A stretch of 64,000 nt of DNA from Eumeta japonica (taxonomy: Eukaryota > Arthropoda > Insecta > Lepidoptera > Psychidae): NCBI GenBank assembly GCA_005406025.1, contig BGZK01000855.1, positions 186,001-250,000 on the forward strand, given 5' to 3'. Below, in pieces: positions 1 through 64,000 of the stretch (its first letter is position 1; the number at the start of each line of letters is the position of its first letter). The translations under genes and the position numbers were made by a program. The notes under the pieces are model-generated. The model was not told the DNA's origin. It saw only the letters and a list, made by a program, of their open reading frames with translations, and made no database searches.

Positions 1-229
1 CTATTTACAGTCACCAAAGTCCCGTCTAGTTGATAAACGCAAAACTACCTCGGGGGTATCAAACAGAGTTAATCCGCGAGGCCTCTCCCGTTACGCAAAC
101 TGTTCATTGAACTTTGGGGTGCGACTTATATTTGGCCAGCGCGCTACCTACTTGTTTGTTGTTCCACCGCGATCTGTCCCGTCAGGCTCACGGACTCGGC
201 GGTTTGAGAGCTGTTTTCGTGGTTTTGTA
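1..229. other. unassigned sequence at window edge
   Basis: Moderately GC-rich sequence with an open frame running into the retrotransposon relic that follows. I recognise no motif in the first 229 bases. The frame may be the decayed upstream part of the same reverse transcriptase, but nothing upstream of about base 230 aligns by eye with the family. Confidence 0.3.
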
Positions 230-930
230 CTGAAAAAGTATGGAGTAGCGATTGCATTTTTTTTAAGAATACCCTTTAAAAATCGGACTATTGAAGATCT
301 TATAGATGGAATTTTAGTATTGCAAAAGCGGGCCGTTCGCGCGATTTATAAGTTTGGACCTCGCGTGTCTCTTAAAATTAAGTTTAAGAAAATTGGAATC
401 TTAACTATGGCTTGTCAATTAATATATGATAATTTAAACATGTAATAAATTAGAAATTTAAAAAAAATGACCGACACAAATTCAGTACCAGAAATAAATA
501 TAAATTGTGTTTACATGTTAGTCGACTATGCAAAGCCACAAATTCATTTAGGAGGTTCTGGGTCCACATGTTCAGTAGGCTCCCTGTAGATATACAAGTT
601 TTACCTTCATATAAATTTAGAAGCAGTATTAAACAATTACTCAGTAAATTATATGATTTCTGAATATTTAGAAGACAAATATCTACAGGCAATAATAGGC
701 ATACCCGGCTCCACTACCTTAGCTGACTGTTTTATTCATCAATAGTTTTGTACATATTTTGACAATGGATGATGAAATTAGAAAAAAGCTACCCTTAAGT
801 TTCTTGCTCATTCTTGTAGAGGGAGAATTGCCTTCCAAGTAAGTGGTAAAATTAAATGTGCAAAAAAATTATGACATATTTCGAGTGTTATTTTATAAGC
901 TATAAAATAAAGATATCTTCAATTTTAACT
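230..930 (+). pseudogene. Jockey/CR1-like non-LTR retrotransposon relic, RT C-terminus and 3' end (copy 1)
   Basis: The frame ending at 445 carries the stretch LQKRAVRAIYKFGPR, the region after the palm domain that is highly characteristic of insect Jockey/CR1-group reverse transcriptases. After the stop the homology continues out of frame, with an LP..I..LP-like tail around 580-690. An untranslated tail (690-920) is shared almost line by line with the copy at 28365-28985, including the motif AAGTTTCTTGCTC. The copy is 5'-truncated, as is normal for these elements, and broken by frameshifts. It cannot encode an active enzyme. The family assignment is from motif recognition; the clade could be Jockey or CR1. 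Confidence 0.7.
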
Positions 931-2230
931 TAATGTTTTTGGATTACGGCGCACTTTTTAATAATATAAAATTGTTTGAAAAATTGTAGCCAATTCTTTT
1001 TGTGATTGGTTATGATTTATATTTTTGAAATATTTTGGCTTGGATATATGGAAACGTGTTGAGGGCAAATATGAATTTATAAAAAATAATAGGACGAAGA
1101 TAAAGGGATGAAATAGTTTTCAATATCGGACACATACGAACATTTGAAATCATTTAAAATAAACAATAAGAAAATTTTGCAATTAACAAGCAAACTTAAG
1201 AAATGGATTTAAACGCTTTTGAATATTTTGAAATATACTGAATGTTAAAAATCATTGTATATGTTTGAGTTTATTGTTTCGTTTATTTCTATTATTTTAT
1301 TCTTTCGTAGTATTTCGACGTCGATTTTCTATGTAGTACTTCACTAAAGTACTTAATATCGGGTAACTTCACTTTTTAATTTAAAAGCATGCAAAAGCTG
1401 AAAAACTCCCCTTCAAGCTGTAAAACTTCACCAGAGTGACATTCTACTATATCGACATTGCTAAATACCACAGACATCGAGTCCATTAATCGCCCATAAC
1501 ATTTGCTATATAATTGGCAAACGTGTTATTGTAGCGCAGCGATTATCGGTTGTTATTCGATCTGTTTGAATACTTAGTTGGAGACCGTTATCAAGAAACT
1601 GTCCGGCGTCTTGTAACGCAATAATGTCTCAACGCTTGAGTACTCAACAGTACTTGAGTACTCAAACTTCAATACTCAAAGTGTTGCTATCGATGATATG
1701 GGTCGATGTTTTTATTTTAGTCATGTTACGAAGCTCGATGCGCGATAAAAAGGCCTGACCTGCCGCCGGTGGTATACGGGAAAATCCCGAGATAAACGCA
1801 AGCAGCTATACGCCTGTCGGTTCTTATGTCACGATGAGCGGATATTAGTCTAAGATCCGACTGCGTGATTCCTACATTCATTTGCTTTTTGATCAAAACT
1901 TAATTTTTTATAGACAATTATTAATAAAAGAATATATTTCTGACAAGTTGTCAATCAAAATATGACCTCAAGTACGTTTGATAAAATTCAATCAATCAAT
2001 TTTTTCTAAACGTTTTCGTTTACTTGTTTTCAAAATGATCTGCAATTTATTTCGGAACATAAAAAGTTTGGGTTGCCATTATTCATTTGGCCGCACTCTC
2101 TCGGCAACCAGGTGTAAACAGGTATCACTTCGTTAATTTATCTTTCTAAGGTATCTTAATAAATTATGCACTAAATTAAAGCTATTATTTTCTCTGTACA
2201 ATGGCATAAGTTTATGACAAAAAGTGACCG
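931..2230. other. AT-rich unannotated stretch
   Basis: No coding signal or recognisable mobile element. It contains two close copies of the 12-bp palindrome TTGAGTACTCAA (1636-1647 and 1654-1665). Around 2070-2111 there is a short inverted pair, GGGTTGCC / GGCAACC, echoing the arms of the hairpin that follows. Confidence 0.5.
1636..1665. repeat. two tandem palindromes TTGAGTACTCAA
   Basis: Two perfect copies of a 12-bp self-complementary word lie six bases apart, with a third partial copy just downstream (AATACTCAAA). Origin unknown. The spacing could suit paired dimeric transcription-factor sites, but this is inference only. Confidence 0.5.
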
Positions 2231-2235
2231 CAAAT

Positions 2236-2295
2236 AGGGGTTGCTAACTCATAAAGATAAATGCGCAAGAGCATCTTTATCACTTAGCAACCCCT
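2236..2295. repeat. 60-base near-perfect hairpin
   Basis: The left arm AGGGGTTGCTAA (2236-2247) pairs perfectly with TTAGCAACCCCT (2284-2295). Inside, ATAAAGAT (2251-2258) pairs with ATCTTTAT (2273-2280) after a three-base block with two C-C mismatches. The terminal loop is 14 bases. The result is a roughly 23-bp stem in an AT-rich region. It could be a short MITE or foldback relic, or a microRNA-like precursor; length and internal mismatches fit the latter but there is no expression evidence. Confidence 0.6.
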
Positions 2296-2299
2296 AACG

Positions 2300-3240
2300 A
2301 GAGTTAGTGTACTACACCGCTCGTCAGACGAGGACGCAGTGTGTTAGCTATACATCGTTTTAAAAGTATTGTGCACACGTCAAAACATAAGGTACTTAAT
2401 TTAGATGCCAGTAGTATGATCGACTTAAAAATAACTGAAAAAAATAATATTCATATATTTTTTTAGTTGTATTTGAAATAATATAAATATGACAAAAAAG
2501 TTGTTCCCAAGTCAAATATAGTGTGATCTTTGTTTTTTTTTTATATGAAATTTGTGATAAAAATAAGTTTTTATTTAAAGTTAAAAGTAATCTGCATTTA
2601 ATGACAAATAAAATATAAAAGAAAATTACGTTATTTTAAAATAGATTCAGTTTCTTTTGAATTTACTGAAATGGATTATTAATCATTACAATATTTTATA
2701 TACATCGTTTACAATTAAAATGTTCAAATAATTCAAACGATCCATTTATAATTAATGTAAATTTTTTAGTTCTTTGGAAACTACGCTGTGAATTTAGATT
2801 TTTTAACGTTTGAAAACTTAGACGTGGACTTTGACTATTTATTATTTAATAGGGAAATGAAAATAAAATAATTATAGTTTTATATTATATGGTATATTAA
2901 TTTCATATGTAATATTCGTATATTAACTATTCCATAAAAAAATTTCAACGAAACATGGGAAAAAATATTAAACAATCAATAAAAGCTATATTAGATTTTC
3001 TTGTCATACATACATTCTCCGATTCGCCAAAGCTTCCATTCTCATTGCGATAAAATACCAAAATTGTGATTAACTTTTTTTTGATTGTAATCCTATAACA
3101 ACATCTTCGGCTCGCAGTGGAAAATAATTAAAAGTACTTGCAAACCCTATCTTGACTAGCAACCCGCAGAAATGTGTATTCGCCTATTGATAATTTTCTA
3201 CAAAAATTGCATTTTGATAAAAAAACAGATGGATTTAGGA
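2300..3240. other. AT-rich unannotated stretch
   Basis: Long A/T runs with no open frame of interest, no inverted repeat that I can see and no recognised transposon motif. Confidence 0.4.
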
Positions 3241-3280
3241 ATCATGCAGTCGGATCTTGTACTACATCGGACATCGGCGA

Positions 3281-3312
3281 GTCGAAGCGGGAATGGTCAT
3301 TCCCACTTCGAC
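3281..3312. repeat. near-perfect 15-bp palindrome in a GC-richer segment
   Basis: GTCGAAGCGGGAATG (3281-3295) is followed after two bases by CATTCCCACTTCGAC (3298-3312), a reverse complement with one mismatch. It sits in a roughly 140-base GC-richer patch (3250-3390) that is open on both strands. I do not recognise the patch; it may be a piece of an unrecognised repeat. Confidence 0.5.
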
Positions 3313-3399
3313 ACGTGCGACCGATAGCCGCTGGCAAAGAAAGGTCATCGAGCAGTGGCGAAGGAGTTGCTGGCGGAAGGATAAGCTACTTATTATTTT

Positions 3400-4420
3400 T
3401 TTATTTCGAATATACGCATATGTATATAGAATATGTATAATTCTATTCAATTTCAAGTCTATATTGACAATTTAGTTAAAATGGCCGACATGCATATGGC
3501 GTATTAATAATTTTATTAGCATTATTAATAATACTAATAAGATTATAATATATTATGTTTATTAAAAAATATTAATTTTAGGAATGTAGCTTCACCGACA
3601 AGTCATTTAAAAATTAACAAGAAAATGATTTTAAACGTTTATATAGTACAGACAAACAAATAGACATCAAAGTAGCGCTATAAAATTTTTTATACAATAT
3701 TCTAGGCCTTTTATCGCTTCGGCGCGTGTTTACCTAAACAAGTACTAGCCTTGGATTGTTCATGTTTATTAAAAAAATAGTATAGATAGAAGTTGGTGAG
3801 CGATGTCGCAACTGGTTTAGAATGACAAATTCAAATTGTAAAATAATGGGGGTCATGAGAGGTGCCCCCCAAAAATATAATTCGTGTGTCTTCAAGAGAG
3901 TTGGTAGAGGAAAGGACACAATTTAAAAGATATACGAGTATTACGAATTTTTTGCACAAAATAAAACTAGTATTCTCAAATTCGTTGACACTTTGTCCCG
4001 AGATCATTCTTTTAAAATACTGTTTCAGTAAAATTAAAAAGAGATCCTAAACATAAGTAATAGGAACCCGACTGTACGACAATATCAAACTAAAATGTAT
4101 GTATGAATTATCTTTTAATAGATCATAAAAAGTATAATACAAACCTCAGTGTTCGGTTCCACGTAGTCATAATACAATAATACATTAAATGATTTTTGTG
4201 AAATGCCATATTAATCATGGTTCGGGCCTCTCACGCTGCCTTGATTACAAGTGATCGTTGTTGTCCCTAACTTGCACTACCAGCTTAAGGTCTGTGTTTT
4301 TGAATTTGAAATAAGGATGGTGACAATACGCCCCAGCTGAGTAGTAAAAAATCTGACACTGCAATAAATCATCACCAACTGTATAGGAACTTTTATATAT
4401 AAAAGTTTATATTGTAATAC
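3400..4420. other. unannotated AT-rich stretch
   Basis: Short open frames only (60-odd codons), with no recognisable motifs. A run of seven C residues near 3865 lies in a short purine/pyrimidine-skewed context. Confidence 0.4.
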
Positions 4421-4424
4421 TAAT

Positions 4425-4560
4425 CGTACGTGTTCGATTCCCACTTCTTTGGTATAAAATTGCTTTTTAATGATTATTGTATATTAATTGTATCAAAAGA
4501 TTAATGTAGATATATAATTGTTATGTATTTACTATGTGAATGTTGAACATTAAAATAAAA
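4425..4560 (+). repeat. possible degraded tRNA-derived SINE fragment
   Basis: GTTCGATTCCC near 4433 matches a Pol III B box. The AT-rich sequence that follows resembles the body of the better SINE at 11335-11600. No convincing A box is visible upstream, so this is at best the distal part of an old insertion. Confidence 0.3.
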
Positions 4561-5095
4561 ATTGACTGTCATCGTAAAACATATGGAACTATGAATTTTC
4601 AAGTCAAGACCTTTTCGATTAAATTCAATTATGAAAACCCATATCACCATATAAATATGTTGCAGACAAAATATTCCTTGTTATTTTCATTAGGTATATA
4701 ATAATTTTATAGTGACGTTATAGTTTATTAACATCGCATGTAAACGAAATAGTTTATTTTAAGTAAACAATTTTATTGGTAAAATAATTGTTTTACTAAC
4801 ACATTTCAGTGCGTGTGTTTTGAAACAAAAAACACGTATTGTATTTCCGCTTCCCACATCACATCCTCAATCAGAGGTGTCCTTGTGCCCATTAAAAGGT
4901 TACAATTTTGGAAAGGATCCAAATAATTCACATATGAATCCGACACGTGGCGCCATATTTTTATATTTGGATTTCCGAATGACGTCAGCGATACGTGAAT
5001 CGCTTCGTGATATTATTCCGCTAATACGTACATACTAGTTTCTCGCCCGTTGTTTCGCCCCCCGTGGAAATGGAATATTTCCTCGAACTTTTTCA
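4561..5095. other. unannotated stretch
   Basis: AT-rich to 4800, then mixed composition with TGACGTCA-like and CACGTG-like words near 4945-5000. No gene or repeat that I can name. Confidence 0.35.
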
Positions 5096-5099
5096 TGTT

Positions 5100-5290
5100 G
5101 ATTGATGCTGCTGCCGATCTCGGTCCCGTTCGCTCTCAATTCTGATTCCGGCACCGCTCCTGACTCCGATCTCGGTCATGATCTTGATTCTAATACTGTT
5201 CCACACTTAATTTTGATCTCAGTCCTGTTCTGGGTTCGGCCCCCGGTTACGATTCTAGGTATTGTTACTTGTACCGTTTTGAATTTCGAT
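5100..5290 (+). repeat. degenerate pyrimidine-biased tandem repeat
   Basis: Imperfect reiterations of a motif like TCTGATTCCG / GATCTCGGTC recur about every 18-24 bases. The 75-codon open frame here follows from that repetition and shows no protein motif. A shorter run of similar words occurs near 45880-45960. Confidence 0.45.
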
Positions 5291-5745
5291 TTTACTACAG
5301 GTCTCGAACGAAGTGGGGGCAAATGTTAATATTAAAATGATATATAGACTATATTACTCGCCGATAGTTCAGCTTGCAATAAGAGAAAGAAGTTTTAAAA
5401 ATTTAGAATTTTAGATAAAAGTTTAATGACATAAATATGCGGACCAAATCGAGGAAAATGTTTCTAGTCTGTTTTACTTACGAACATTGTAGATTTTTAT
5501 TAGTGATAAAATTTTTAGAATCAGTCCTGTAGTTAAGGTCAATAGTATAAATATGCAGACGAAGTCATGAACAAACGCTAGTTTTTTTTTTCAAAAATTT
5601 TCCCGTTTGTGCGTAGAACATATTGCCAAATTTTCAAAATAGTCAAATGAATGGTTTAGGCACGTAAAGAAGATAAATAAAATACACGCTTATTATTATA
5701 CAACCCCTCTATTCCCCCCTAATGGGAAAAACGATGTCTCACTAA
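5291..5745. other. unannotated AT-rich stretch
   Basis: Contains two imperfect copies of a short motif around TATGCGGACCAAATC (5430s) and TATGCAGACGAAGTC (5550s). Otherwise no feature recognised. Confidence 0.35.
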
Positions 5746-5749
5746 ATAA

Positions 5750-6545
5750 TAATAAAAAACATTAAAATATACTCTCGCCCATTTCCCATAAGCGTGCTTA
5801 CCCTTCTAGAAAACCATAAATTCCCATATGGTAGGATCTTTGCATATCTCTTTTGCTTCACCGACATCCATCAATTTTTTCATGCAAGCTCGTCGGTTTT
5901 GATGCTTAAAATTTGATATATTTTGAATATGCCTCCAATTCAGCCTGTATAAGAATTTCCAGGGCTACTCTTGCCGACCTTTCTATCACAGACATTCGCT
6001 GTATTTGTCAGTCTACTTTCATTTACTCTTTCCGCATAACCAAACAGACGCAACGTACCTTTTTCTACTATAGTCACCATATCTTTTTTAAAACCACACC
6101 ACTCTTTGACAATACTGTTTCTATATCTATCTTTAAAAGATACTCCATACACATTAAGCAGAGATCGCATCTACACCCGCATTAATTGTATTTTAAATTT
6201 ATATCCTTTGGAACCTTCACTATAATACATAAGCGAAAGGATCAGGACCCTATTATGGATAGCCAAGCGCGCTTGTCGTGAGACATATTTGCCATTAATA
6301 ATAACAAGCAAGCAAGACCCCATTCACTTTATTTCCCGCATTCACTTTGCTATATATATCTATCATGTTCACGCTCATTTGTAAACAGATTTTCTAAGTA
6401 TATAAACTCTTTCACTTGTCTCTCACCTTCTATGCATAAATCGCATTCAGTTGTGTTCTCGCTTTTCTCAAACAACCTTAGTCTGGCTTACATTCACATT
6501 CATATCAGTTTTCTTAACAGAATTATTCATTTTAGTTACTATTTA
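5750..6545 (-). pseudogene. RTE-like non-LTR retrotransposon relic, reverse-transcriptase C-terminal region
   Basis: On the minus strand the order of motifs is that of a common lepidopteran RTE-type polymerase tail. It starts with MNNSVKKTDMNVNVSQTK near 6530. A VYLGSLF-like region follows near 6400, now VYILRKSVY. Next come GVSFKDRYRNS and the VEKGTLRLFGYAERVNESRL stretch (6170-5940), and finally NRRACMKKLMDV with a CKD motif near 5900-5830. Stops and frameshifts interrupt the frame and the block between about 6180 and 6370 is largely missing. It is non-functional. Clade assignment (RTE rather than another EN-bearing clade) is from memory of the family. Confidence 0.65.
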
Positions 6546-7080
6546 CTGAAACTCGTGCGCCGATGGCGCAAGTGTTACTTATTTGTTGGCGTATAGGAGG
6601 TATTTGACAGACGGTTCATCCATTCTTATGCAACACCTATACTCTTTCAAATCGTACAGACAGCTATTCATGAACAGCCACGGTAAAGCTACACATCACC
6701 GTCTCACACCCTTGCAAATGACAAACAGTCACTGTATGGTCCAATTATTTTGACACAGGCACTGGATTTATAATATGCATTACTGATATCAAATACACTC
6801 GTATTTGATGTGAATGTTGCGTATTTGACTCGTTTTATAAAGTTTTTTAATGGAGCGAGCGAGCATTATGTATAGTTCTCTTCCAGAAGGCTTTAGTGCA
6901 CTGTATTATATTTATTAAAAGATTACTACTGATTCTTATCGAAATAAATTTATAAATGACACGAGTGAGTGTGTATATATTGTAGGGTGACTTCAGCTAC
7001 GGCTTTGTCCGCACCAGAAGTTAGTTAATAAGATTATTACCAATCCCGATCGTGATCCAATTCCCGATTTCAAAAACTTT
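6546..7080. other. unannotated stretch with a Helitron-end-like word
   Basis: No gene. CTACGGCTTTGTCCGCACCAG near 6998-7018 resembles the hairpin region of lepidopteran Helitron 3' ends read on the opposite strand and is followed by AAGTTAGT. The match is weak and no 5' end is visible. Confidence 0.3.
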
Positions 7081-7084
7081 TCTT

Positions 7085-7205
7085 GATTTCGTTTTCGCTC
7101 TAGCTTATCCTCTCCCTTATCCTCTCACACCATATCTCCCTCTCTCTTCTGTTCGCCTCATTCTGAATCCTTATCTCCTTCCCCATCTTCTTTCCCTCTT
7201 AAAGG
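7085..7205 (+). other. pyrimidine-rich tract
   Basis: About 120 bases of almost continuous C/T (CTCTCCCTTATCCTCTC-type words) end at TTAAAGGTAAGCG, which happens to look like a 5' splice site. Likely low-complexity DNA; no exon is evident. Confidence 0.4.
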
Positions 7206-7209
7206 TAAG

Positions 7210-8815
7210 CGAACAAATAAACAATGATAGAAAATAAAATAGATTTAATACTTTTTTTATTTAATATGAGTAAATTAAATATTTTATGTGTTTTACCAGG
7301 CATCAAATTTAAACAAAACTGGCTAAAGTCATTTTTTTCATTATAAAATTACATTACATAAATAGACAGACAGGTATATTATGCGCATCGGTATGTTCTA
7401 GTTTTATTAAAATTTATTTATTAATTGTATAATTATAAGAAGATATATAGAAAAACAGACAGAAAGAAAAACAGTAACGTGCATTTTATTTATACGACAA
7501 TAAGTTCTATCAGCATATTAAATGTCATCAAAATCTAGTGTCAGCACGTATCAATGTTAGGCATGTATGTATTGTGTCATTTTACGCAAACCTTCCTATA
7601 AGACGTATAAAACACACTTAAACACAAAATTTCCATAAATTCGCACAGTTAGGTAGCGAATTTGCACCGCTCGGAGATGAGATCATTGGATTTGAAACGC
7701 AAGTGGTAGGTACTAATTTTGGAACCAATTGAGAATATCATATACTATTTAGTTGAAAAATTCGAGTGTTTTTGTCTTAGTCTATCTGTTTTATCTATTC
7801 ATAGTCACGATATGCGATATCGGAATTAAGAAAGAATAAAGGTCGGTACGTGGCGGATGGGGTGTGGTTAAATCGGTCTTTTAAAATCATGTAAAATTTT
7901 AGACAAAGTTTTAATTTTAAAGAACCGTTTAGCATTTATAAGTTATCTAAATTGTATACGAAGTCGTGCCTACTTTCTAAATTAAAAATAAAAGTCAGAG
8001 CGTGTAAAGCCGAAATATTCGAAAAAATTCTAGATAACGATATTTTACTAAAATTAAAAATAGTTTGATAGAATAGATTCTGTGTAGACAATTATATTGA
8101 AATTAAAAAAAAAGCCGATATTATAAGTCGCTGCGAGCTGGTTTGTGGAAGATTTTTTTCCTACGCATTATAAGTTGCATCAGGTTTGTGGACGTTATTG
8201 GTAAAGAAATATAAAATTGTCAAATATCAAATTGTTCAATACCGTCATAATCTTAATTTCTTTATCGAAACATCAAAATCATAAAAATATTATACTTATT
8301 ATTAAAAAGTTGAAAATAAAAACTAGTTAATGAAACCCGACTACATAATAAACAAACTAAAATGATAAAAATAAGCGAAAAATTAACTATAAGTATATTA
8401 AATTTTCTAATTTCGTTATAATTAGGTTACGAGAACTTAAAAAATCATCATGACGATAAAAGTGTAAAAAAAGTAAAATAATAAAAGTAACGATAAAGAT
8501 GAAAAAAAAAAAACTTAAAAAACGGAGTCGGAGGTTTTAAATTTTTTTAATTTCCATAGATTTCTTTTTATTTTTTTTTAAATATTAACAAAATTCATAT
8601 TTAATATTCCGAACATGAAATACATTAACAACATTATCATTAGGAACATATAAATATACCATATAATATAACTGGGTGTGACAGTCATAGAAAAATATAT
8701 AAATATAACGATTCAAAAAGTTTCTATTTGGAAAATTTAAAAAATATACATTAATTCGATGCCGTAACATTTTGTTTTTATCTCACTAAATTTCTGTATT
8801 GCCTAAATTTTATAT
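7210..8815. other. AT-rich unannotated stretch
   Basis: 1.6 kb with long A and T runs and no open frame or repeat I can assign. Confidence 0.4.
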
Positions 8816-8819
8816 CAAA

Positions 8820-9140
8820 AGCGATGTCCAAAATGCGCCGAATATTTATTCGACGAACGTTTGCGCCCGCGCCGCACGTCCCCCTAAGCTGGTTAACTGA
8901 TCAGAATGATTCGTATCGCACGTGTTCGGCATCGAGTGGGAGAGTGTGCGTACCGGCGTACTGTTCGGATGCAGGTATCATATATCGCGCGTCGGAGTTC
9001 GTGATCAGGTATCGGGCACGGGATGGCGAATGAAACGAAGCGTATTGTGTTGATGTCTGTCGTATTAGTTCTGAAATTACTGAAAAGCGTGGATTCCTTG
9101 GCGTCCGTGGCTTCAGAGGGGGAAGGGATGTGTGCCATTG
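8820..9140. other. GC/CpG-rich patch, function unknown
   Basis: An abrupt rise in GC and CpG compared with both flanks, with open frames on both strands (69 codons plus, 81 codons minus). Neither translation shows a motif I recognise. Could be a conserved regulatory element, an old repeat or an unrecognised exon. Confidence 0.4.
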
Positions 9141-9182
9141 ACTGGTGACCGAATAATTTTAATTTTTTAATTTAAATATTGT

Positions 9183-9677
9183 ATGGATAAGAAATTAAGA
9201 TTTTTACCTATATTTTTAATATTTCTGTTTAGAATCGATTTACTGGAACGGAGGATTAAATCACATAAAAAATACCTCCTTGGTATCTTCACATACTTCT
9301 CTTTATTCTTTGACATCCTTCAATCGTTTCATGCAAGTGTAGATAAGTATAATAACAATATCAATAAATGCAAAATACAGAAACAAATTATTTGCTTGAA
9401 AAACGAGTTACTGTTATTAAGTACATGTAATAGAGACATATCATCTAATATACTTCAGCAAGGTGTCTCCATTTTAGTTCATCTAATTAGTGCAACCGGC
9501 GCCGGCGTTATTGGGAGACCGCGTTTTCTATTGATTAGGTGTGTCTTTGTAATAGGACACCTATTTAGGATCAGAACGGTGTTCACAAGTATGCGTAGGC
9601 AGAAATATAACGGTTATTCACTTCATAGTGCCACGTATGTGAATATCGATACGTCTACGCTCGCAATGAAACGTTAA
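9183..9677 (+). other. 164-codon open frame, probably chance
   Basis: This is the longest open frame outside the Helitron. The translation is hydrophobic at its start (a stretch like LPIFLIFLF) and later basic, but has no motif I know. The first 250 bases have the same AT-rich composition as non-coding neighbours. No promoter or splice context supports it. I list it only so that it can be tested; a chance frame is more likely. Confidence 0.15.
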
Positions 9678-9679
9678 TG

Positions 9680-10435
9680 TACACTGAACAGCTATACTTA
9701 TTCCTTATATGTATGTATACACGAGGCTCAGTAGGATTTCGCTCCTTTGCACGCAACCTATTTTACATTCCCTTTAACCTTCTTTACGGCGACGTCACGT
9801 AATTTGCTTATTCATTGACACTCTGGAACTTGAGATATATAAATGCGGGAGGAAATAGAAGGGTAGATTCCGTAAAATTGATATAATCATTTAATTATTT
9901 AAAAAAACATTTTTTTTTATTAGAAAAATATGCTTAGCATTATACACAATACATTATCTTTGCAAAAAATTAGATAGTTAGAGCGATAAAAGCGATGATA
10001 ATTATTTGTATGTAATAAAACCTTTATAAGCACATGCCTAAGGTGATTGGACGGTGGGTTAAATCTAGTGTATGAAAGATTTTTTTATTCACCCCTGGAA
10101 GTATGTATAACTTAATTATTTCGGTCAAAGCTTAGTATATAGAATATGGGGGTATCTAATATGTAAAGAGACAAATTTTACGTACTTGGTATCGATCATA
10201 TTGAATGGTATTTTATTAAAAACAATTGATAATAAACGTCAAACCGTTTACTGCTTACAGTATTTTGTTTTGTTTATTGCTGTTTTATTTTTAAATTAAA
10301 GCGAAAAAAAAACAAGAAATACTGCTTATTCCTGTAATTCGGTTTTATAAATCAAATGGTAATTTGATTTGGCAATGCTGAATTTTCCTCAAGAAAATAT
10401 TTGAAGGACGAGTGCCTATCGGATAACTAACGGAT
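9680..10435. other. unannotated AT-rich stretch
   Basis: Nothing recognised. Confidence 0.35.
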
Positions 10436-10439
10436 ACAA

Positions 10440-11060
10440 GGGCACAGAATACACAAAATCCAAAAAAAATTCTGGGCGGCCAGCTGATAAGGATACTTCA
10501 AAGCAATATTGAACAAATGAGAATCCGTTCAAACAAAATCCACTTATGTCGGTTCTAAATGCAGCCCATAAACACTAACTGAAAAAAATCTACTGTATCC
10601 AAAATAAAGTTAAAGATCCTATATATGAAACCATATTCGAAATTATTAGTAGCAAAAAACTGTGGATATCAAGAAGCGAGAGCAAAAAAGGGATGTAAAA
10701 AAGTATAAGAAAATTCTTAGAAAAAAGTTCTTGTAGCAGATGACGAAACTTACGTGTCACTGGACACAAAAGTTATACCATGAAATAAATTTTTTCATGC
10801 ATGTAATTGTGAAAATGATAATTACGGTGACCGAGTCATTCAGAATTCTTTTAAATATGTTATTTTGCAGACTATGCATGCAAAAGTTAATGTCTTCAAT
10901 GTATTAGAGTCTGAAGGTTCAGAGAACTCTGAAAGATACCCAAATGAGTGCATTAAGAACAGATAAATTCTCTTTATTATAAATATCACAGCACAGATAA
11001 TGTCATCTTCTGGCCAGATATGGCAACCTGTTATTCAGAGGCGTGCACTAAAATTTTAGA
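10440..11060 (+). pseudogene. Tc1/mariner-superfamily transposase relic
   Basis: In broken frames the DNA encodes ADDETYVSLD (10740-10770), matching the block around the first catalytic aspartate. About 250 bases later it encodes NVIFWPDMATCYSE (10999-11040), matching the block around the second (WPDxAxxHY in relatives). Between them are recognisable but decayed linker residues. The third acidic residue is not identifiable, there are several stops, and no terminal inverted repeats are visible. The enzyme would have cut and pasted DNA at TA targets. Within the superfamily the WPD form resembles maT-like or related groups, not classical mariner; this is tentative. Confidence 0.6.
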
Positions 11061-11334
11061 CAGGGTAGGCATGGCTAAAAGAACTTCCCAGTTTCTCCAA
11101 TAATTCGGTCGGTGGCCCACCGCCGTTGGTTATCTACCCTACTCGACTATCCCTCTACGACAGATTCTTGCGGGTAAATTCATACAATAGGAAGAAAAGT
11201 TTTCACAAGCAAGTAGGTTAACAAATTTTAAGTCTTTTAAATGTTTGTAACGAATACGACATTAATTCAAAACATTGTCTACAATCTTGCAAAACACTCG
11301 CTTGTAAACCTGTTGAATATTATCAACGTCTGTC

Positions 11335-11600
11335 CGCTCGATTGGCGCAGTTGGTAGTGACCCTACTTCTTGTGATGGCGACGTGGGTTTGATTCCCACA
11401 CAAGACAAGACAAACATTTATTTATTTGATTAAAAATTAATGTTTTTATTGAGTCTGCGTATTTTATATGCATTATGTGTACATATTAAAAGAAAAATAA
11501 ATGTTATCGTATCAACTGTCCGATACCCACAATACAAGTCTCGTTACTTATTTAGGATCAGATAGTGTTGTGCATATTTCGAAAGATATTATTATCATTA
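11335..11600 (+). repeat. tRNA-derived SINE
   Basis: A Pol III A box (TGGCGCAGTTGG, near 11344) and B box (GTTTGATTCC, near 11388) are about 45 bases apart, which is tRNA-like spacing. The downstream body includes ACTGTCCGATACCCACAATAC and GATCAGATAGTGTTGTGC, matching the tRNA-unrelated region I associate with a widespread lepidopteran SINE. The anticodon and acceptor arms do not fold into a proper tRNA, so this is a SINE and not a tRNA gene. A related tail fragment lies at 52245-52345. Confidence 0.7.
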
Positions 11601-13435
11601 TTAATGCCGTTTTTTTTTTTAGGTCGGTCGTAATTGTATTTCAAAATAAGTATAATTGATATCAAAAGTTCTGTACAGTTCCACGAAAGTTTCAAACCCT
11701 TTAATATTCAGGACACATTAAACAATTTCACTAGATTTTTTTCTGTAATATTCTATACGAAATATCTGTCTCAGAAAATATAGCTGAAAATGTATTTAGA
11801 AAAAAAAATCCCTTCGTAATCCCTTCCCTTCGTAAACAATTTAATAATTTCCTTAAAAGATAACGCCGAAAAAGCAGCAAATTTAAATTTATTTAAGAAC
11901 ACTTTGCCAGCGGAGGTATAATAAAAAATAATTTTAAAGCTTGCTTTATTAAGTGTAGTATTTATTTATCATTTAGGGGCATGTATGTATGGGACTCCAA
12001 GGTATGCCCGGCTTATTTGCTTGTATAGAAAACACGCCCATGCTGTGATAGTAAACAATTAATCACTTACATTTAAAGAACGTCAAATTTTTAACAAAAA
12101 AATCAAAATGCTTCTAATACGCCCCGAGGCGGTTGTATTGAAAGATTTTAGGCAATTTCTAAACAACAATATAAATAGGCATCGGATAAGACGAAAAATA
12201 TAAGTTATTTCAGAAATCAATGGACCAGAATTACTAAAAAAGTAGCTCAACAATCTGAAATGGCCATTACGAAAAATTATAACTGAAATCATTGAAAAAT
12301 TGGTTATAACGGAGTTTCCGGAACAAAATTAAAATAAATTATTTTTTATTAATATAGGTGTTGGAATGTGTAATTAACCAAAATTAGTGCCAATTCTTTC
12401 AATTATAACAAATGTTAAAAAGTCTCTTTAGTTATTAGCTTTTAGCTCTTAATATATGTACCAATGTACAGAATGCAAAAACAAGTCCGACTGATAATAA
12501 TGAAAAAAATTATAAACGAGAGAATTTAAAAAGTTACAAATGTATAAAAGTGTTTCACGGCTACCACTTCAGCCACTGCTCCGATACAACTAATATTTTA
12601 TATAAAAAATATGATATATTCTAAATAAACTAATCAATTGCATACTTATACATTATTGTATTGATGTAAATATACACAATGTTATAAATTTAATATGTGA
12701 TTAATTAAAATACGAAGAATATAAAACTGCGTTTCTTAAGCTTTAGCCCTATCTTATTAATTTTGTAACGAATTTTATCTTAATAAACCATTTACAATAT
12801 TCTACAGATTACGGAAAAAAAAATATTTTGGCAATTCTTATTGAATTATGTAACTTAGTGTGTTCATTATTTGTGGCAAACTTCTTATATTTTTAAGACG
12901 AATTTATTTCATTTAATTGATATGTAAATATATAATACTGTAATAAAGAGGTAAATTGTTTGTTTATATAAAGGAGGTAATTTTCGGAATGGCCAAACCG
13001 ATAACAATGAGACATTCACTGGTAGATAGAAGTATTGGGCTACCTACATATAAAATATTGTTTTTCCAAGAAATATGTAGGGTTTCTGCGTGAAAAATAA
13101 AAATAGGAAATTTTAAACTTTCACAAATTATTCTAATTAGCACAAAGATAGTGTTTAGAGTGTTTTGCGCATCCATGGTTGTGTTGTGTAAGATTAAAGA
13201 GTGCGCTTATCAATTCAAATTCAATTAAAAAAATTTGGTACGGAGGTAGCATAACTAAGGAAAAGGATGTAATCTACATAATTTGTGTTTATTGAAAGTG
13301 ATTAAGAATCAATAAAATTAGACGAAGTTTGCTGGAATTGAATACTTTTCTTATTTGTTTAGTTGATCGTTTAGGGTCTAAAGGAATTATTGGGAACTAT
13401 TATAGTTCAGTCTATTAAAAACCATACGACTGAGA
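11601..13435. other. AT-rich unannotated stretch
   Basis: No gene. Minus-strand open frames of 69-70 codons near 12083-12292 and 12964-13176 have no motifs. The 12964-13176 segment is somewhat less AT-rich than its surroundings. Confidence 0.35.
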
Positions 13436-13439
13436 AACA

Positions 13440-13560
13440 AATCGGGAGTGAGGGTGTGACGGGGGTGCATTACAGGCGGTGCGGGAGCGCACGCGGGAGT
13501 CGTTACGTAAAGGTACCACGATTGCGAGCCTATTCACGACGGTGAAGCCGTATGTAAAAT
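13440..13560. other. G-rich, CpG-rich patch
   Basis: A short block with G runs (GGGAGTGAGGGTGTGACGGG) and several CpGs, isolated in AT-rich DNA. Several GGG tracts within 50 bases could form a G-quadruplex; this has not been tested. Confidence 0.35.
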
Positions 13561-13789
13561 TTCAATGCGATAAGAAGTAAAATATATTTTAATTATATTT
13601 TTATGACTAAATGACTTACTAAATTCATGAAATTTTCCAGGAAAATAACTAGGATTCTGAAGACAGACACTTATTACTTTTTATCGAAGTAAATGACATC
13701 AGACAATACAGATGCTTTAAAAAAATGAAAAGGAATCCACAACAACGCAATATCGGAATATACATGAAAATTTTAATCACCAAGGGGGA

Positions 13790-13832
13790 GAAGTTTTAAT
13801 CCCCACGGACGAAGCCACAGGTGGAAAGCTAA
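13790..13832 (+). mobile_element. decayed Helitron 3' terminus
   Basis: CCCCACGGACGAAGCCACAG followed by GTGGAAAGCTAA|T (CTAA at 13829-13832, next base T) is a good match to the 3' end of lepidopteran non-autonomous Helitrons: a GC-rich hairpin, then CTRR next to a host T. It resembles the end of the intact element at 37367, read on the other strand. I could not identify the matching 5' TC end upstream. Confidence 0.5.
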
Positions 13833-13918
13833 TATTTTATATATTACATTCAGAAACGTATAGTTAAATAAAACGAATAGAGAAAAATACATAAAAAAAA
13901 ACCATTACCCTTCTTTGC

Positions 13919-13945
13919 GTCGTGCGGTCGCGTGACCGGCACGAC
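13919..13945. repeat. GC-rich hairpin
   Basis: GTCGTGC-GGTC, a four-base loop, GACC-G-GCACGAC: an 11-bp stem with one bulged base, in a short CpG-rich patch (13905-14050) with no other recognisable content. Confidence 0.5.
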
Positions 13946-14417
13946 TGCGCAAAAGTCGGAAACTGCAGTTAAGAACGTGTATGCGCGAGTTTATATGACC
14001 GTGAAGGTGTTATCACACGTCATCGTTATGTCAGATGGCGGCACGGGTGGTTTTTTGACTACCGCTTTATGATTATACTTCCGGTTGACTGAAGACTCGT
14101 TATAGTCCTTTTCAGTAGTCGGGTTTCAGCTTTCTTTACATCTACGTTTATTTCACACGATGCGATGGAGTTAGTGGTCAGCGCAGTTGTCATAGAGAGT
14201 GCTACCTTTATGAGATACCTCTCTAAGTTAAAAAGTATGCAAATTAAACTTTTCATATAACTTAACTACCAACTAAACTAAATTGAACTAAGTAAAAAAA
14301 CGTATTTGCAACTGCAACTTGTGTGTGTTATGTTCATAAGTTTTCTAAGGTTTCTATTTACCAGTTTAGTTTACTGTTGCTTAGATATATAACATATTAA
14401 CGTTAACATTAAAACAA

Positions 14418-14445
14418 AAAAAAATATATATATATATATATATTA
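14418..14445. repeat. (TA)n microsatellite
   Basis: About 12 dinucleotide units between an A-run and unremarkable AT-rich sequence. Confidence 0.8.
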
Positions 14446-14699
14446 TGTTCGTTGCGAAATAAGAATATCAAAATGTTATTATTTTCATTTAAGGAATCAG
14501 TATTTGTGATGAAAAATTGGAACCTTAATAAAAGCATTCTCGTGTTTGTCCGTCTATTAGTTTTTTTAATTATCATATTTGATAAAAAACAACAAGAATT
14601 AAGATGATTGAAAAACGCCAAAAAATACGTTGCTGTTTTGTACACACTTAATTTCTTTTTTAATTTTATTTTATTTGTTGTGATTGTGGTCATAGTAAT

Positions 14700-14850
14700 T
14701 TACTCTCGGTGAAAATTTCAAGTGTCTATATATGACGGTTTAAAAGATATAGCTCTGTGACAGACGGACGGACACACGGACGGAGGGACAACGGTACCTT
14801 AGTAATAGGTTTCTGTTGGCATCTTTTTGGGTACGGAATTCTAACAAGTT
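14700..14850 (-). repeat. GGTTCCGTACC dispersed repeat, fragment
   Basis: Read on the minus strand: AATTCCGTACCCAAAAAG, then ACCTATTACTAAGGTACCG, CCGTCCGTGTGTCCGTCCG and the ATATCTTTTAAACCGTCATA-like block, in the order seen in other copies. The 3' half is missing. This family is the most numerous repeat in the window. Confidence 0.6.
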
Positions 14851-15605
14851 CCAATTTCTTATATATTGTAATGCGAAGAATCTGTTGATTAACCGAGTTA
14901 CAAGTCGATTTGAATGTTATGAAAAATAATTACTCGGAACCAAACAAAATTACTTGAAAATTATTGAGATTACGAGAGGTGAACATCGTGAGAGCCTCAT
15001 TATAAAGACCGTATTTGTAGGGTGATTAGACAAATGTGTTAACAAAAAGACTTGTCATGTATCCAAGCGAATCTATGAGTACTGATTTCGAAGCGCCTAT
15101 ATTTTTGAGGGAGGAGACCGCATTACATATTTTAAGAAAAAGAAAGTTACGTTTGCACAAAAACGGTTCAGCTATTACACGGACAGTTTAACGAAGACCT
15201 CAAGGATGAAACACCGAGCGGGTCGAACGACTGTAATAATCGAATAATTGAATTGTTTAACAGTCAACAACTGGGTGCAAAAGAACAGCAGATTTAACCT
15301 TTCTGCATCCGGCTTTGTAGGATTCTTCGTTAAATTCATAAACAACGCAGCGGCGACATATTAACGAATTATTTTGCGATTCAACGAAGAATTTAGATGA
15401 GGAATATGGGTTTCATTCTGAGCGAGTTGTCAATTAATTTCATAGAGCTTCTTCCGTCGTTTCCTTTTAAAAGCACTTTTAAATAAAAGTCACTTTTTAA
15501 AAAAAAAATTTCTTTCACGTCCTCCTTTTATCGGTCGCTTGGGGTAAAACCCATTAAAATGAAGACATAGAACGCATAATTAATATTAAAAGTGAGTTTA
15601 AAGGG
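14851..15605. other. unannotated stretch
   Basis: Mixed composition, no open frame above 60 codons and no motif recognised. Confidence 0.35.
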
Positions 15606-15610
15606 AGGTA

Positions 15611-15654
15611 GTGGAATAGGCCTTCATATACTGTGTTATAAAGGCCTATTCCAC
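15611..15654. repeat. perfect 14-bp hairpin with 16-base loop
   Basis: GTGGAATAGGCCTT (15611-15624) is exactly reverse-complementary to AAGGCCTATTCCAC (15641-15654). No target-site duplication is obvious. Small foldback or hairpin RNA candidate. Confidence 0.6.
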
Positions 15655-15769
15655 GGTTTGTTATTGTGTAGTATTGTAAGCTTACGTGATTTCTTGAAGC
15701 ATTCATTCATTTCTATAGCATAGTTATAACAAAAGTAAAACCATGAAAGTTTTACGTCATGTTGTACTT

Positions 15770-16240
15770 TTTAAGGTTCCGTACCTCAGAAGGATCCCCT
15801 TATAGGATCACTTTGTTGTTCGTTTTTCCATCTGTGATGTACGTCTGCGTAACCATTTTTATCAAAAGTGTGTGGAAGTATCAAGTAGAAGTGAATACCA
15901 CATAATTATATCTATTGCCCATTTGAAGATGTAAAAAAGGCATATAACATATGCCTTTAACAATTAAAAAAGTTATGAATTAAAAACTACGGCTATTTTT
16001 ATCGTATATTTTGTTACTCGTAAAAAAATAAAACCAATAGAGTGTCTTTAATTGACAAAGAATCATTAAATCTGACAAAAAATAAGCTAAAGCAAACAAG
16101 AATAAAGGAAAAAATTTGAAAATCGTTAATTTGTAGTTGCATTATTAAAAATATATTTATGCTATTACAATTTGAAATTAGCAGTTGAAATGTGGATCTT
16201 CTTCTAGAACGATGGATGGGAGAACACTTTTCAAATTACT
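15770..16240 (+). repeat. GGTTCCGTACC dispersed repeat, 5' part
   Basis: Begins AAGGTTCCGTACCTCAGAAGG, continues with CCCCTTATAGGATCACTTTG, the shared opening of the copy at 22493. Further on it shows the AATCGTTAATTTGTAGTTGC block that also occurs in the 48060 and 51605 copies. The CTCGCACTTGGCC end is not visible. Confidence 0.6.
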
Positions 16241-16599
16241 GCATTAAGAACTAAAATTTTTAAATAATTTAAAACATTAAAAAAAATGAAATTTCTTTGA
16301 AAAAGAAACAATGGTTTTGAAATTCACAGACCGATATTTGGCTAGTATCGATATCTAAAACAGGAAAAAATTGTCAAGATTGACGAAAAATGAAATATTT
16401 ACGTATGTAATTAAGTTTATACTGAACTCACGGGTTGCTAGTTCTGCTAGCAACTGGCAGTAAGTTGCTAATAGAACTCGCAACCGTGTTTTTCGCATTA
16501 GCCCCGCGTTCTTCTTTTGTTTTACGTAAGATTTAATATTTCTCACGTAAACAAAAGTTAGAAAAAAATTGAACATCCCAAGTGCGTTTACTAAAACTT

Positions 16600-16685
16600 A
16601 AAAGCTCCCTTATGAAAGAAAAGTGTGTGTATTTCTCATAAGGGAGCTTTTAACTCCCTTATGGGAAACACACACACTTTTTTTT
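16600..16685. repeat. overlapping, mutually exclusive inverted repeats
   Basis: AAAAGCTCCCTTATGA (16600-16615) pairs perfectly with TCATAAGGGAGCTTTT (16636-16651). The segment 16619-16646 (AAAAGTGTGTGT...AAGGGAG) also pairs over 28 bases, with about two mismatches, with 16654-16681. The middle arm is therefore shared by two alternative stems. No coding content. A foldback element or two nested duplications would produce this. Confidence 0.65.
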
Positions 16686-16699
16686 AATATATTGGTTTA

Positions 16700-17000
16700 G
16701 AACAGGTATGGGCAACCTTTGACATGTTGTGGGTCAAACTTTAGTGTACAAATACGTTAGCGGGCCGCGTTAAAAGTAAGCGGATCAAATCTTAAAGTGG
16801 GCCGCATCCGGCTCGCTGTAAGATTTGATGCGGCATGAAAGACATTTTGAAAAACAGAATAAAAAAAATATTACAAGACTTACTCATACTCACGGAACCA
16901 AGTGAGCGAGCAAGCCGAGTGGCGGCGATCATCAAAGAGTGAAGCGATAAACATCAAAGCCTTTGATGTTTGCCGCTTCGCTGGCGGCGCAACAAAAGAT
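16700..17000. mobile_element. possible hAT-type non-autonomous element
   Basis: The words CAGGTATGGGCAACCTTTGA near the left side and GGGCCGCATCCGGCTCGC inside are typical of hAT-derived short elements. An internal 39-base palindrome (16943-16981, AAACATCAAAG/CTTTGATGTTT core) lies near the right end. I could not fix both termini or an 8-bp target duplication. Confidence 0.35.
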
Positions 17001-17084
17001 TATTACTTCTCAATTGTTCTATACTAGATGATTCTATATCATTCCTTCATTTTGCATATATAAGCTGATGGATGGCCTGAACTT

Positions 17085-17270
17085 TAATTAGTGCTCGAAG
17101 AAGAGCGCAAAATCAAGGCTGTTCTGAGAAACATCTCGTTAGAGATTCCGACGGACTGCATCAAGTCCGATCTCGAAAACCAAAACTATCCAGTCTTCGC
17201 GGTACACAGGATGCACTCCCGAGACGGCACAGAGATCGACCTCGTCCTGGCAGTACTGCATAAATCAGAT
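17085..17270 (+). pseudogene. retrotransposon ORF1 (gag) fragment, PRE_C2HC-type domain
   Basis: The frame reads IKAVLRNISLEIPTDCIKSD followed by LENQNYPVFAVHRMHSRDGT and LVLAVL. This is the nucleic-acid-binding domain found in ORF1 of Jockey-clade elements (X-element type). Such proteins package element RNA. Only about 60 residues survive. Homology stops where the MITE at 17277 begins, so the zinc knuckles that should follow are absent. Upstream sequence lost homology by about 17085. Confidence 0.65.
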
Positions 17271-17276
17271 ACATCA

Positions 17277-17445
17277 TATATATATGATGCTTGTCAGGTA
17301 TCACCTTCGTACTCGCAAATGTGGTTCGCGGGCAAACGCGGGCAAAGTTCGTGGGCAAAAACACAAATAATTTTAAAATGAACACGAACCCGTGAACCCA
17401 CATTTTCGAGCACGAAGGTGAGATACCTCACACGCATCATATATA
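17277..17445. mobile_element. palindromic MITE, about 170 bp, unclassified
   Basis: The left arm (17277-17332: TATATGATGC, GTCAGGTATC, ACCTTCGT, CTCGCAAATGTGG) is repeated in inverted orientation at 17385-17445 (CCACATTTTCGAG, ACGAAGGTGA, GATACCTCACACGCATCATA). Arms are about 55 bases and roughly 80 percent identical; the middle is about 50 bases. It interrupts or abuts the ORF1 scrap and runs into an (AT)n tract. Confidence 0.6.
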
Positions 17446-17462
17446 TATATATATATATATAA
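17439..17462. repeat. (AT)n microsatellite
   Basis: About 12 AT units at the right edge of the MITE. Confidence 0.8.
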
Positions 17463-18900
17463 ATCAGGTATTATAAATATAATTAAAGCTTTAGATGATT
17501 TCAAATGATGAGCAAAAACACAAATAAACAAAAGAAGCACAAAACGAATCCAACTTAATTTTTTAATGACTCTCTGGATGTCGATATTAACGTGAAAGCT
17601 TTACATTCGTCGCTTTTATTTATGAAAGAAAAGCGCCCTTTTCGAGACTTACTCTAAGCATCGAGTTCGTCTTCAGAACGCCGCTAAAGGGAGGCCCGAG
17701 GCCGCCGAGGAAATCGAACATTTTCGTTTTTTGAGACCTACACTAGGCGAATCCCTTTTTCGGGCGCTACAAACGAGAATAACCCGAGGAGCGAGGCGTA
17801 ATTCTTCGAAAAGTTCCGATAAGTGATTGAGTTTTTCCTCTCCCTCAGCGGGCTGGGCCTCAAAAGAACTCGCTGCACAAAGTGAGTTAAAAGTTAAACG
17901 TAGGGGTAAGCAACTCCAGCAGGGACAACTTTTCGTTGGCAACAAAAAGACTCAGTCGTTGAAAGTTTTTTCAGGCCGAACTAATCACAGATTTCTATTC
18001 TATTTTGTAAATATAATAAAAAGTAAAAAGAAAAGATTTAAAATTCGTAATATAAGTTGCAAAGTCTGAATAGGTTTGAATGGCTCTACTACATATACTA
18101 TTTTGAAAAAAATAATAATAAACAGACACAAAACCGATTCGATAAGGTTTCTCTTTTATTCGAGCATATAGGTGTAAAGGAAGCCTGAATTTCAAATTTT
18201 TTTTAGACTAATAAAAAGATTATTATGCACTACGTAATGCAAATAGAGTCACGTCTTATCTTATTTTGTTTAAAAAAATATTTCATCTCCGTGAACATAC
18301 ATTTCTCTCGGTTAGTCTTAAGACTTATAGTTATCTGCTTGTTTTTCGATATTTAGCTTATAAACTGACTGTAATAGTTTTATAAACGTTATTCGACATT
18401 TTTATTAACTATAAACTTTCAAGTACGAAATCATATAAGTTATATACTCTCTTTTTTTTTTTTTTTTTTAATTTACAACGTGCATAAAATTTTGCGAATG
18501 ATCGAACATTTCCAAATTCGGAACAAATATGCGATACGTCATGAACACGCACACCTCATAAAGTATAAAGCTTTCCATGAATAAATTTAAATTTTGATTG
18601 ATATGCAAATCTGCGCCGTATTTTGTCAATAGGTCATTGAACCCTTTGAGAAGCTAACTGGTTCATCCGAGTTGGAATCTGGAAGCTAAGTTATGTGAAT
18701 CCATTGAAGTTACGTTCCTTTCTAACTCGATGTTACACTCGTAAGCATTGAAGTAGATACCACATTCAAATAAAAAAAAAAAATGTACGCTTATAACCAC
18801 ACGACAAAAGTGAATAACTTAGAGGATTTTCTAATTATATATATAAATATGTGTGTGTTACATAAGTTACAATGCGGATACTCTTTTATTTAATTTTTAA
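17463..18900. other. unannotated stretch with a GC-richer core
   Basis: 17640-17960 is GC-richer and open on both strands (80-90 codons), but neither translation is recognisable. A T-run of about 20 lies near 18449-18470. No other feature recognised. Confidence 0.35.
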
Positions 18901-19080
18901 ATAACAATGTTTATCGAACGCATTGTTAAATATTGATCTGCTTTGCGGCATTCAACGCAGTTTTTTGAGCAAAGAAAGTTGACCGATGCCAAACATCAAT
19001 CCTACAAGAAATTTAGAAGTTACTTTGAAAAAAAAGTGCTTTTCGTTGCTTTCCAAGCGGAAGAGCTAGTTAGATTTTGC
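18900..19080 (+). repeat. dispersed repeat shared with 24790-24945
   Basis: TTGATCTGCTTTGCGGCATTC, then CGATGCCAAACATCAATCC and GAAATTTAGAAGTTACTTTG are repeated with about 20-25 percent divergence at 24840-24935 in the same orientation. The family is unknown and has no coding potential. Confidence 0.5.
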
Positions 19081-19620
19081 TATTTATCTGTAGAGTAACT
19101 AAACAAATATTCTAAAAAGAAAAAGTTGTGATTAGTTACTGAAAGGGAACCCTATATGGCCTACATGTATATCTACTGTTTGATTTTACATGTGTTCTTT
19201 AGCATTCGTGATCGTCTGGTAATTTATTAAAATTATGTAGCGCGAAACAGCCTGGCTTTGAATCGGGAACTGAAGTTCGACTCTTACAGGGTTCACGATC
19301 TGAACCTAGATTTTATCGGATTGTCGCGAAACTTTACGGGCTCATATTTCGTTTCGTGTGCTTTTCACGCTATACGAAAATGAGAGCTGTGTGTTCTTAG
19401 AGCGTCAGGGTGTTTCCCCACTCGTTCGGGGGCCTTATTACGTAAAAGTAGAAATCGATTGCGATTCCGGAATCGATTTGTGAGTCGAAATTGTTAGGTA
19501 TAAAAAAATGTTATTCTTATACGCAATTTTGAGTGACTTTAAAGAGTCAGATTAAATTTAAACTTTGCGCAATTATCGAGGACCGATAGCTGTACAATAA
19601 TATGGTATAATTGAACTGAT

Positions 19621-19990
19621 CTGATGAATGAGCCAGAAGGTAGGCACAGGAACACTATAACGGAATAACATATCCTAGTCGTATTTGAGCTTGTTAGAGT
19701 TCTCTTGAGATGTACTCTCCACCATGAGTGATTTTCAAGGTCTCATGATGGAGCCGGAAGGTAAGCACTAGTACTCCATAATAGAACAACGTAACTTAGT
19801 CGTATGTGTTCTTAATAGAATTTTTTAAGTGGACTTTGGCCATAATTGGCTTTCAGGGTCTGATGATAGAGCCCGACGGTTGGTACCGGAATTAACATAT
19901 CATAACGGAACAATATATCCTAACCACATTTAGGCTTGTTGGAATGGCCTGAAATGGATTTTGACCACGATTGACTTTCAGGGTCTGACG
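19621..19990 (-). repeat. left array arm, about three 120-bp units
   Basis: Units carry the words ATGGAGCC, GGAAGGTAAGCACTAGTACTCC and GATTTTCAAGGTCT, the reverse complement of the right arm. Units 1 and 2 are the two subtypes (one with CTTGAGATGTACTCTC, one with AAGTGGACTTTGGCC). They mirror the outermost pair of the right arm. Confidence 0.75.
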
Positions 19991-20625
19991 ATGGAGCTTC
20001 CAAACTTCCAGCTCCGTTATCAGACCTTGAAAGCCAATCATGGTCAAAGTGTATTCCACGAGAATATCAACAAGTCCAAACATGGCTAGGTTGCGTTGTT
20101 TTATTATGAAGTACTAGCGTCTACCTTCCGGTTCCATCATCAGAACCTAGAAACCAATCACGGTTAAAGTGCATTCCAAAATAATTCCAACAATCGCAAA
20201 CACCGCTTGGATATGTTGTCCTATTATAGAGTACTAGTGCTTACCTTCTAGCTGCATCATCAGATCCTGAAAATCGTTCATGGTCAAAGTACATCTTAAG
20301 ACGATTTCTACAAGACCAAACACGGCCAGGATACGTTGTTTCATTATGGAGTTCCTGTGTTTACCTTCTGGCTCCATCATCAGACCCTGAAAGCCAATTA
20401 TGGTCAAAGTCTATTTAAAAAAATTCCATTAAGCCCAAATAAGACTAACTACGTTGTTCTATTATGGAGTACTAGTGCTTACCTTTCGTCTCCATCATCA
20501 GACCCTGAAAATCACTCATGGTGAGAGTACATCTCAAGACAACTCTAACAAGCTCAAACACGTCTAGGATATGTTATTCCATTTTGGAATTCCTGTGCCT
20601 ACCTTCTGGCTCCATCATCAGATCA
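19991..20625 (+). repeat. right array arm, about 5.3 units of 120 bp
   Basis: The word TGGTCAAAGT or a close variant recurs at 20041, 20161, 20281, 20401 and about 20519, a period of 120 bases. Two subtypes alternate: GTACTAGTGC with a CTATT/GCATTCC block, and GTTCCTGTG with ACATCTCAAGAC. This gives a 240-bp higher-order unit in the outer part. The centre of the palindrome is near 19990-20010. Confidence 0.8.
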
Positions 20626-21020
20626 GTCCAATTATACCATATTATTGTAAATTTTTAGGTCCTCGATAAATGTGTAAAGATTTTGTTTAATCTAACGATT
20701 TACATAAAAAAAATAAGTATTTTCTTTGTATGAAATACGAATGACGGAAAATCGATTGTAAATCGCTTGAGAATCGCTATAGACCAGTCTTCGGTTTGAG
20801 AGCGTATTTCTCGAATAATTACGAAATCGCGATCCCTAACGGTTTTTTGAATTCAAATATGCGATTAAATTTCATTATTATAATTTAGTGATTTCATTGT
20901 AGATGCAACACTGTTAATAGAAAGACAATTAGTATTTCGAAATATCAACTTGGGAATTAGTAAAATAAATTTAAAATCCTGCGAAATCAGAAATCGATTT
21001 CTTTTAGGTAATAAGGCCCC

Positions 21021-22490
21021 GGTAAGCTGTACCAATATCAGACCGTCGTAGCTAGACTGTTAGGTTTAGATCGTTAGAACGACCGCAGTCTATTTTTCTG
21101 TCGAGTTTTGTGGTTCGGCGGCACATTATTGCGCGGGCATCAAATTGCGTTCTTCGGCACTATGGAGCTCCCCGAGCTCTAGGATACGAAGAATTAAAAT
21201 TTATGTGCTCAATATTAATTACACAATAAAAAGAAAACAATTAACTTTCTGAGTTTTCTAGAGTTTAGGTCACGTTGAAGACGTGTGTATAAAATAAAGT
21301 TGTATACTCGATGTTTCTCAAGCGTCGCACCCTCAGAATAAACGTCTTAAGCATTAGGGCTATCAACGTAGAAGCTCAGTATGAAACTATCTATATTAAA
21401 GTCAAACGAAACATTATATTATCAAAGTATCGGTCGGTATTAACTCAGGTCTTAAATGAGACCAATAATATCAGATAAAATATCAACCTCAATAAAATCA
21501 ATCATCGTTCCGAACGAATTTTCTCAGTGCGCTAGAGCATTCCAATTCGTACATATACGTATTAAAATGCTAATTATATAAATTTCTTCAAGTAAATAAC
21601 TTCAAGCGTTTACACTTTAAAATTAAAATGCAGTAGGAAAATAATACATTTTACACAATACACAATGAAATAAAATAATATACAACAAAATGAAATTAAA
21701 GAGGGGAAATAAAATTAAATAAAATATGGGCAGTAAAATATTACAGTTAAGCTATTAAAATATGACTATCATTATCTTAGAAAATTATTTTTTAAGAGGC
21801 TTTATTACAATATTTAATTTTTGTGTACCAGAACGACCTCTGGGGATAGGAGTTCAATTTGCAATGGAGCCAGGAGTTTGACCTGATTTCCTTGCAAATG
21901 GAGCCCTATTTGGGGTCGCATATAACACTCGACGAACAGTTCTGATGCGTATCAGACCTGCCCATCTACCTCAAGTACTTTTAAATATGACATAACCGAG
22001 ATAGATCAAATGCAAAGGGGAAATTTAATATCTCGATCAATAAACTCTATCTCAAAATGTAGGGACAGCTCCCGGAAGCCAGTGCTCATTCAGGCGAATG
22101 AACTGCCCTCCCGAAATGCAACTATTCATTAAAGAATCTGCATACACGAAAGACAATAATAAAATATTAAGTATGTAATTAAATTGCATTTATTTACTGG
22201 TAGTCACCGTTTGTGATTTCTTCGTTGCATTACAGAATGCTAATTACTTAATAGATCGCTTGTCTTGATTCACCTGCGGTCGCACAAAAGTCAAAGTTGA
22301 TCGCAGCCTCCGAGGTGAGGCTCGAGCCAAGTGCCGTTCCCAAAACCCGATCTCGTCTTTCGTTCAAAAATTGAACTCCCTTCTCGCACGCCCGGCGCAG
22401 TGTCCGCGCATAATAACATGGCCCGGCTGTATTGTCTTCCCTTCAATTGTTTTCGAAAAAACAAATGCTCTCCGCTGTCGCTATCTCTCT
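21021..22490. other. unannotated stretch
   Basis: AT-rich from 21200 to 21830. Moderately GC-rich blocks lie at 21060-21190 and 21830-22110, and a CpG-rich block at 22270-22470 contains the perfect palindrome GGCTCGAGCC. No motif or repeat recognised; the last block is open on both strands over about 70 codons. Confidence 0.35.
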
Positions 22491-22492
22491 TT

Positions 22493-23125
22493 TTTAGGGT
22501 CCCGTACCTCAAAAGGAAAAAAACGGAACCCTTATAGGATCGCTTTGTTGTCCGTCCGTCTGTCTGTCAAGACCCTTTTTCTCAGGAAAGCGTAGAGGTT
22601 TCAAGCTGATATTTATATCAAATACTCAGGTCTACTGTCCCTTAGAGCTGTGAAAATATCAAACTTCTAAGCCACTGCAATCAAAAGATACAGCCGTTTA
22701 TGCAGCAAATTTTCGACACTCGCAAGGGAATCAAATTCTACAGGGTACTTCCCGAGAATTCAGAATCTTGAAATTTGGTACGAAGCAACGTCTTATAGCA
22801 CAAATAAAGGAAATATTGCGAAAACCATAAATTTTTAGTTTCATCATATAATAAAAATATTTTTAATAATTTTAAACTTATTACACCTTTTCTCATGAAT
22901 GCGTAGAGGTATTAAATTGAAATTCATATCAAATACTTAGATCTAATTGCCTTTAAGCTGTGAAAAAAAATTATAAACATAATTGTAGTTACCGCATTGA
23001 CCGCGATTTATCTCTATGTATGAGGACGGAACAACATTGTATTGCGTATGTACGTCGTACGTCTTAAGGATGCCGTGGCACATGGATCATGTAAAAAATA
23101 TTATTTAAATAACCCAGGCGCTGCA
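22493..23125 (+). repeat. GGTTCCGTACC dispersed repeat, 5' half of best-preserved copy
   Basis: Starts TTTTTAGGGTCCCGTACCTC, then AACGGAACCCTTATAGGATC, GTCCGTCCGTCTGTCTGTC, and TTAGAGCTGTGAAAATATC. The same order is seen in the 48060 and 51605 copies. Interrupted at about 23130 by a retrotransposon endonuclease fragment, after which its 3' half resumes. Confidence 0.7.
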
Positions 23126-23129
23126 AACG

Positions 23130-23480
23130 GCCATTGTGAATGTAACTGTATATAGGTCACCGTACTGTCAAATTAATTTTGCAATAAAATGCATAAATAC
23201 AATAATACACGGCAGCAACCTCACTAGGTATACTACATGTTCTCGTCTGATTGTTGTGGGAGATTTCAATATCGATTTTAGAATGAATCCCCAAAATGGT
23301 ATTTCCACATATTTTTCATCCATAAACATGTTTCCGTTAATAAACACTAGCACTACAAGAAGTAGTATAACTATAGATAACGTTTTTTCGAACTTCAATA
23401 TTCAATGTGGTACTATTCATACCTTTTTCAGACACCATTTACAGATCTGGTTCAAATTTAATACTTAATTTTTATTTTTG
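23130..23480 (+). pseudogene. non-LTR retrotransposon endonuclease fragment nested in a repeat
   Basis: The 110-codon frame has VYRSP, then IVVGDFNIDF (the catalytic GDFN block of apurinic-type endonucleases), TTRSSITIDNVFSNF (the R/T-S-x-x-T-x-IDN block) and HHLQIWF. The last replaces the usual SDHLPI catalytic block, so the active-site aspartate is lost. The domain would nick target DNA to prime reverse transcription. Only the endonuclease C-terminal half is present, with no RT following. Confidence 0.7.
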
Positions 23481-23835
23481 AACCAGATTTCTAAATAGAA
23501 ACTAAAAATCTTTATAAATAAATAACTTTGATAAAAGAACTTTTGCAAGACTGCTGCAAGGCTAGTGTAGGTATTTCAGTTATATCATAAAAAAAATGAT
23601 GTGTCTTAATATAAAATAAAGGATTACTGACACGATAAAGAGACCTTTGCCTTAAATTTATGCTCCTCCAGCTTTCCACATTGTAATGTTACGGACTTCA
23701 TTTTGCGATAAAAATACCATAACTATGACTCAATTGTCGTGATGGGTGAACTTTTACTTATATACCTACAGGTTTGTACGGAACCTTCGGTGTGCGAGTC
23801 CGACTCGCACTTGGCCGGTTTTTTTTGCTTAAAAA
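23481..23835 (+). repeat. GGTTCCGTACC dispersed repeat, 3' half
   Basis: Ends with GTACGGAACCTTCGGTGTGC, GAGTCCGACTCGCACTTGGC, then CGG and a T-run, the best-preserved 3' end of the family in the window. Confidence 0.7.
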
Positions 23836-24785
23836 CACTGGCTTAGAAAGTCAGTATTGTGTTGTTTGTTATAACGTTCATATAAAAACATTTATAAACG
23901 TAACATAAATGAAACTTATAAAATAAATATGTAAACAATAGTATCTCAACTCACGTCATGAATTGAAATAATTAATTTTAATAAAATAATCAAATAAATT
24001 CAATCACCTACCAATAAATATCAAATAATCAATCAAATAAATCACCTATTAACCTAAACAATCAAATAAATCTATCAACAACTCATTCCTAACCATTTAA
24101 ATCATCGATACTTTACTTAATCATCTAAAGTACACAAATGTTACACCTGATTCAGTTCATCAGGCCAATCACAATCATATCTAATAATATAACTCATGAT
24201 ATTAATCATAAATCGTTCCTATTTCGAGATGGGAACAAAGCATGATAACACAATATGTGTAGTGAAAATATATATAAATTTATAATAAAATCTTAAATTT
24301 AATATTTACAGACAGCCAAATTAGGGCCAATTTCTTATAGCATAGGATGTATTGTATACATTCCTTTTCCATTTTATTACGAATGGTCAAGCGTGCCCGT
24401 AAACAACGACACAAGTCCATGACAATTTATTTGAACTATAACTCGTTTTTTTTTCAATATTTTTTTTATTTACTTTTTTTAAATACTTATAGAAAAGCGC
24501 ATTAGTTGAATTAAAGACGTCAAGAAACGAAAGACTTTTTTTTTTAATTATTATTTTCAACGATACAAGGTCATCTAAAGAAGTCACTTACACGGCGTTT
24601 CTATGAACTCGAAATATATTTTAGGGTTTTTATTTGTAGACTTAAGAATCCGTTTTAGTACACACACACATATCACTCAGAAAATGGTCATAATAGATTC
24701 TTAGGACCTTAAAACGTCAAGATCTAACCAAAAATTGATTTTATAAAATTGAACTGAAACAGTACCTTTTAAATGTACAATTTTT
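23836..24785. other. AT-rich stretch with short local repeats
   Basis: Around 23985-24080 the word AATCAAATAAATC recurs four times. Otherwise unannotated. Confidence 0.35.
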
Positions 24786-25420
24786 TTTTTAATTTTTATA
24801 GCGAGATGTTAAAAAACATTTTTGAACACATTATTAATTTTGATCTACTTTACGGTAATCGACGTAATAATTAGAAAAAGATGAACGAATACCAAACATC
24901 AATCCACTAAGAATTTCAAAAGTTATCTTGAAAAAAACCTTTTTTTTTCAAAATAATATTGATTTGAAGATTTTGAACGAAACCAACGGATTTTACGTAG
25001 TTTGTTGCGATCGAAGTTGTTTCTTAAATGTAATGACTGTCTAGATTTTTTTAACTTATTGATAGAGTAGTTAAAAAAATATTCAAAAACATATTTTTTG
25101 AAAAAACTTTCTCCAACAATATCTTTTAATTTTTGATGCATTTTTAAACTATCGACGTTGTTTTTAAAGCAATACAACTGGAAATATTTTAAAATAAACG
25201 AAAAGCGAAAAGATAGAAATTAAAAAATATTAAAAAAACACTTTTTAAGAAATTATACTCCAATCATATCTCTTGAATAAATCAATCAAATTTTATGAAA
25301 TTTGCGGCAGTCCATTTAATTGTTTGGGGAATAGTCCTGATTAAATTTCGGTATCGATCGCTAGAGTAGTCTAAAAGTTATTTGGAAAAACCTTTTTTCT
25401 GAAAACTTTATTTTTGATAT
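24786..25420 (+). repeat. unclassified repeat with internal reiteration
   Basis: The first part (24830-24940) matches 18900-19080. The same types of words (TTTGAAAAAAACTT, AAAGTTATTTGGAAAAACC, a GAGTAGT-T element) return at 25055-25110 and 25360-25400, suggesting two or three degenerate units of about 250 bases. No coding potential. Confidence 0.4.
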
Positions 25421-26990
25421 ACTACATTACTTAGCTGGCAAAATTAGTTAAATGTTCGAGGAAGTCAGTTTGAGTAGACCCCATCGATTTTCGCAAACTG
25501 TCTTTCCGTCCGTTAGTTCGTTCAAAAGTTATGAGAGGTTTGCACACAAACCGAAAATCGGACTGAATACAGTAACTTCATTTTTCATAGCAGAAAGTTA
25601 AAAAATACTAACAAAGCCATGATCGCTTTTAAGGTCTCGCATCAACATCTCTTCTACTATGATCATTATTTTAAACTACACGTGACTCACATCCGATCCG
25701 AGACGTTGTAAGTCGAAGAGATGCAGACCTTTTTTCCTCTCCTTTCAATAACAAAATATCAGACAAGCGTTCGAACGATCGTGGAATCGTGTCTGTCCGT
25801 GCGCCGATCGGCAGCTAAAGAGTGTGAACAGGCATGGGCTCGGGAGGGGGGAGGTGTCGACGTGTTCGGAATCACGCGAAACAGGCGTGTTTTCCCATTT
25901 CATCGGCCGCCTGACGCGCATCCGGAATTTTTCGTTATTGGGAATTCCGACATCACGAATTATTACTATACTACAACAAAGGCGCTTGATTGAATAGTTA
26001 ATGTATTTTCGGTTATTCCCAAAAAAAAAAAACATTGGAGTATCTGAACGGATGTGGGATTATTTTTTAGCAAATACAACAAAAGAAGTGTGTGAAGATC
26101 GGGTTAAGCGGTAATCTCTGTCTGCCCCTCTAACAAATAAATATAGACTAAGTTAATGTTGTTACGCGACGATCGTACTATGAGTTTATAATTAAAAATT
26201 GAAATTTTAAAAGGGTAGGTGCATCGAAATAGAAACGCATGAAATATTCGTACATAAATAAAATGACCAAACGAAATTGGCTTGGCAGTAGGCGTGGCTT
26301 ACGATACGACAGCGGCTTCACCGCCGTACAGATGGATGTTCACGATATGTCCTTATTCTTTCTCTTTATGTCGTCAATGAGTCTCATCATTCACACTCTT
26401 TCTTTCTCTTTGCTTAAGAAATAACAGTGTCATTCGAAATTACATCTAAAAATGATAATAACTTGACCCTTTGTAAGAGACTTATTTGGTTTAAAAATAT
26501 GTCGTACATCCTCATTTACATTTGTGTGACTCTGTGCCACTAATGAACGTAAATTTGTTCAACGTAATAATTCTATGCTTTCTATTTCGATGGGTAGGTG
26601 CCATTAGAGAAGATAATCATCAAGATAAATACATCATCGAAATAAATAATTTTAAAAGAATCCTCGCGTGGTACATTAAGGAATAATATTAAAGAATAAA
26701 AAATATGAAATAATAGTTTGTCACAAACTATCAAAAATATTTCAAAGCATCTTCCCCCTTTCCTTTTTCAATTGATGTCGAGAAGTAATTAAGTTGGTGA
26801 TTGTAAAGAAACCCATTCCGTTTGTCATATAGTTACAAGAAAATAATGATTATTACAAGAGAATTATCAATTGGAAATATTAATCTGATCAGAAGCAAAA
26901 GAATAATAAGCCCTAATATGATATCTAACAAACGCATAACATTTAAATTTATTGATTTTTTTATTTAAATATTTCAAAAATTTTGTTTCA
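25421..26990. other. unannotated stretch including a CpG-rich patch
   Basis: 25690-25960 is CpG-rich (ATCGTGGAATCGTGTCTGTC, a GGGAGGGGGGAGG run, CGGCCGCCTGACGCGCATCC) and is open in both directions. It has no recognisable motif. The remainder is AT-rich. Confidence 0.35.
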
Positions 26991-27011
26991 ATTTTTATTT
27001 TATTATATTAT

Positions 27012-27060
27012 TGACACATACGCGCACGCACAGGTGCACAAGCGTGCACGCACGCACGAA
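27012..27060. repeat. degenerate (CA)n/(CACG)n microsatellite
   Basis: ACGCGCACGCACAGGTGCAC followed by similar units. Confidence 0.7.
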
Positions 27061-28360
27061 AATTGTAATTTAGCATGGATAGGTACATATATTAATCACG
27101 TCGTGAAAGAGGCAAAATAGAATTGCAAAAATATTTTTTTTTACCGACCTCCCCATACGTAAAGTGTGGATGTTCTTTTTCTCCTAGCACAACAGTCTAA
27201 AAGAATTTTTTCAGGTGTGGATTTCTGCACGCAGGTTCCAAAACATTTGCTCGGTTTCTTTCAATTTGTTTTCAATTTCATGCATTTACTTCAAATGTTG
27301 AATTTTTACCTTAATCACAAAGAAAGGGACTTACATCCTTCTGCGACGGACAATTAATGAATAGCAATCACATCTCTCCACAAAAAAAAGAGATTCGTAT
27401 CTACATACATTCACAATTAGCTAAGGAAATGTCCTCGGAAATCTTTTAATATTCTATCTCTTTAAGCCAATATTTTCACAAAACACATTTTCAACAGTAA
27501 TTTCTTCATCTCGGATCTCGCGAAACGAAAGAAGAAAACCTCCGAGAGATATTAATTAAATTGTAAAACTGATTAAAAACTTTTAACGAAATTAATTAAC
27601 TTGTGATGTAATTATTCCCGTCCTTTGATCTCCCCGAAATCATCTCGGACGAGTCTTATACAGGCCCTCACAATTATTTTATACTTGTGTTTCTACAGTC
27701 TTGATTTTTATTTTAATTAAATTAGTCCTACAAATATTTATACACCTTTTTTAAGTCCGTTTATACACTCTCAAATAGTACCGTATTAATTTTTGGCTAC
27801 GTTATTTAACTATTTGTTAGCGGCAATTCAACAATTTGACTCGCTTTTTGAGTCAAAGTGCGGTATTGAAAAAATTAAAAGGCAAACTAATGTTTGTCTT
27901 TTAATTTTATTGACCTTCTTCTATCTCCGTTTCTTCTTATAAATTGTTTCGATTATACTATGAATTTGTTACTGATTTTTTGCAAATGTAGCTTAAAAAA
28001 TGAAAGAATACGGTTCAAAATATAGAATTACCCTTTGTCGATATCATCCTCGGAAATGTAATTAAAATCGCTTTTAAATATCATTCTTCATCCTGTTTCC
28101 AGAATTGGCTTCGGGTTCTGTGACGTTTTCGATAACAATATCGAATGCTGCCTGAGACCGCGTGTCTCATTCAATGTGAGTGTATTTTACGTTATAACAT
28201 ATTTTTTTGATTTCATTTCAGTGAGTTGACGAAACTTTGCATTAGACTTGTACTTTAGACATAATAAGGTAATTTTTCTATAGATTATATAATTTTTTTG
28301 ATCATGTATACATATTGCATTAAATGAATAAGGATCGCTAACTTCAGTAGAATAATTTTC
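27061..28360. other. unannotated AT-rich stretch
   Basis: No gene. Contains the hairpin at 27871 and a moderately GC-rich block at 28080-28180 with no recognised content. Confidence 0.35.
27871..27908. repeat. 17-bp hairpin with four-base loop
   Basis: AAAATTAAAAGGCAAAC pairs with GTTTGTCTTTTAATTTT, with one G-T wobble if read as plus-strand RNA, across the loop TAAT. Weaker pairing extends outwards (GGTATTGAA / TATTGACC). A 7-bp hairpin (TTGACTC/GAGTCAA) lies just upstream at about 27837-27856. Confidence 0.55.
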
Positions 28361-28364
28361 GTGC

Positions 28365-28985
28365 TGCAGAAGCGGGCCGTTCGCGCAATTTACAAGCTCG
28401 GACCTCGTACATCGTTTAGAAATAAGTTTAAGGAAGTTGGAATTTTAACCCTGGTATCTCAATTCGTTTATGAAAATTTATTATATGTAAAAAAAAAATT
28501 TAGAAATGTTTAAAAGAAATAGTAGTCGACATAATCTCAATACCAGAAATAAAAATAAACTGAATTCACATGTTAGTCGACTAAGTAAATTCTCAAATTC
28601 ATTTAGAGGGCTCTGTGTGCGCCTATTCAATAAGGTTCCTGTAGATATACAAGATTTACCTACATAAATTTAAGAGTGTTATCAAACAATCACTCAGTAA
28701 AAAGGGTACTATGCAATTTCTGAATATTTAGAAGACAAAATCAATGGGCATAAGCGGCTCGACTTCTTACTGGGCTGTCATTCTTAATGGTTCCGTATTT
28801 GTTTTGGCTATGTATGTGCAAATTAGAAAAGAGCTACCCTTAAGTTTCTTGCTCGTTCTTCTTGAGGGAAAACTGCCTTCCGAACGAGCAGTAAAGTGTA
28901 AATTCGCAAAAAATTATGACGTATTTCAAGTATTATTTTGTGACCTATGAAACAAAGATATTTTGAATTTGAATTTGAAATTTGA
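28365..28985 (+). pseudogene. Jockey/CR1-like non-LTR retrotransposon relic, RT C-terminus and 3' end (copy 2)
   Basis: CTGCAGAAGCGGGCCGTTCG encodes LQKRAVR, and the frame continues AIYKLGPRTS and VGILTL. It is then lost and followed by an untranslated tail with AAGTTTCTTGCTCGTTCTTC. The element ends in a TTGAATTTGAATTTGAAATT-type tail. The whole 600 bases aligns by eye with 280-925, so both belong to one 5'-truncated family. This copy is better preserved at the 3' end. Confidence 0.7.
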
Positions 28986-29335
28986 AATAAAAGTTAACGG
29001 ATTTGTTTGCGACGTTCAATAACCGTTTGGAGAAATTTCTCTAATCGTATCCTTAATTCGGGAAAAAATTCCCTCTAGCTTCAATCAATAGCGGGAAATA
29101 CTATTCATTCCATACCATAGAGCATTTAATTCATCAATCTCAATCAATCCATGCCGGGACAGCATGAAGGATTTAAGGTTCACGTCTCTCAATCTAAACC
29201 GGTCCTAGGGGGTTAACCTCACTCGCAGGGTTATCGAAAACTGACACACAACAACAGAACTATGTATCGGCCATCGTTTTCGGAACAATTATTTTGAAAC
29301 TTAATATATCCCATCCCATCCTGCAATAGGGTCAC
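28986..29335. other. unannotated stretch
   Basis: Mixed composition, no motif recognised. Confidence 0.35.
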
Positions 29336-29339
29336 CTCT

Positions 29340-29760
29340 CAACCGCGTCGGTATCGTCGCTTCATCTATCACCATAGACTACGAGGAATTAATCGTTTGC
29401 GAGGGAACCGTACAAGATAAGCGTACGTCTCGGACGGATTCATTTTACGGCCGATGGACCGTGAACGCCTCGCTTTACCGTGCTCCGAACCTTTTCGAGA
29501 CGGGGGAACGGATCGTTTCTTGAACTCCATTAGCTTTAAAACGTTAGCGGACAATGTAAACACGTTTAGTAGTTTTTGAAGTTTATCTTCTTAATTCGAT
29601 GTATAAATCCTGGCGGGCGGTTCCACAAAATTGCGGATTGCGAACACGTTCTGTTTAACCCCTCGAGGCTGCGAGCCGCGCAGAATCATTTAGACTCGCG
29701 CGCTCCTTTGCAGTCCATTAAGTTGAACGCCTTGGCAAAGATTAGCTTTAGAAACTAGAC
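29340..29760. other. GC/CpG-rich patch, candidate conserved element
   Basis: About 420 bases of near-balanced composition with many CpGs, AT-rich on both sides. Both strands have open frames of 60-64 codons without motifs. No terminal repeats or transposon words. The composition and lack of repeat features would fit regulatory DNA of a nearby gene, but this is inference. Confidence 0.35.
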
Positions 29761-29918
29761 GAAATAACATGAATGGATGAAATGCTCTGAAAAACGAGAG
29801 CAAAAGTCAAATTTCCTGTTCCGGTTTCGAAACATAGTAATAATTTACCGATGCAATGGTTTGCTGTTTGATTTTGAGGATATGAGCAAACTATTGTTGT
29901 AGTTGAATGATATTCCTA

Positions 29919-30000
29919 TACACACACACATACACACACACACATACACACACACACACATACACACGCACGTACACACATGCGCACGCACGCACGCGCG
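29919..30000. repeat. (CA)n microsatellite
   Basis: About 80 bases of CACACATACACACA-type units passing into CACGCACGCG. The open frame across it, rich in His and Thr, is an artefact of the repeat. Confidence 0.85.
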
Positions 30001-30077
30001 TACTCTTGAGCATGAGTTTTTGTCAACTCTTTTCTATGTTTCACCATCTAATCCGTACTCTCTTGATTTTCGTCTGA

Positions 30078-30320
30078 TCGGCTCCTAGACGTGAGTTTGA
30101 CGGTATTACAAACATAAATGGAACACGGGCTCACATTCGCGAGATTGAGCATGGAGACTGGATGCTTCACATGCCATCTACTCCTAGCCTACCTATCACA
30201 TTAGGAGCGCGACCTCAACCTCCGGCGAGTTTTTCGCGACCTCTACCTTCAACGAGTCACGAGGGGAAAAACGAGGGCGCAGTGAATCAAGTACGGAGGT
30301 GGACAGCTGCTGTAAGATGA
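30078..30320 (+). other. open GC-richer frame of about 80 codons, possibly gag-derived
   Basis: A frame without stops reads EFDGITNINGTRAHIREI and later a Pro/Ser-rich stretch. It lies directly upstream of the gypsy-like protease relic in the same orientation and has similar composition. It may be the end of that element's gag, but I recognise no zinc knuckle or capsid motif. Confidence 0.3.
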
Positions 30321-30369
30321 AGCCATCCACCAAGCGAATACCGGCAGCACGTACGTAATGGTTGCGGTA

Positions 30370-31140
30370 AAAAAATGTAATGTGGTCGCTATATTAGATT
30401 AGATTCTGGGGCTGATGTGAGCTGTGTCAACGCAAATATTTTAAACATTACTAATGTTAGTGAATTATCAAACTCCCATGTTGTATTGAAAGGGGTGAGT
30501 GGGTCAATTTTAGACTTTACCGGGATTACGTCACTTGACTTTTCTATAAATAAAACCAAATTTAATCACATATTTTATGTTGTAAAGAATTTTTAGATTT
30601 TTTGAATTTTTTATAGAATTTGTAGATTTAATTTTGGGGACGGACTTTATCAGGAAAAAGCCAGTTGTACTAGATGATAATGAAAATAAACTTCTTTTCA
30701 GAAAGAAAGAATTTCAATCACTGCTCGTGTATCACACGCCGGCACGCACAAAACAGAAGTTGGCGTCAGCTGTGATGACGTATTTCGAGGATATGGGGAA
30801 ACTTTTGGAGAATTTTGCAATGCCTTGAGATATGTGCTCTTTAGGTTAATGGAAGCGAATTTTGCGGTGAAATCATTGAAATGTAGCTTTGGGTATGAAT
30901 CAGTGACAGTTCTAGGTTATGAAGTTAGTGAAGAGGGAGTCAAACCTTCCAGAAAGAAGTTAAATGCTGTTTAACAATAAGAGAGACCGACAACTATGAA
31001 GAATATAAAATCATTTATAGGTCTCACATCCTATTTTAGGATATTCATAGAGAATTACGCACAAATTACTTTGTCATTAATAAAATTATCAAAAAAGTAT
31101 AATAAAAAGTCATTAGTCAGAGAAATGCCAAACGTCATTT
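30370..31140 (+). pseudogene. gypsy-like LTR retrotransposon pol relic (protease and RT fragments)
   Basis: The protease part shows LDSGADVSCV (30395-30425), the aspartic-protease active-site block, and ILGTDFI near 30630, the flap-distal ILG block. The sequence then jumps to the C-terminal RT region: KCSFGYESVTVLGYEVSEEG (30870-30935), followed by RPTTMKNIKSFIGLTSYFR (30990-31040), the start of the connection/RNase H region. The RT palm, including the YxDD block, is missing, so an internal deletion joined protease to late RT. Stops and frameshifts abound. No LTRs or primer-binding site were found. Family: Ty3/gypsy type. Confidence 0.7.
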
Positions 31141-31347
31141 GAAATGTTAAAGAAATGCTTATGTAATCCTCCATCACCATGGAACATAGCTCTGGGGGTT
31201 ATTCTTCGGACCCTTGGTGAAGTCCAGGAATTTAATTATTCAAATAAAAGGAGAAGACCAGTGTGTTTCTATCACTATCCACTTTCTATCACTATCGAGG
31301 CTTTTACACCTGGGCATGAGCCCTTCGTCTACTTTTTCCCTTCTCCT

Positions 31348-31387
<40 letters not shown>

Positions 31388-31410
31388 ATGTGTATATATA
31401 CACATATTAT
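31348..31410. repeat. (CA)n(TA)n microsatellite
   Basis: About 15 CA units followed by TATATA words. Confidence 0.85.
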
Positions 31411-31440
31411 ATTTATTTTACATATAATCTTCTTCTAATT

Positions 31441-32390
31441 TGTGCGTAGGCCTCAACCGGGAGTGGTAAAGCATAATTTTAACAGTTTTCAATATAACTG
31501 CACAACACATTACGTTTTAAGTCCTTGAAACGTTACCGGTTTCTGTTCGTGTTACGTTCTCGATACCCATTACAAGTATCACGGACGGCAAAGACGGCAG
31601 AAGACATTATTTCTTGAACTTCATCCTAATAACCGTAAATATTACACCGACCAGAGCATCGCTCAAATACGTCCAGTGAGAAGGTTGTGGATTTGTGCGT
31701 GTTCAAACAGAGACACGACAATAGTATAAGTTTTACTACGTTTTCGGTTCTTTCCACATTCATTAATTTTACTTTCCACATTCATTGTTGAATTTACAAA
31801 AATATTAAATGCACAAATTTATTTCACCCAATCTCTCGTAATGTACGTAAGTATTTTGCAAATCCATTAAATGTTTTCACGCCTTGCTTGGAATTTCCAA
31901 CGCGAGAATAAATGCGATGGAACCGATTACTTATTTCCAACAGATTGCTCTTAGAATAAACATCAGATAAGAGATTTACGGCCCGCGAAGGCGCGTACAT
32001 TTGGTTTCCTTGATAATAATGGATTTTAATATTACTTTCCTTTAATACCGTTTCATTATTAGAGTTTCGTAGTACCGTGCACTGATTAAGGGACTAATTT
32101 ATTTTTATACAATATTGTTTTTTTATATTTGTTTTTACATATTAAATCATAAGAATAATAAATTAGATATTAATGTACAGTTACAAGTTATATAATTTTA
32201 CCATAGACCTAAAAAAGAAACAGTGAGTTAAAACAAAAATTAGTTTTAATTGAAAGCAACACAGTAGTAGTCTAGTTTTAGATGCTATTACTCAATCTAT
32301 CCGGTAGATAACATCAAAAAATATATAATGTAACCGAAACTGGATTATCATTGACTGCCATGACAGGATAAAGACATGACTTGCGACTTA
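31441..32390. other. unannotated stretch
   Basis: Balanced composition around 31500-31700 and 31870-32090, AT-rich after 32100. No gene or repeat recognised. Confidence 0.35.
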
Positions 32391-32394
32391 GGAC

Positions 32395-33545
32395 GATTAA
32401 ATCAAATCAAATCCAAATCAAAAATACCTTTATTTCGTAGGTAATAGAAATTACACTTGGAATGTCTCATAAACAACTGTTTTCGACATTAACATTACCA
32501 CCCATTCCAAATGCTGATTCACCATGAGAAGAATGGGCAAGAAACTCAAAGTTTGCTCTTTTTTACTTATCGATACAAAATATTGAATAATTAATAGTTT
32601 AGTACATCACTTAGTAATAACATGAAGCAACCTGATAGCCGAGCAGTTCAATCCCATGGGATTTTTTAAGATAGTCAAATAAATTGTAATAACTCTTGCC
32701 ATATAATTTTCTTTTAACGAAATGTTTAAATTCATAAAAGGGTAAATTTTTAATTTCAGCTGGGATCTCATTATGAAAACGCACACATTGCCTCTTAAAC
32801 GGTTTATTAACTTTGCTTAGACGGGTTTTATGTGCATCCAGATCATTCTCATGTCTAGTGTTAAAGTTATGGATTTCACACTCCTTTTTGCAACGATTCT
32901 ATATGTCTCTTGACATATATCACGTGTTCATATAGGTATTGTGATGTTAAAGTTAGGATATTAATTTCTTTAAATTTTTCTTTGAGAGATGTCATTGGTT
33001 TCGAATCATAAATAGCACGAATAGCTCGCTTTTGCAGCACGAAAATTGTTTAACATCGGTTGCGTGACCCCATAACAAAATTCCATAGGTCATGAGACCA
33101 CGAAAAAAACTGAAATGAACTAGTCTAGCGGTGCTTTCATATGTAAGTCGTCGAATTCTTTTCACTACATATTCTGCAGAACTAAGCCTTTTCGTCAATC
33201 TCGTAATATGAGAATTCTAACGCAATTTAGTATCTAAAGTGAAACCAAGGAATAAGGTCGTGTCCACAATATCCAGTATCTCGTTTTTACGTTGCCATTG
33301 ACTGGTTTAGCATTAGTCTAGAAAAATTAAACTAGTTTTATTTTCTTCTCAATGAGAAGAAGATTATTAATACTAAACCACTCAACTATTTCAGAGAGGG
33401 TACTGTTTACTTCGTCAAAAGCTGGTTGTTCTTTATTAATATTAAAAAGTAAAGAAGTATCATTAGCAAACAACACAATCCCATGCACATTTTTGAAGAA
33501 CATGATCTGAAGAACATCATTTTAAAGCGCCGCCTAGATTATTTC
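32395..33545 (-). pseudogene. Jockey/CR1-like non-LTR retrotransposon relic, RT palm to 3' end (copy 3)
   Basis: Reading the minus strand from 33540: GIVLFANDTSLLFNI is the RT catalytic block, normally FADD, here with the second-last acidic residue changed to Asn. It is followed by EVNSTLSEIVEWFSINNLLL. Then comes the 68-codon frame at 33198-32992 with AEYVVKRIRRLT and FFRGLMTYGILLWGHATDV, which precedes the LQKRA block degraded near 33030. The 3' untranslated part has AGTTTCTTGCCCATTCTTCTC and an ATTTGATTTGATTT-type tail at 32395. It is related to but distinct from copies 1 and 2. Broken and catalytically mutated. Confidence 0.75.
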
Positions 33546-33559
33546 AAATCAATTTTCTT

Positions 33560-33975
33560 TACATAGATTGGCCTACGTCGAGGTGTAATTGGTTATTATT
33601 AGTGTAGATAAAGTTTTTTGATAGAATAGAGGCAAGACTGTAGCGTCCTCGTTGGCTTTGGTCTACGCCAGACTAATAACTATCGAAAGATCCGTATTTG
33701 ATGACCTCACCACTTACTTTTCTTTTAGTTTCATTCGCTAATAGAACATTGAGTCTTCTGTCTTTCATCAGTTTGAAGACATCATTAATTTTATCATCCG
33801 TTCCTCCACACATATTCAGAATACAAACAGACCTCTCTAATTCGCGTCTCGATCTTCTGGAGAACTAGACGTGACGGGTGGCGAATGCCATCGTCACAAT
33901 CGAGTCTGTAGTTCCCGAGTCCCTGATGCGGAAATTTTACGAAAATCCGATTTATTGTTATCCATCTACTCTAGA
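33560..33975 (-). pseudogene. RTE-like non-LTR retrotransposon relic, N-terminal and endonuclease start
   Basis: On the minus strand the order ELQTRL..RWHSPPVTSSSP, a basic stretch, then LFVF.ICVEERMIKLMMSSN followed by TEDSMF and RMKLKEK aligns with the conserved opening of a widespread lepidopteran RTE-type polyprotein (motifs LRRWHSPPVT, ILNMCG, DDKI, VNETK). Numerous stops. It lies upstream of, and in the same orientation as, copy 3 above, but the two are different families. Confidence 0.5.
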
Positions 33976-33979
33976 AGCT

Positions 33980-35440
33980 TCCATTGTAATATCTGAAACT
34001 ACACAATGAATCACAGACTATTGTATTATTATATAAATAACCCTAGTATACCATTGAGCCTTTATATTATAATAACGAATGGTGTATCTACGGAAAGAGA
34101 CATGTACCATTGTTGGTTCTCTTATGTCACTCTTCATAATAAGTATCTTTCCTAGTTGTTTTACATTAAACGTGTCTTTTACTGCACCAGGTTCTTCATC
34201 GCTCCTAATTATGAGATCATGTTTGTTGTAATGCGACCAAGTACACGTGGCACATTGACTATCACGTAGGTTGAATCAAAAATTCTTGCTATAAAGAAGT
34301 AATTACCTATTTTCTTTCAATTTACTCAAAGTACATAAATGACGAATAGATCGATAGAGAGTCATTTGATAGAAACTTAGATCTATATAATTCTGAATCT
34401 ATTTTAAGGTTTGAAGTAATATTAAACTTTTATTGTCTGTTTTTGTTATTACTATAGTAATCCGTAGAATGCAAATCATTATTTGGACCGACATCAAAAG
34501 CTTGTATTTTGTGTTATGTAGGCTTAAAAATTTATCACTAAATGATACATTTTTCTATTGCGTCAACTGTTCTTCATTTCGAATTTCAACTTATGGCATT
34601 GAAGATATATTCACATATTAAATGTGTTGTTTGAATTAACCTCAGTCTAGAATTCCAAATGGCATTAAAATGGTATCAAATATTAAATTAACTTAAGATG
34701 CGATCTAGAAGATTCACTTCCAAAATGATTCAAGTTGTGACATGAGCCAATGTGTATTTATGTTCCAAAAGCGATTACGAAAGCTTAAAATTCGGCGCTG
34801 GGTCAGCGTTTACATGCATTGCTTTCGAACTAGGGGTCGTGTTAATAAAGCATACTTGAATGTGACATTCGGTCTTGACAATGGAAGAGCGAGACAGTTA
34901 TATTGTTTCGCTATAGAAAAAGATATGTGTCTTGCTCCCTCGTCATTTCTTGAGATGGCGCGTCATTCGAGTGACGTTTATTAATACGAGCCTAGGAGGT
35001 ATCTGCTTCGATCCTGACTACGAGCGAACTGGCCGATGAGTTTTTAACTTATGTCGAATCACACCACACGTTCGGAGGGCACGTTAAGATATTGGTTCCG
35101 GACGTTATCGCTTTTACGACAACGGTCGTAGGCAGCCCCCGAATCTGGGCGCTAGGCCAGGGGCGGAGAGTTTCGAAGGTCCGTGTCCCTTAATACGAGA
35201 ACGAGAAGCTTGTGCGTGTGTACGTCCCAGCAGCGGTATGATTAAACCTGATACAACATAAAAGTGTAAAACGTTAAAAAAATGCGTCATATGCAATGCA
35301 AATATTTGAAATTAACTCTTGCGAATGTCTTTGTAATACAACGTTAATAGTAAAATATGTGCGTATATGTCTGCTGTTTGAGTTCTTTTGCGGTTTTTTT
35401 CGCAACGAATCTTGTCTCACACAGAAAATCTGAAGAAAGT
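33980..35440. other. unannotated stretch
   Basis: AT-rich to 34700, then mixed. A GC-richer block at 34980-35240 and an open 80-codon plus-strand frame (34742-34984) show no recognisable motif. The hairpin-like words AGCGAGACA/TGTTTCGCT lie near 34888-34912. Confidence 0.35.
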
Positions 35441-35445
35441 CTTTA

Positions 35446-35640
35446 TCATTGTGTGTCTGTTGACTTCCATTTCCTGCATGGGACATCTCGCATGCGTGTA
35501 ACAACGCTCTCCACACGCAATGTTAAACCAAGGTCATGATCTTTACGCACAATATACTTCACATAGACCTTAGTGATTTTGCATAGGGCTAATGCTGCTC
35601 GGTTCAGTTCTTCAATACGCTGCTCTATCAAAGCACTTAC
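35446..35640 (-). other. orphan coding-like segment, unidentified
   Basis: One minus-strand frame gives about 62 residues with a strikingly protein-like make-up: IEQRIEELNRAALALCKITK, then a Lys/Arg-rich segment and LRVESVVTRMRDVPCRKWK, ending at a stop at 35446. The first part would form an amphipathic helix. It does not begin with ATG: a TAA lies nine codons upstream of the helix, near a TACTAAG that could be a splice acceptor. I do not recognise the family. Alternatives are a retrotransposon scrap, a processed pseudogene or chance. Confidence 0.3.
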
Positions 35641-36480
35641 TTAGTACTTGTCTGATTGGACAGTCTGTTCTAAGTCGAGGTATTGGGTGTTCAATAAAAA
35701 ATATTTCTTCTGTTATTGTTTTCAGGTTTATCACCCTACGGTCAAAAGATACCTTCGCACAATCTTTTTATTGTAGATTGTGGGCTCAGTTATTAAGAAC
35801 GTATCTTCGGGACCGATTGGTACGGGCTCCCGACCTCGGCGAATCGACCGACGATTGTAACTTAAGTTATTTTAAGTAATACGCTCCGTGCCTCGGAGAA
35901 CACTAACCAATCGGTCCAGCGTGGGGGACTTAGGTTTAAGCCTGAAATTTCTTCTGCAATAATTTATAATTAATTTAGTCATACAAAGTGAACGGCAGAA
36001 ACGAGGAATTCGGAACTCCTTAGTTGACATTAATATTTAAACGGAAAATCTTCCGAGTGAGAAGAACGCACCGTGATACATAAAGATTTTATTATGTTTT
36101 TATTTCTGATGACAGTAATTTAAAATTTACATTATTTTCGATACAATTCCAGGGGACAACACTACTCTCCCTCCTTGCGTTATATCTCAACAGGGAAAAT
36201 TCTCGCTTCAATACTCGTTATTTCTTAATTCGCTTTATTATGACAATATCGTTTCTTCAGATACATCAGCTAAAAAATTCTTTTCGTTTGCCTCAGAAAA
36301 CTTAACCAGAAACGTCTTTGCTTTACCCTCTTGCGCCGTAAAGGGCCAACTCAACAATGTTTAGCCTTTTTGAATGGGTCCAACTCATTTTAAAATGTCT
36401 ATTGTCGTGGCTAATAGGTAAGGCGCACGTTTTAAAACTCCATAGTTTCCATTACCGGTTATTCCACATTTTATTTCGCC
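35641..36480. other. unannotated stretch
   Basis: A strong plus-strand acceptor-like site (pyrimidine run then TTTTCAG) ends near 35726. It is followed by a moderately GC-rich segment to 35930 whose translation I do not recognise. Confidence 0.3.
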
Positions 36481-36487
36481 TGAATAT

Positions 36488-36633
36488 CATTCTGTTCACT
36501 TAAAACGATTCAGACGATATAGTTGTGACGTTAAAATTACGTCAAGCTGAAAAGAGTTTTCACCACGCGCCCTCGATTGACGTAATTTTGATGTCATAAC
36601 CATATCGACTGGATCGTTGTAAGTTCACAGAAT
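36488..36633. mobile_element. 146-bp imperfect palindrome, MITE-like
   Basis: The left arm (36488-36545; ATTCTGTTCACTTAAAACGA, ATAGTTGTGACG, AAAATTACGTCAA) is inverted at 36577-36633 (TTGACGTAATTTTGATGTCA, CATATCGAC, TTGTAAGTTCACAGAAT). Identity is about 80 percent over 57 bases, with a 31-base centre. No coding content; flanks differ. A fold-back MITE or long hairpin precursor. Confidence 0.65.
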
Positions 36634-37366
36634 TGCTGCACGCGCGTTGAGCATGCGCGTTCTGCTCATTATATTGGTACTGCTAATATTCGCTGCGCCC
36701 GCGGCGTCGTCTGTGTAATGTGTCTTGATGTACTTACTCATAAACTACTACTCATTAAGTAATTTTTTAGTGAAAAAAAAACATTTTATACAATATAAAA
36801 ATATTGTTGTCGGTCGGCAGAATAAATGCAGGTTATTTTATTTAATAGAAGCAATTTTTTTATTTTTCTCTAATGAACATTTTTTTCACTCGACCCTATC
36901 TACATAACAGGAGTGATTCGTAAAGTAATAATAGAGTAGGAATATAAAATTAATTTATGTAACATTATTACATTGTTAACAACAACACAATCATTTTAAA
37001 ATTATTTACATATTGTTTGAAAAACTGTTCGTTTTGAAGAAAAGGTACTACCAACTTTTCAGTATCATTTATATTGGTAAAATTACGTATTTTCAGATTA
37101 TCTCTATTTCTCTTTGCAAAGAGATATTTTCTCAAGGTAAAAGTACTCTAAATATTACCTTGAGAATAATGTACCGCCATACAAATTTTATCACAATTCG
37201 TATTCTTCAAAATTCCAAAAAAATAATGCTTTTTATTCTAAATCAATGACTATTTATACCACTATCAAAAGTAACAAAAACAAAAGGATGTTTCATGTAC
37301 AGACACGGTCTAGTTGCAGTTTTATAATTAGATATAAGTAGATACATTTACTTCATATATTATATA
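36634..37366. other. CpG-rich edge then AT-rich flank of the Helitron
   Basis: 36634-36720 is CpG-rich, with an ACGCGC/GCGCGT inverted pair. The rest is AT-rich and featureless up to the Helitron insertion between A (37366) and the element. Confidence 0.4.
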
Positions 37367-37370
37367 CTAG

Positions 37371-37400
37371 CTGTGCCCGCGACTTCGTCCGCGTAGAAAA
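37371..37400 (-). other. Helitron 3' terminal hairpin
   Basis: On the minus strand CGCGGAC-GAA-GTCGCG forms a 6-bp GC stem with one bulged G and a three-base loop, ending about 10 bases before CTAG. Such hairpins act as the transposition terminator signal in Helitrons. Confidence 0.75.
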
Positions 37401-38199
37401 GTGACTTTGGGCAGCATTTTTGAACATGTTGAAGAGAGACCTAATCTCACTTCTGTTGTCGAGGATACAGCTCCTTCCACTTTTGATAACGAAGCAGGAA
37501 TGGCTAATTGGCCGCGTTGCATACCGAAACCACGAAATATTACTACTTTGGTAGTCACACTGTTTATTACAATACTGATTACAGAATATCGTTGATGCAA
37601 ATGGATTAACGTTCTAAAACGCAGAGAGTTTATCCCAGGCCTAGCTTATCAATATGGTGATTGACAGTCTAGTAAAATCAGCTTCTTTTTATAATGTCAC
37701 AAAACGATTTTGTTCCATAGAATTTGTATGAGATTAGCAGCCTATGAGGTCATAGTCTGTTATAGTCAAATCAGTAAACAATTACACTCTGATTTGTAAT
37801 TAAAAATTGATATTACAATAATAAACTAAACTCATTAAGTTATATAACATAATTTTAAGTGTGTTTTTTATAAAATGAATATTTTAATTAACTGATGACA
37901 CTGTTAACTACCCAGTTGCATTCTCGCACATCTCGATCCAAGATGTGATCCAAAAGTACCTCTCATTTGTTGTGCAGTAATCTTTTATAAATTAAGTTGA
38001 CAACTAATGTCAAATAAATGCAGCCAGCATCTGCCTGCTTGACGTTTTCGTACACATTTATTGCATTGGAACATGTTATTGATAGTTTGGCGCCTAAAAA
38101 TCATAATTAGATTTCTAATTTGCACCTACGCTCCGTCAAATATATCTAGAGAAGAGATTATAAACATTGTCGTTTGGTTATTACAAAAAAAAAACTAAT

Positions 38200-39135
38200 T
38201 TATATTAATGCTTCTCTATACACAATATTACACGTGTTGCCATGTGGGATCAAAGCATACAGTCGGCTAGGATTGCTGACACGTGACAGAGCCACATAAA
38301 GCTGACCGTGCGCAAAACAGCTAATGCTTAGATCCACACCCACTACTTGTAACGTCTGACCTTGGGCTTTATTAATTGTCATTGCGAAACAAAGGCTCAC
38401 TGGAAACTGGACTCGTTTAAAACTGAAAGGAAAATTGTTTGGAATCAGAGGAATCCGAGGAATAAAAACACTATCACCTATGCCGCACCCTGTTAAAATC
38501 TCTGCTTCTATCAGGTTTTGCTGTAAATTGGTCACTTTTAATCTGGTTCCGTTGCAAAGTTTTGGCGGGCTTAAATTTCTGAGGAGTATTATGGGTACGC
38601 CGACTTTTAAATTTATTTTATGAGCTGGTAGTCCAGGAGCACTGAGGGATTCTAAAAATTCTACTGGGTAGCTGGTAGATTCTTCATCTTCCATTACCCT
38701 GTTAATGGAGATATACTCAACGTTATCCCCCGGAACAAAGCTCAAAATTTCAGAGTTTATTGCTGCTGCTTGGTCGTTTCGTGGAGTCAAAATAGCTCTT
38801 TCGCACAGCCAGGAATTTTCGCAAGTAGGTATTTGCGTAGCATTTCCATACACGGATGATATGAGGTCTCGCATTGATGAAACTTTGCAGCATAGGTTTT
38901 CGTTCAGAACAACGTTTCCGTGTTCCTGCGGATACACACCGTTACTGATTTCAAGGAGCAAATCTGAAAACTCTTGAGCATTTTCGTTACCTCCGATTTG
39001 CGCTCGCATATTTATCGTCAAATGCAAAGGTATAATGTATTGCCACAGTCGAGAACTCTTTAGACAGGCCCTAACTTCATCAGCCCTTGTTCCACGTGGT
39101 ATTACCGGAAGAGTCTGACGAAAGTCGCCACAAAA
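38200..39135 (-). CDS. Helitron helicase, C-terminal segment
   Basis: From the shift the frame gives CGDFRQTLPVIPRG (motif III region), then LHLTINMRAQ. The long open part (39027-38200) carries ERAILTPRND, VGVPIILLRNL and NGTRLKVTNL. FAMTINKAQGQTL (motif V) and LYVALSRVSNPSRL (motif VI with the Arg finger) complete it. All standard Pif1-type motifs are present. The protein ends CNIVYREALI, the usual end of Helitron helicases. Confidence 0.85.
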   Translation of the reverse strand, partial: FCGDFRQTLPVIPRGTRADEVRACLKSSRLWQYIIPLHLTINMRAQIGGNENAQEFSDLLLEISNGVYPQEHGNVVLNENLCCKVSSMRDLISSVYGNATQIPTCENSWLCERAILTPRNDQAAAINSEILSFVPGDNVEYISINRVMEDEESTSYPVEFLESLSAPGLPAHKINLKVGVPIILLRNLSPPKLCNGTRLKVTNLQQNLIEAEILTGCGIGDSVFIPRIPLIPNNFPFSFKRVQFPVSLCFAMTINKAQGQTLQVVGVDLSISCFAHGQLYVALSRVSNPSRLYALIPHGNTCNIVYREALI

Positions 39136-40157
39136 AAAAGTATAGTAATGCCACCCATTGTTTGGCCATTTCGCTTGATATCACGCAACGTTCTGTCTAA
39201 TGCTTCAATCGCTTTCCGGTTTGCCATTGTGCACTCATCCCATATAATTAGGCTACAATCACGAAGGACCTTAGCTTTATTGCTGTTTCTAGAAATATTA
39301 CAAACAGGGTTTTCTGTACGGTCTAAGTCGATCGGAATTTTAAACATTGTATGGGCAGTTTTCCCTCCTGGCAACAAAGTGGCTGCTATGCCCGATGAAG
39401 CGACAGCAAGCGCAATTTTACCTTGGCCTCGCACCTTCGCCAAAATCACTTTGGTAAGAAATGTCTTGCCCGTTCCACCGGGAGCATCTAGAAATAGCAT
39501 TTCTCCCAAAGCAGTATCAACGCTGCGACACACCCGATTAAATATTAAACGCTGTTCTTCAGTTAGTCTTGGAACATCAATTTGTACAATTTCAGCCAGA
39601 CCTACTGGATCATAGTTGATTTCCATCGCGTAATCTCTATTAATGCGTTCACCGTCAAATAATGGCTCGGGCATGCCATATTGAGAAATAGGATTACCCC
39701 CAATAGATGTAACTATATCTTGAATAGCCAGCAAACAACGATTCAAGTAACTTTCACGTGTTATGTCACTAATAGGGTGGTCATTATTTAGTTGTGCGTA
39801 CCTGAAAAAGTCCTCGGCTAATTTGTTCTGATACTTATGCCATAATAGTGCAGCATCAGAAAGTGCACAGAACACCAGCATGACTGCAAACAAATTGCGC
39901 AACCGCTGAGGACTTTCGCTAATACTTGCTTCATCCCAAAGCATCATCCCAGTGTTGATCCCCATCCAGTAAGTGACGTGCCCGGCAAGCCGCTTGGTAT
40001 GTAGGGTATATAATATTATCAACCTTTCTGAGCTCGGCAAATGAAGTAGGCCCTCGAACGACATGCAGAAGTAAGCGCAGGTAAAAGCATTCGGAGTTAT
40101 TCTGATGCACCGTGTAAACCCTACCAATAATGTGTTCTTTAAAAATACCTGCTTCAC
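39102..40157 (-). CDS. Helitron helicase, N-terminal (Walker A/B) segment
   Basis: The true homology begins near 39940 (EASISESPQRLRNLFAVML); codons upstream in this frame are a shadow of the previous segment. LTEEQRLIFNRV is the Q-like motif, LDAPGGTGKTFLTKV the Walker A (about 39455-39490), ALAVASSGIAATLLPGG motif Ia, and LIIWDECTM the Walker B DExx block (about 39229-39255). It is a Pif1-family SF1 5'-3' helicase, thought to unwind the element during rolling-circle transfer. It ends in a T8 run near 39138, just before the GDFRQ motif, which is intact in the next frame. Confidence 0.8.
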   Translation of the reverse strand: MKQVFLKNTLLVGFTRCIRITPNAFTCAYFCMSFEGLLHLPSSERLIILYTLHTKRLAGHVTYWMGINTGMMLWDEASISESPQRLRNLFAVMLVFCALSDAALLWHKYQNKLAEDFFRYAQLNNDHPISDITRESYLNRCLLAIQDIVTSIGGNPISQYGMPEPLFDGERINRDYAMEINYDPVGLAEIVQIDVPRLTEEQRLIFNRVCRSVDTALGEMLFLDAPGGTGKTFLTKVILAKVRGQGKIALAVASSGIAATLLPGGKTAHTMFKIPIDLDRTENPVCNISRNSNKAKVLRDCSLIIWDECTMANRKAIEALDRTLRDIKRNGQTMGGITILFFVATFVRLFR

Positions 40158-40760
40158 CTACTACAGCTGTTCCACGTCTCCTGCGGTTAAAAATACCCTG
40201 TTGTTTGTTATAGGTATAAAACGACGGAACTTCGTGGTATAAAAGTGTCTTGGCAAATGCATCTGTTTCGCAAAGATTAAAGAAAGCGAGCAGAGTGGTT
40301 CGCCTCGGGCTTTCTAAACGCTCCGTTACATTTTCAGGGTTAAAATATATCCTTTGTCCACCTTCAAGATGAATGTCAAGATGGATAACTGGTGGATGTC
40401 TTTCATGAATTGGAAAACTTAAAATACGCCAAACTGCCTCAGAAGAGCTAATATATCGACCTGACTGAAACCTCGTAACTTCATCGTTATTATTATTTGT
40501 GAATCCCACTGTTGCTTGGTCACTGCCCTTGTTCACATATTTGCATATATATTTTATAGATTGCACACTGTTACATACTTCTACATTGATGTGAGCTTGA
40601 AAAGTTCTCGATAATACCGGTGAATAAGGCATGACCCATCTGTTATCTAAATCTATTTCCTGACCACGTAACCTTATTTTAGCTGTAAAGCCACCATGTT
40701 GAGGTGATTTTCGACGATACAGTGGATATCCGTTTTCTCCCGATATTGTTTGCTCTGAAG
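39931..40760 (-). CDS. Helitron Rep C-terminal region with the Y2 catalytic tyrosines
   Basis: After a shift near 40750 the frame reads ENGYPLYRR and NRWVMPYSPVL, then SIKYICKYVNKGSD (40560-40520). The two tyrosines four residues apart (YxxxY, 40537-40551) are the strand-transfer residues of Helitron Rep, and both are present. The linker to the helicase follows, including FNLCETDAFAKTLLYHEVP and a RRR-rich stretch. The frame stops at 39931 because of an extra G; DEASISESPQ continues in the next frame. Confidence 0.75.
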
Positions 40761-42095
40761 AGCTCGAGGATATCTTTAGAGCAATGACCTTCTTGCATAC
40801 AGGGAGAATTTCTGTTCAATGTGCCGCATGGTCCGTGTATCATGTGTGTCTTTACAATATCGAATAATATGGGATCTTCGGTCTTATCAGGCAATTCAGC
40901 ACTAATAATAGTATCGATAGCATCAGGTCTAATTTTTCTTCTAGCCACAGTAGTATGTGGGCATGTGGCAACCCCCGGTTTTGCCACTCTACGCTGTACA
41001 TATAACATAGAAATGATCCGAAAAGCTTTCCTTTTGTAATTAAGTTGATCATCAACTTTAGTTTAAGGTGAAAAACTCGGGAAATTATGTCATGTCTATC
41101 ATGAGGCACCTGACCGGGCAAAAGTTCTTGTGAAATTTCATTCCACTTTGGATTAGTAGTGAAAGTGATGAAAAGGTCAGGTCGGCCGTACTTACGGACA
41201 TAGCAAAACGCGTCTTGCGTACGCTCATGCATATAACGTGGACCTCCTATAAAACTTGACGGTAAGATAACTAATCGTCCTACGTTTTCCACGTTGTTAT
41301 CTTGCTGCATTGCATCTCGCAGATGCACGTAATCCTCAGCACGTAAACGTGTCTGGTTAGTGCGTATATAAATTAACCTCTCGGTTTCTATTTTTGCATA
41401 CATGTCCACAATGAATTGGCTGAACAATCCTCGAAATCGTTGCAAATAATTAAAACAATTTCGTCTAATTTGTATCTGGTATGAATAAAACTGTAGGGCT
41501 GATATTTTTTTATTATAATTTGTTATCCTAGTGCTTGGATTAACTTGGTAGCGTCCGGAATTGTAACCATCCTTACCGTGGAAGTATATCAAGGAATACT
41601 GCAGAGCATCATAAGATCGGTGTGTTTCACAAATACGTTGTAAGCGATCATCATGAGAGCGCAGCACAATGTCACGTCTATCACATTCCTGGTCTACTAA
41701 TATTACTGCAACTTCATCTACAACGGGAGCTTTGTACCTTCCACGATGTTCTTCCGCTGGACGTCTATCAGCCTTAATTATAACTTTATAATTGTTATTT
41801 TGACCTTGTGGGATGGAATCAATTGCGGCTTTGAAACTCCTGACATACGGATTTACTTCATGTAACATATTTTGAATTTGAGATATAAGGTTGATATTCA
41901 GTTGAGAAAAGTTATGATGTCGTATATGAGCCTGTTCATTGTAATTTGACACAAAATAAATTTGAAGAAATTTTGGTTCGTTTTGGGAAGCAAAGATCCA
42001 ATAAGGTGATAAACTTGGCCCTGGACCTTAAAAGTGGGCATGAATGGTCCCTCTGTGATTTGTTTGGCCCCAAAAGATGTCATTTGGAATGCACT
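40679..42095 (-). CDS. Helitron Rep (HUH/Y2 nuclease) region, frameshifted
   Basis: Four overlapping frames together give the replication initiator. Frame one (to about 41980) has MTSFGAKQITEGPF and FKVQGQVYHLIGSLLP, the conserved Helitron-like N block. Frame two (41952-40852) has IYFVSNYNEQAHIRHHN, then RPDLFITFTTNPKW and YSVEWQNRGLPHAHILLW, which contains the metal-binding His-x-His (40957-40965). After a shift in an A run, KIRPDAIDT, DPILFDIVKTHMIHGPCG and SPCMQEGHCSK follow (41008-40679 frame). This domain cuts and rejoins one DNA strand at the element ends. Nearby ATGs such as 41952 are internal, not true starts. Confidence 0.75.
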
Positions 42096-42115
42096 ATTAT
42101 ATGAACGGATATTGT

Positions 42116-43150
42116 CTAAAAATGTTTAGATTGAGGATGCTCACCATTTAGTAAAGCTTTTATAAAGTCAGGGAGTTCATGGAAATTTTCAATGAGCACT
42201 TTGCCACCTGAACAGCATATTCCATTTGGTTCTTTTCTCCATTTTAGAGCATGACAAAACTGACAACATATCTCCATGCCTCCTATAGATGCGAATTCAG
42301 AGTAATCAATTCTGGGCAAATACAAATAACCTGACTTCTCTTTGGTCACCCATGGAAGGATATCAATTTCCGCTCCATTTTCTGGGTCTTCTATCGAACT
42401 TGATAACATTCTACTGACTGTATGCTGAAGTCGATCGGCATTTAGTCGTGACTGCCGTTGGTCTACAGTTTCTTCATGCCGTATTTCCCTTACTCGTTCT
42501 CTCTCAGCTAATAAATAATTTTCCTCACTCAGACGGATTAGCTCATAGTTTTCTCTAGTTGTTTGTAATCTTTGTCGATATTCATCTTCACTTTCAAGAA
42601 TTCTGGCATTGTTGTGTCGCTCTCGATCAGCTGTTAATCGAAATTCACGATCTGAACTACTTTCCAACTCTCTAGACAGCAAAGTTCGTACTCTTTGAGA
42701 GTTGAGGCGGGTTTCCCGATCTGTGAAAGTCTCAGACTCACGCGATAGTGCATGAGCTTCACGATCGGCAGTGAGACGTGTTTCCCGTTCTTCAGGAGTC
42801 TCCTGAGATCGGGCATTTGCTGTCCGAATACTCTGAGAGCTGAGGCGGGTTTCCCTATCAGTAAAAGTCTCAGACTCACGTGATAGTGCATGAGCTTCAC
42901 GATCGGTGAACAAACGGGCCTCACGCTGTTCCATGCTCTCCCTAATTCGAGTAGCCTCCGTTTGAGAACGTTGTGAACTCAATCGAGATTCTCGTTGAGC
43001 CGAAGTTTCTGTAGCACGAAGCCTAGCCTGACGTTCCTGAGATGAAGTGAGTCTCGCCTCACGATCTTCTTCAGTTTCCTGTGATCGTACTAACCTCATC
43101 CTTTTAGCATTTCTGCTGTACTGGGAGAGGTTGGATCTTTTTCGAGGCAT
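42116..43150 (-). CDS. Helitron protein, N-terminal segment with REARL repeats and Cys motif
   Basis: A 344-codon open segment from the likely true start. After a basic head come about ten degenerate repeats of 23-24 residues with the core RETRL, spaced by DREAHALSRE-type linkers. Two adjacent repeat pairs (about 42706-42790 and 42845-42920) are nearly identical in DNA, showing recent internal duplication. The composition predicts charged alpha-helix or coiled coil. C-terminal to the repeats, CCQFCHALKW and ICCSGGKV form the Cys-rich motif seen at the front of animal Helitron proteins. The segment ends at a stop created by a one-base loss in a T run; homology (DNIRSYNSAF) continues in the next frame. 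Confidence 0.75.
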   Translation of the reverse strand: MPRKRSNLSQYSRNAKRMRLVRSQETEEDREARLTSSQERQARLRATETSAQRESRLSSQRSQTEATRIRESMEQREARLFTDREAHALSRESETFTDRETRLSSQSIRTANARSQETPEERETRLTADREAHALSRESETFTDRETRLNSQRVRTLLSRELESSSDREFRLTADRERHNNARILESEDEYRQRLQTTRENYELIRLSEENYLLAERERVREIRHEETVDQRQSRLNADRLQHTVSRMLSSSIEDPENGAEIDILPWVTKEKSGYLYLPRIDYSEFASIGGMEICCQFCHALKWRKEPNGICCSGGKVLIENFHELPDFIKALLNGEHPQSKHF

Positions 43151-43605
43151 TCTTACTTACAGATAATTACACCGTTTAATAACTATTAAGACGTGTTAAC
43201 CTAACTTATTAATTTAAAGATAGATTATATATACAAAACAAACGAAATGAGCAATAGATCCGTTTTTTATTTATTACTAACTTACGCTAACAAACACGTA
43301 CTTATTACAAAGGACTTTACTGTAAGTCAACGGATTTACGGAAACTTACAAAATAAAGAAAGTCAAAGAAAAAACTTAACTTATACCATAAAAACTAAGA
43401 AGTAAAAAAATTAAGAAAAATTAACTTAATCAGTTTAACTATTAACACGTATTAATCTAAAACAAACTATCCTATAATACAAAATGCCTAACCTATAACA
43501 AATACACGCAATATGTATTTACAAACCCTAAAATAGAAATAAATTAAAAAATGAAATGTAATTTTATCGAATGCCGTGCGCCTCCAGAATACGTGCGTTC
43601 GCTAC

Positions 43606-43660
43606 GAATAACTGAATGCTTATGGCCGCGGCGCGGCCCTCGGCGCGCTTTATATACCCG
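43606..43660 (-). promoter_or_regulatory. candidate Helitron promoter (TATA box and initiator)
   Basis: In a CpG-rich island (43565-43700) the minus strand has GGGTATATAAAGC (TATATAAA at 43649-43656). About 41 bases on it has TTCAGTT (43610-43615 complement), the arthropod initiator consensus. The spacing is somewhat longer than the usual 30 bases. The reading frame starts about 460 bases downstream, so a long leader or intron would be needed. Confidence 0.4.
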
Positions 43661-43994
43661 CGCCAACAAACGTTCAGCAAGTTCAACGTGATTCATTAAA
43701 TTGGCATTACTTTTTTATTTATCAACCGATTGACATGAAATAAACTTTAAATGTTAAGTGAAGCTTACCACAATATATTACTGAAAACTCCATCTAGATA
43801 GGATAAGCCGTTTCTGAGATTAGCGTGCACAAACAAACAGACAAACAGACAAAAATTCCAAAAATCATTGTTTTGGGTTCTATTGCGTTAATAAAGGTCT
43901 CCTATAATATTTTTTCTCATATATCTTCAATGTACAGACAGCGACCCGTTACGTTTTTATTATATGTATAGATTTTTCCAAAAAAAAATTTATA

Positions 43995-44065
43995 AAAAAT
44001 ATCTTTATTTTATTTCCTAGGTAATGAAATTACACCTAATGAATATACACCTTGTAATTACGTAA
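43995..44065 (-). repeat. non-LTR retrotransposon 3'-tail fragment
   Basis: Plus-strand TATCTTTATTTTATTTCCTAGGTAATGAAATTACACCTAATG resembles 32428-32462 (CTTTATTTCGTAGGTAATAGAAATTACACTTGG), the 3' end of retrotransposon copy 3, in the same orientation. It lies 20-odd bases outside the Helitron 5' end. Confidence 0.5.
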
Positions 44066-44630
44066 CCGAGACCAATACAAATAGTCTTTAGAATTTGTAT
44101 CTGTTTGTCTGTGCGTTTGTGCACGCTAATGTCAGAAATGGCTTAAACGATTTGAGTGCGGTTTTCAATTGTGGAAAGTTTTGCGTAACATTTAGTGTTT
44201 ATTTCATTCTAATTAGTTTACAAACGCAGTTTCAGCGCAATCAGAAACGGGGAAGTGGGTTTATTTTAACTTTGCAAGATAGTATTGAATAGAAGAATTG
44301 AAGGTAAGTGACACGAAGTGTCATAGTGAATGCTTATTATAGGTATGTTGATTTTGCGTTTATTTACCGATGAAGAGGTAAAATTTTTCCCCGAGTCAGT
44401 CATGACATTTTAACAACACTTGTTTTATAATATTTCATAATTATTTTTTTTATTACACTTGCCTTTTTCTAAAATCTTCACATAATAATTGTCAATTAAA
44501 AGAAGCACTGTAATTACAAAGATTAATCGTAACAACATGTAGGGTTATAATATTTTGGGCCAGTTTCGCGTTATTCATGTAAATAATGTCGAACTATACA
44601 ACAGTTGTATATTTAAAGTGTTACCAAAAC

Positions 44631-44635
<5 letters not shown>
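44066..44635. other. unannotated stretch
   Basis: AT-rich, short open frames only, nothing recognised. Confidence 0.35.

Positions 44636-44692
<57 letters not shown>
44636..44692. repeat. (AT)n microsatellite
   Basis: About 28 uninterrupted AT units, the longest perfect simple repeat in the window. Confidence 0.95.
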
Positions 44693-44694
<2 letters not shown>

Positions 44695-44699
44695 GTTTT

Positions 44700-44930
44700 T
44701 AATGAAGAGAATGTCACTTCCGTCCGAAAACTGTTACTTCCGTTTGAAAAAGATCTAAGTTACTCTCAAATCGCAGCTAGACTCTGAAAATCTTAAGTGT
44801 CTCCTTGTCAGGGTTCAAAAAATACAGCCCCGTGACTAACAGAGGGACAGATAGATGAACCGACAGACATCGCGGAGCTTTAGTAATAGGGTTGTCTTAG
44901 TACCCTTTACGAAACTTACGTACGAAACTT
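44700..44930 (-). repeat. GGTTCCGTACC dispersed repeat, fragment
   Basis: The minus strand has GGGTACTAAGACAACCCTATTACTAAAGC, then a TGTCTGTCGGTTCATC block, and CACGGGGCTGTATTTTTTGAACC, the order seen in the 14700 copy. Diverged. Confidence 0.5.
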
Positions 44931-45164
44931 AAAACATGAATAATTTGGATGACGTCATATTAGATCTTGTTTATAAATTATTTATTAAGGTGCTACAAAT
45001 ATTTGAAGGCCAGAGAAAAAATAAAAATAAATAGGTTGTACATGTTTAATATTGCTTACATACGGTTTAATACACATAAACAATTATAGGTATATATATT
45101 ATTATAAATCATATAATATATATGTTTCCTTGCCTATTTCCTTTTCTTGTTGGTGGGGCGATAG

Positions 45165-45311
45165 GTGTCGCTTTTCTGCAACTACCGACAAGACAAAAAG
45201 TAACTTACAACGTACTCGTATGCGACGTGTAAAACGCTTGTGCGGAAATCATAATATAAAAAAACAAATAGTGCGGTGTCGCGTGTGCGATCCCAGGACG
45301 CGACAAGGGGT
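45165..45311 (+). other. exon-like segment, unidentified
   Basis: A pyrimidine tract (TTTCCTTGCCTATTTCCTTTTC) leads to CGATAG. An open segment with several Cys and basic residues follows (RTRMRRVKRLCGNHNIKK, then CRVCDP), ending at CAAGGG|GTAAGTC, a strong 5' splice-site match. The Cys spacing is loosely like the zinc-binding tail of piggyBac transposases, but the match is weak. A 7-bp hairpin (GTCGCGT/ACGCGAC) overlaps the end. Confidence 0.25.
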
Positions 45312-46405
45312 AAGTCTTTTACTTCCTAATTATTCCCTTTTCCTATGGTATTTATTTCGACAATATACATATGCGAAGTTCGGAGGCAGACCGGCATAGT
45401 TTTTAAGTTTCGAGGAAACCGCAATACACTAAATTGAGATTTTGTGTTGAGCAAGAACTTGAAATTGACAGTATTTATCTAAAACTAGCCGTTTATCTCC
45501 CACTTTGCTGTGCGTAAATTAAAATTCATCACCGATTGTTGACCACCCCGTTGCATTATCGATTTCAAACCGAGTCGTCTCTCTATTCCAATGCCGGCCT
45601 TGTGGCCCTTTCTGCTCTTCTTTTGGACGTCGCTGCTGTTTTTTCAGGCGCTATCTGCTATTTTTCTGGCGCACTAGTACAGGTATATTTTTTTGTGATA
45701 AATTTGTCATATACGAGAAGATCTATACTTCTATCCGCAATTCGGTTACGATCCGTTCATCTATTTCGGGGATTAACCTGGCCGAACGGACAGACGGAAT
45801 TAAATTTTGTTATATATATCAATGAAGCAGAATGGGCTTTTTAACGTAGTTTCATCGGTTCGATAACGATGACGCTCATAATCTCACTAACGATTTGGCT
45901 CTCGATTTCGATACTGGGTCTGATTCTGAGTTTACGTTTCACTTACGGTTACTGTCTAGGTTTCGCTCATGTTTTAGAGTGCAGTCCCGGTAGAGCCATT
46001 TACGTCGGAGTTCCGGTTGACTAATAGGAACGAAACAAATAAATAAATACATTGTATTTATAATGCCGTTTGAGAAATCGAGATTTGTGACAGCTCAGTA
46101 AAATTTACATTCAGATCTGTTCTTAAAATTGTATAAAGTCTTCTTGAACATTAATCTTCTTTTCATAAATTTAATCTTTATCATTAAATAAGAGTGCCCA
46201 AAGCAGATTTGAATAAAGTCCTTTCTGCGTTTCCTTAAGTTTAAAGTTATGATAGATACCACTAAATTTATTCTAATGTCTCAACACAGTTCCAAGTTAA
46301 AACGCTTGTGCTAAATTAAGGAACGTTTTTGTTACTAAATATTTGGGGAATATTTAAACAGCATTATGATATAAATAGAGAAGCTTATAATTATTATGAG
46401 GTGGA
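45312..46405. other. unannotated stretch
   Basis: The 102-codon frame at 45536-45844 is Ala/Leu/Val-rich around 45590-45680 (pattern SALLLDVAAVF) and is followed by CAG|GTATAT. No family recognised. 45880-45960 has short pyrimidine-biased repeats like those at 5100-5290. Confidence 0.3.
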
Positions 46406-46409
46406 GATC

Positions 46410-46745
46410 ATAAATTATTCAGGACGCTACCCCCTTCCGGGGCATCCTCAATCAATGGACAGATGATACGGTCCTGGTGTTAGTGGGTCAACTTTCAATT
46501 TGAAACGATCACGCGGTCCCTCGAGAATGAAATATGTGCGGAATTGGTTGCGGAGGGCCGAATTAAATTGGCTTAATGGAAATGAGGAAAAAAGTGGATT
46601 TGAACCCCACCTCGCCTCTCTCGGCCCCGCGCCGCGTTCGGGACTCGCGTAAATAGCGCCCCCTTTCGCCCGGTCAATTTATTCAACCGGACTTATTAGG
46701 TTTTAACGTCGCCCGTGCGGTAATTAACATTCGGACATTGATGTA
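46410..46745. other. GC/CpG-rich patch, candidate conserved regulatory element
   Basis: An isolated block, AT-rich on both sides, contains GCGGAGGGCCGAATTAAATT, CCCCGCGCCGCGTTCGGGAC and a TAATTAA homeodomain-type core near 46723. No long open frame, no inverted termini, no transposon words. The sharp boundaries and mix of GC-rich and homeobox-like words suggest regulatory DNA; unproven. Confidence 0.4.
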
Positions 46746-48055
46746 TAGAATATTAGGTACCTAATCGAAGAAAATCTCAGTGACTTATTAAATTTATACT
46801 TCTAGTAATTATGCCTTATAAGGTGAAGTTTACCTTTTTCGTATTGCTCTCTCTATTTCGATATCCAAAGTCTTAAGTGTTTAAATTAACTAATAGATTT
46901 TACATTTATTCATATCGAATACATGTATTTGTCCATTAAATAATAAGATAATAAATTAAATGCATAGAATTACATAAATTTATGAAATATTCAACAAGTT
47001 CTTTCATTATATAAAGTACCGATGAACATATATAACAGCTGACTTAAACGTTTTTATTTACCTTAATTTGCGAAGCGAATTTGACATTATTTAACAAGTT
47101 CTTATTGAGTAGGTTTCATTTCATAGGAATTTAAAATTTACACACAGTATGGACGAGACGTAAGAAATGGATGTACAAAAAAGTTAGATAAGAGCTAGAT
47201 TTTGTAACGTACTCGAAAATATTTGCTTGAAATATTTTGTACGATTTTCAATGTATTATACTGAACATATTTAGAATATCTAATTGATTTTAAGGGCACA
47301 TAAGTCAAAAAAAAGCAAATGTATCAATTTTTAAAGTTATATGAGTGTAGAAAATTATATACGTAAACTGAATTTATTGTACTGAAAAACTACAAATATA
47401 TACATATATACCCTTCTTAACCATATCGAAGCTAATCATATCTCTAATTATAAAACTTATATAGATTTTATACTAAATATAGAATATATAAAGTATACTA
47501 TGGGATTGTAAATTATAGATTATTATTATAAAGACGTGTGCATAAAATGACATTAACATTCATGTAAAAAATTCTTCCCCCCTTCCATCGCTATCTCCTT
47601 TAGACGAAATATAAGGAATTTAGAAAATATTTAAAATGTATTTTACCATACTTTACTTATTTTAGAAGTGCTATTTCGTCTATATATGGTGTCGGTAATA
47701 CAAAATTTTCAAATGAGTCCGATCAAATCAAATTAAAAAAGAATTAATAACAGAGCAGTCACCTACGCTAAGCTCTAAATAATCAATGATTTTTCTTTGA
47801 AAATTCGTTGACTTCCATTAGTTGTGTCGAAATAAAAATATGACACAAATCTAGGCAATAGTTGAATAGTTGAGCTCTCCGAGCTTAAATATATTATTTA
47901 CTCATATTTGCGAACGTTATTAGCTCTAAAAAAATTGTTTGAGTGTTGGCGCTTCCAAGCTTATTCCATTATTAGTATTCCTTTTTAAAAATAATAGAGA
48001 TATAAATAAAAAAAAAAATTTTTAGTACATCACAAATATATCATTCTAAAAAAGC
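46746..48055. other. AT-rich unannotated stretch
   Basis: No feature recognised in 1.3 kb. Confidence 0.4.
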
Positions 48056-48059
48056 AAAT

Positions 48060-48535
48060 AATTTTAATGCGGCTGGCGATATTCGCCTCAGCCTGTCTCG
48101 CTATCAAGATCCTTTTCCTTTGGAAAGGATAGAGACTTCAAATTAAAATTTATACAAAATACTTAGATCTACGGTTTCTTAGAGTTGTAAAAAAATCATG
48201 CTTCTAAGTTGACATCATCAAAAGACACGGCCACTTTGTCACATGCTTCGATACTCGCAAGACTCATTAAAAGTTCCTGTTTGCACCAATAATAAGAAAA
48301 ATCGGAAAATGATTAATTTGTAGTTATAGTATATACATAAAAAAATGTAATTATAAATTGACATTTAAATTTGAAATATCGATCGTGATATAGGTCGATA
48401 TACTAAAGATGATTTTTCAATTTTCTGCAAAGGAATCTTAGAATTTTCAAAAACTCGCGTTTTAGGAAAAAAATCATATTTGTACAGAATCATCAAGGTG
48501 CGAGTTTTAATCGCACTTGTTCGACCTATATTTTC
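48060..48535 (+). repeat. GGTTCCGTACC dispersed repeat, lacking its first ~60 bases
   Basis: Shares AAGATCCTTTTCC, AATACTTAGATCTACGG, TTCTTAGAGTTG, TCTAAGTTGACATCATC and the AATTTGTAGTTATAG block with the 22493 and 51605 copies. It ends with a recognisable AAGGTGCGAGTTTTAATCGC / ACTTGTTCGACC 3' terminus near 48500-48530. Confidence 0.65.
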
Positions 48536-48539
48536 TCTT

Positions 48540-49220
48540 TCATTGGTTGGATAATACATAGTCAATCTCGTTTTTGTATTGTCCATTTGAGGAACGTCAA
48601 GTCCATCTTCAATTATAGTTTTTCTGATAACGTGAATTGATGCTGGTTAGATTATGTTCAAGTGCGTAGTCTACAAGTCTCTGCCATCTATCGTTTCTTT
48701 TGCCATATCCATGCTACTGCTCTATTAAGTATTCACTTTCTTTGGGAGCATCGACCTTTGTGTTAAAGTTGCTCACTAATATAATGTTTCTATATGTTGT
48801 TTCTATCGCTTCGTCGATAGTCTTATAGAATTTCTTCCTCACTCGCGGTATCAGTCGGTGCGTATACCTGTATAATGGTTATAATAAGCCTTTTGAGGTT
48901 TAATTCTAGCGTTGCCACACGATCTGTTAATCCACTAAATTGTGTGTTTTTACGATATTGTTTTTAAGAGACTTGTTCATAATGAAGCCTACTTCATATT
49001 TACCTCATGTACATCTTATGTAGAAGACTATTAAATTCTCGCATTTCTCTATTTTATCACCAAGTTGTCTCACTTCTGAAATATCTATTATGTCTTATTT
49101 AATTTCCTTTATATTGCTTCTTCTAGTTCCAATAAGCGTTCGTATGAAGATAACGTCCTGACGTTGTAAGTTGCAATTTTCAATTGAGTTGATCTTTTAT
49201 TGCTTATGTTCTCTATCTGT
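48540..49220 (-). pseudogene. RTE-like retrotransposon endonuclease relic
   Basis: Minus-strand fragments in order: QDVIFIRTLIGTRR, then ISEVRQLGDKIE (ISE..W block), KYEVGFIMNKSL (GVGFIMNK block), YNHYTGI.TD (IQVYAPT block) and HGYGKRNDRWQRLVDYALEH. The GQYKNEIDYVLSN block follows near 48590. These are the successive conserved blocks of the RTE endonuclease. Many stops, no RT following; the fragment ends against the repeat at 48535. Confidence 0.6.
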
Positions 49221-50010
49221 GTTGACTCTTTTGGAGGGTTGTGGTCATAATCTTCGACGTTTGTAGTTTCTTTTTTTTTTTGGGATTTGTGTGGCAGGAG
49301 AGGCTTAGTTGCGATATGTTCGTGGTGTTTATGTCCTGAGTGTTGTTTGTCTTAGTTGTATTTTTATTTACTAAAAAGCTTAACATGCCAGATTATGTTC
49401 CTCCTTTTGAAATGCTATTTGATCTTTGGTTGTTGATCCTAAATGTTGTAAGTTATTCTTTTTATCAGCTTGAGTAGTTTTATAAAGTTTTGGTACTGAG
49501 CTGTTTTCAGGTGCCAAAAAAATTTCCTTTCATTTATTTTTTCAGTGATAACCAGTTTGTTACATTTGATTAAAGTTTTATTTCCCTTTTCTCTTTCTAT
49601 TTTCAGCTGTTCTTTTAATTATTTTCTATTTTATAGCATATATTTTCGATAGTTTATATATAATATATAAAAATTTAATATATTAATAATGTAATTCAGT
49701 AAATACATTAATAAGTAAATAGAATACAGTAAATAGAAATTTCTTTCCACCGCTTTTTTGTGGGTCTGTTTCTTTCTGTTAGTGTGGAGTATTGTTGGAT
49801 ATGCCTTTACAAATATTGCCGAGATGTAGAGACTATTTTTCTATGTAGCTATCAATTTGCGAAATGTTCAACTTTAAAGTGGTAATTTTTGTTAAAGGTG
49901 AGTTTCACCCCTTCCCTAGCTTGAAAAATTTGAAAAAAAAATTGTAGTATACGTAATGGATTTAAAAGTAAAACCATCATGACTATTGCCATCATCACCA
50001 TTAGCATTGT
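49221..50010. other. unannotated AT/GT-rich stretch
   Basis: No motif. 49855-49960 weakly resembles 56115-56170 (AACTTTAAAGTGGTAATTTT; CCCCTTCCC), so it may be a further part of the dispersed repeat that ends at 50210. Confidence 0.35.
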
Positions 50011-50014
50011 TAGT

Positions 50015-50210
50015 TTAAGAGTAATAGTCGACATAGCTAATTGTTTCTCTAATTATAGGAGACTAGTGCTTATACCTTCTCTGTGAGGGAAACATAATAA
50101 AAAGTGTAACAACATAGTTTTTTAATCTGTAGTACATTACTTTGTAGTAACGGCTACGGAACCCTACATTGAGTCTGGTCCTATACGCTTTGAGTCGTTT
50201 TTTTTTAATT
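50015..50210 (+). repeat. GGTTCCGTACC-type repeat subfamily, 3' end
   Basis: AAGAGTAATAGTCGACATA, GTGTAACAACATAGTTTTTT, AATCTGTAG and CGGAACCCTACATTGAG are repeated in the same order at 54937-55120 at roughly 85 percent identity. Confidence 0.7.
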
Positions 50211-51280
50211 TAACTGCGTAGGATCACAGGAATGAAAAAGTTAATAAAAAATAAATTATGTTTTTGTCATTTGAAGCGTTAAATTCTCTATTAATCTCCA
50301 TAGAAAAACACATTATATGATCGCTTTGATAAATTATCTTTATCAGGCGTACTCATTATGACTATTAATTATGTAGATTTATGGGTCTGTAGAGACTCTA
50401 GAAATTCAAGGTTTTATTTTAAAACAATTCATTAATAGCTAAAATATAACAATAGTGTATGTATTTTTATCTTATATATATAACAAAAATAACTTTAAGG
50501 AAGCAGATTCCTAATATATGAGATATTATTACGCATGCTTAGCATAGTGTGAACTGTACCTAATCTGTACTTTTACGAGAATATTTAAGTAAAGATTGCT
50601 AATAAAAACAATAGATTATATCATGAGATTGTGGGTCGTACGGTGCCGCGATAGCTTATAAGCTAGATATTTAGTAATCATTAAACAATTATTATTGAAT
50701 TATAAAAGAAAAGGAAGATTACTTAAGAATAGAATATTTGTCAATCGTCTTATGCAAAAATGAATCGAAAAATTGTACAATGCGATCTACCGTTTTCAAT
50801 TTGCTTGAGAATCCGTTATTTACTTACTTTAAAAAAAATTTTATTCCATACCAAAAACAGGAAAACGAAGTACTTACGGAATCACTGCTGGGTCTGTTCA
50901 TCTGGGTCTGTAACATCGTCTGTTGTAGTTTGTATTCCCAGAGTATGTTTATTGCGAAAGCCTTAACGCAACAATTTGCATTTAGGCTTTCCTTAGATTA
51001 TTCAAAACAAGAGAGGCAAGTTAAATTCAGAAATAGTAGAAACCGTTCCTCAAAATGCTTATCATGCTCATTTCGATTTTCATAAAAATCGATGTCTGCT
51101 CAGTCAATCTCTTGAAAATCGTCCAATATACAAATCATATTTAGACCGGTTTTTATCACACATACATGTGTTTCAAACAAAGTTTCGTATCGGTCTAAAC
51201 AAAATATGTCTAACTGAATAGGTACTACAATGCTTAACACTACTTCTACGATCGCAGTGGCGTTCGGCAGTCGACATCGA
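50211..51280. other. unannotated stretch
   Basis: Contains a 115-codon frame (50738-51085) without recognisable motif, rich in Cys/Ser, and an inverted pair TTTAGACCGG / TCGGTCTAAA near 51138-51200. Confidence 0.3.
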
Positions 51281-51284
51281 TGGT

Positions 51285-51600
51285 TGTGTGTGTGGTGGGC
51301 GCTTAGAGAAAAAATAGAATAAAAACTGGAGTTGACGTCACGGCGGCGCCGGAATCTGAACGCGCGCCCGACCGCGATATTTTACATAGATATTGCCCCG
51401 GCATTATAAAATAAACTCGGCGACTCGAATAAAGTAAGTAATTAAACGGGCGAGAAGGCTCCGGGTGTAATTTGGGCGGGGCGGGCGGCGCGCGCGCCGG
51501 GACGACATTCGATTCGGCGCTAATTGTTCCCTTTGTCGCCAGAAATAAGGGGCTTCCCTCTTAAAATGGATGGCCACGACAATATTTCCTTTATTTGAAA
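51285..51600. other. CpG-island-like patch, candidate regulatory element
   Basis: The most GC-rich block in the window, with GTTGACGTCACGGCGGCGCC (a perfect TGACGTCA CRE/AP-1-type site), GGGCGGGGCGGGCGGCGCGC (GC boxes), and AAGTAAGTAATTAAACGGGC (homeodomain core). No open frame with motif and no repeat words. It is immediately followed by a dispersed repeat. Promoter or conserved enhancer is plausible; no transcript is evident. Confidence 0.4.
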
Positions 51601-51604
51601 GGTT

Positions 51605-52240
51605 TTTTTTTTTTAGGGTTCCATACCTAAAAAGGGAAAACTTGTAGGGCCACTTCGCTGTCCGTCTGTTCGTTTGTCTGTCTGTCTAGATCCTTTTCTC
51701 TCAAACTCGTTGATATATCCAGTTGAAATTAACATCAAATATTCAGATATATGGAGCTGTGAAAAATCAAGCTTACAAGTCAACAAAATTGAAAAACACA
51801 GCCATTTTTTCTGCGTATTTATAAATTAGAAGTTTACGGGATACTTCTCGTAGAAATTTTAAAATGAAAAAGTCTGAGAATTGTTAATTTACTTATAACT
51901 CATAGAAAAAATGTATTTTTTATTACCATTTAAAAGTTAAATTGGACCGTAATATGAGACCACTATGTAAGAGAATATTTTGTATTTTCAGCCTATTAAA
52001 AATTAAAATTTTAAAAAATTCGGGTATTAAAATTTTTTTTCAAAATTCTTTAAATGAAGAAAAACTGAAATAATTCCTTAACTTCTAGGATCAATATTTC
52101 ACTCATTATCACTCGGAATCACTATTAAAACGACAAAGAAATTGTTTTGATTCTTGCTAGATGAAATATCTACATACATTAAATTTGTATACGGGACCTT
52201 CAGTATGCGAGTTCATTTCGCACTTTATTTTCACGGCTGT
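51605..52240 (+). repeat. GGTTCCGTACC dispersed repeat, nearly full length
   Basis: Starts TTTTTTAGGGTTCCATACC, has CACTTCGCTGTCCGTCTG, TGGAGCTGTGAAAAATC and AATTGTTAATTTACTTATA. It ends GGGACCTTCAGTATGCGAGT, then TCGCACTTTATTTTCACGGC. Aligns end to end with 22493-23835 minus the inserted endonuclease. Confidence 0.7.
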
Positions 52241-52244
52241 CGGA

Positions 52245-52345
52245 TATGTAGTCTGTGGGATTTAATTAATCATGTACAAGCCTCGATGATTAAGTTTTGA
52301 ATCAGATAGTGCAGTGTGTGTCCGAAGATATTTTTTATTAAAAAC
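52245..52345 (+). repeat. SINE tail fragment
   Basis: GTACAAGCCTCGATGATTAAG and GAATCAGATAGTGCAGTGTG match the distal body of the SINE at 11335-11600 (ACAAGTCTCGTTACTTATTTAGGATCAGATAGTGTTGTGC). The tRNA-like head is absent. Confidence 0.5.
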
Positions 52346-52780
52346 CAAAAATAAAATAATGGAATTAATTGAAAGTAATAAACTGTGTTCGAAGCTCTTA
52401 ATATAAGTGCTCTGTAGTACAATTATATGAAAAAAAGATATTATTTTTAAGCAACATAAGGCGATTACGATGGATTCTCGTTGAATCCATCGGTTCGGAA
52501 ACATAAAAAGGAAAAGAAACGAGGAGTAACTTTTTCAAGAGCATTTTTATGTGTATTACGTCAACGTCCGAGCATTATTGTCACTCAAATATTCATTGAT
52601 ACAATAACAAAATTTTTTTATGAATTGAGCTTTAATCGAATATTATATATAAGTTCGAGGAAACAGTTTTTTCGTTTTTAATATACAAATTTAAGATAAT
52701 TTTTCATCACATTTTTTTAGATTTAATTATTATATATATATATACATACATACATACGTACGTACAAATATATGTATTCC
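52346..52780. other. unannotated stretch ending in simple repeats
   Basis: TATATATATA and (CATA)n/(CGTA)n units lie at 52733-52770, next to the mariner copy. Confidence 0.5.
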
Positions 52781-52784
52781 ATTT

Positions 52785-53640
52785 TGTTCAACAACTTGTT
52801 GCCATTTTGTACGTAATGACATATGTAGAATTATGGCACTTCTGATGAAAACACTGCGACAAGTAGTTTTGACAGTCCTATCATGGTGTTAACCAAACAT
52901 TACCTAAAGAATTCTGAAGATACCGAAATAGATGAAAATCTGAGGGCACACGCTAAGGGTTATAAAGTGGATGCATTAACACTTCCCTATCAAACTCTCT
53001 CAATATTTGCTGAGTGGCTAAGTATGTGTGTGGTCTGGCGATATTATGGTTAAAAAACCAAATTCTTTATGTTGATACATTTCGGCCGCTTTTTCTTTAC
53101 TTCTCGTTTGAATCTCATCAGGTATTAGCAGTAGAGATCCAAATTGATGGGTTTTGGTCGGCGGTAAAAGCTCATAATGAATAATGCCCTTCAATCCTCA
53201 ATCGTCAATCCTCAGCTCTTCAGCTAAGAACTAATATGCCGATCCTGCTCTACTTTTTCTAAAATAGCATCAACTTTATCCCTGACAGGTCGACCAGAGC
53301 GAGGGTCGTTTTTGACATCAAAATTGTTTGACTAAAAACGCTTGGACCACGTGCTACTCTTACCGACACTGCATTAGGTCTTAAACGTTACATAATTTTT
53401 CGCGGCTTGTGTGCATTTTTCGCTTTTTTGTAATAAAACTTCAAAATGTATCGAATTTCCACCTTAGATTCATTTATTTTGGTGGATGAAGCAGAACAAT
53501 TAAAAAATTGAGGGACACCGTTTTTACTTTTTCTTTTTAAAATGTCATTCATTTAATGGTGTCAAAACTAGTCAGATAGTACAAACGGTGCAATAAAAGA
53601 GATTTTACTACAACTTTTTACTAAAAAAATTAGAAAAAGC
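52785..53640 (-). pseudogene. mariner transposase relic with internal deletion (copy 1)
   Basis: The minus strand carries the N-terminal DNA-binding part (SGRPVRDKVDAILEKVEQD near 53310-53250, then RHIS). After a gap it carries the C-terminal catalytic part (LHPP-like and PSD-like blocks near 52970-52900). Compared with copy 2 about 320 bases, including the first catalytic aspartate block, are missing around 53185-53215. Stops are frequent. A right terminal sequence AAGGTCGGAGAAAAAGC near 53635 parallels that of copy 2. Confidence 0.65.
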
Positions 53641-54425
53641 TTTTTCTCCGACCTTATATATTCTATTACTCTTCTAAGAATTTCTTTATTAAAACGAATA
53701 CACAAAAGAACGGTTGACTCTGAACAGCTTGAACCTGGTATCACAGTATACCTATCACCTACATTAGAAAAGGAATTACTATTTTTACGTACTTATTGAA
53801 AAAAATCAATGTCTATCATTCTGTCTGTCGATTTAAGTCCTTTCCTTAAGTGTATTACTACTGATAGGGAACAAAATTCTGTTAATTATGTTAATAAGTT
53901 TTATATGCTATGAAATTCATAAAAAAACTATGGAGGATTAAAATGACTTTAGGAATTTAATTCGCCTTTTTATTAATTTTATGTTAGCATAAATTGTATA
54001 TGGCAGTCGAAACACACTAAATATACAATTCCTGATTAGAATGTGTGGACTTTAAAAATTGTTCTAGAAGTGATTTGAGAGTCAGGTATTTGATCTATAA
54101 AAATAAAGGATCCTGACTGAGGAAAGTGGAATACCATGAACACTTATCCGACTTATATATTTCTTATCAATTTATAGCTATGTTGTCTGGCCAGGTAATG
54201 GGATATGTAATATTTTGATAAAATAAGCAGTGACGATAATGGTGAATCATGTCGGAAGATATTCGGACCCTTCAATGACTCACGGGGAGTAAACGTTTAG
54301 AGATGTATCAAATTATTCCGCGATATAAATGAAGATTTCAAAAAGATCAACAAAAAGTAGCGAGAGCGTATGCCCACGTTCTAAAGATGTTTTATAATAA
54401 GCATTTTCAAGGTTCCTAAATATGT
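53641..54425. other. unannotated AT-rich stretch
   Basis: Nothing recognised. Confidence 0.35.
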
Positions 54426-54429
54426 TAGG

Positions 54430-55120
54430 TTAGGCGTTTCGTCATGTCCGTCCGTCCGTCCTTATATTCATGAAGTTTATACCTATGTGTTGTATAAGTC
54501 GCTACTTAGTTTAGTAGTTCAATAACAAAAATAAATATTTTTGGAGGGGCACTCCATGTACGTGACAGAAGCTGAAAATTTTTTTTTTCAACAAACATCA
54601 ACGTGTGGCACACATTTCGACAGTTCTTTTAAAAATATTTTAAGGTTTCTATGCAATTTTTTTGAACGTGAATGTGAAATGTTAAAGTGAATATGCATGT
54701 AATAATCGCTCCGAAATTAGCATAATTGTGTCACCTCTTTATTTATTAAACCGTGATTCCAAAAAATATGAAAAAAATTACAAAAGGTAACAATAAATAC
54801 TGTCAACGAAAATTATTTTGAACATGATCGGATGTACTGTTCTTAATTACCGAAAAAAATTGCGTTTCTCTTAAAAGGAACGATAGAGCCATGAAGATGC
54901 GCCCTTTTGCTGGTGCATTTTATTTTACAATATTATAAGAGTAATAGTCGACATACCTACCCGCTTCTCTAGTTATAAGTGACTAAAGTGCTTATGTGCG
55001 AGAAACATGGAAAAAAGTGTAACAACATAGTTTTTTAATCTGTAGTGTATTTCCTTGTAGTGACGGCTTCGGAACCCTACATTGAGCATGGTCCGACATG
55101 CTCTTGGTCGGTTTCGTTTT
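54430..55120 (+). repeat. GGTTCCGTACC-type repeat subfamily, missing first bases
   Basis: GTTTCGTCATGTCCGTCCGTCC near 54436 and the GGAGGGGCACTCC...CAACAAACATCAACG block (54543-54603) match the copy at 57905. The last 185 bases match 50015-50210. It ends GGAACCCTACATTGAGCATG, then TGCTCTTGGTCGG. Confidence 0.65.
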
Positions 55121-55124
55121 TAAA

Positions 55125-55262
55125 TAACGGCCAGCAGTTGACGGCGAGCGACCGCCGGAATGGCGGGTGGGAGCGCGGGCAGCTCGATTCGCGCACTGTT
55201 TTGTTTACCTTAATTTTGTTGTCCAAGCGAGGGCAGCCGCGGGCGCAGCCAGTAAATATGTG
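55125..55262. other. GC-rich patch following the repeat
   Basis: GGCCAGCAGTTGACGGCGAG, CGCCGGAATGGCGGGTGGG, CGAGGGCAGCCGCGGGCGC. Open in one frame to 55263; no motif. Confidence 0.3.
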
Positions 55263-55870
55263 ATATTTTTCTAGACATACCCTCAGTAAAAATGTTGTTT
55301 ACTTCAAATTGCATTCATGGAGTACCGTTGCATTTGAGCTTACAAGGAGCTCGTACGTTCTCCTTTACAAAACAAACAATGTTGTAATAATAGCAGCTTT
55401 CTTCCAAATCAAAATACGTTATGATATTATGCTATGAGTGTGGGTAAAATAGAACAATATCGCAGTCGTCACACCGGTCTTATGTATTTATTCATAAAAC
55501 TGCAAGGCTTAGTTAAGCAATCACTCCGATAACATGAAAACCTCAATATAAATTTCCGTTAATGGTAATGTTTAAAAATACAGTTTAAGAAAGTAAATTT
55601 ACTATTCCATCTTCAAATCTCAAATTGACTTTAAAATGTCTATCGTGGGGAAAAATAAATTGTAAACATTTTGTTTGACTTCCGTATGGAAAATACTTAT
55701 TATCGTGGAGAGTATGGAAATTATTTTATTGGATTTCTCTCCATTACTGCTTATTTTAAGTACCAGAGAAACATCATCAGCTAATATTATGATATTTTCA
55801 TTTTATTCTATCAAATACGGTAAGACATTTACATATATAAAAAACAGAAAAAGTAGACAAATCTCGACGA
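55263..55870. other. unannotated stretch
   Basis: AT-rich, nothing recognised. Confidence 0.35.
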
Positions 55871-55872
55871 AC

Positions 55873-56620
55873 TCTATTTTTTAGGGTTCTGTCCTCAACG
55901 AGAAACGTCCTTCCGTCCATAAATCTGTACGTGGCTTGGCTCAGAGATTCTTAGTACTATAAAGTTATAATTTGGTATAAATATTTATATTAATCATGCA
56001 CACAAAGCACTAAAATACAATATTGAGAAAAATTTTATTTAGGGTACCTCTTACACATAAATCAAGGATGATTTTTTCCTCGTGAAAATGGTTTTTCGAT
56101 TGACAAAATGTTAAGTTTTAAAGTGCTAATTTATATGAGAGTCTAATGTCCCCCTTCCCCTTCCAGGTAAATAAATATATGATAAAATTCACGACAGTTA
56201 CATATGTAAGATACCTAGTTAAAAGGAAAACTATCACAACTAAGTAGGCTTTATAAGTTAAAGTTTTTTTATAAGTTAATAGTTAATTTATAAGTTAATA
56301 GTCGAGCATCTTATTAAATATATTTGGTGAAGTGAAAAGTAAAATTTCATACATATTCCATTAAAAATTATTTAGGTGACGTTGTAGGTTGTGCGAAATA
56401 AGTAGTAAATATAACTTTACGAATCATGTAAAATTACGGAAATATAAAATCGTAACATCTTTAACACTCATACTATGTGGACCCGTTTGATTAGCCGATA
56501 AATCATAAAAATAATCAATAGATTCATAGTATCAAACAAAAGACCTTTTCTAAGTTTGCATATTATGACGGACAACTACGGAATCCTGCGCTTGGTTCGA
56601 CACGCACTTGGTCGGTTTTA
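55873..56620 (+). repeat. GGTTCCGTACC dispersed repeat
   Basis: Starts TTTTTTAGGGTTCTGTCCTC, includes GTCCTTCCGTCC, and ends GACAACTACGGAATCCTGCG, CACGCACTTGGTCGGTTTT near 56615. The interior is diverged. Confidence 0.6.
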
Positions 56621-56639
56621 TATTACGTTCTTTTAACTT

Positions 56640-57115
56640 AACTCCGTTGATATCAAATGTTTGTATTGTGCTTCATTCATTAATTCGCATCACCGCTTAC
56701 CCCAAACTGTGACAAACTTTTAAATAATATTGTTTGATGATCAATACAATCAAATGCCTATGATAAATCACGAAAACTCGGACAGTATTTCCAATTTTTC
56801 AATTTATCAAAAATATGTTACAAAATAATACGCCGTGAAATATAAAATGTGAAAGCATTGATAGAGCATGAATTCTCTAAGAATTTTTTTCAGTGCGGGT
56901 AACACGGTTATCGGTCTGTAATTAGTGGGATTTTTTTTTTTAATTTAATTTATTGATTTTCAATATTTATTTATTTCCTATAAATCATTAAATTGGGAAT
57001 TATGCCTGCTGCGATAATTCCCTTGAATATATCCTATAAATACGGAGTTATGGCGTGAATTGTGTTCACTGATATCCCGTTTAAATCTTCGGCCTTTTTT
57101 ATTTCTTTTTTATGA
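56640..57115 (-). pseudogene. Jockey/CR1-like reverse-transcriptase relic (fingers and palm)
   Basis: On the minus strand: LNGISVNTIHAITPY near 57090, a GIIAAGIIPNLM block (57015), NPTNYRPITVLPALKKIL (56930-56880), a highly conserved RT motif, and DLS.AFDCIDHQ near 56760, RT motif A with its catalytic Asp. A stop replaces the Lys in DLSKAFD. The YxDD block is not present. The plus-strand repeat at 55873-56620 lies immediately beside it. Confidence 0.65.
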
Positions 57116-57900
57116 TAAAATATACTTAATAACCAAGTGAAAATCAAATTTCCATAAAATCAGTCCTTTTAACAAAATTTTAATGTGTCCGGGACAAGAG
57201 TTTAAGCGCTTTGTGACACCGGAATATATTTTTGAAGAATGTTACAAATGGACAAGTAACGTCAAATTTTAAAGTAACAGTTTCACCATCCACATGCTAG
57301 GCAAATCATATAGTGTTTCTAATTAGCCTGTCTTAGTACACTATTTTGCTTTTTAGAGATAAACTCTGACATAATGTATGTATAATTAATCTGTAGAGTA
57401 TAGTGAATGCGGTTTCTTTTCAGAAGATACACGTTCAATATAGAAATTATGCTATTTTGTTATTATTATAGAAGGGAGGCTTTGTAATGTAAATTGGAAG
57501 GTTATAGGAAATAATTTAGAGATTATTATTGAAATGGGGCCCGATTTAACATTTAAAATTATTAACAAAAGTTCTACGAAGGTCTGTAATATTAATAATA
57601 TTCAGTGTCCTAAATTTTTTTTATTACATACGATTCATTTTAGATGCCTCTGTCTGCTTGTTAAGTGAAATATATAAATGGTCCTCAGTAAGCGGCCATC
57701 ACAATGGTTTGGCGATTATTTACGAATTGTGCATACGGCGGCAATCACAATTAGTGCAAACTAAATACAATATAAACTCACACCTATTTCCCAGAAGGGC
57801 AGGCAGAGATTTCCACATTGTTTGACCGTTGGATATCTGTTTTCCTCTAGTGATATCCATCAATCTTTCTATACAATCTCGTCAATTTCGAGTGTTCGAA
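57116..57900. other. unannotated AT-rich stretch
   Basis: No feature recognised. Confidence 0.35.
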
Positions 57901-57904
57901 ATTT

Positions 57905-58140
57905 GGCCCTTTTTAGGGTTCCGAGCCAAAATGGCAAAAACGGAATCCTTATAGTTTCATCATGCCCGTCCGTCAGTCCATCCTTATGTCATAGACATTT
58001 TACTCAAAAATTACAAGATGTATATTTATTAAATGCAGAGTACCGGTGTGTAGGGGGGGCGGGGGCATTTTATATGTAACACTAGCAAAAAAAAAAATTC
58101 AGCAAACGTCAACCTACTACTACACGCCCACGGTCTATTT
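57905..58140 (+). repeat. GGTTCCGTACC-type repeat subfamily, 5' end
   Basis: TTTTTAGGGTTCCGAGCC, AAAACGGAATCCTTATAG, CATGCCCGTCCGTCAGTCC. It then has a G-rich run (GGGGGGGCGGGGGC near 58052) replacing GGAGGGGCACTCC of the 54430 copy, and CAGCAAACGTCAACC. Confidence 0.65.
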
Positions 58141-59060
58141 CGTTTCGGACGACTGACTATCGTTTGTATCTACTAGGCAACGTAATCGTTCGAAGTTTGC
58201 GCAAACACTAAAAACATGGTAATTAACGATTAAGTTCTTCACAAAATTGCGAGTAAGTGCAATTTTAGCTTCATATTCATATTTCGTAGTTTTGTAAGAA
58301 AAATGGGTATTGCTTTCCTACCGGCAATTAAAAAAAGAAAAATAAGAGAGACAGAATTTTTTTTATTTAAAATATGCCATTCACATAGTCTCATTGAAAG
58401 TTAAAACAGGTTGCTTTTTATAGCATTTTTGAGAGACATACGAGCTTGCAAGTCAGCAGAGTAGGTGGTGGTAGTGGTAGTGGTGGTAGGCGGTCAGCAG
58501 AGTTACCGGTGCGTTGCTGGTCTCTTGGATAGGAATAGGATATCTGATGGAGTGGGGATTGCTGGCCGCGGAATATCGTGAGGAAAGAGGGAGTGGGCCA
58601 CCAAAATTCTCACTTATTCGACGAAGTGCGATAACAGAACCTGGTACTTTACGTCTGTATGCCGTTTTTACTACCGGTTCGGAAATACAAGAATGAAAAG
58701 AACTAGTTACAGCTCAGTATTCTTCCTAAATTTCCCATAAAGCAATACTACTAATAGACTAATTTCATCTTTTTGTCTAATTAAAATTTGTAACGAAATT
58801 GGTTTCTATATAGGATTCGGTTTATTCGTAGGCGAGCTTTTGACGGTTTTTTTCAAAGTATTACGTTTCCGCGCTGAAGGTTACGTCATGAAAACTTATT
58901 ATGGCGTAATAATAAGAAAACTATACAAAAATTTATTTTCTGTTGAATTAATTTCTGCCGAAATAATTTAATATATTTTTGTTTGCCAAACAGTTTCTGT
59001 AGATATGTATTTGATTAATGTCAATATTATGTCGATGGTAGATTTATATCCCCGAGACTC
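58141..59060. other. unannotated stretch with a GGT-repeat
   Basis: 58463-58500 is (GGTGGTAGT)n-like and flanked by two copies of GTCAGCAGAGT. The open frame at 58514-58696 has no known motif. Confidence 0.35.
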
Positions 59061-59980
59061 AGCTATTTGTTATACCGAAGCACAAAGTGTCAACCGCAAG
59101 GCGTGTTGAAAAACTGCTTTTCAGCGAAACCGCTTCTCGCCAAAGTTTTCCGCGGCACTTCGAGTTTTTTATCTGGAGCTTTCGAAGTCGTTAGATTTGG
59201 CGTATTTTTTATATCAGATATTGAAGTTCTCATCTGGTTGGCTCACCCAACTATATTGCTCGATTTTCTTACAAAAAAAATTTTAGGTATACCTTTATGG
59301 AGAGTATTTGCGCAGTTATTATGTTAACAAATTTTATTTTACGGCTCGGAATGAAAAAATCTAACTACAAAAATCATGTAACAATAATAACGCAATAATT
59401 ATGGCTTTGTGAATTTTTTGATATATGTATAGAAAAGAAATATGTTGTCATTAAAGTTAGTGTCATTGGACATTAAAGCTAAGGTTTAGTGTTTAGTTAA
59501 GTCGATTGGCGCATAACTGAGTAGTAAAGTAATTAGAGATCGAGGTCACAATGAAAATGTATGTTTTCTTGTAATAATCGATTTTTATACGATAGAAACA
59601 GGTCTTTTGCGGTTTTATTCCGAGGAAATTTTATCGTTCAGAGAATTATCATTTCGGTAACAAGTCGAAACGGACTCAATAAAGTGCGAAGGCAAAGAAC
59701 TCAGCAGCGTGCTGCCGCAGATCTCAAACACGTATCACGGGGAGTCAACATATAGCGAAGAATACAGCGAAAGATTTGCATCGTGGCCGTAGCAACGAAA
59801 GGGGAGCCTTTAAACTGAAAATACGTCCGCTAATAAAGGAAAATCTCGGCCTCGGAGGCAATTTGTAGAGCCGGCGGAGGCCACCTGTTGGTTTCCCAGT
59901 GCCGTTTTCATCGCGGCCAGAAGCTCGACAGTTGGGAAAGACGTTTTGTGTTGTTAAGTTTGCGCAGGGACACGTGAAAA
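59061..59980. other. mixed stretch with two GC-richer blocks
   Basis: 59067-59200 and 59650-59960 are GC-richer than their surroundings (for example CTCGGCCTCGGAGGCAATTT and GCCGGCGGAGGCCACCTG). No repeat words or convincing protein. Candidate conserved non-coding DNA. Confidence 0.35.
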
Positions 59981-60389
59981 AAAAAATGACCGCTTCTTGT
60001 TTCCTTGGATACGGACGAACCTGTAAATATTTGCCAGCATCTAAGAAAGCAGGCGACCTATATTAAACTAGAGATAAAATAAATAGTCCCTAGGATTCGA
60101 GGAAACACGAATGTCCTATGTTATAAACGTTTAAAAATGTAGACGCACTTACTCTAGATGGGAGTGTTTTTGGAGGAGGGAGTGAGAGTGTTTGTTCTAG
60201 ATGGGAAATTTTTCTGCATCCACTAAGAACACAGGATGTACCCCGTAGTTTTCATTTATGTGCCGATGTCAAAATGGTCACATATTTAGACTGATTTAAC
60301 ATAGAAGCTTGTTTTTACGGGCCCAACGGATCGTAAACCTATGCGTTTGGAAATAATTTCAATTTAATACTTTTATACACTTTTGAAAT

Positions 60390-60470
60390 AAAAGATCTTG
60401 ACAGATAGACGGAAAATGAAGTGTTTTTATAAGGGTTCTTTTTGAGATATAGAACTCTAAAAAAGGCACT
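60390..60470 (-). repeat. GGTTCCGTACC dispersed repeat, 5' scrap
   Basis: The minus strand reads TTTTTTAGAGTTCTATATCTC, AAAAAGAACCCTTATAAAAAC, CGTCTATCTGTCAAGATC, the first 80 bases of the family. Confidence 0.55.
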
Positions 60471-60955
60471 TTATTGGTGGCTAGTTAGCTAATATGGAGC
60501 AACAATTGGTTATTAAAGATTTTTTAGGCTTGTATTCGGTTGGACGGATCGATTTGTAAATTGTAACTTTTTTTTAAAACAATATAAATAAAAAAAATTG
60601 GTTGCCTGTAAAGTCGGTATACGGGCGAAAGTTTTACGTGACAACGACTTTGAGTGGTAAAATCATTTTAATGTGAATATTTATTCGTATAGTAGGAAGA
60701 AGGATGAAATAATAGTAACAATTTAAAACATTTATTTATACAAAGAATTATATTTAAAACATTAATTTATACAAAGAATCTCGCACTGAATTTCATATTA
60801 ACAAAATTTTATTTTTACCTTTACACATACATACGTATTTATATACAAATATAACTACCTTCACATTATCACTACACAATCGTTTTACAATTATCTGGCA
60901 ACGTGTAAACTTGTATGCGAGGCGCCTAAACGAAATAAAGCCAAGACATGAACCG
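60471..60955. other. unannotated AT-rich stretch
   Basis: A 27-base word (AATTTATACAAAGAAT core) is duplicated at 60730-60780. Otherwise nothing. Confidence 0.35.
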
Positions 60956-60965
60956 GTGTGTATGC

Positions 60966-61140
60966 CTATCTCTCTCACTCTCTCTCTCGCTCTTTCTCTC
61001 TCGCTCTTGGGCGGGCTAACTGTGCTCGAGTGGAAGGGACGCGTGCTTTCACTTTTATGTCTGTCTCTCGCTCTTAGGCGGGCTAACCATGCCAGGGAGT
61101 GGAAGACGCGTGCCTCTCACTCGCTCATTGTGAGCGCATA
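60966..61140 (+). repeat. (CT)n tract with a duplicated ~70-bp unit
   Basis: CTCTCTCTCGCTCT runs (GAGA-type sites on the other strand) alternate with two copies of a unit: GGGCGGGCTAAC, GAGTGGAAG and ACGCGTGC, first at 61010-61055 and again at 61076-61120. Confidence 0.6.
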
Positions 61141-61635
61141 ACGTGAGCGGGCGTAACAGTTTCTTGAAGTGTCACCCGGCAAACCAATTTATAAGACGTT
61201 GTCACGTCAAAAAATATGCGAATTGAGTACATGATTCACATAAGGTCAAGATTTTGAACTAAAAGAGACATATCGGATGCGATTAAAATCTCTTGGATGA
61301 AGTTAAATTACGATCAGAATAACGTATGTTTAAAGAAAATGTAACATTTTTAAGTCAGCCATGAGGTTACGAATACAATAAATGATTGTTAAGTAAAAAG
61401 ATTACACAAATTCTCATTGCTATTTTATATTGATCTTCTAACTTTCGTTGTTGTTTCGTTTCGATGTTGCCAGCTACAAAATATAAACCTTAGCAATAAT
61501 CTAGATTTTGGCAGCACTATGTCAGCTAAAATATACTTTGAAAAAGAATATATATAGTGCTGAAGGAAATCTTTTTTTCATATTCTACATACAAATTCAA
61601 TATACCTAATTTTTATCACATTTTATTACATTTAA
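61141..61635. other. unannotated AT-rich stretch
   Basis: Nothing recognised before the TA-rich run that precedes the mariner copy. Confidence 0.35.
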
Positions 61636-61654
61636 ATATATATATGTATATAAT

Positions 61655-62800
61655 ATTTATTTCAACAACTTGTTGTGGTATAATACGTAGAAATTGTGGG
61701 ACTTCTAATCAAAAAACTGCGACATGTAGTTTGACAGTCCTCTCTTGGTGTTAACCTAACACTATCTAAAGAATTCTGAAGACATCGAAACAGGTGAAAA
61801 TCTGATGGTGTACGCTAAGGGCTATAAAGTGAATGCATTAACACTTCCCTATCAATTTCTCTCAATATTTGCTAAGTGGCTAAAGATGAGTATGGTCTGG
61901 AGTTGTCATGGTGAATAAGCACACCCTTTCTGTTGATCAGTTATGGCCGTTTTTTCTCTACTTCTTGCTCGAGTCTCATCAGATGTTGGCAGTAGAGATT
62001 AGAATTGATGGTTTTTCCCAGCGTTAAAAGTTCATAATGAATAATGTCTTTCCAATCCCACCATAAAAATAATATCAATTTATTGCGTGTTAATCCGGAT
62101 TTTGGTATAGTCTGTGGCGCTTGCTTGACTTTTGACCATGATCTTTTTCACACGTTCTTGTCGTAGATAATCTATTTTTCATCACCGGTGATCAATCTAT
62201 TCAAAAAAGGTTCGGCTTCATTACGTTTCAATAGGGAATCACAAATGACTACACGATTCATTACATTTCTCTCAGTGAGCTCGTGTGGAACCCAAGTATC
62301 GAGCTTTTTCGTACATTCAGCTCTATCAAATGAGTCAAAACTGTTTTGTGGTCAATCCTTTGCTCTTCAGCTATGTTGTAAGAACTAATATGCCGATTTT
62401 TCTCTACTTATTGCAAAATAGCATCAACTTTATCTGTAACAGGTCGACCAGAGCGAGGTTTAATTTTGACTTCAAAATTATCGGACTGAAAATGCTTGAA
62501 CTATTTTTGTGCTGTTCTTATCGATATTGGATTACATCCATGAACGTCAATTTTTTTTTCGGCTTGTGTTGGATTTTTCTCTTTTATGTAATACAACATC
62601 AAAATGTTTCGAATTTTTACGTTAGATTAACTCATTTTAGTTGACCGAAAAACAATAGAAAAATGGCGGCCAGCGTTTTATTTTTTAAAATTTCATCTAT
62701 TTAATGGTATCAAAACTATTTAGATACAAACAGTACAACCAAAAAGATTTTACTGAAACTTTTTACTTTATGAAGAAAATTTTCCTCCGACCTAAGATAT
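61655..62800 (-). pseudogene. mariner transposase relic, nearly full length (copy 2)
   Basis: On the minus strand: RSGRPVTDKVDAIL (helix-turn-helix region, about 62450-62410), HISSYNIAEE, DHKTVLTH and RLITGDEK at about 62195-62175. There the first catalytic Asp is present, but the Trp codon after Lys has become a stop. Then HHDNSRP near 61900 (second Asp) and TPSDFHLFRCLQNSLD near 61800 (third Asp region; relatives have LAPSDYHLF). This order is that of D,D34D mariners. Size (about 1.15 kb) is close to intact elements. The right end has TTAGGTCGGAGGAAAATTTTC; the left inverted counterpart is not recognisable in TA-rich DNA. Confidence 0.75.
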
Positions 62801-63520
62801 ATGAATCACTTTTTAAACTGTCCTACCAGTTTTTACTTTGATAAAGCATAGTTCTCAAGTTTATTTACATAATTTTTTTTTTCATAAAATGCTTGGGTGT
62901 AAAAAATTAAAAAAAAGCGAAATGCGGGCTTAAGTTAATTTGAAATAAAATTATGGTACGAGTACCATATCATTTCAATTAAATTCCATTAATTGCGAAA
63001 ACGCGATCGTCAAATGAAAATGAACTAATACATAAATTTCTTAAAATTATATCGTAGTATGTATCATGTAATATCTCTTTGAAAATCATATAGATACATC
63101 ATTATTATTGGTGTCATGACAAGAACAGTATAATGATAAATTACAAATGGAAGTTTCGCCTCTTTCAGTACATCCATTATACTTAACTAGCTCGTATATT
63201 TTATCCTAATGAAACCTTAAAGCCAAGCAAAGCAAATGTGGCTATGAGTTAGGGTTGTCCACCGTCCTGCCTGCTCAGGCTATATGTTGTTTTCAAGAAT
63301 TCATGGAACGTTCTCGGTTTATTTTTAGAAATAGACGACTTAATTTTATTGAGAAACGATTGAATGGTTCCGTAGATTGCACAGAATTGCTAAATGAGAT
63401 CCACAATTAAGTTCAGTGCAGATCATTTCAAAAACAAGTTTTGTTTAAAAAACACAGCACTGCACAATCAATTATCGGGAAAACAGTTTTTTAAATAGAG
63501 TCTTTAATATAATCATCGAA
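62801..63520. other. unannotated stretch
   Basis: Nothing recognised. Confidence 0.35.
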
Positions 63521-63524
63521 ATAT

Positions 63525-63875
63525 CGTTGAATTTAGACCTCGGTATCTCTTGCATAAACTGGCCTAAGATCAGGCGACACTGGGCAGATATATTATTTTA
63601 TTCCCAAACTTAGCCAGTTAAGGTTAATTTTATGTAGCTTATTTTGTGATTATTTTTAACTAACTACTTTTTTTGTTCATTCATTTACTCCGAAAATTAT
63701 TTTGTTTTTCCTTTTGTTACTTTTTGCTTGTTTTTCCAAAATATTATTTTTTATCTGTAAGTAAAAATTGTAATTGGCTAACATAGCTATAATTAGTTAT
63801 TTATGTTGATACATAATACCTGTAAGTTTTCTAAGAATAAATAAATAATTAAATAAATAAATAGAGAACTGGTGT
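63525..63875 (+). repeat. possible non-LTR retrotransposon 3' tail
   Basis: ATCTCTTGCATAAACTGGCCTAAGATCAGGCG reads LHKLA.DQATLGRY, resembling the last residues of insect non-LTR polymerases. A T-rich untranslated stretch follows, ending in an (AAAT)n tail at 63835-63868. 5'-truncated. Low certainty on family. Confidence 0.4.
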
Positions 63876-64000
63876 GCAATGTACTTAATCAAACTTGTTT
63901 TAGCGTAGAATTTCAGTAAGTTGAAGGGGAATCAAAAATGTGTTGTTATTTTTCAGATTTGTACTGTCTATTTTCTTTGTCTTTTTAACGTGATGATCTG

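What the first reader, a model, noticed from the sequence alone, without database searches (positions are those of the whole stretch)
19429..21020. Foldback element built from head-to-head arrays of a 120-bp satellite
Three units in one orientation meet about five in the other. The outermost pair of subtypes is mirrored on both sides (240-bp higher-order unit), and nested inverted blocks and short terminal inverted repeats enclose everything. A plain satellite would not be symmetrical like this. It could form a very large hairpin, be a source of dsRNA/siRNA, and seed satellite arrays elsewhere.
Basis: seen in the sequence. Interest (0 to 1): 0.75.

Follow-up and report, generated by a model that had tools for sequence, protein, structure and literature searches.

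The report
Hairpin transposon with mirrored satellite arms
A gene-less jumping DNA, spread recently through an unnamed eukaryotic genome, carries short arrays of a 120-base repeat facing each other, so each copy could fold into one giant hairpin; similar "foldback" elements are known in flies, but this one has end and target-site features that resemble a different transposon superfamily.

Summary
At 19429-21020 three ~120-bp units meet five in the opposite orientation. It is a dispersed mobile element: 40 of 40 scored candidates (of 1987; window copy included) match, 39 end to end within 2 bases. In 61 copies the flanks read ACC-S | element | S-GGT; a perfect C-N-G 3-bp duplication is seen in 39 (shuffled pairing: mean 23, maximum 33), 8-11 bp in none. 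TIR 13-mer: 364 places against 10 for a reversed control. This resembles PIF/Harbinger-like (PHIS) transposons, but no autonomous partner was found. Copies are young (median 1.45% from the majority row). Two of 61 show arm-to-arm conversion tracts; some copies lost whole units. No longer copy and no free array was seen in the samples, so "seeds satellites elsewhere" is not supported. dsRNA/siRNA is untested. Closest known: Tetris and Galileo of Drosophila.

The parts
19427..19429 (.). left target-site duplication, CGG (3-bp reading; its last G is also the first G of GGGGCC)
   Evidence: sequence; statistics of 61 copies
19429..19469 (+). left terminal inverted repeat GGGGCCTTATTACGTAAAAG...AAATCGATT
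19470..19539 (+). left subterminal region, only weakly alignable to the right one
19540..19619 (+). arm sequence outside the array, mirrored at 20623-20702
   Evidence: inverted repeat I1, 86% over 180 nt
19620..19740 (+). unit L1 (subtype A), mirror of R5
   Evidence: 89% to R5
19741..19858 (+). unit L2 (subtype B), mirror of R4
   Evidence: 90% to R4
19859..19983 (+). unit L3, diverged, with a 6-nt insertion
   Evidence: 65-71% to all others
19984..20024 (.). head-to-head junction: two unit stubs, GGAGCT..AGCTCC at the tip of the hairpin
   Evidence: sequence
20025..20144 (-). unit R1 (B-like)
20145..20264 (-). unit R2 (B-like)
20265..20384 (-). unit R3 (subtype A)
   Evidence: 82% to R5, 77% to L1
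20385..20502 (-). unit R4 (subtype B), mirror of L2
20503..20622 (-). unit R5 (subtype A), mirror of L1
20623..20702 (-). arm sequence outside the array, mirror of 19540-19619
20703..20981 (.). right subterminal region, longer than the left, mostly unmatched
20982..21020 (-). right terminal inverted repeat
21020..21022 (.). right target-site duplication, CGG (3-bp reading)
   Evidence: sequence

Best explanation
It is a non-autonomous cut-and-paste DNA transposon with foldback architecture, most probably of the PIF/Harbinger-like (PHIS) group. A transposase supplied in trans would recognise the ends (G)GGGCCTTATTAC and insert at a palindromic ACC-S-GGT site, duplicating 3 bp (C-S-G). Shown: exact recurrent ends, target preference, a duplicated centre base, dispersed copies with low divergence, unit-sized deletions, and rare arm-to-arm conversion tracts. 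Inferred: the transposase class; the 3-bp length; that one or a few source copies with this 3+5 array spread recently; that conversion between arms and unequal exchange between units maintain and erode the mirror; that the repeated units act as extra transposase or accessory-protein binding sites, as measured for Galileo. The best-conserved stretch of the unit is CTGATGATGGAGCC.GAAGGT.
For: Ends and architecture: 39 of 40 scored candidates match end to end within 2 bases at 91-100%; of the 24 further copies that unit R3 brought in, 20 are full length in one piece. Target: in 61 copies left -2 is C in 58, right +2 is G in 58, left -1 equals right +1 in 41, exact C-N-G in 39; control: with left and right flanks paired at random, exact C-N-G averages 23.1, maximum 33 in 500 shuffles. 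Four short copies fetched later also read C-N-G, 4 of 4. TIR 13-mer 364 exact places versus 10 for the reversed control. Youth: median 1.45% to the majority row, minimum 0.32%; mean pairwise 3.0% in 39. Insertion: L028's joined flanks match across the junction in 40 of 40 scored places of a dispersed repeat. Conversion: L042 has 15 consecutive arm-specific sites (plus 2 more) where the right arm reads like the left, L038 five the other way; any run of 4 or more arose in 1 of 2000 shuffles. Whole-unit losses. Literature: NuwaI TSD CWG (PMC4482050, passages); Harbinger3_DR target AAACACCWGGTCTTT (PMC3016246, passage); Harbinger elements generally duplicate 3 bp (PMC9179366, passage). The genome holds many DDE_Tnp_4 transposases: 150 of 150 scored, of 1181 candidates, over the cut-off.
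Against: No element with these TIRs and a transposase was found. None of the 20 DDE_Tnp_4 loci in hand (1.5 kb each side) carries the TIR; 2-mismatch hits in 4 of 20 have the same 30 bases upstream and so look interior. Among the 100 listed TIR places of 364 no adjacent facing pair lies 1.6-10 kb apart; the other 264 were not listed. The duplicated information is in effect one base, the centre: with C and G fixed by target preference, 1, 3 and 5 bp are hard to tell apart, and the one empty site leaves a 1-nt ambiguity. The centre is mostly C or G, not W as in NuwaI. 22 of 61 copies lack a perfect 3-bp duplication. 32 alleles are shared by 4 or more of 39 copies, so more than one source copy is possible. 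Binding sites in the units are untested.
Confidence: 0.7

Rival explanations
1. A foldback element of the Mutator superfamily (or P, as Galileo), like Tetris, moved by that transposase.
For: Same architecture: outer TIR domain, tandem repeats in both arms, unit-number change (PMC4079207, first parts of Results and Discussion). That paper says most foldbacks seem to be Mutator.
Against: Tetris has 8-10 bp duplications. Here duplications of 8, 9, 10 and 11 bp, with 0-2 bases of the end run counted in, show identity as in shuffled pairings (within about 1.6 SD) and no exact case in 61 copies.
Confidence: 0.08
2. A PHIS-like element that makes a 1- or 5-bp duplication (CCSGG), or a group not yet described with its own target rule.
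For: The G run of the TIR and the palindromic target make 1, 3 and 5 bp partly equivalent; 5-bp CC-x-GG is exact in 17 of 61 against a shuffled mean of 9.4, maximum 17. The centre is S, not W.
Against: 3 bp covers 39 of the 41 copies with equal centre bases, 5 bp only 17.
Confidence: 0.18
3. An ordinary satellite fragment rearranged by inversion, not a mobile element.
For: Tandem 120-bp units at 65-90% identity.
Against: Same ~1.59-kb structure with the same ends in different flanks in dozens of places and an insertion target.
Confidence: 0.02
4. The element seeds satellite DNA: units have been amplified into free arrays, as for Tetris.
For: Units are lost in whole numbers, so unequal exchange or slippage occurs; unassembled arrays would be missed, and only unit R3 was searched.
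Against: 40 of 40 scored places with unit R3 hold one such unit; no longer element among 22 facing pairs, and the 61 copies reach 1603 bp at most.
Confidence: 0.08

Closest known systems
Tetris (Drosophila virilis foldback; PMC4079207: abstract, first parts of Results and Discussion seen)
   Same: Non-autonomous, TIRs with an outer domain plus tandem repeats (~220 bp), unit-number change by whole units, no known autonomous copy.
   Different: 8-10 bp duplications, three structurally complete copies, free arrays of up to 66 units. Here a C-N-G target pattern, dozens of near-uniform copies, no free arrays seen.
Galileo (P superfamily; PMC3688188 and PMC4168063, passages seen)
   Same: Long foldback TIRs with tandem repeats; in D. 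willistoni one copy has ~140-bp repeats, unequal in number in the two arms. Its repeats contain transposase binding sites (shown there).
   Different: P-type transposase; here no transposase is known and the target rule differs. Binding sites untested here.
NuwaI / Harbinger elements of the PHIS superfamily (PMC4482050, PMC3016246, PMC9179366; passages seen)
   Same: Target ACC-N-GGT as in the core of the Harbinger3_DR site, C-N-G duplication, ends starting with G.
   Different: Centre mostly S, not W; no tandem-array foldback arms mentioned in the passages read; no coding capacity here.
MITEs carrying internal tandem repeats (review PMC12628747, passages seen)
   Same: Small non-autonomous element with satellite-like units.
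   Different: Here the units face each other in two arms.

Membership tests
Foldback (architectural class) | Long inverted arms built of tandem repeats between TIRs | tested here: met
Foldback (architectural class) | Dispersed copies with the same ends in different flanks | tested here: met
Foldback (architectural class) | Variable number of tandem units among copies | tested here: met
   unit-sized deletions in L098-L102; 18 of 22 facing pairs are near full length
PIF/Harbinger (PHIS) | 3-bp target-site duplication | tested here: inconclusive
   C-N-G exact in 39 of 61 against shuffled mean 23.1, maximum 33, but 1 and 5 bp are not cleanly excluded and the one empty site is ambiguous by 1 nt
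PIF/Harbinger (PHIS), NuwaI group | duplication is CWG | tested here: not met
   of 41 copies with equal centre bases: 20 G, 19 C, 1 A, 1 T
PIF/Harbinger (PHIS) | DDE_Tnp_4 transposase plus Myb/SANT protein in an autonomous partner with the same TIRs | tested here: inconclusive
   many such transposases in the genome, none linked to this TIR in what was seen; Myb/SANT not searched
Mutator / Tetris | 8-11 bp target-site duplication | tested here: not met
   no exact case and no identity excess in 61 copies, k = 8-11
Satellite DNA | long free tandem arrays | tested here: inconclusive
   40 of 40 scored R3 places hold one strong unit; other units not searched, assembly gaps possible

The most novel reading that the evidence does not exclude
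The first foldback element of the PIF/Harbinger-like superfamily: mirrored unit arrays work as multiple binding sites for a Harbinger-type transposase or its Myb-like partner, and the two arms are kept alike by conversion between them, so foldback design arose a further time in an unrelated transposase lineage.
Probability: 0.33. Interest if true: 0.55.

Novelty: new variant of a known kind. Interest (0 to 1): 0.42.

Why it matters
According to the Tetris paper, foldbacks seem to belong mostly to Mutator, with exceptions such as Galileo (P), which causes inversions; a Harbinger-like one with dozens of near-identical copies would show convergent origin of the design. It also gives many young copies in which arm-to-arm conversion and whole-unit loss can be read directly, which bears on how inverted arms are kept alike and how satellite units start.

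Tried and rejected
Coding origin of the 120-bp unit: the majority unit row, read over two copies, has stops in all six frames, and unit lengths of 118, 120, 121 and 125 would break a frame. Units derived from the TIR, as proposed for Tetris: no unit-to-TIR match at E 1e-3 in the window self-comparison. GGGCCCGTATTAC near 4 of 20 DDE_Tnp_4 loci as a partner TIR: the 30 bases upstream are the same in all four, so it looks interior. A different family sharing the TIR: the 13-mer followed by A or T occurs 10 times against 7 for the control; a partner with G or C there is not excluded. A second right end in L086 as trace of a partner element: its upstream sequence has 8 matches in the genome, so dropped. 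Viral contigs for the TIR pattern: 0 hits. TIR letters in papers: 15 papers, listing only, none on transposons by title. Rfam and tRNA scans of the window: none. Organism: not identified; 9 proteins matched the Helitron N-terminal piece, the 4 with a species name being butterflies or moths at 43-70%, which does not place the genome. Searches for a Harbinger-type foldback with tandem repeats: (listings); no such paper by title, but PMC8504770 and PMC5225508, which hold several of the terms, were not opened. Majority rows give relative, not absolute, age: no mutation rate was used.

Full report
What is there. Window 19429-21020 holds 1592 bases that fold on themselves. Three units of 118-125 bp on the left face five of 118-120 bp on the right, with a stub of a unit on each side of the head-to-head junction at 19984-20024. 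Counted from outside, the pairs correspond: L1/R5 89%, L2/R4 90%, whereas neighbours within an arm are 67-73% and all other pairs 65-82%. L3 is far from all units, and R1, R2 have no clear mirror partner, so the mirror is anchored at the ends and lost at the centre. Outside the arrays the mirror continues for 80 bp (19540-19619 / 20623-20702), then fades into unequal subterminal regions (70 and 279 bp), and returns in TIRs of about 40 bp, 83% alike, with 13 perfect outermost bases. The folded RNA has 356 pairs spanning more than 400 nt, uninterrupted helices of 41 and 39 pairs (G-U allowed), and energy 36 standard deviations below the mean of 20 shuffles.

It is a mobile element. The window lies in a 702-Mb genome of 5067 contigs. 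Of 1987 first-look candidates 40 were scored, the window copy among them; all 40 match at 91-100%, 35 over 1-1592, four within 2 bases of both ends, one truncated at 1412. Because those are the best matches, I also took copies by unit R3 alone: of its 40 scored places 24 were new, and of these 20 are full length in one piece. The exact 13-mer GGGGCCTTATTAC occurs 364 times, against 10 for the reversed pattern; 100 places were listed. These hold 22 adjacent facing pairs 1237-1592 bp apart and one at 136 kb.

Target site. Across 61 copies (39 after dropping the truncated L046; 22 after dropping L086 and L096) the flanks tend to ACC-S | element | S-GGT: left -2 is C in 58, right +2 is G in 58, left -1 equals right +1 in 41, and all three hold in 39. 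As the element begins and ends in G/C runs, this reads as a 3-bp duplication C-S-G around an element GGGCC...GGCCC. Pairing left and right flanks at random gives 23.1 exact cases on average and 33 at most in 500 shuffles, so 39 is a real excess, but much of the raw count is target preference. Duplications of 8-11 bp show no excess and no exact case; 5 bp is exact in 17 (shuffled mean 9.4, maximum 17). The four shorter copies L099-L102, fetched later, each read C-N-G. L010/L020 share flanks and L093/L094 read as one site, so those are probably two insertions, not four. An empty-site query used joined flanks of five copies; all 40 scored places (of 2773) fell in L028's part, because its target is a dispersed repeat, so the other four had no real chance. 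All 40 run across the junction. Eight that I fetched read CATACCGGG(T/C)GCC where L028 reads CATACC | element | CGGTGCC. This supports a clean insertion, but differs by one nucleotide, so it does not fix the duplication length.

Which superfamily. In the passages I read, NuwaI elements of the PHIS superfamily duplicate CWG (PMC4482050), Harbinger elements generally duplicate 3 bp (PMC9179366), and zebrafish Harbinger3_DR targets AAACACCWGGTCTTT (PMC3016246). The present target ACC-S-GGT is that core with another centre. The genome is rich in DDE_Tnp_4 transposases: 150 of 150 scored, of 1181 candidates. But none was linked to these TIRs: not in 20 loci with 1.5-kb flanks, not among the 100 listed TIR places, and the TIR followed by A/T is no commoner than its control (10 versus 7). 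So 'works like a PIF/Harbinger passenger' is reasonably supported; 'is a member' is likely but unproven, and the strict NuwaI rule (CWG) is not met.

How the mirror lives. Copies differ from their majority row by a median 1.45%, minimum 0.32%, while the arms of one copy are 84.1-93.5% alike, median 87.3% (61 copies). The arms therefore diverged before the recent spread, and one architecture was copied; 32 alleles shared by 4 or more of 39 copies allow for more than one source copy. Two copies show tracts: L042, 15 consecutive arm-specific sites in which the right arm reads like the left (arm identity 93.5%, the highest of 61), and L038, five sites the other way; any run of four or more arose in 1 of 2000 shuffles. 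At sites where the arms agree, changes hit one arm in 307 cases and both in 2 (39 copies), so conversion is rare. L096 carries inverted right-subterminal sequence inside its left end, as might come from template switching between arms. Unit number changes in about whole units: deletions of 118 (L100), 118 (L101), 120 (L098) and 126 nt (L102), and about 365 nt in four gaps, near three units, in L099; L086 reads as one unit short from its alignment coordinates. Four of 22 facing pairs are short by units; none is longer.

Function of the units. Proposed, not shown: extra binding sites. [quoted passage not shown] Here the best-conserved 15-bp windows of the unit lie in CTGATGATGGAGCC.GAAGGT (over 90% mean across eight units), next to a conserved TTTCAGGG. 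That is where I would look.

Verdict. A real, young, multi-copy foldback transposon; a new variant of a known kind because of its Harbinger-like target and ends. The satellite-seeding idea found no support in the samples; the siRNA idea is open.

Noticed in passing
window 38200-43156, minus strand: Broken Helitron: Helitron_like_N and PIF1 helicase domains in several frames.
   Followed up: partly
L095:636-688: A 53-bp element made of little more than the two TIRs, ending one G before a full-length copy.
   Followed up: no
L096:569-830: Left end of a copy followed by inverted right-subterminal sequence and then the left arm again: a rearrangement between the arms.
   Followed up: partly
L028, L038, L043 flanks; L103-L110: Abundant dispersed repeat (2773 first-look candidates) with a palindromic CATACCGGGYGCC core; L028 sits in it, and two more of 39 copies sit in a similar sequence at about the same point, a possible insertion hot spot.
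   Followed up: partly
L010/L020 and L093/L094: Same insertion flanks on two contigs: haplotigs or segmental duplications in the assembly.
   Followed up: no
L048-L067: Many open DDE_Tnp_4 (PIF/Harbinger-type) frames, some loci 96-99% alike over more than 3 kb, suggesting recent activity.
   Followed up: partly
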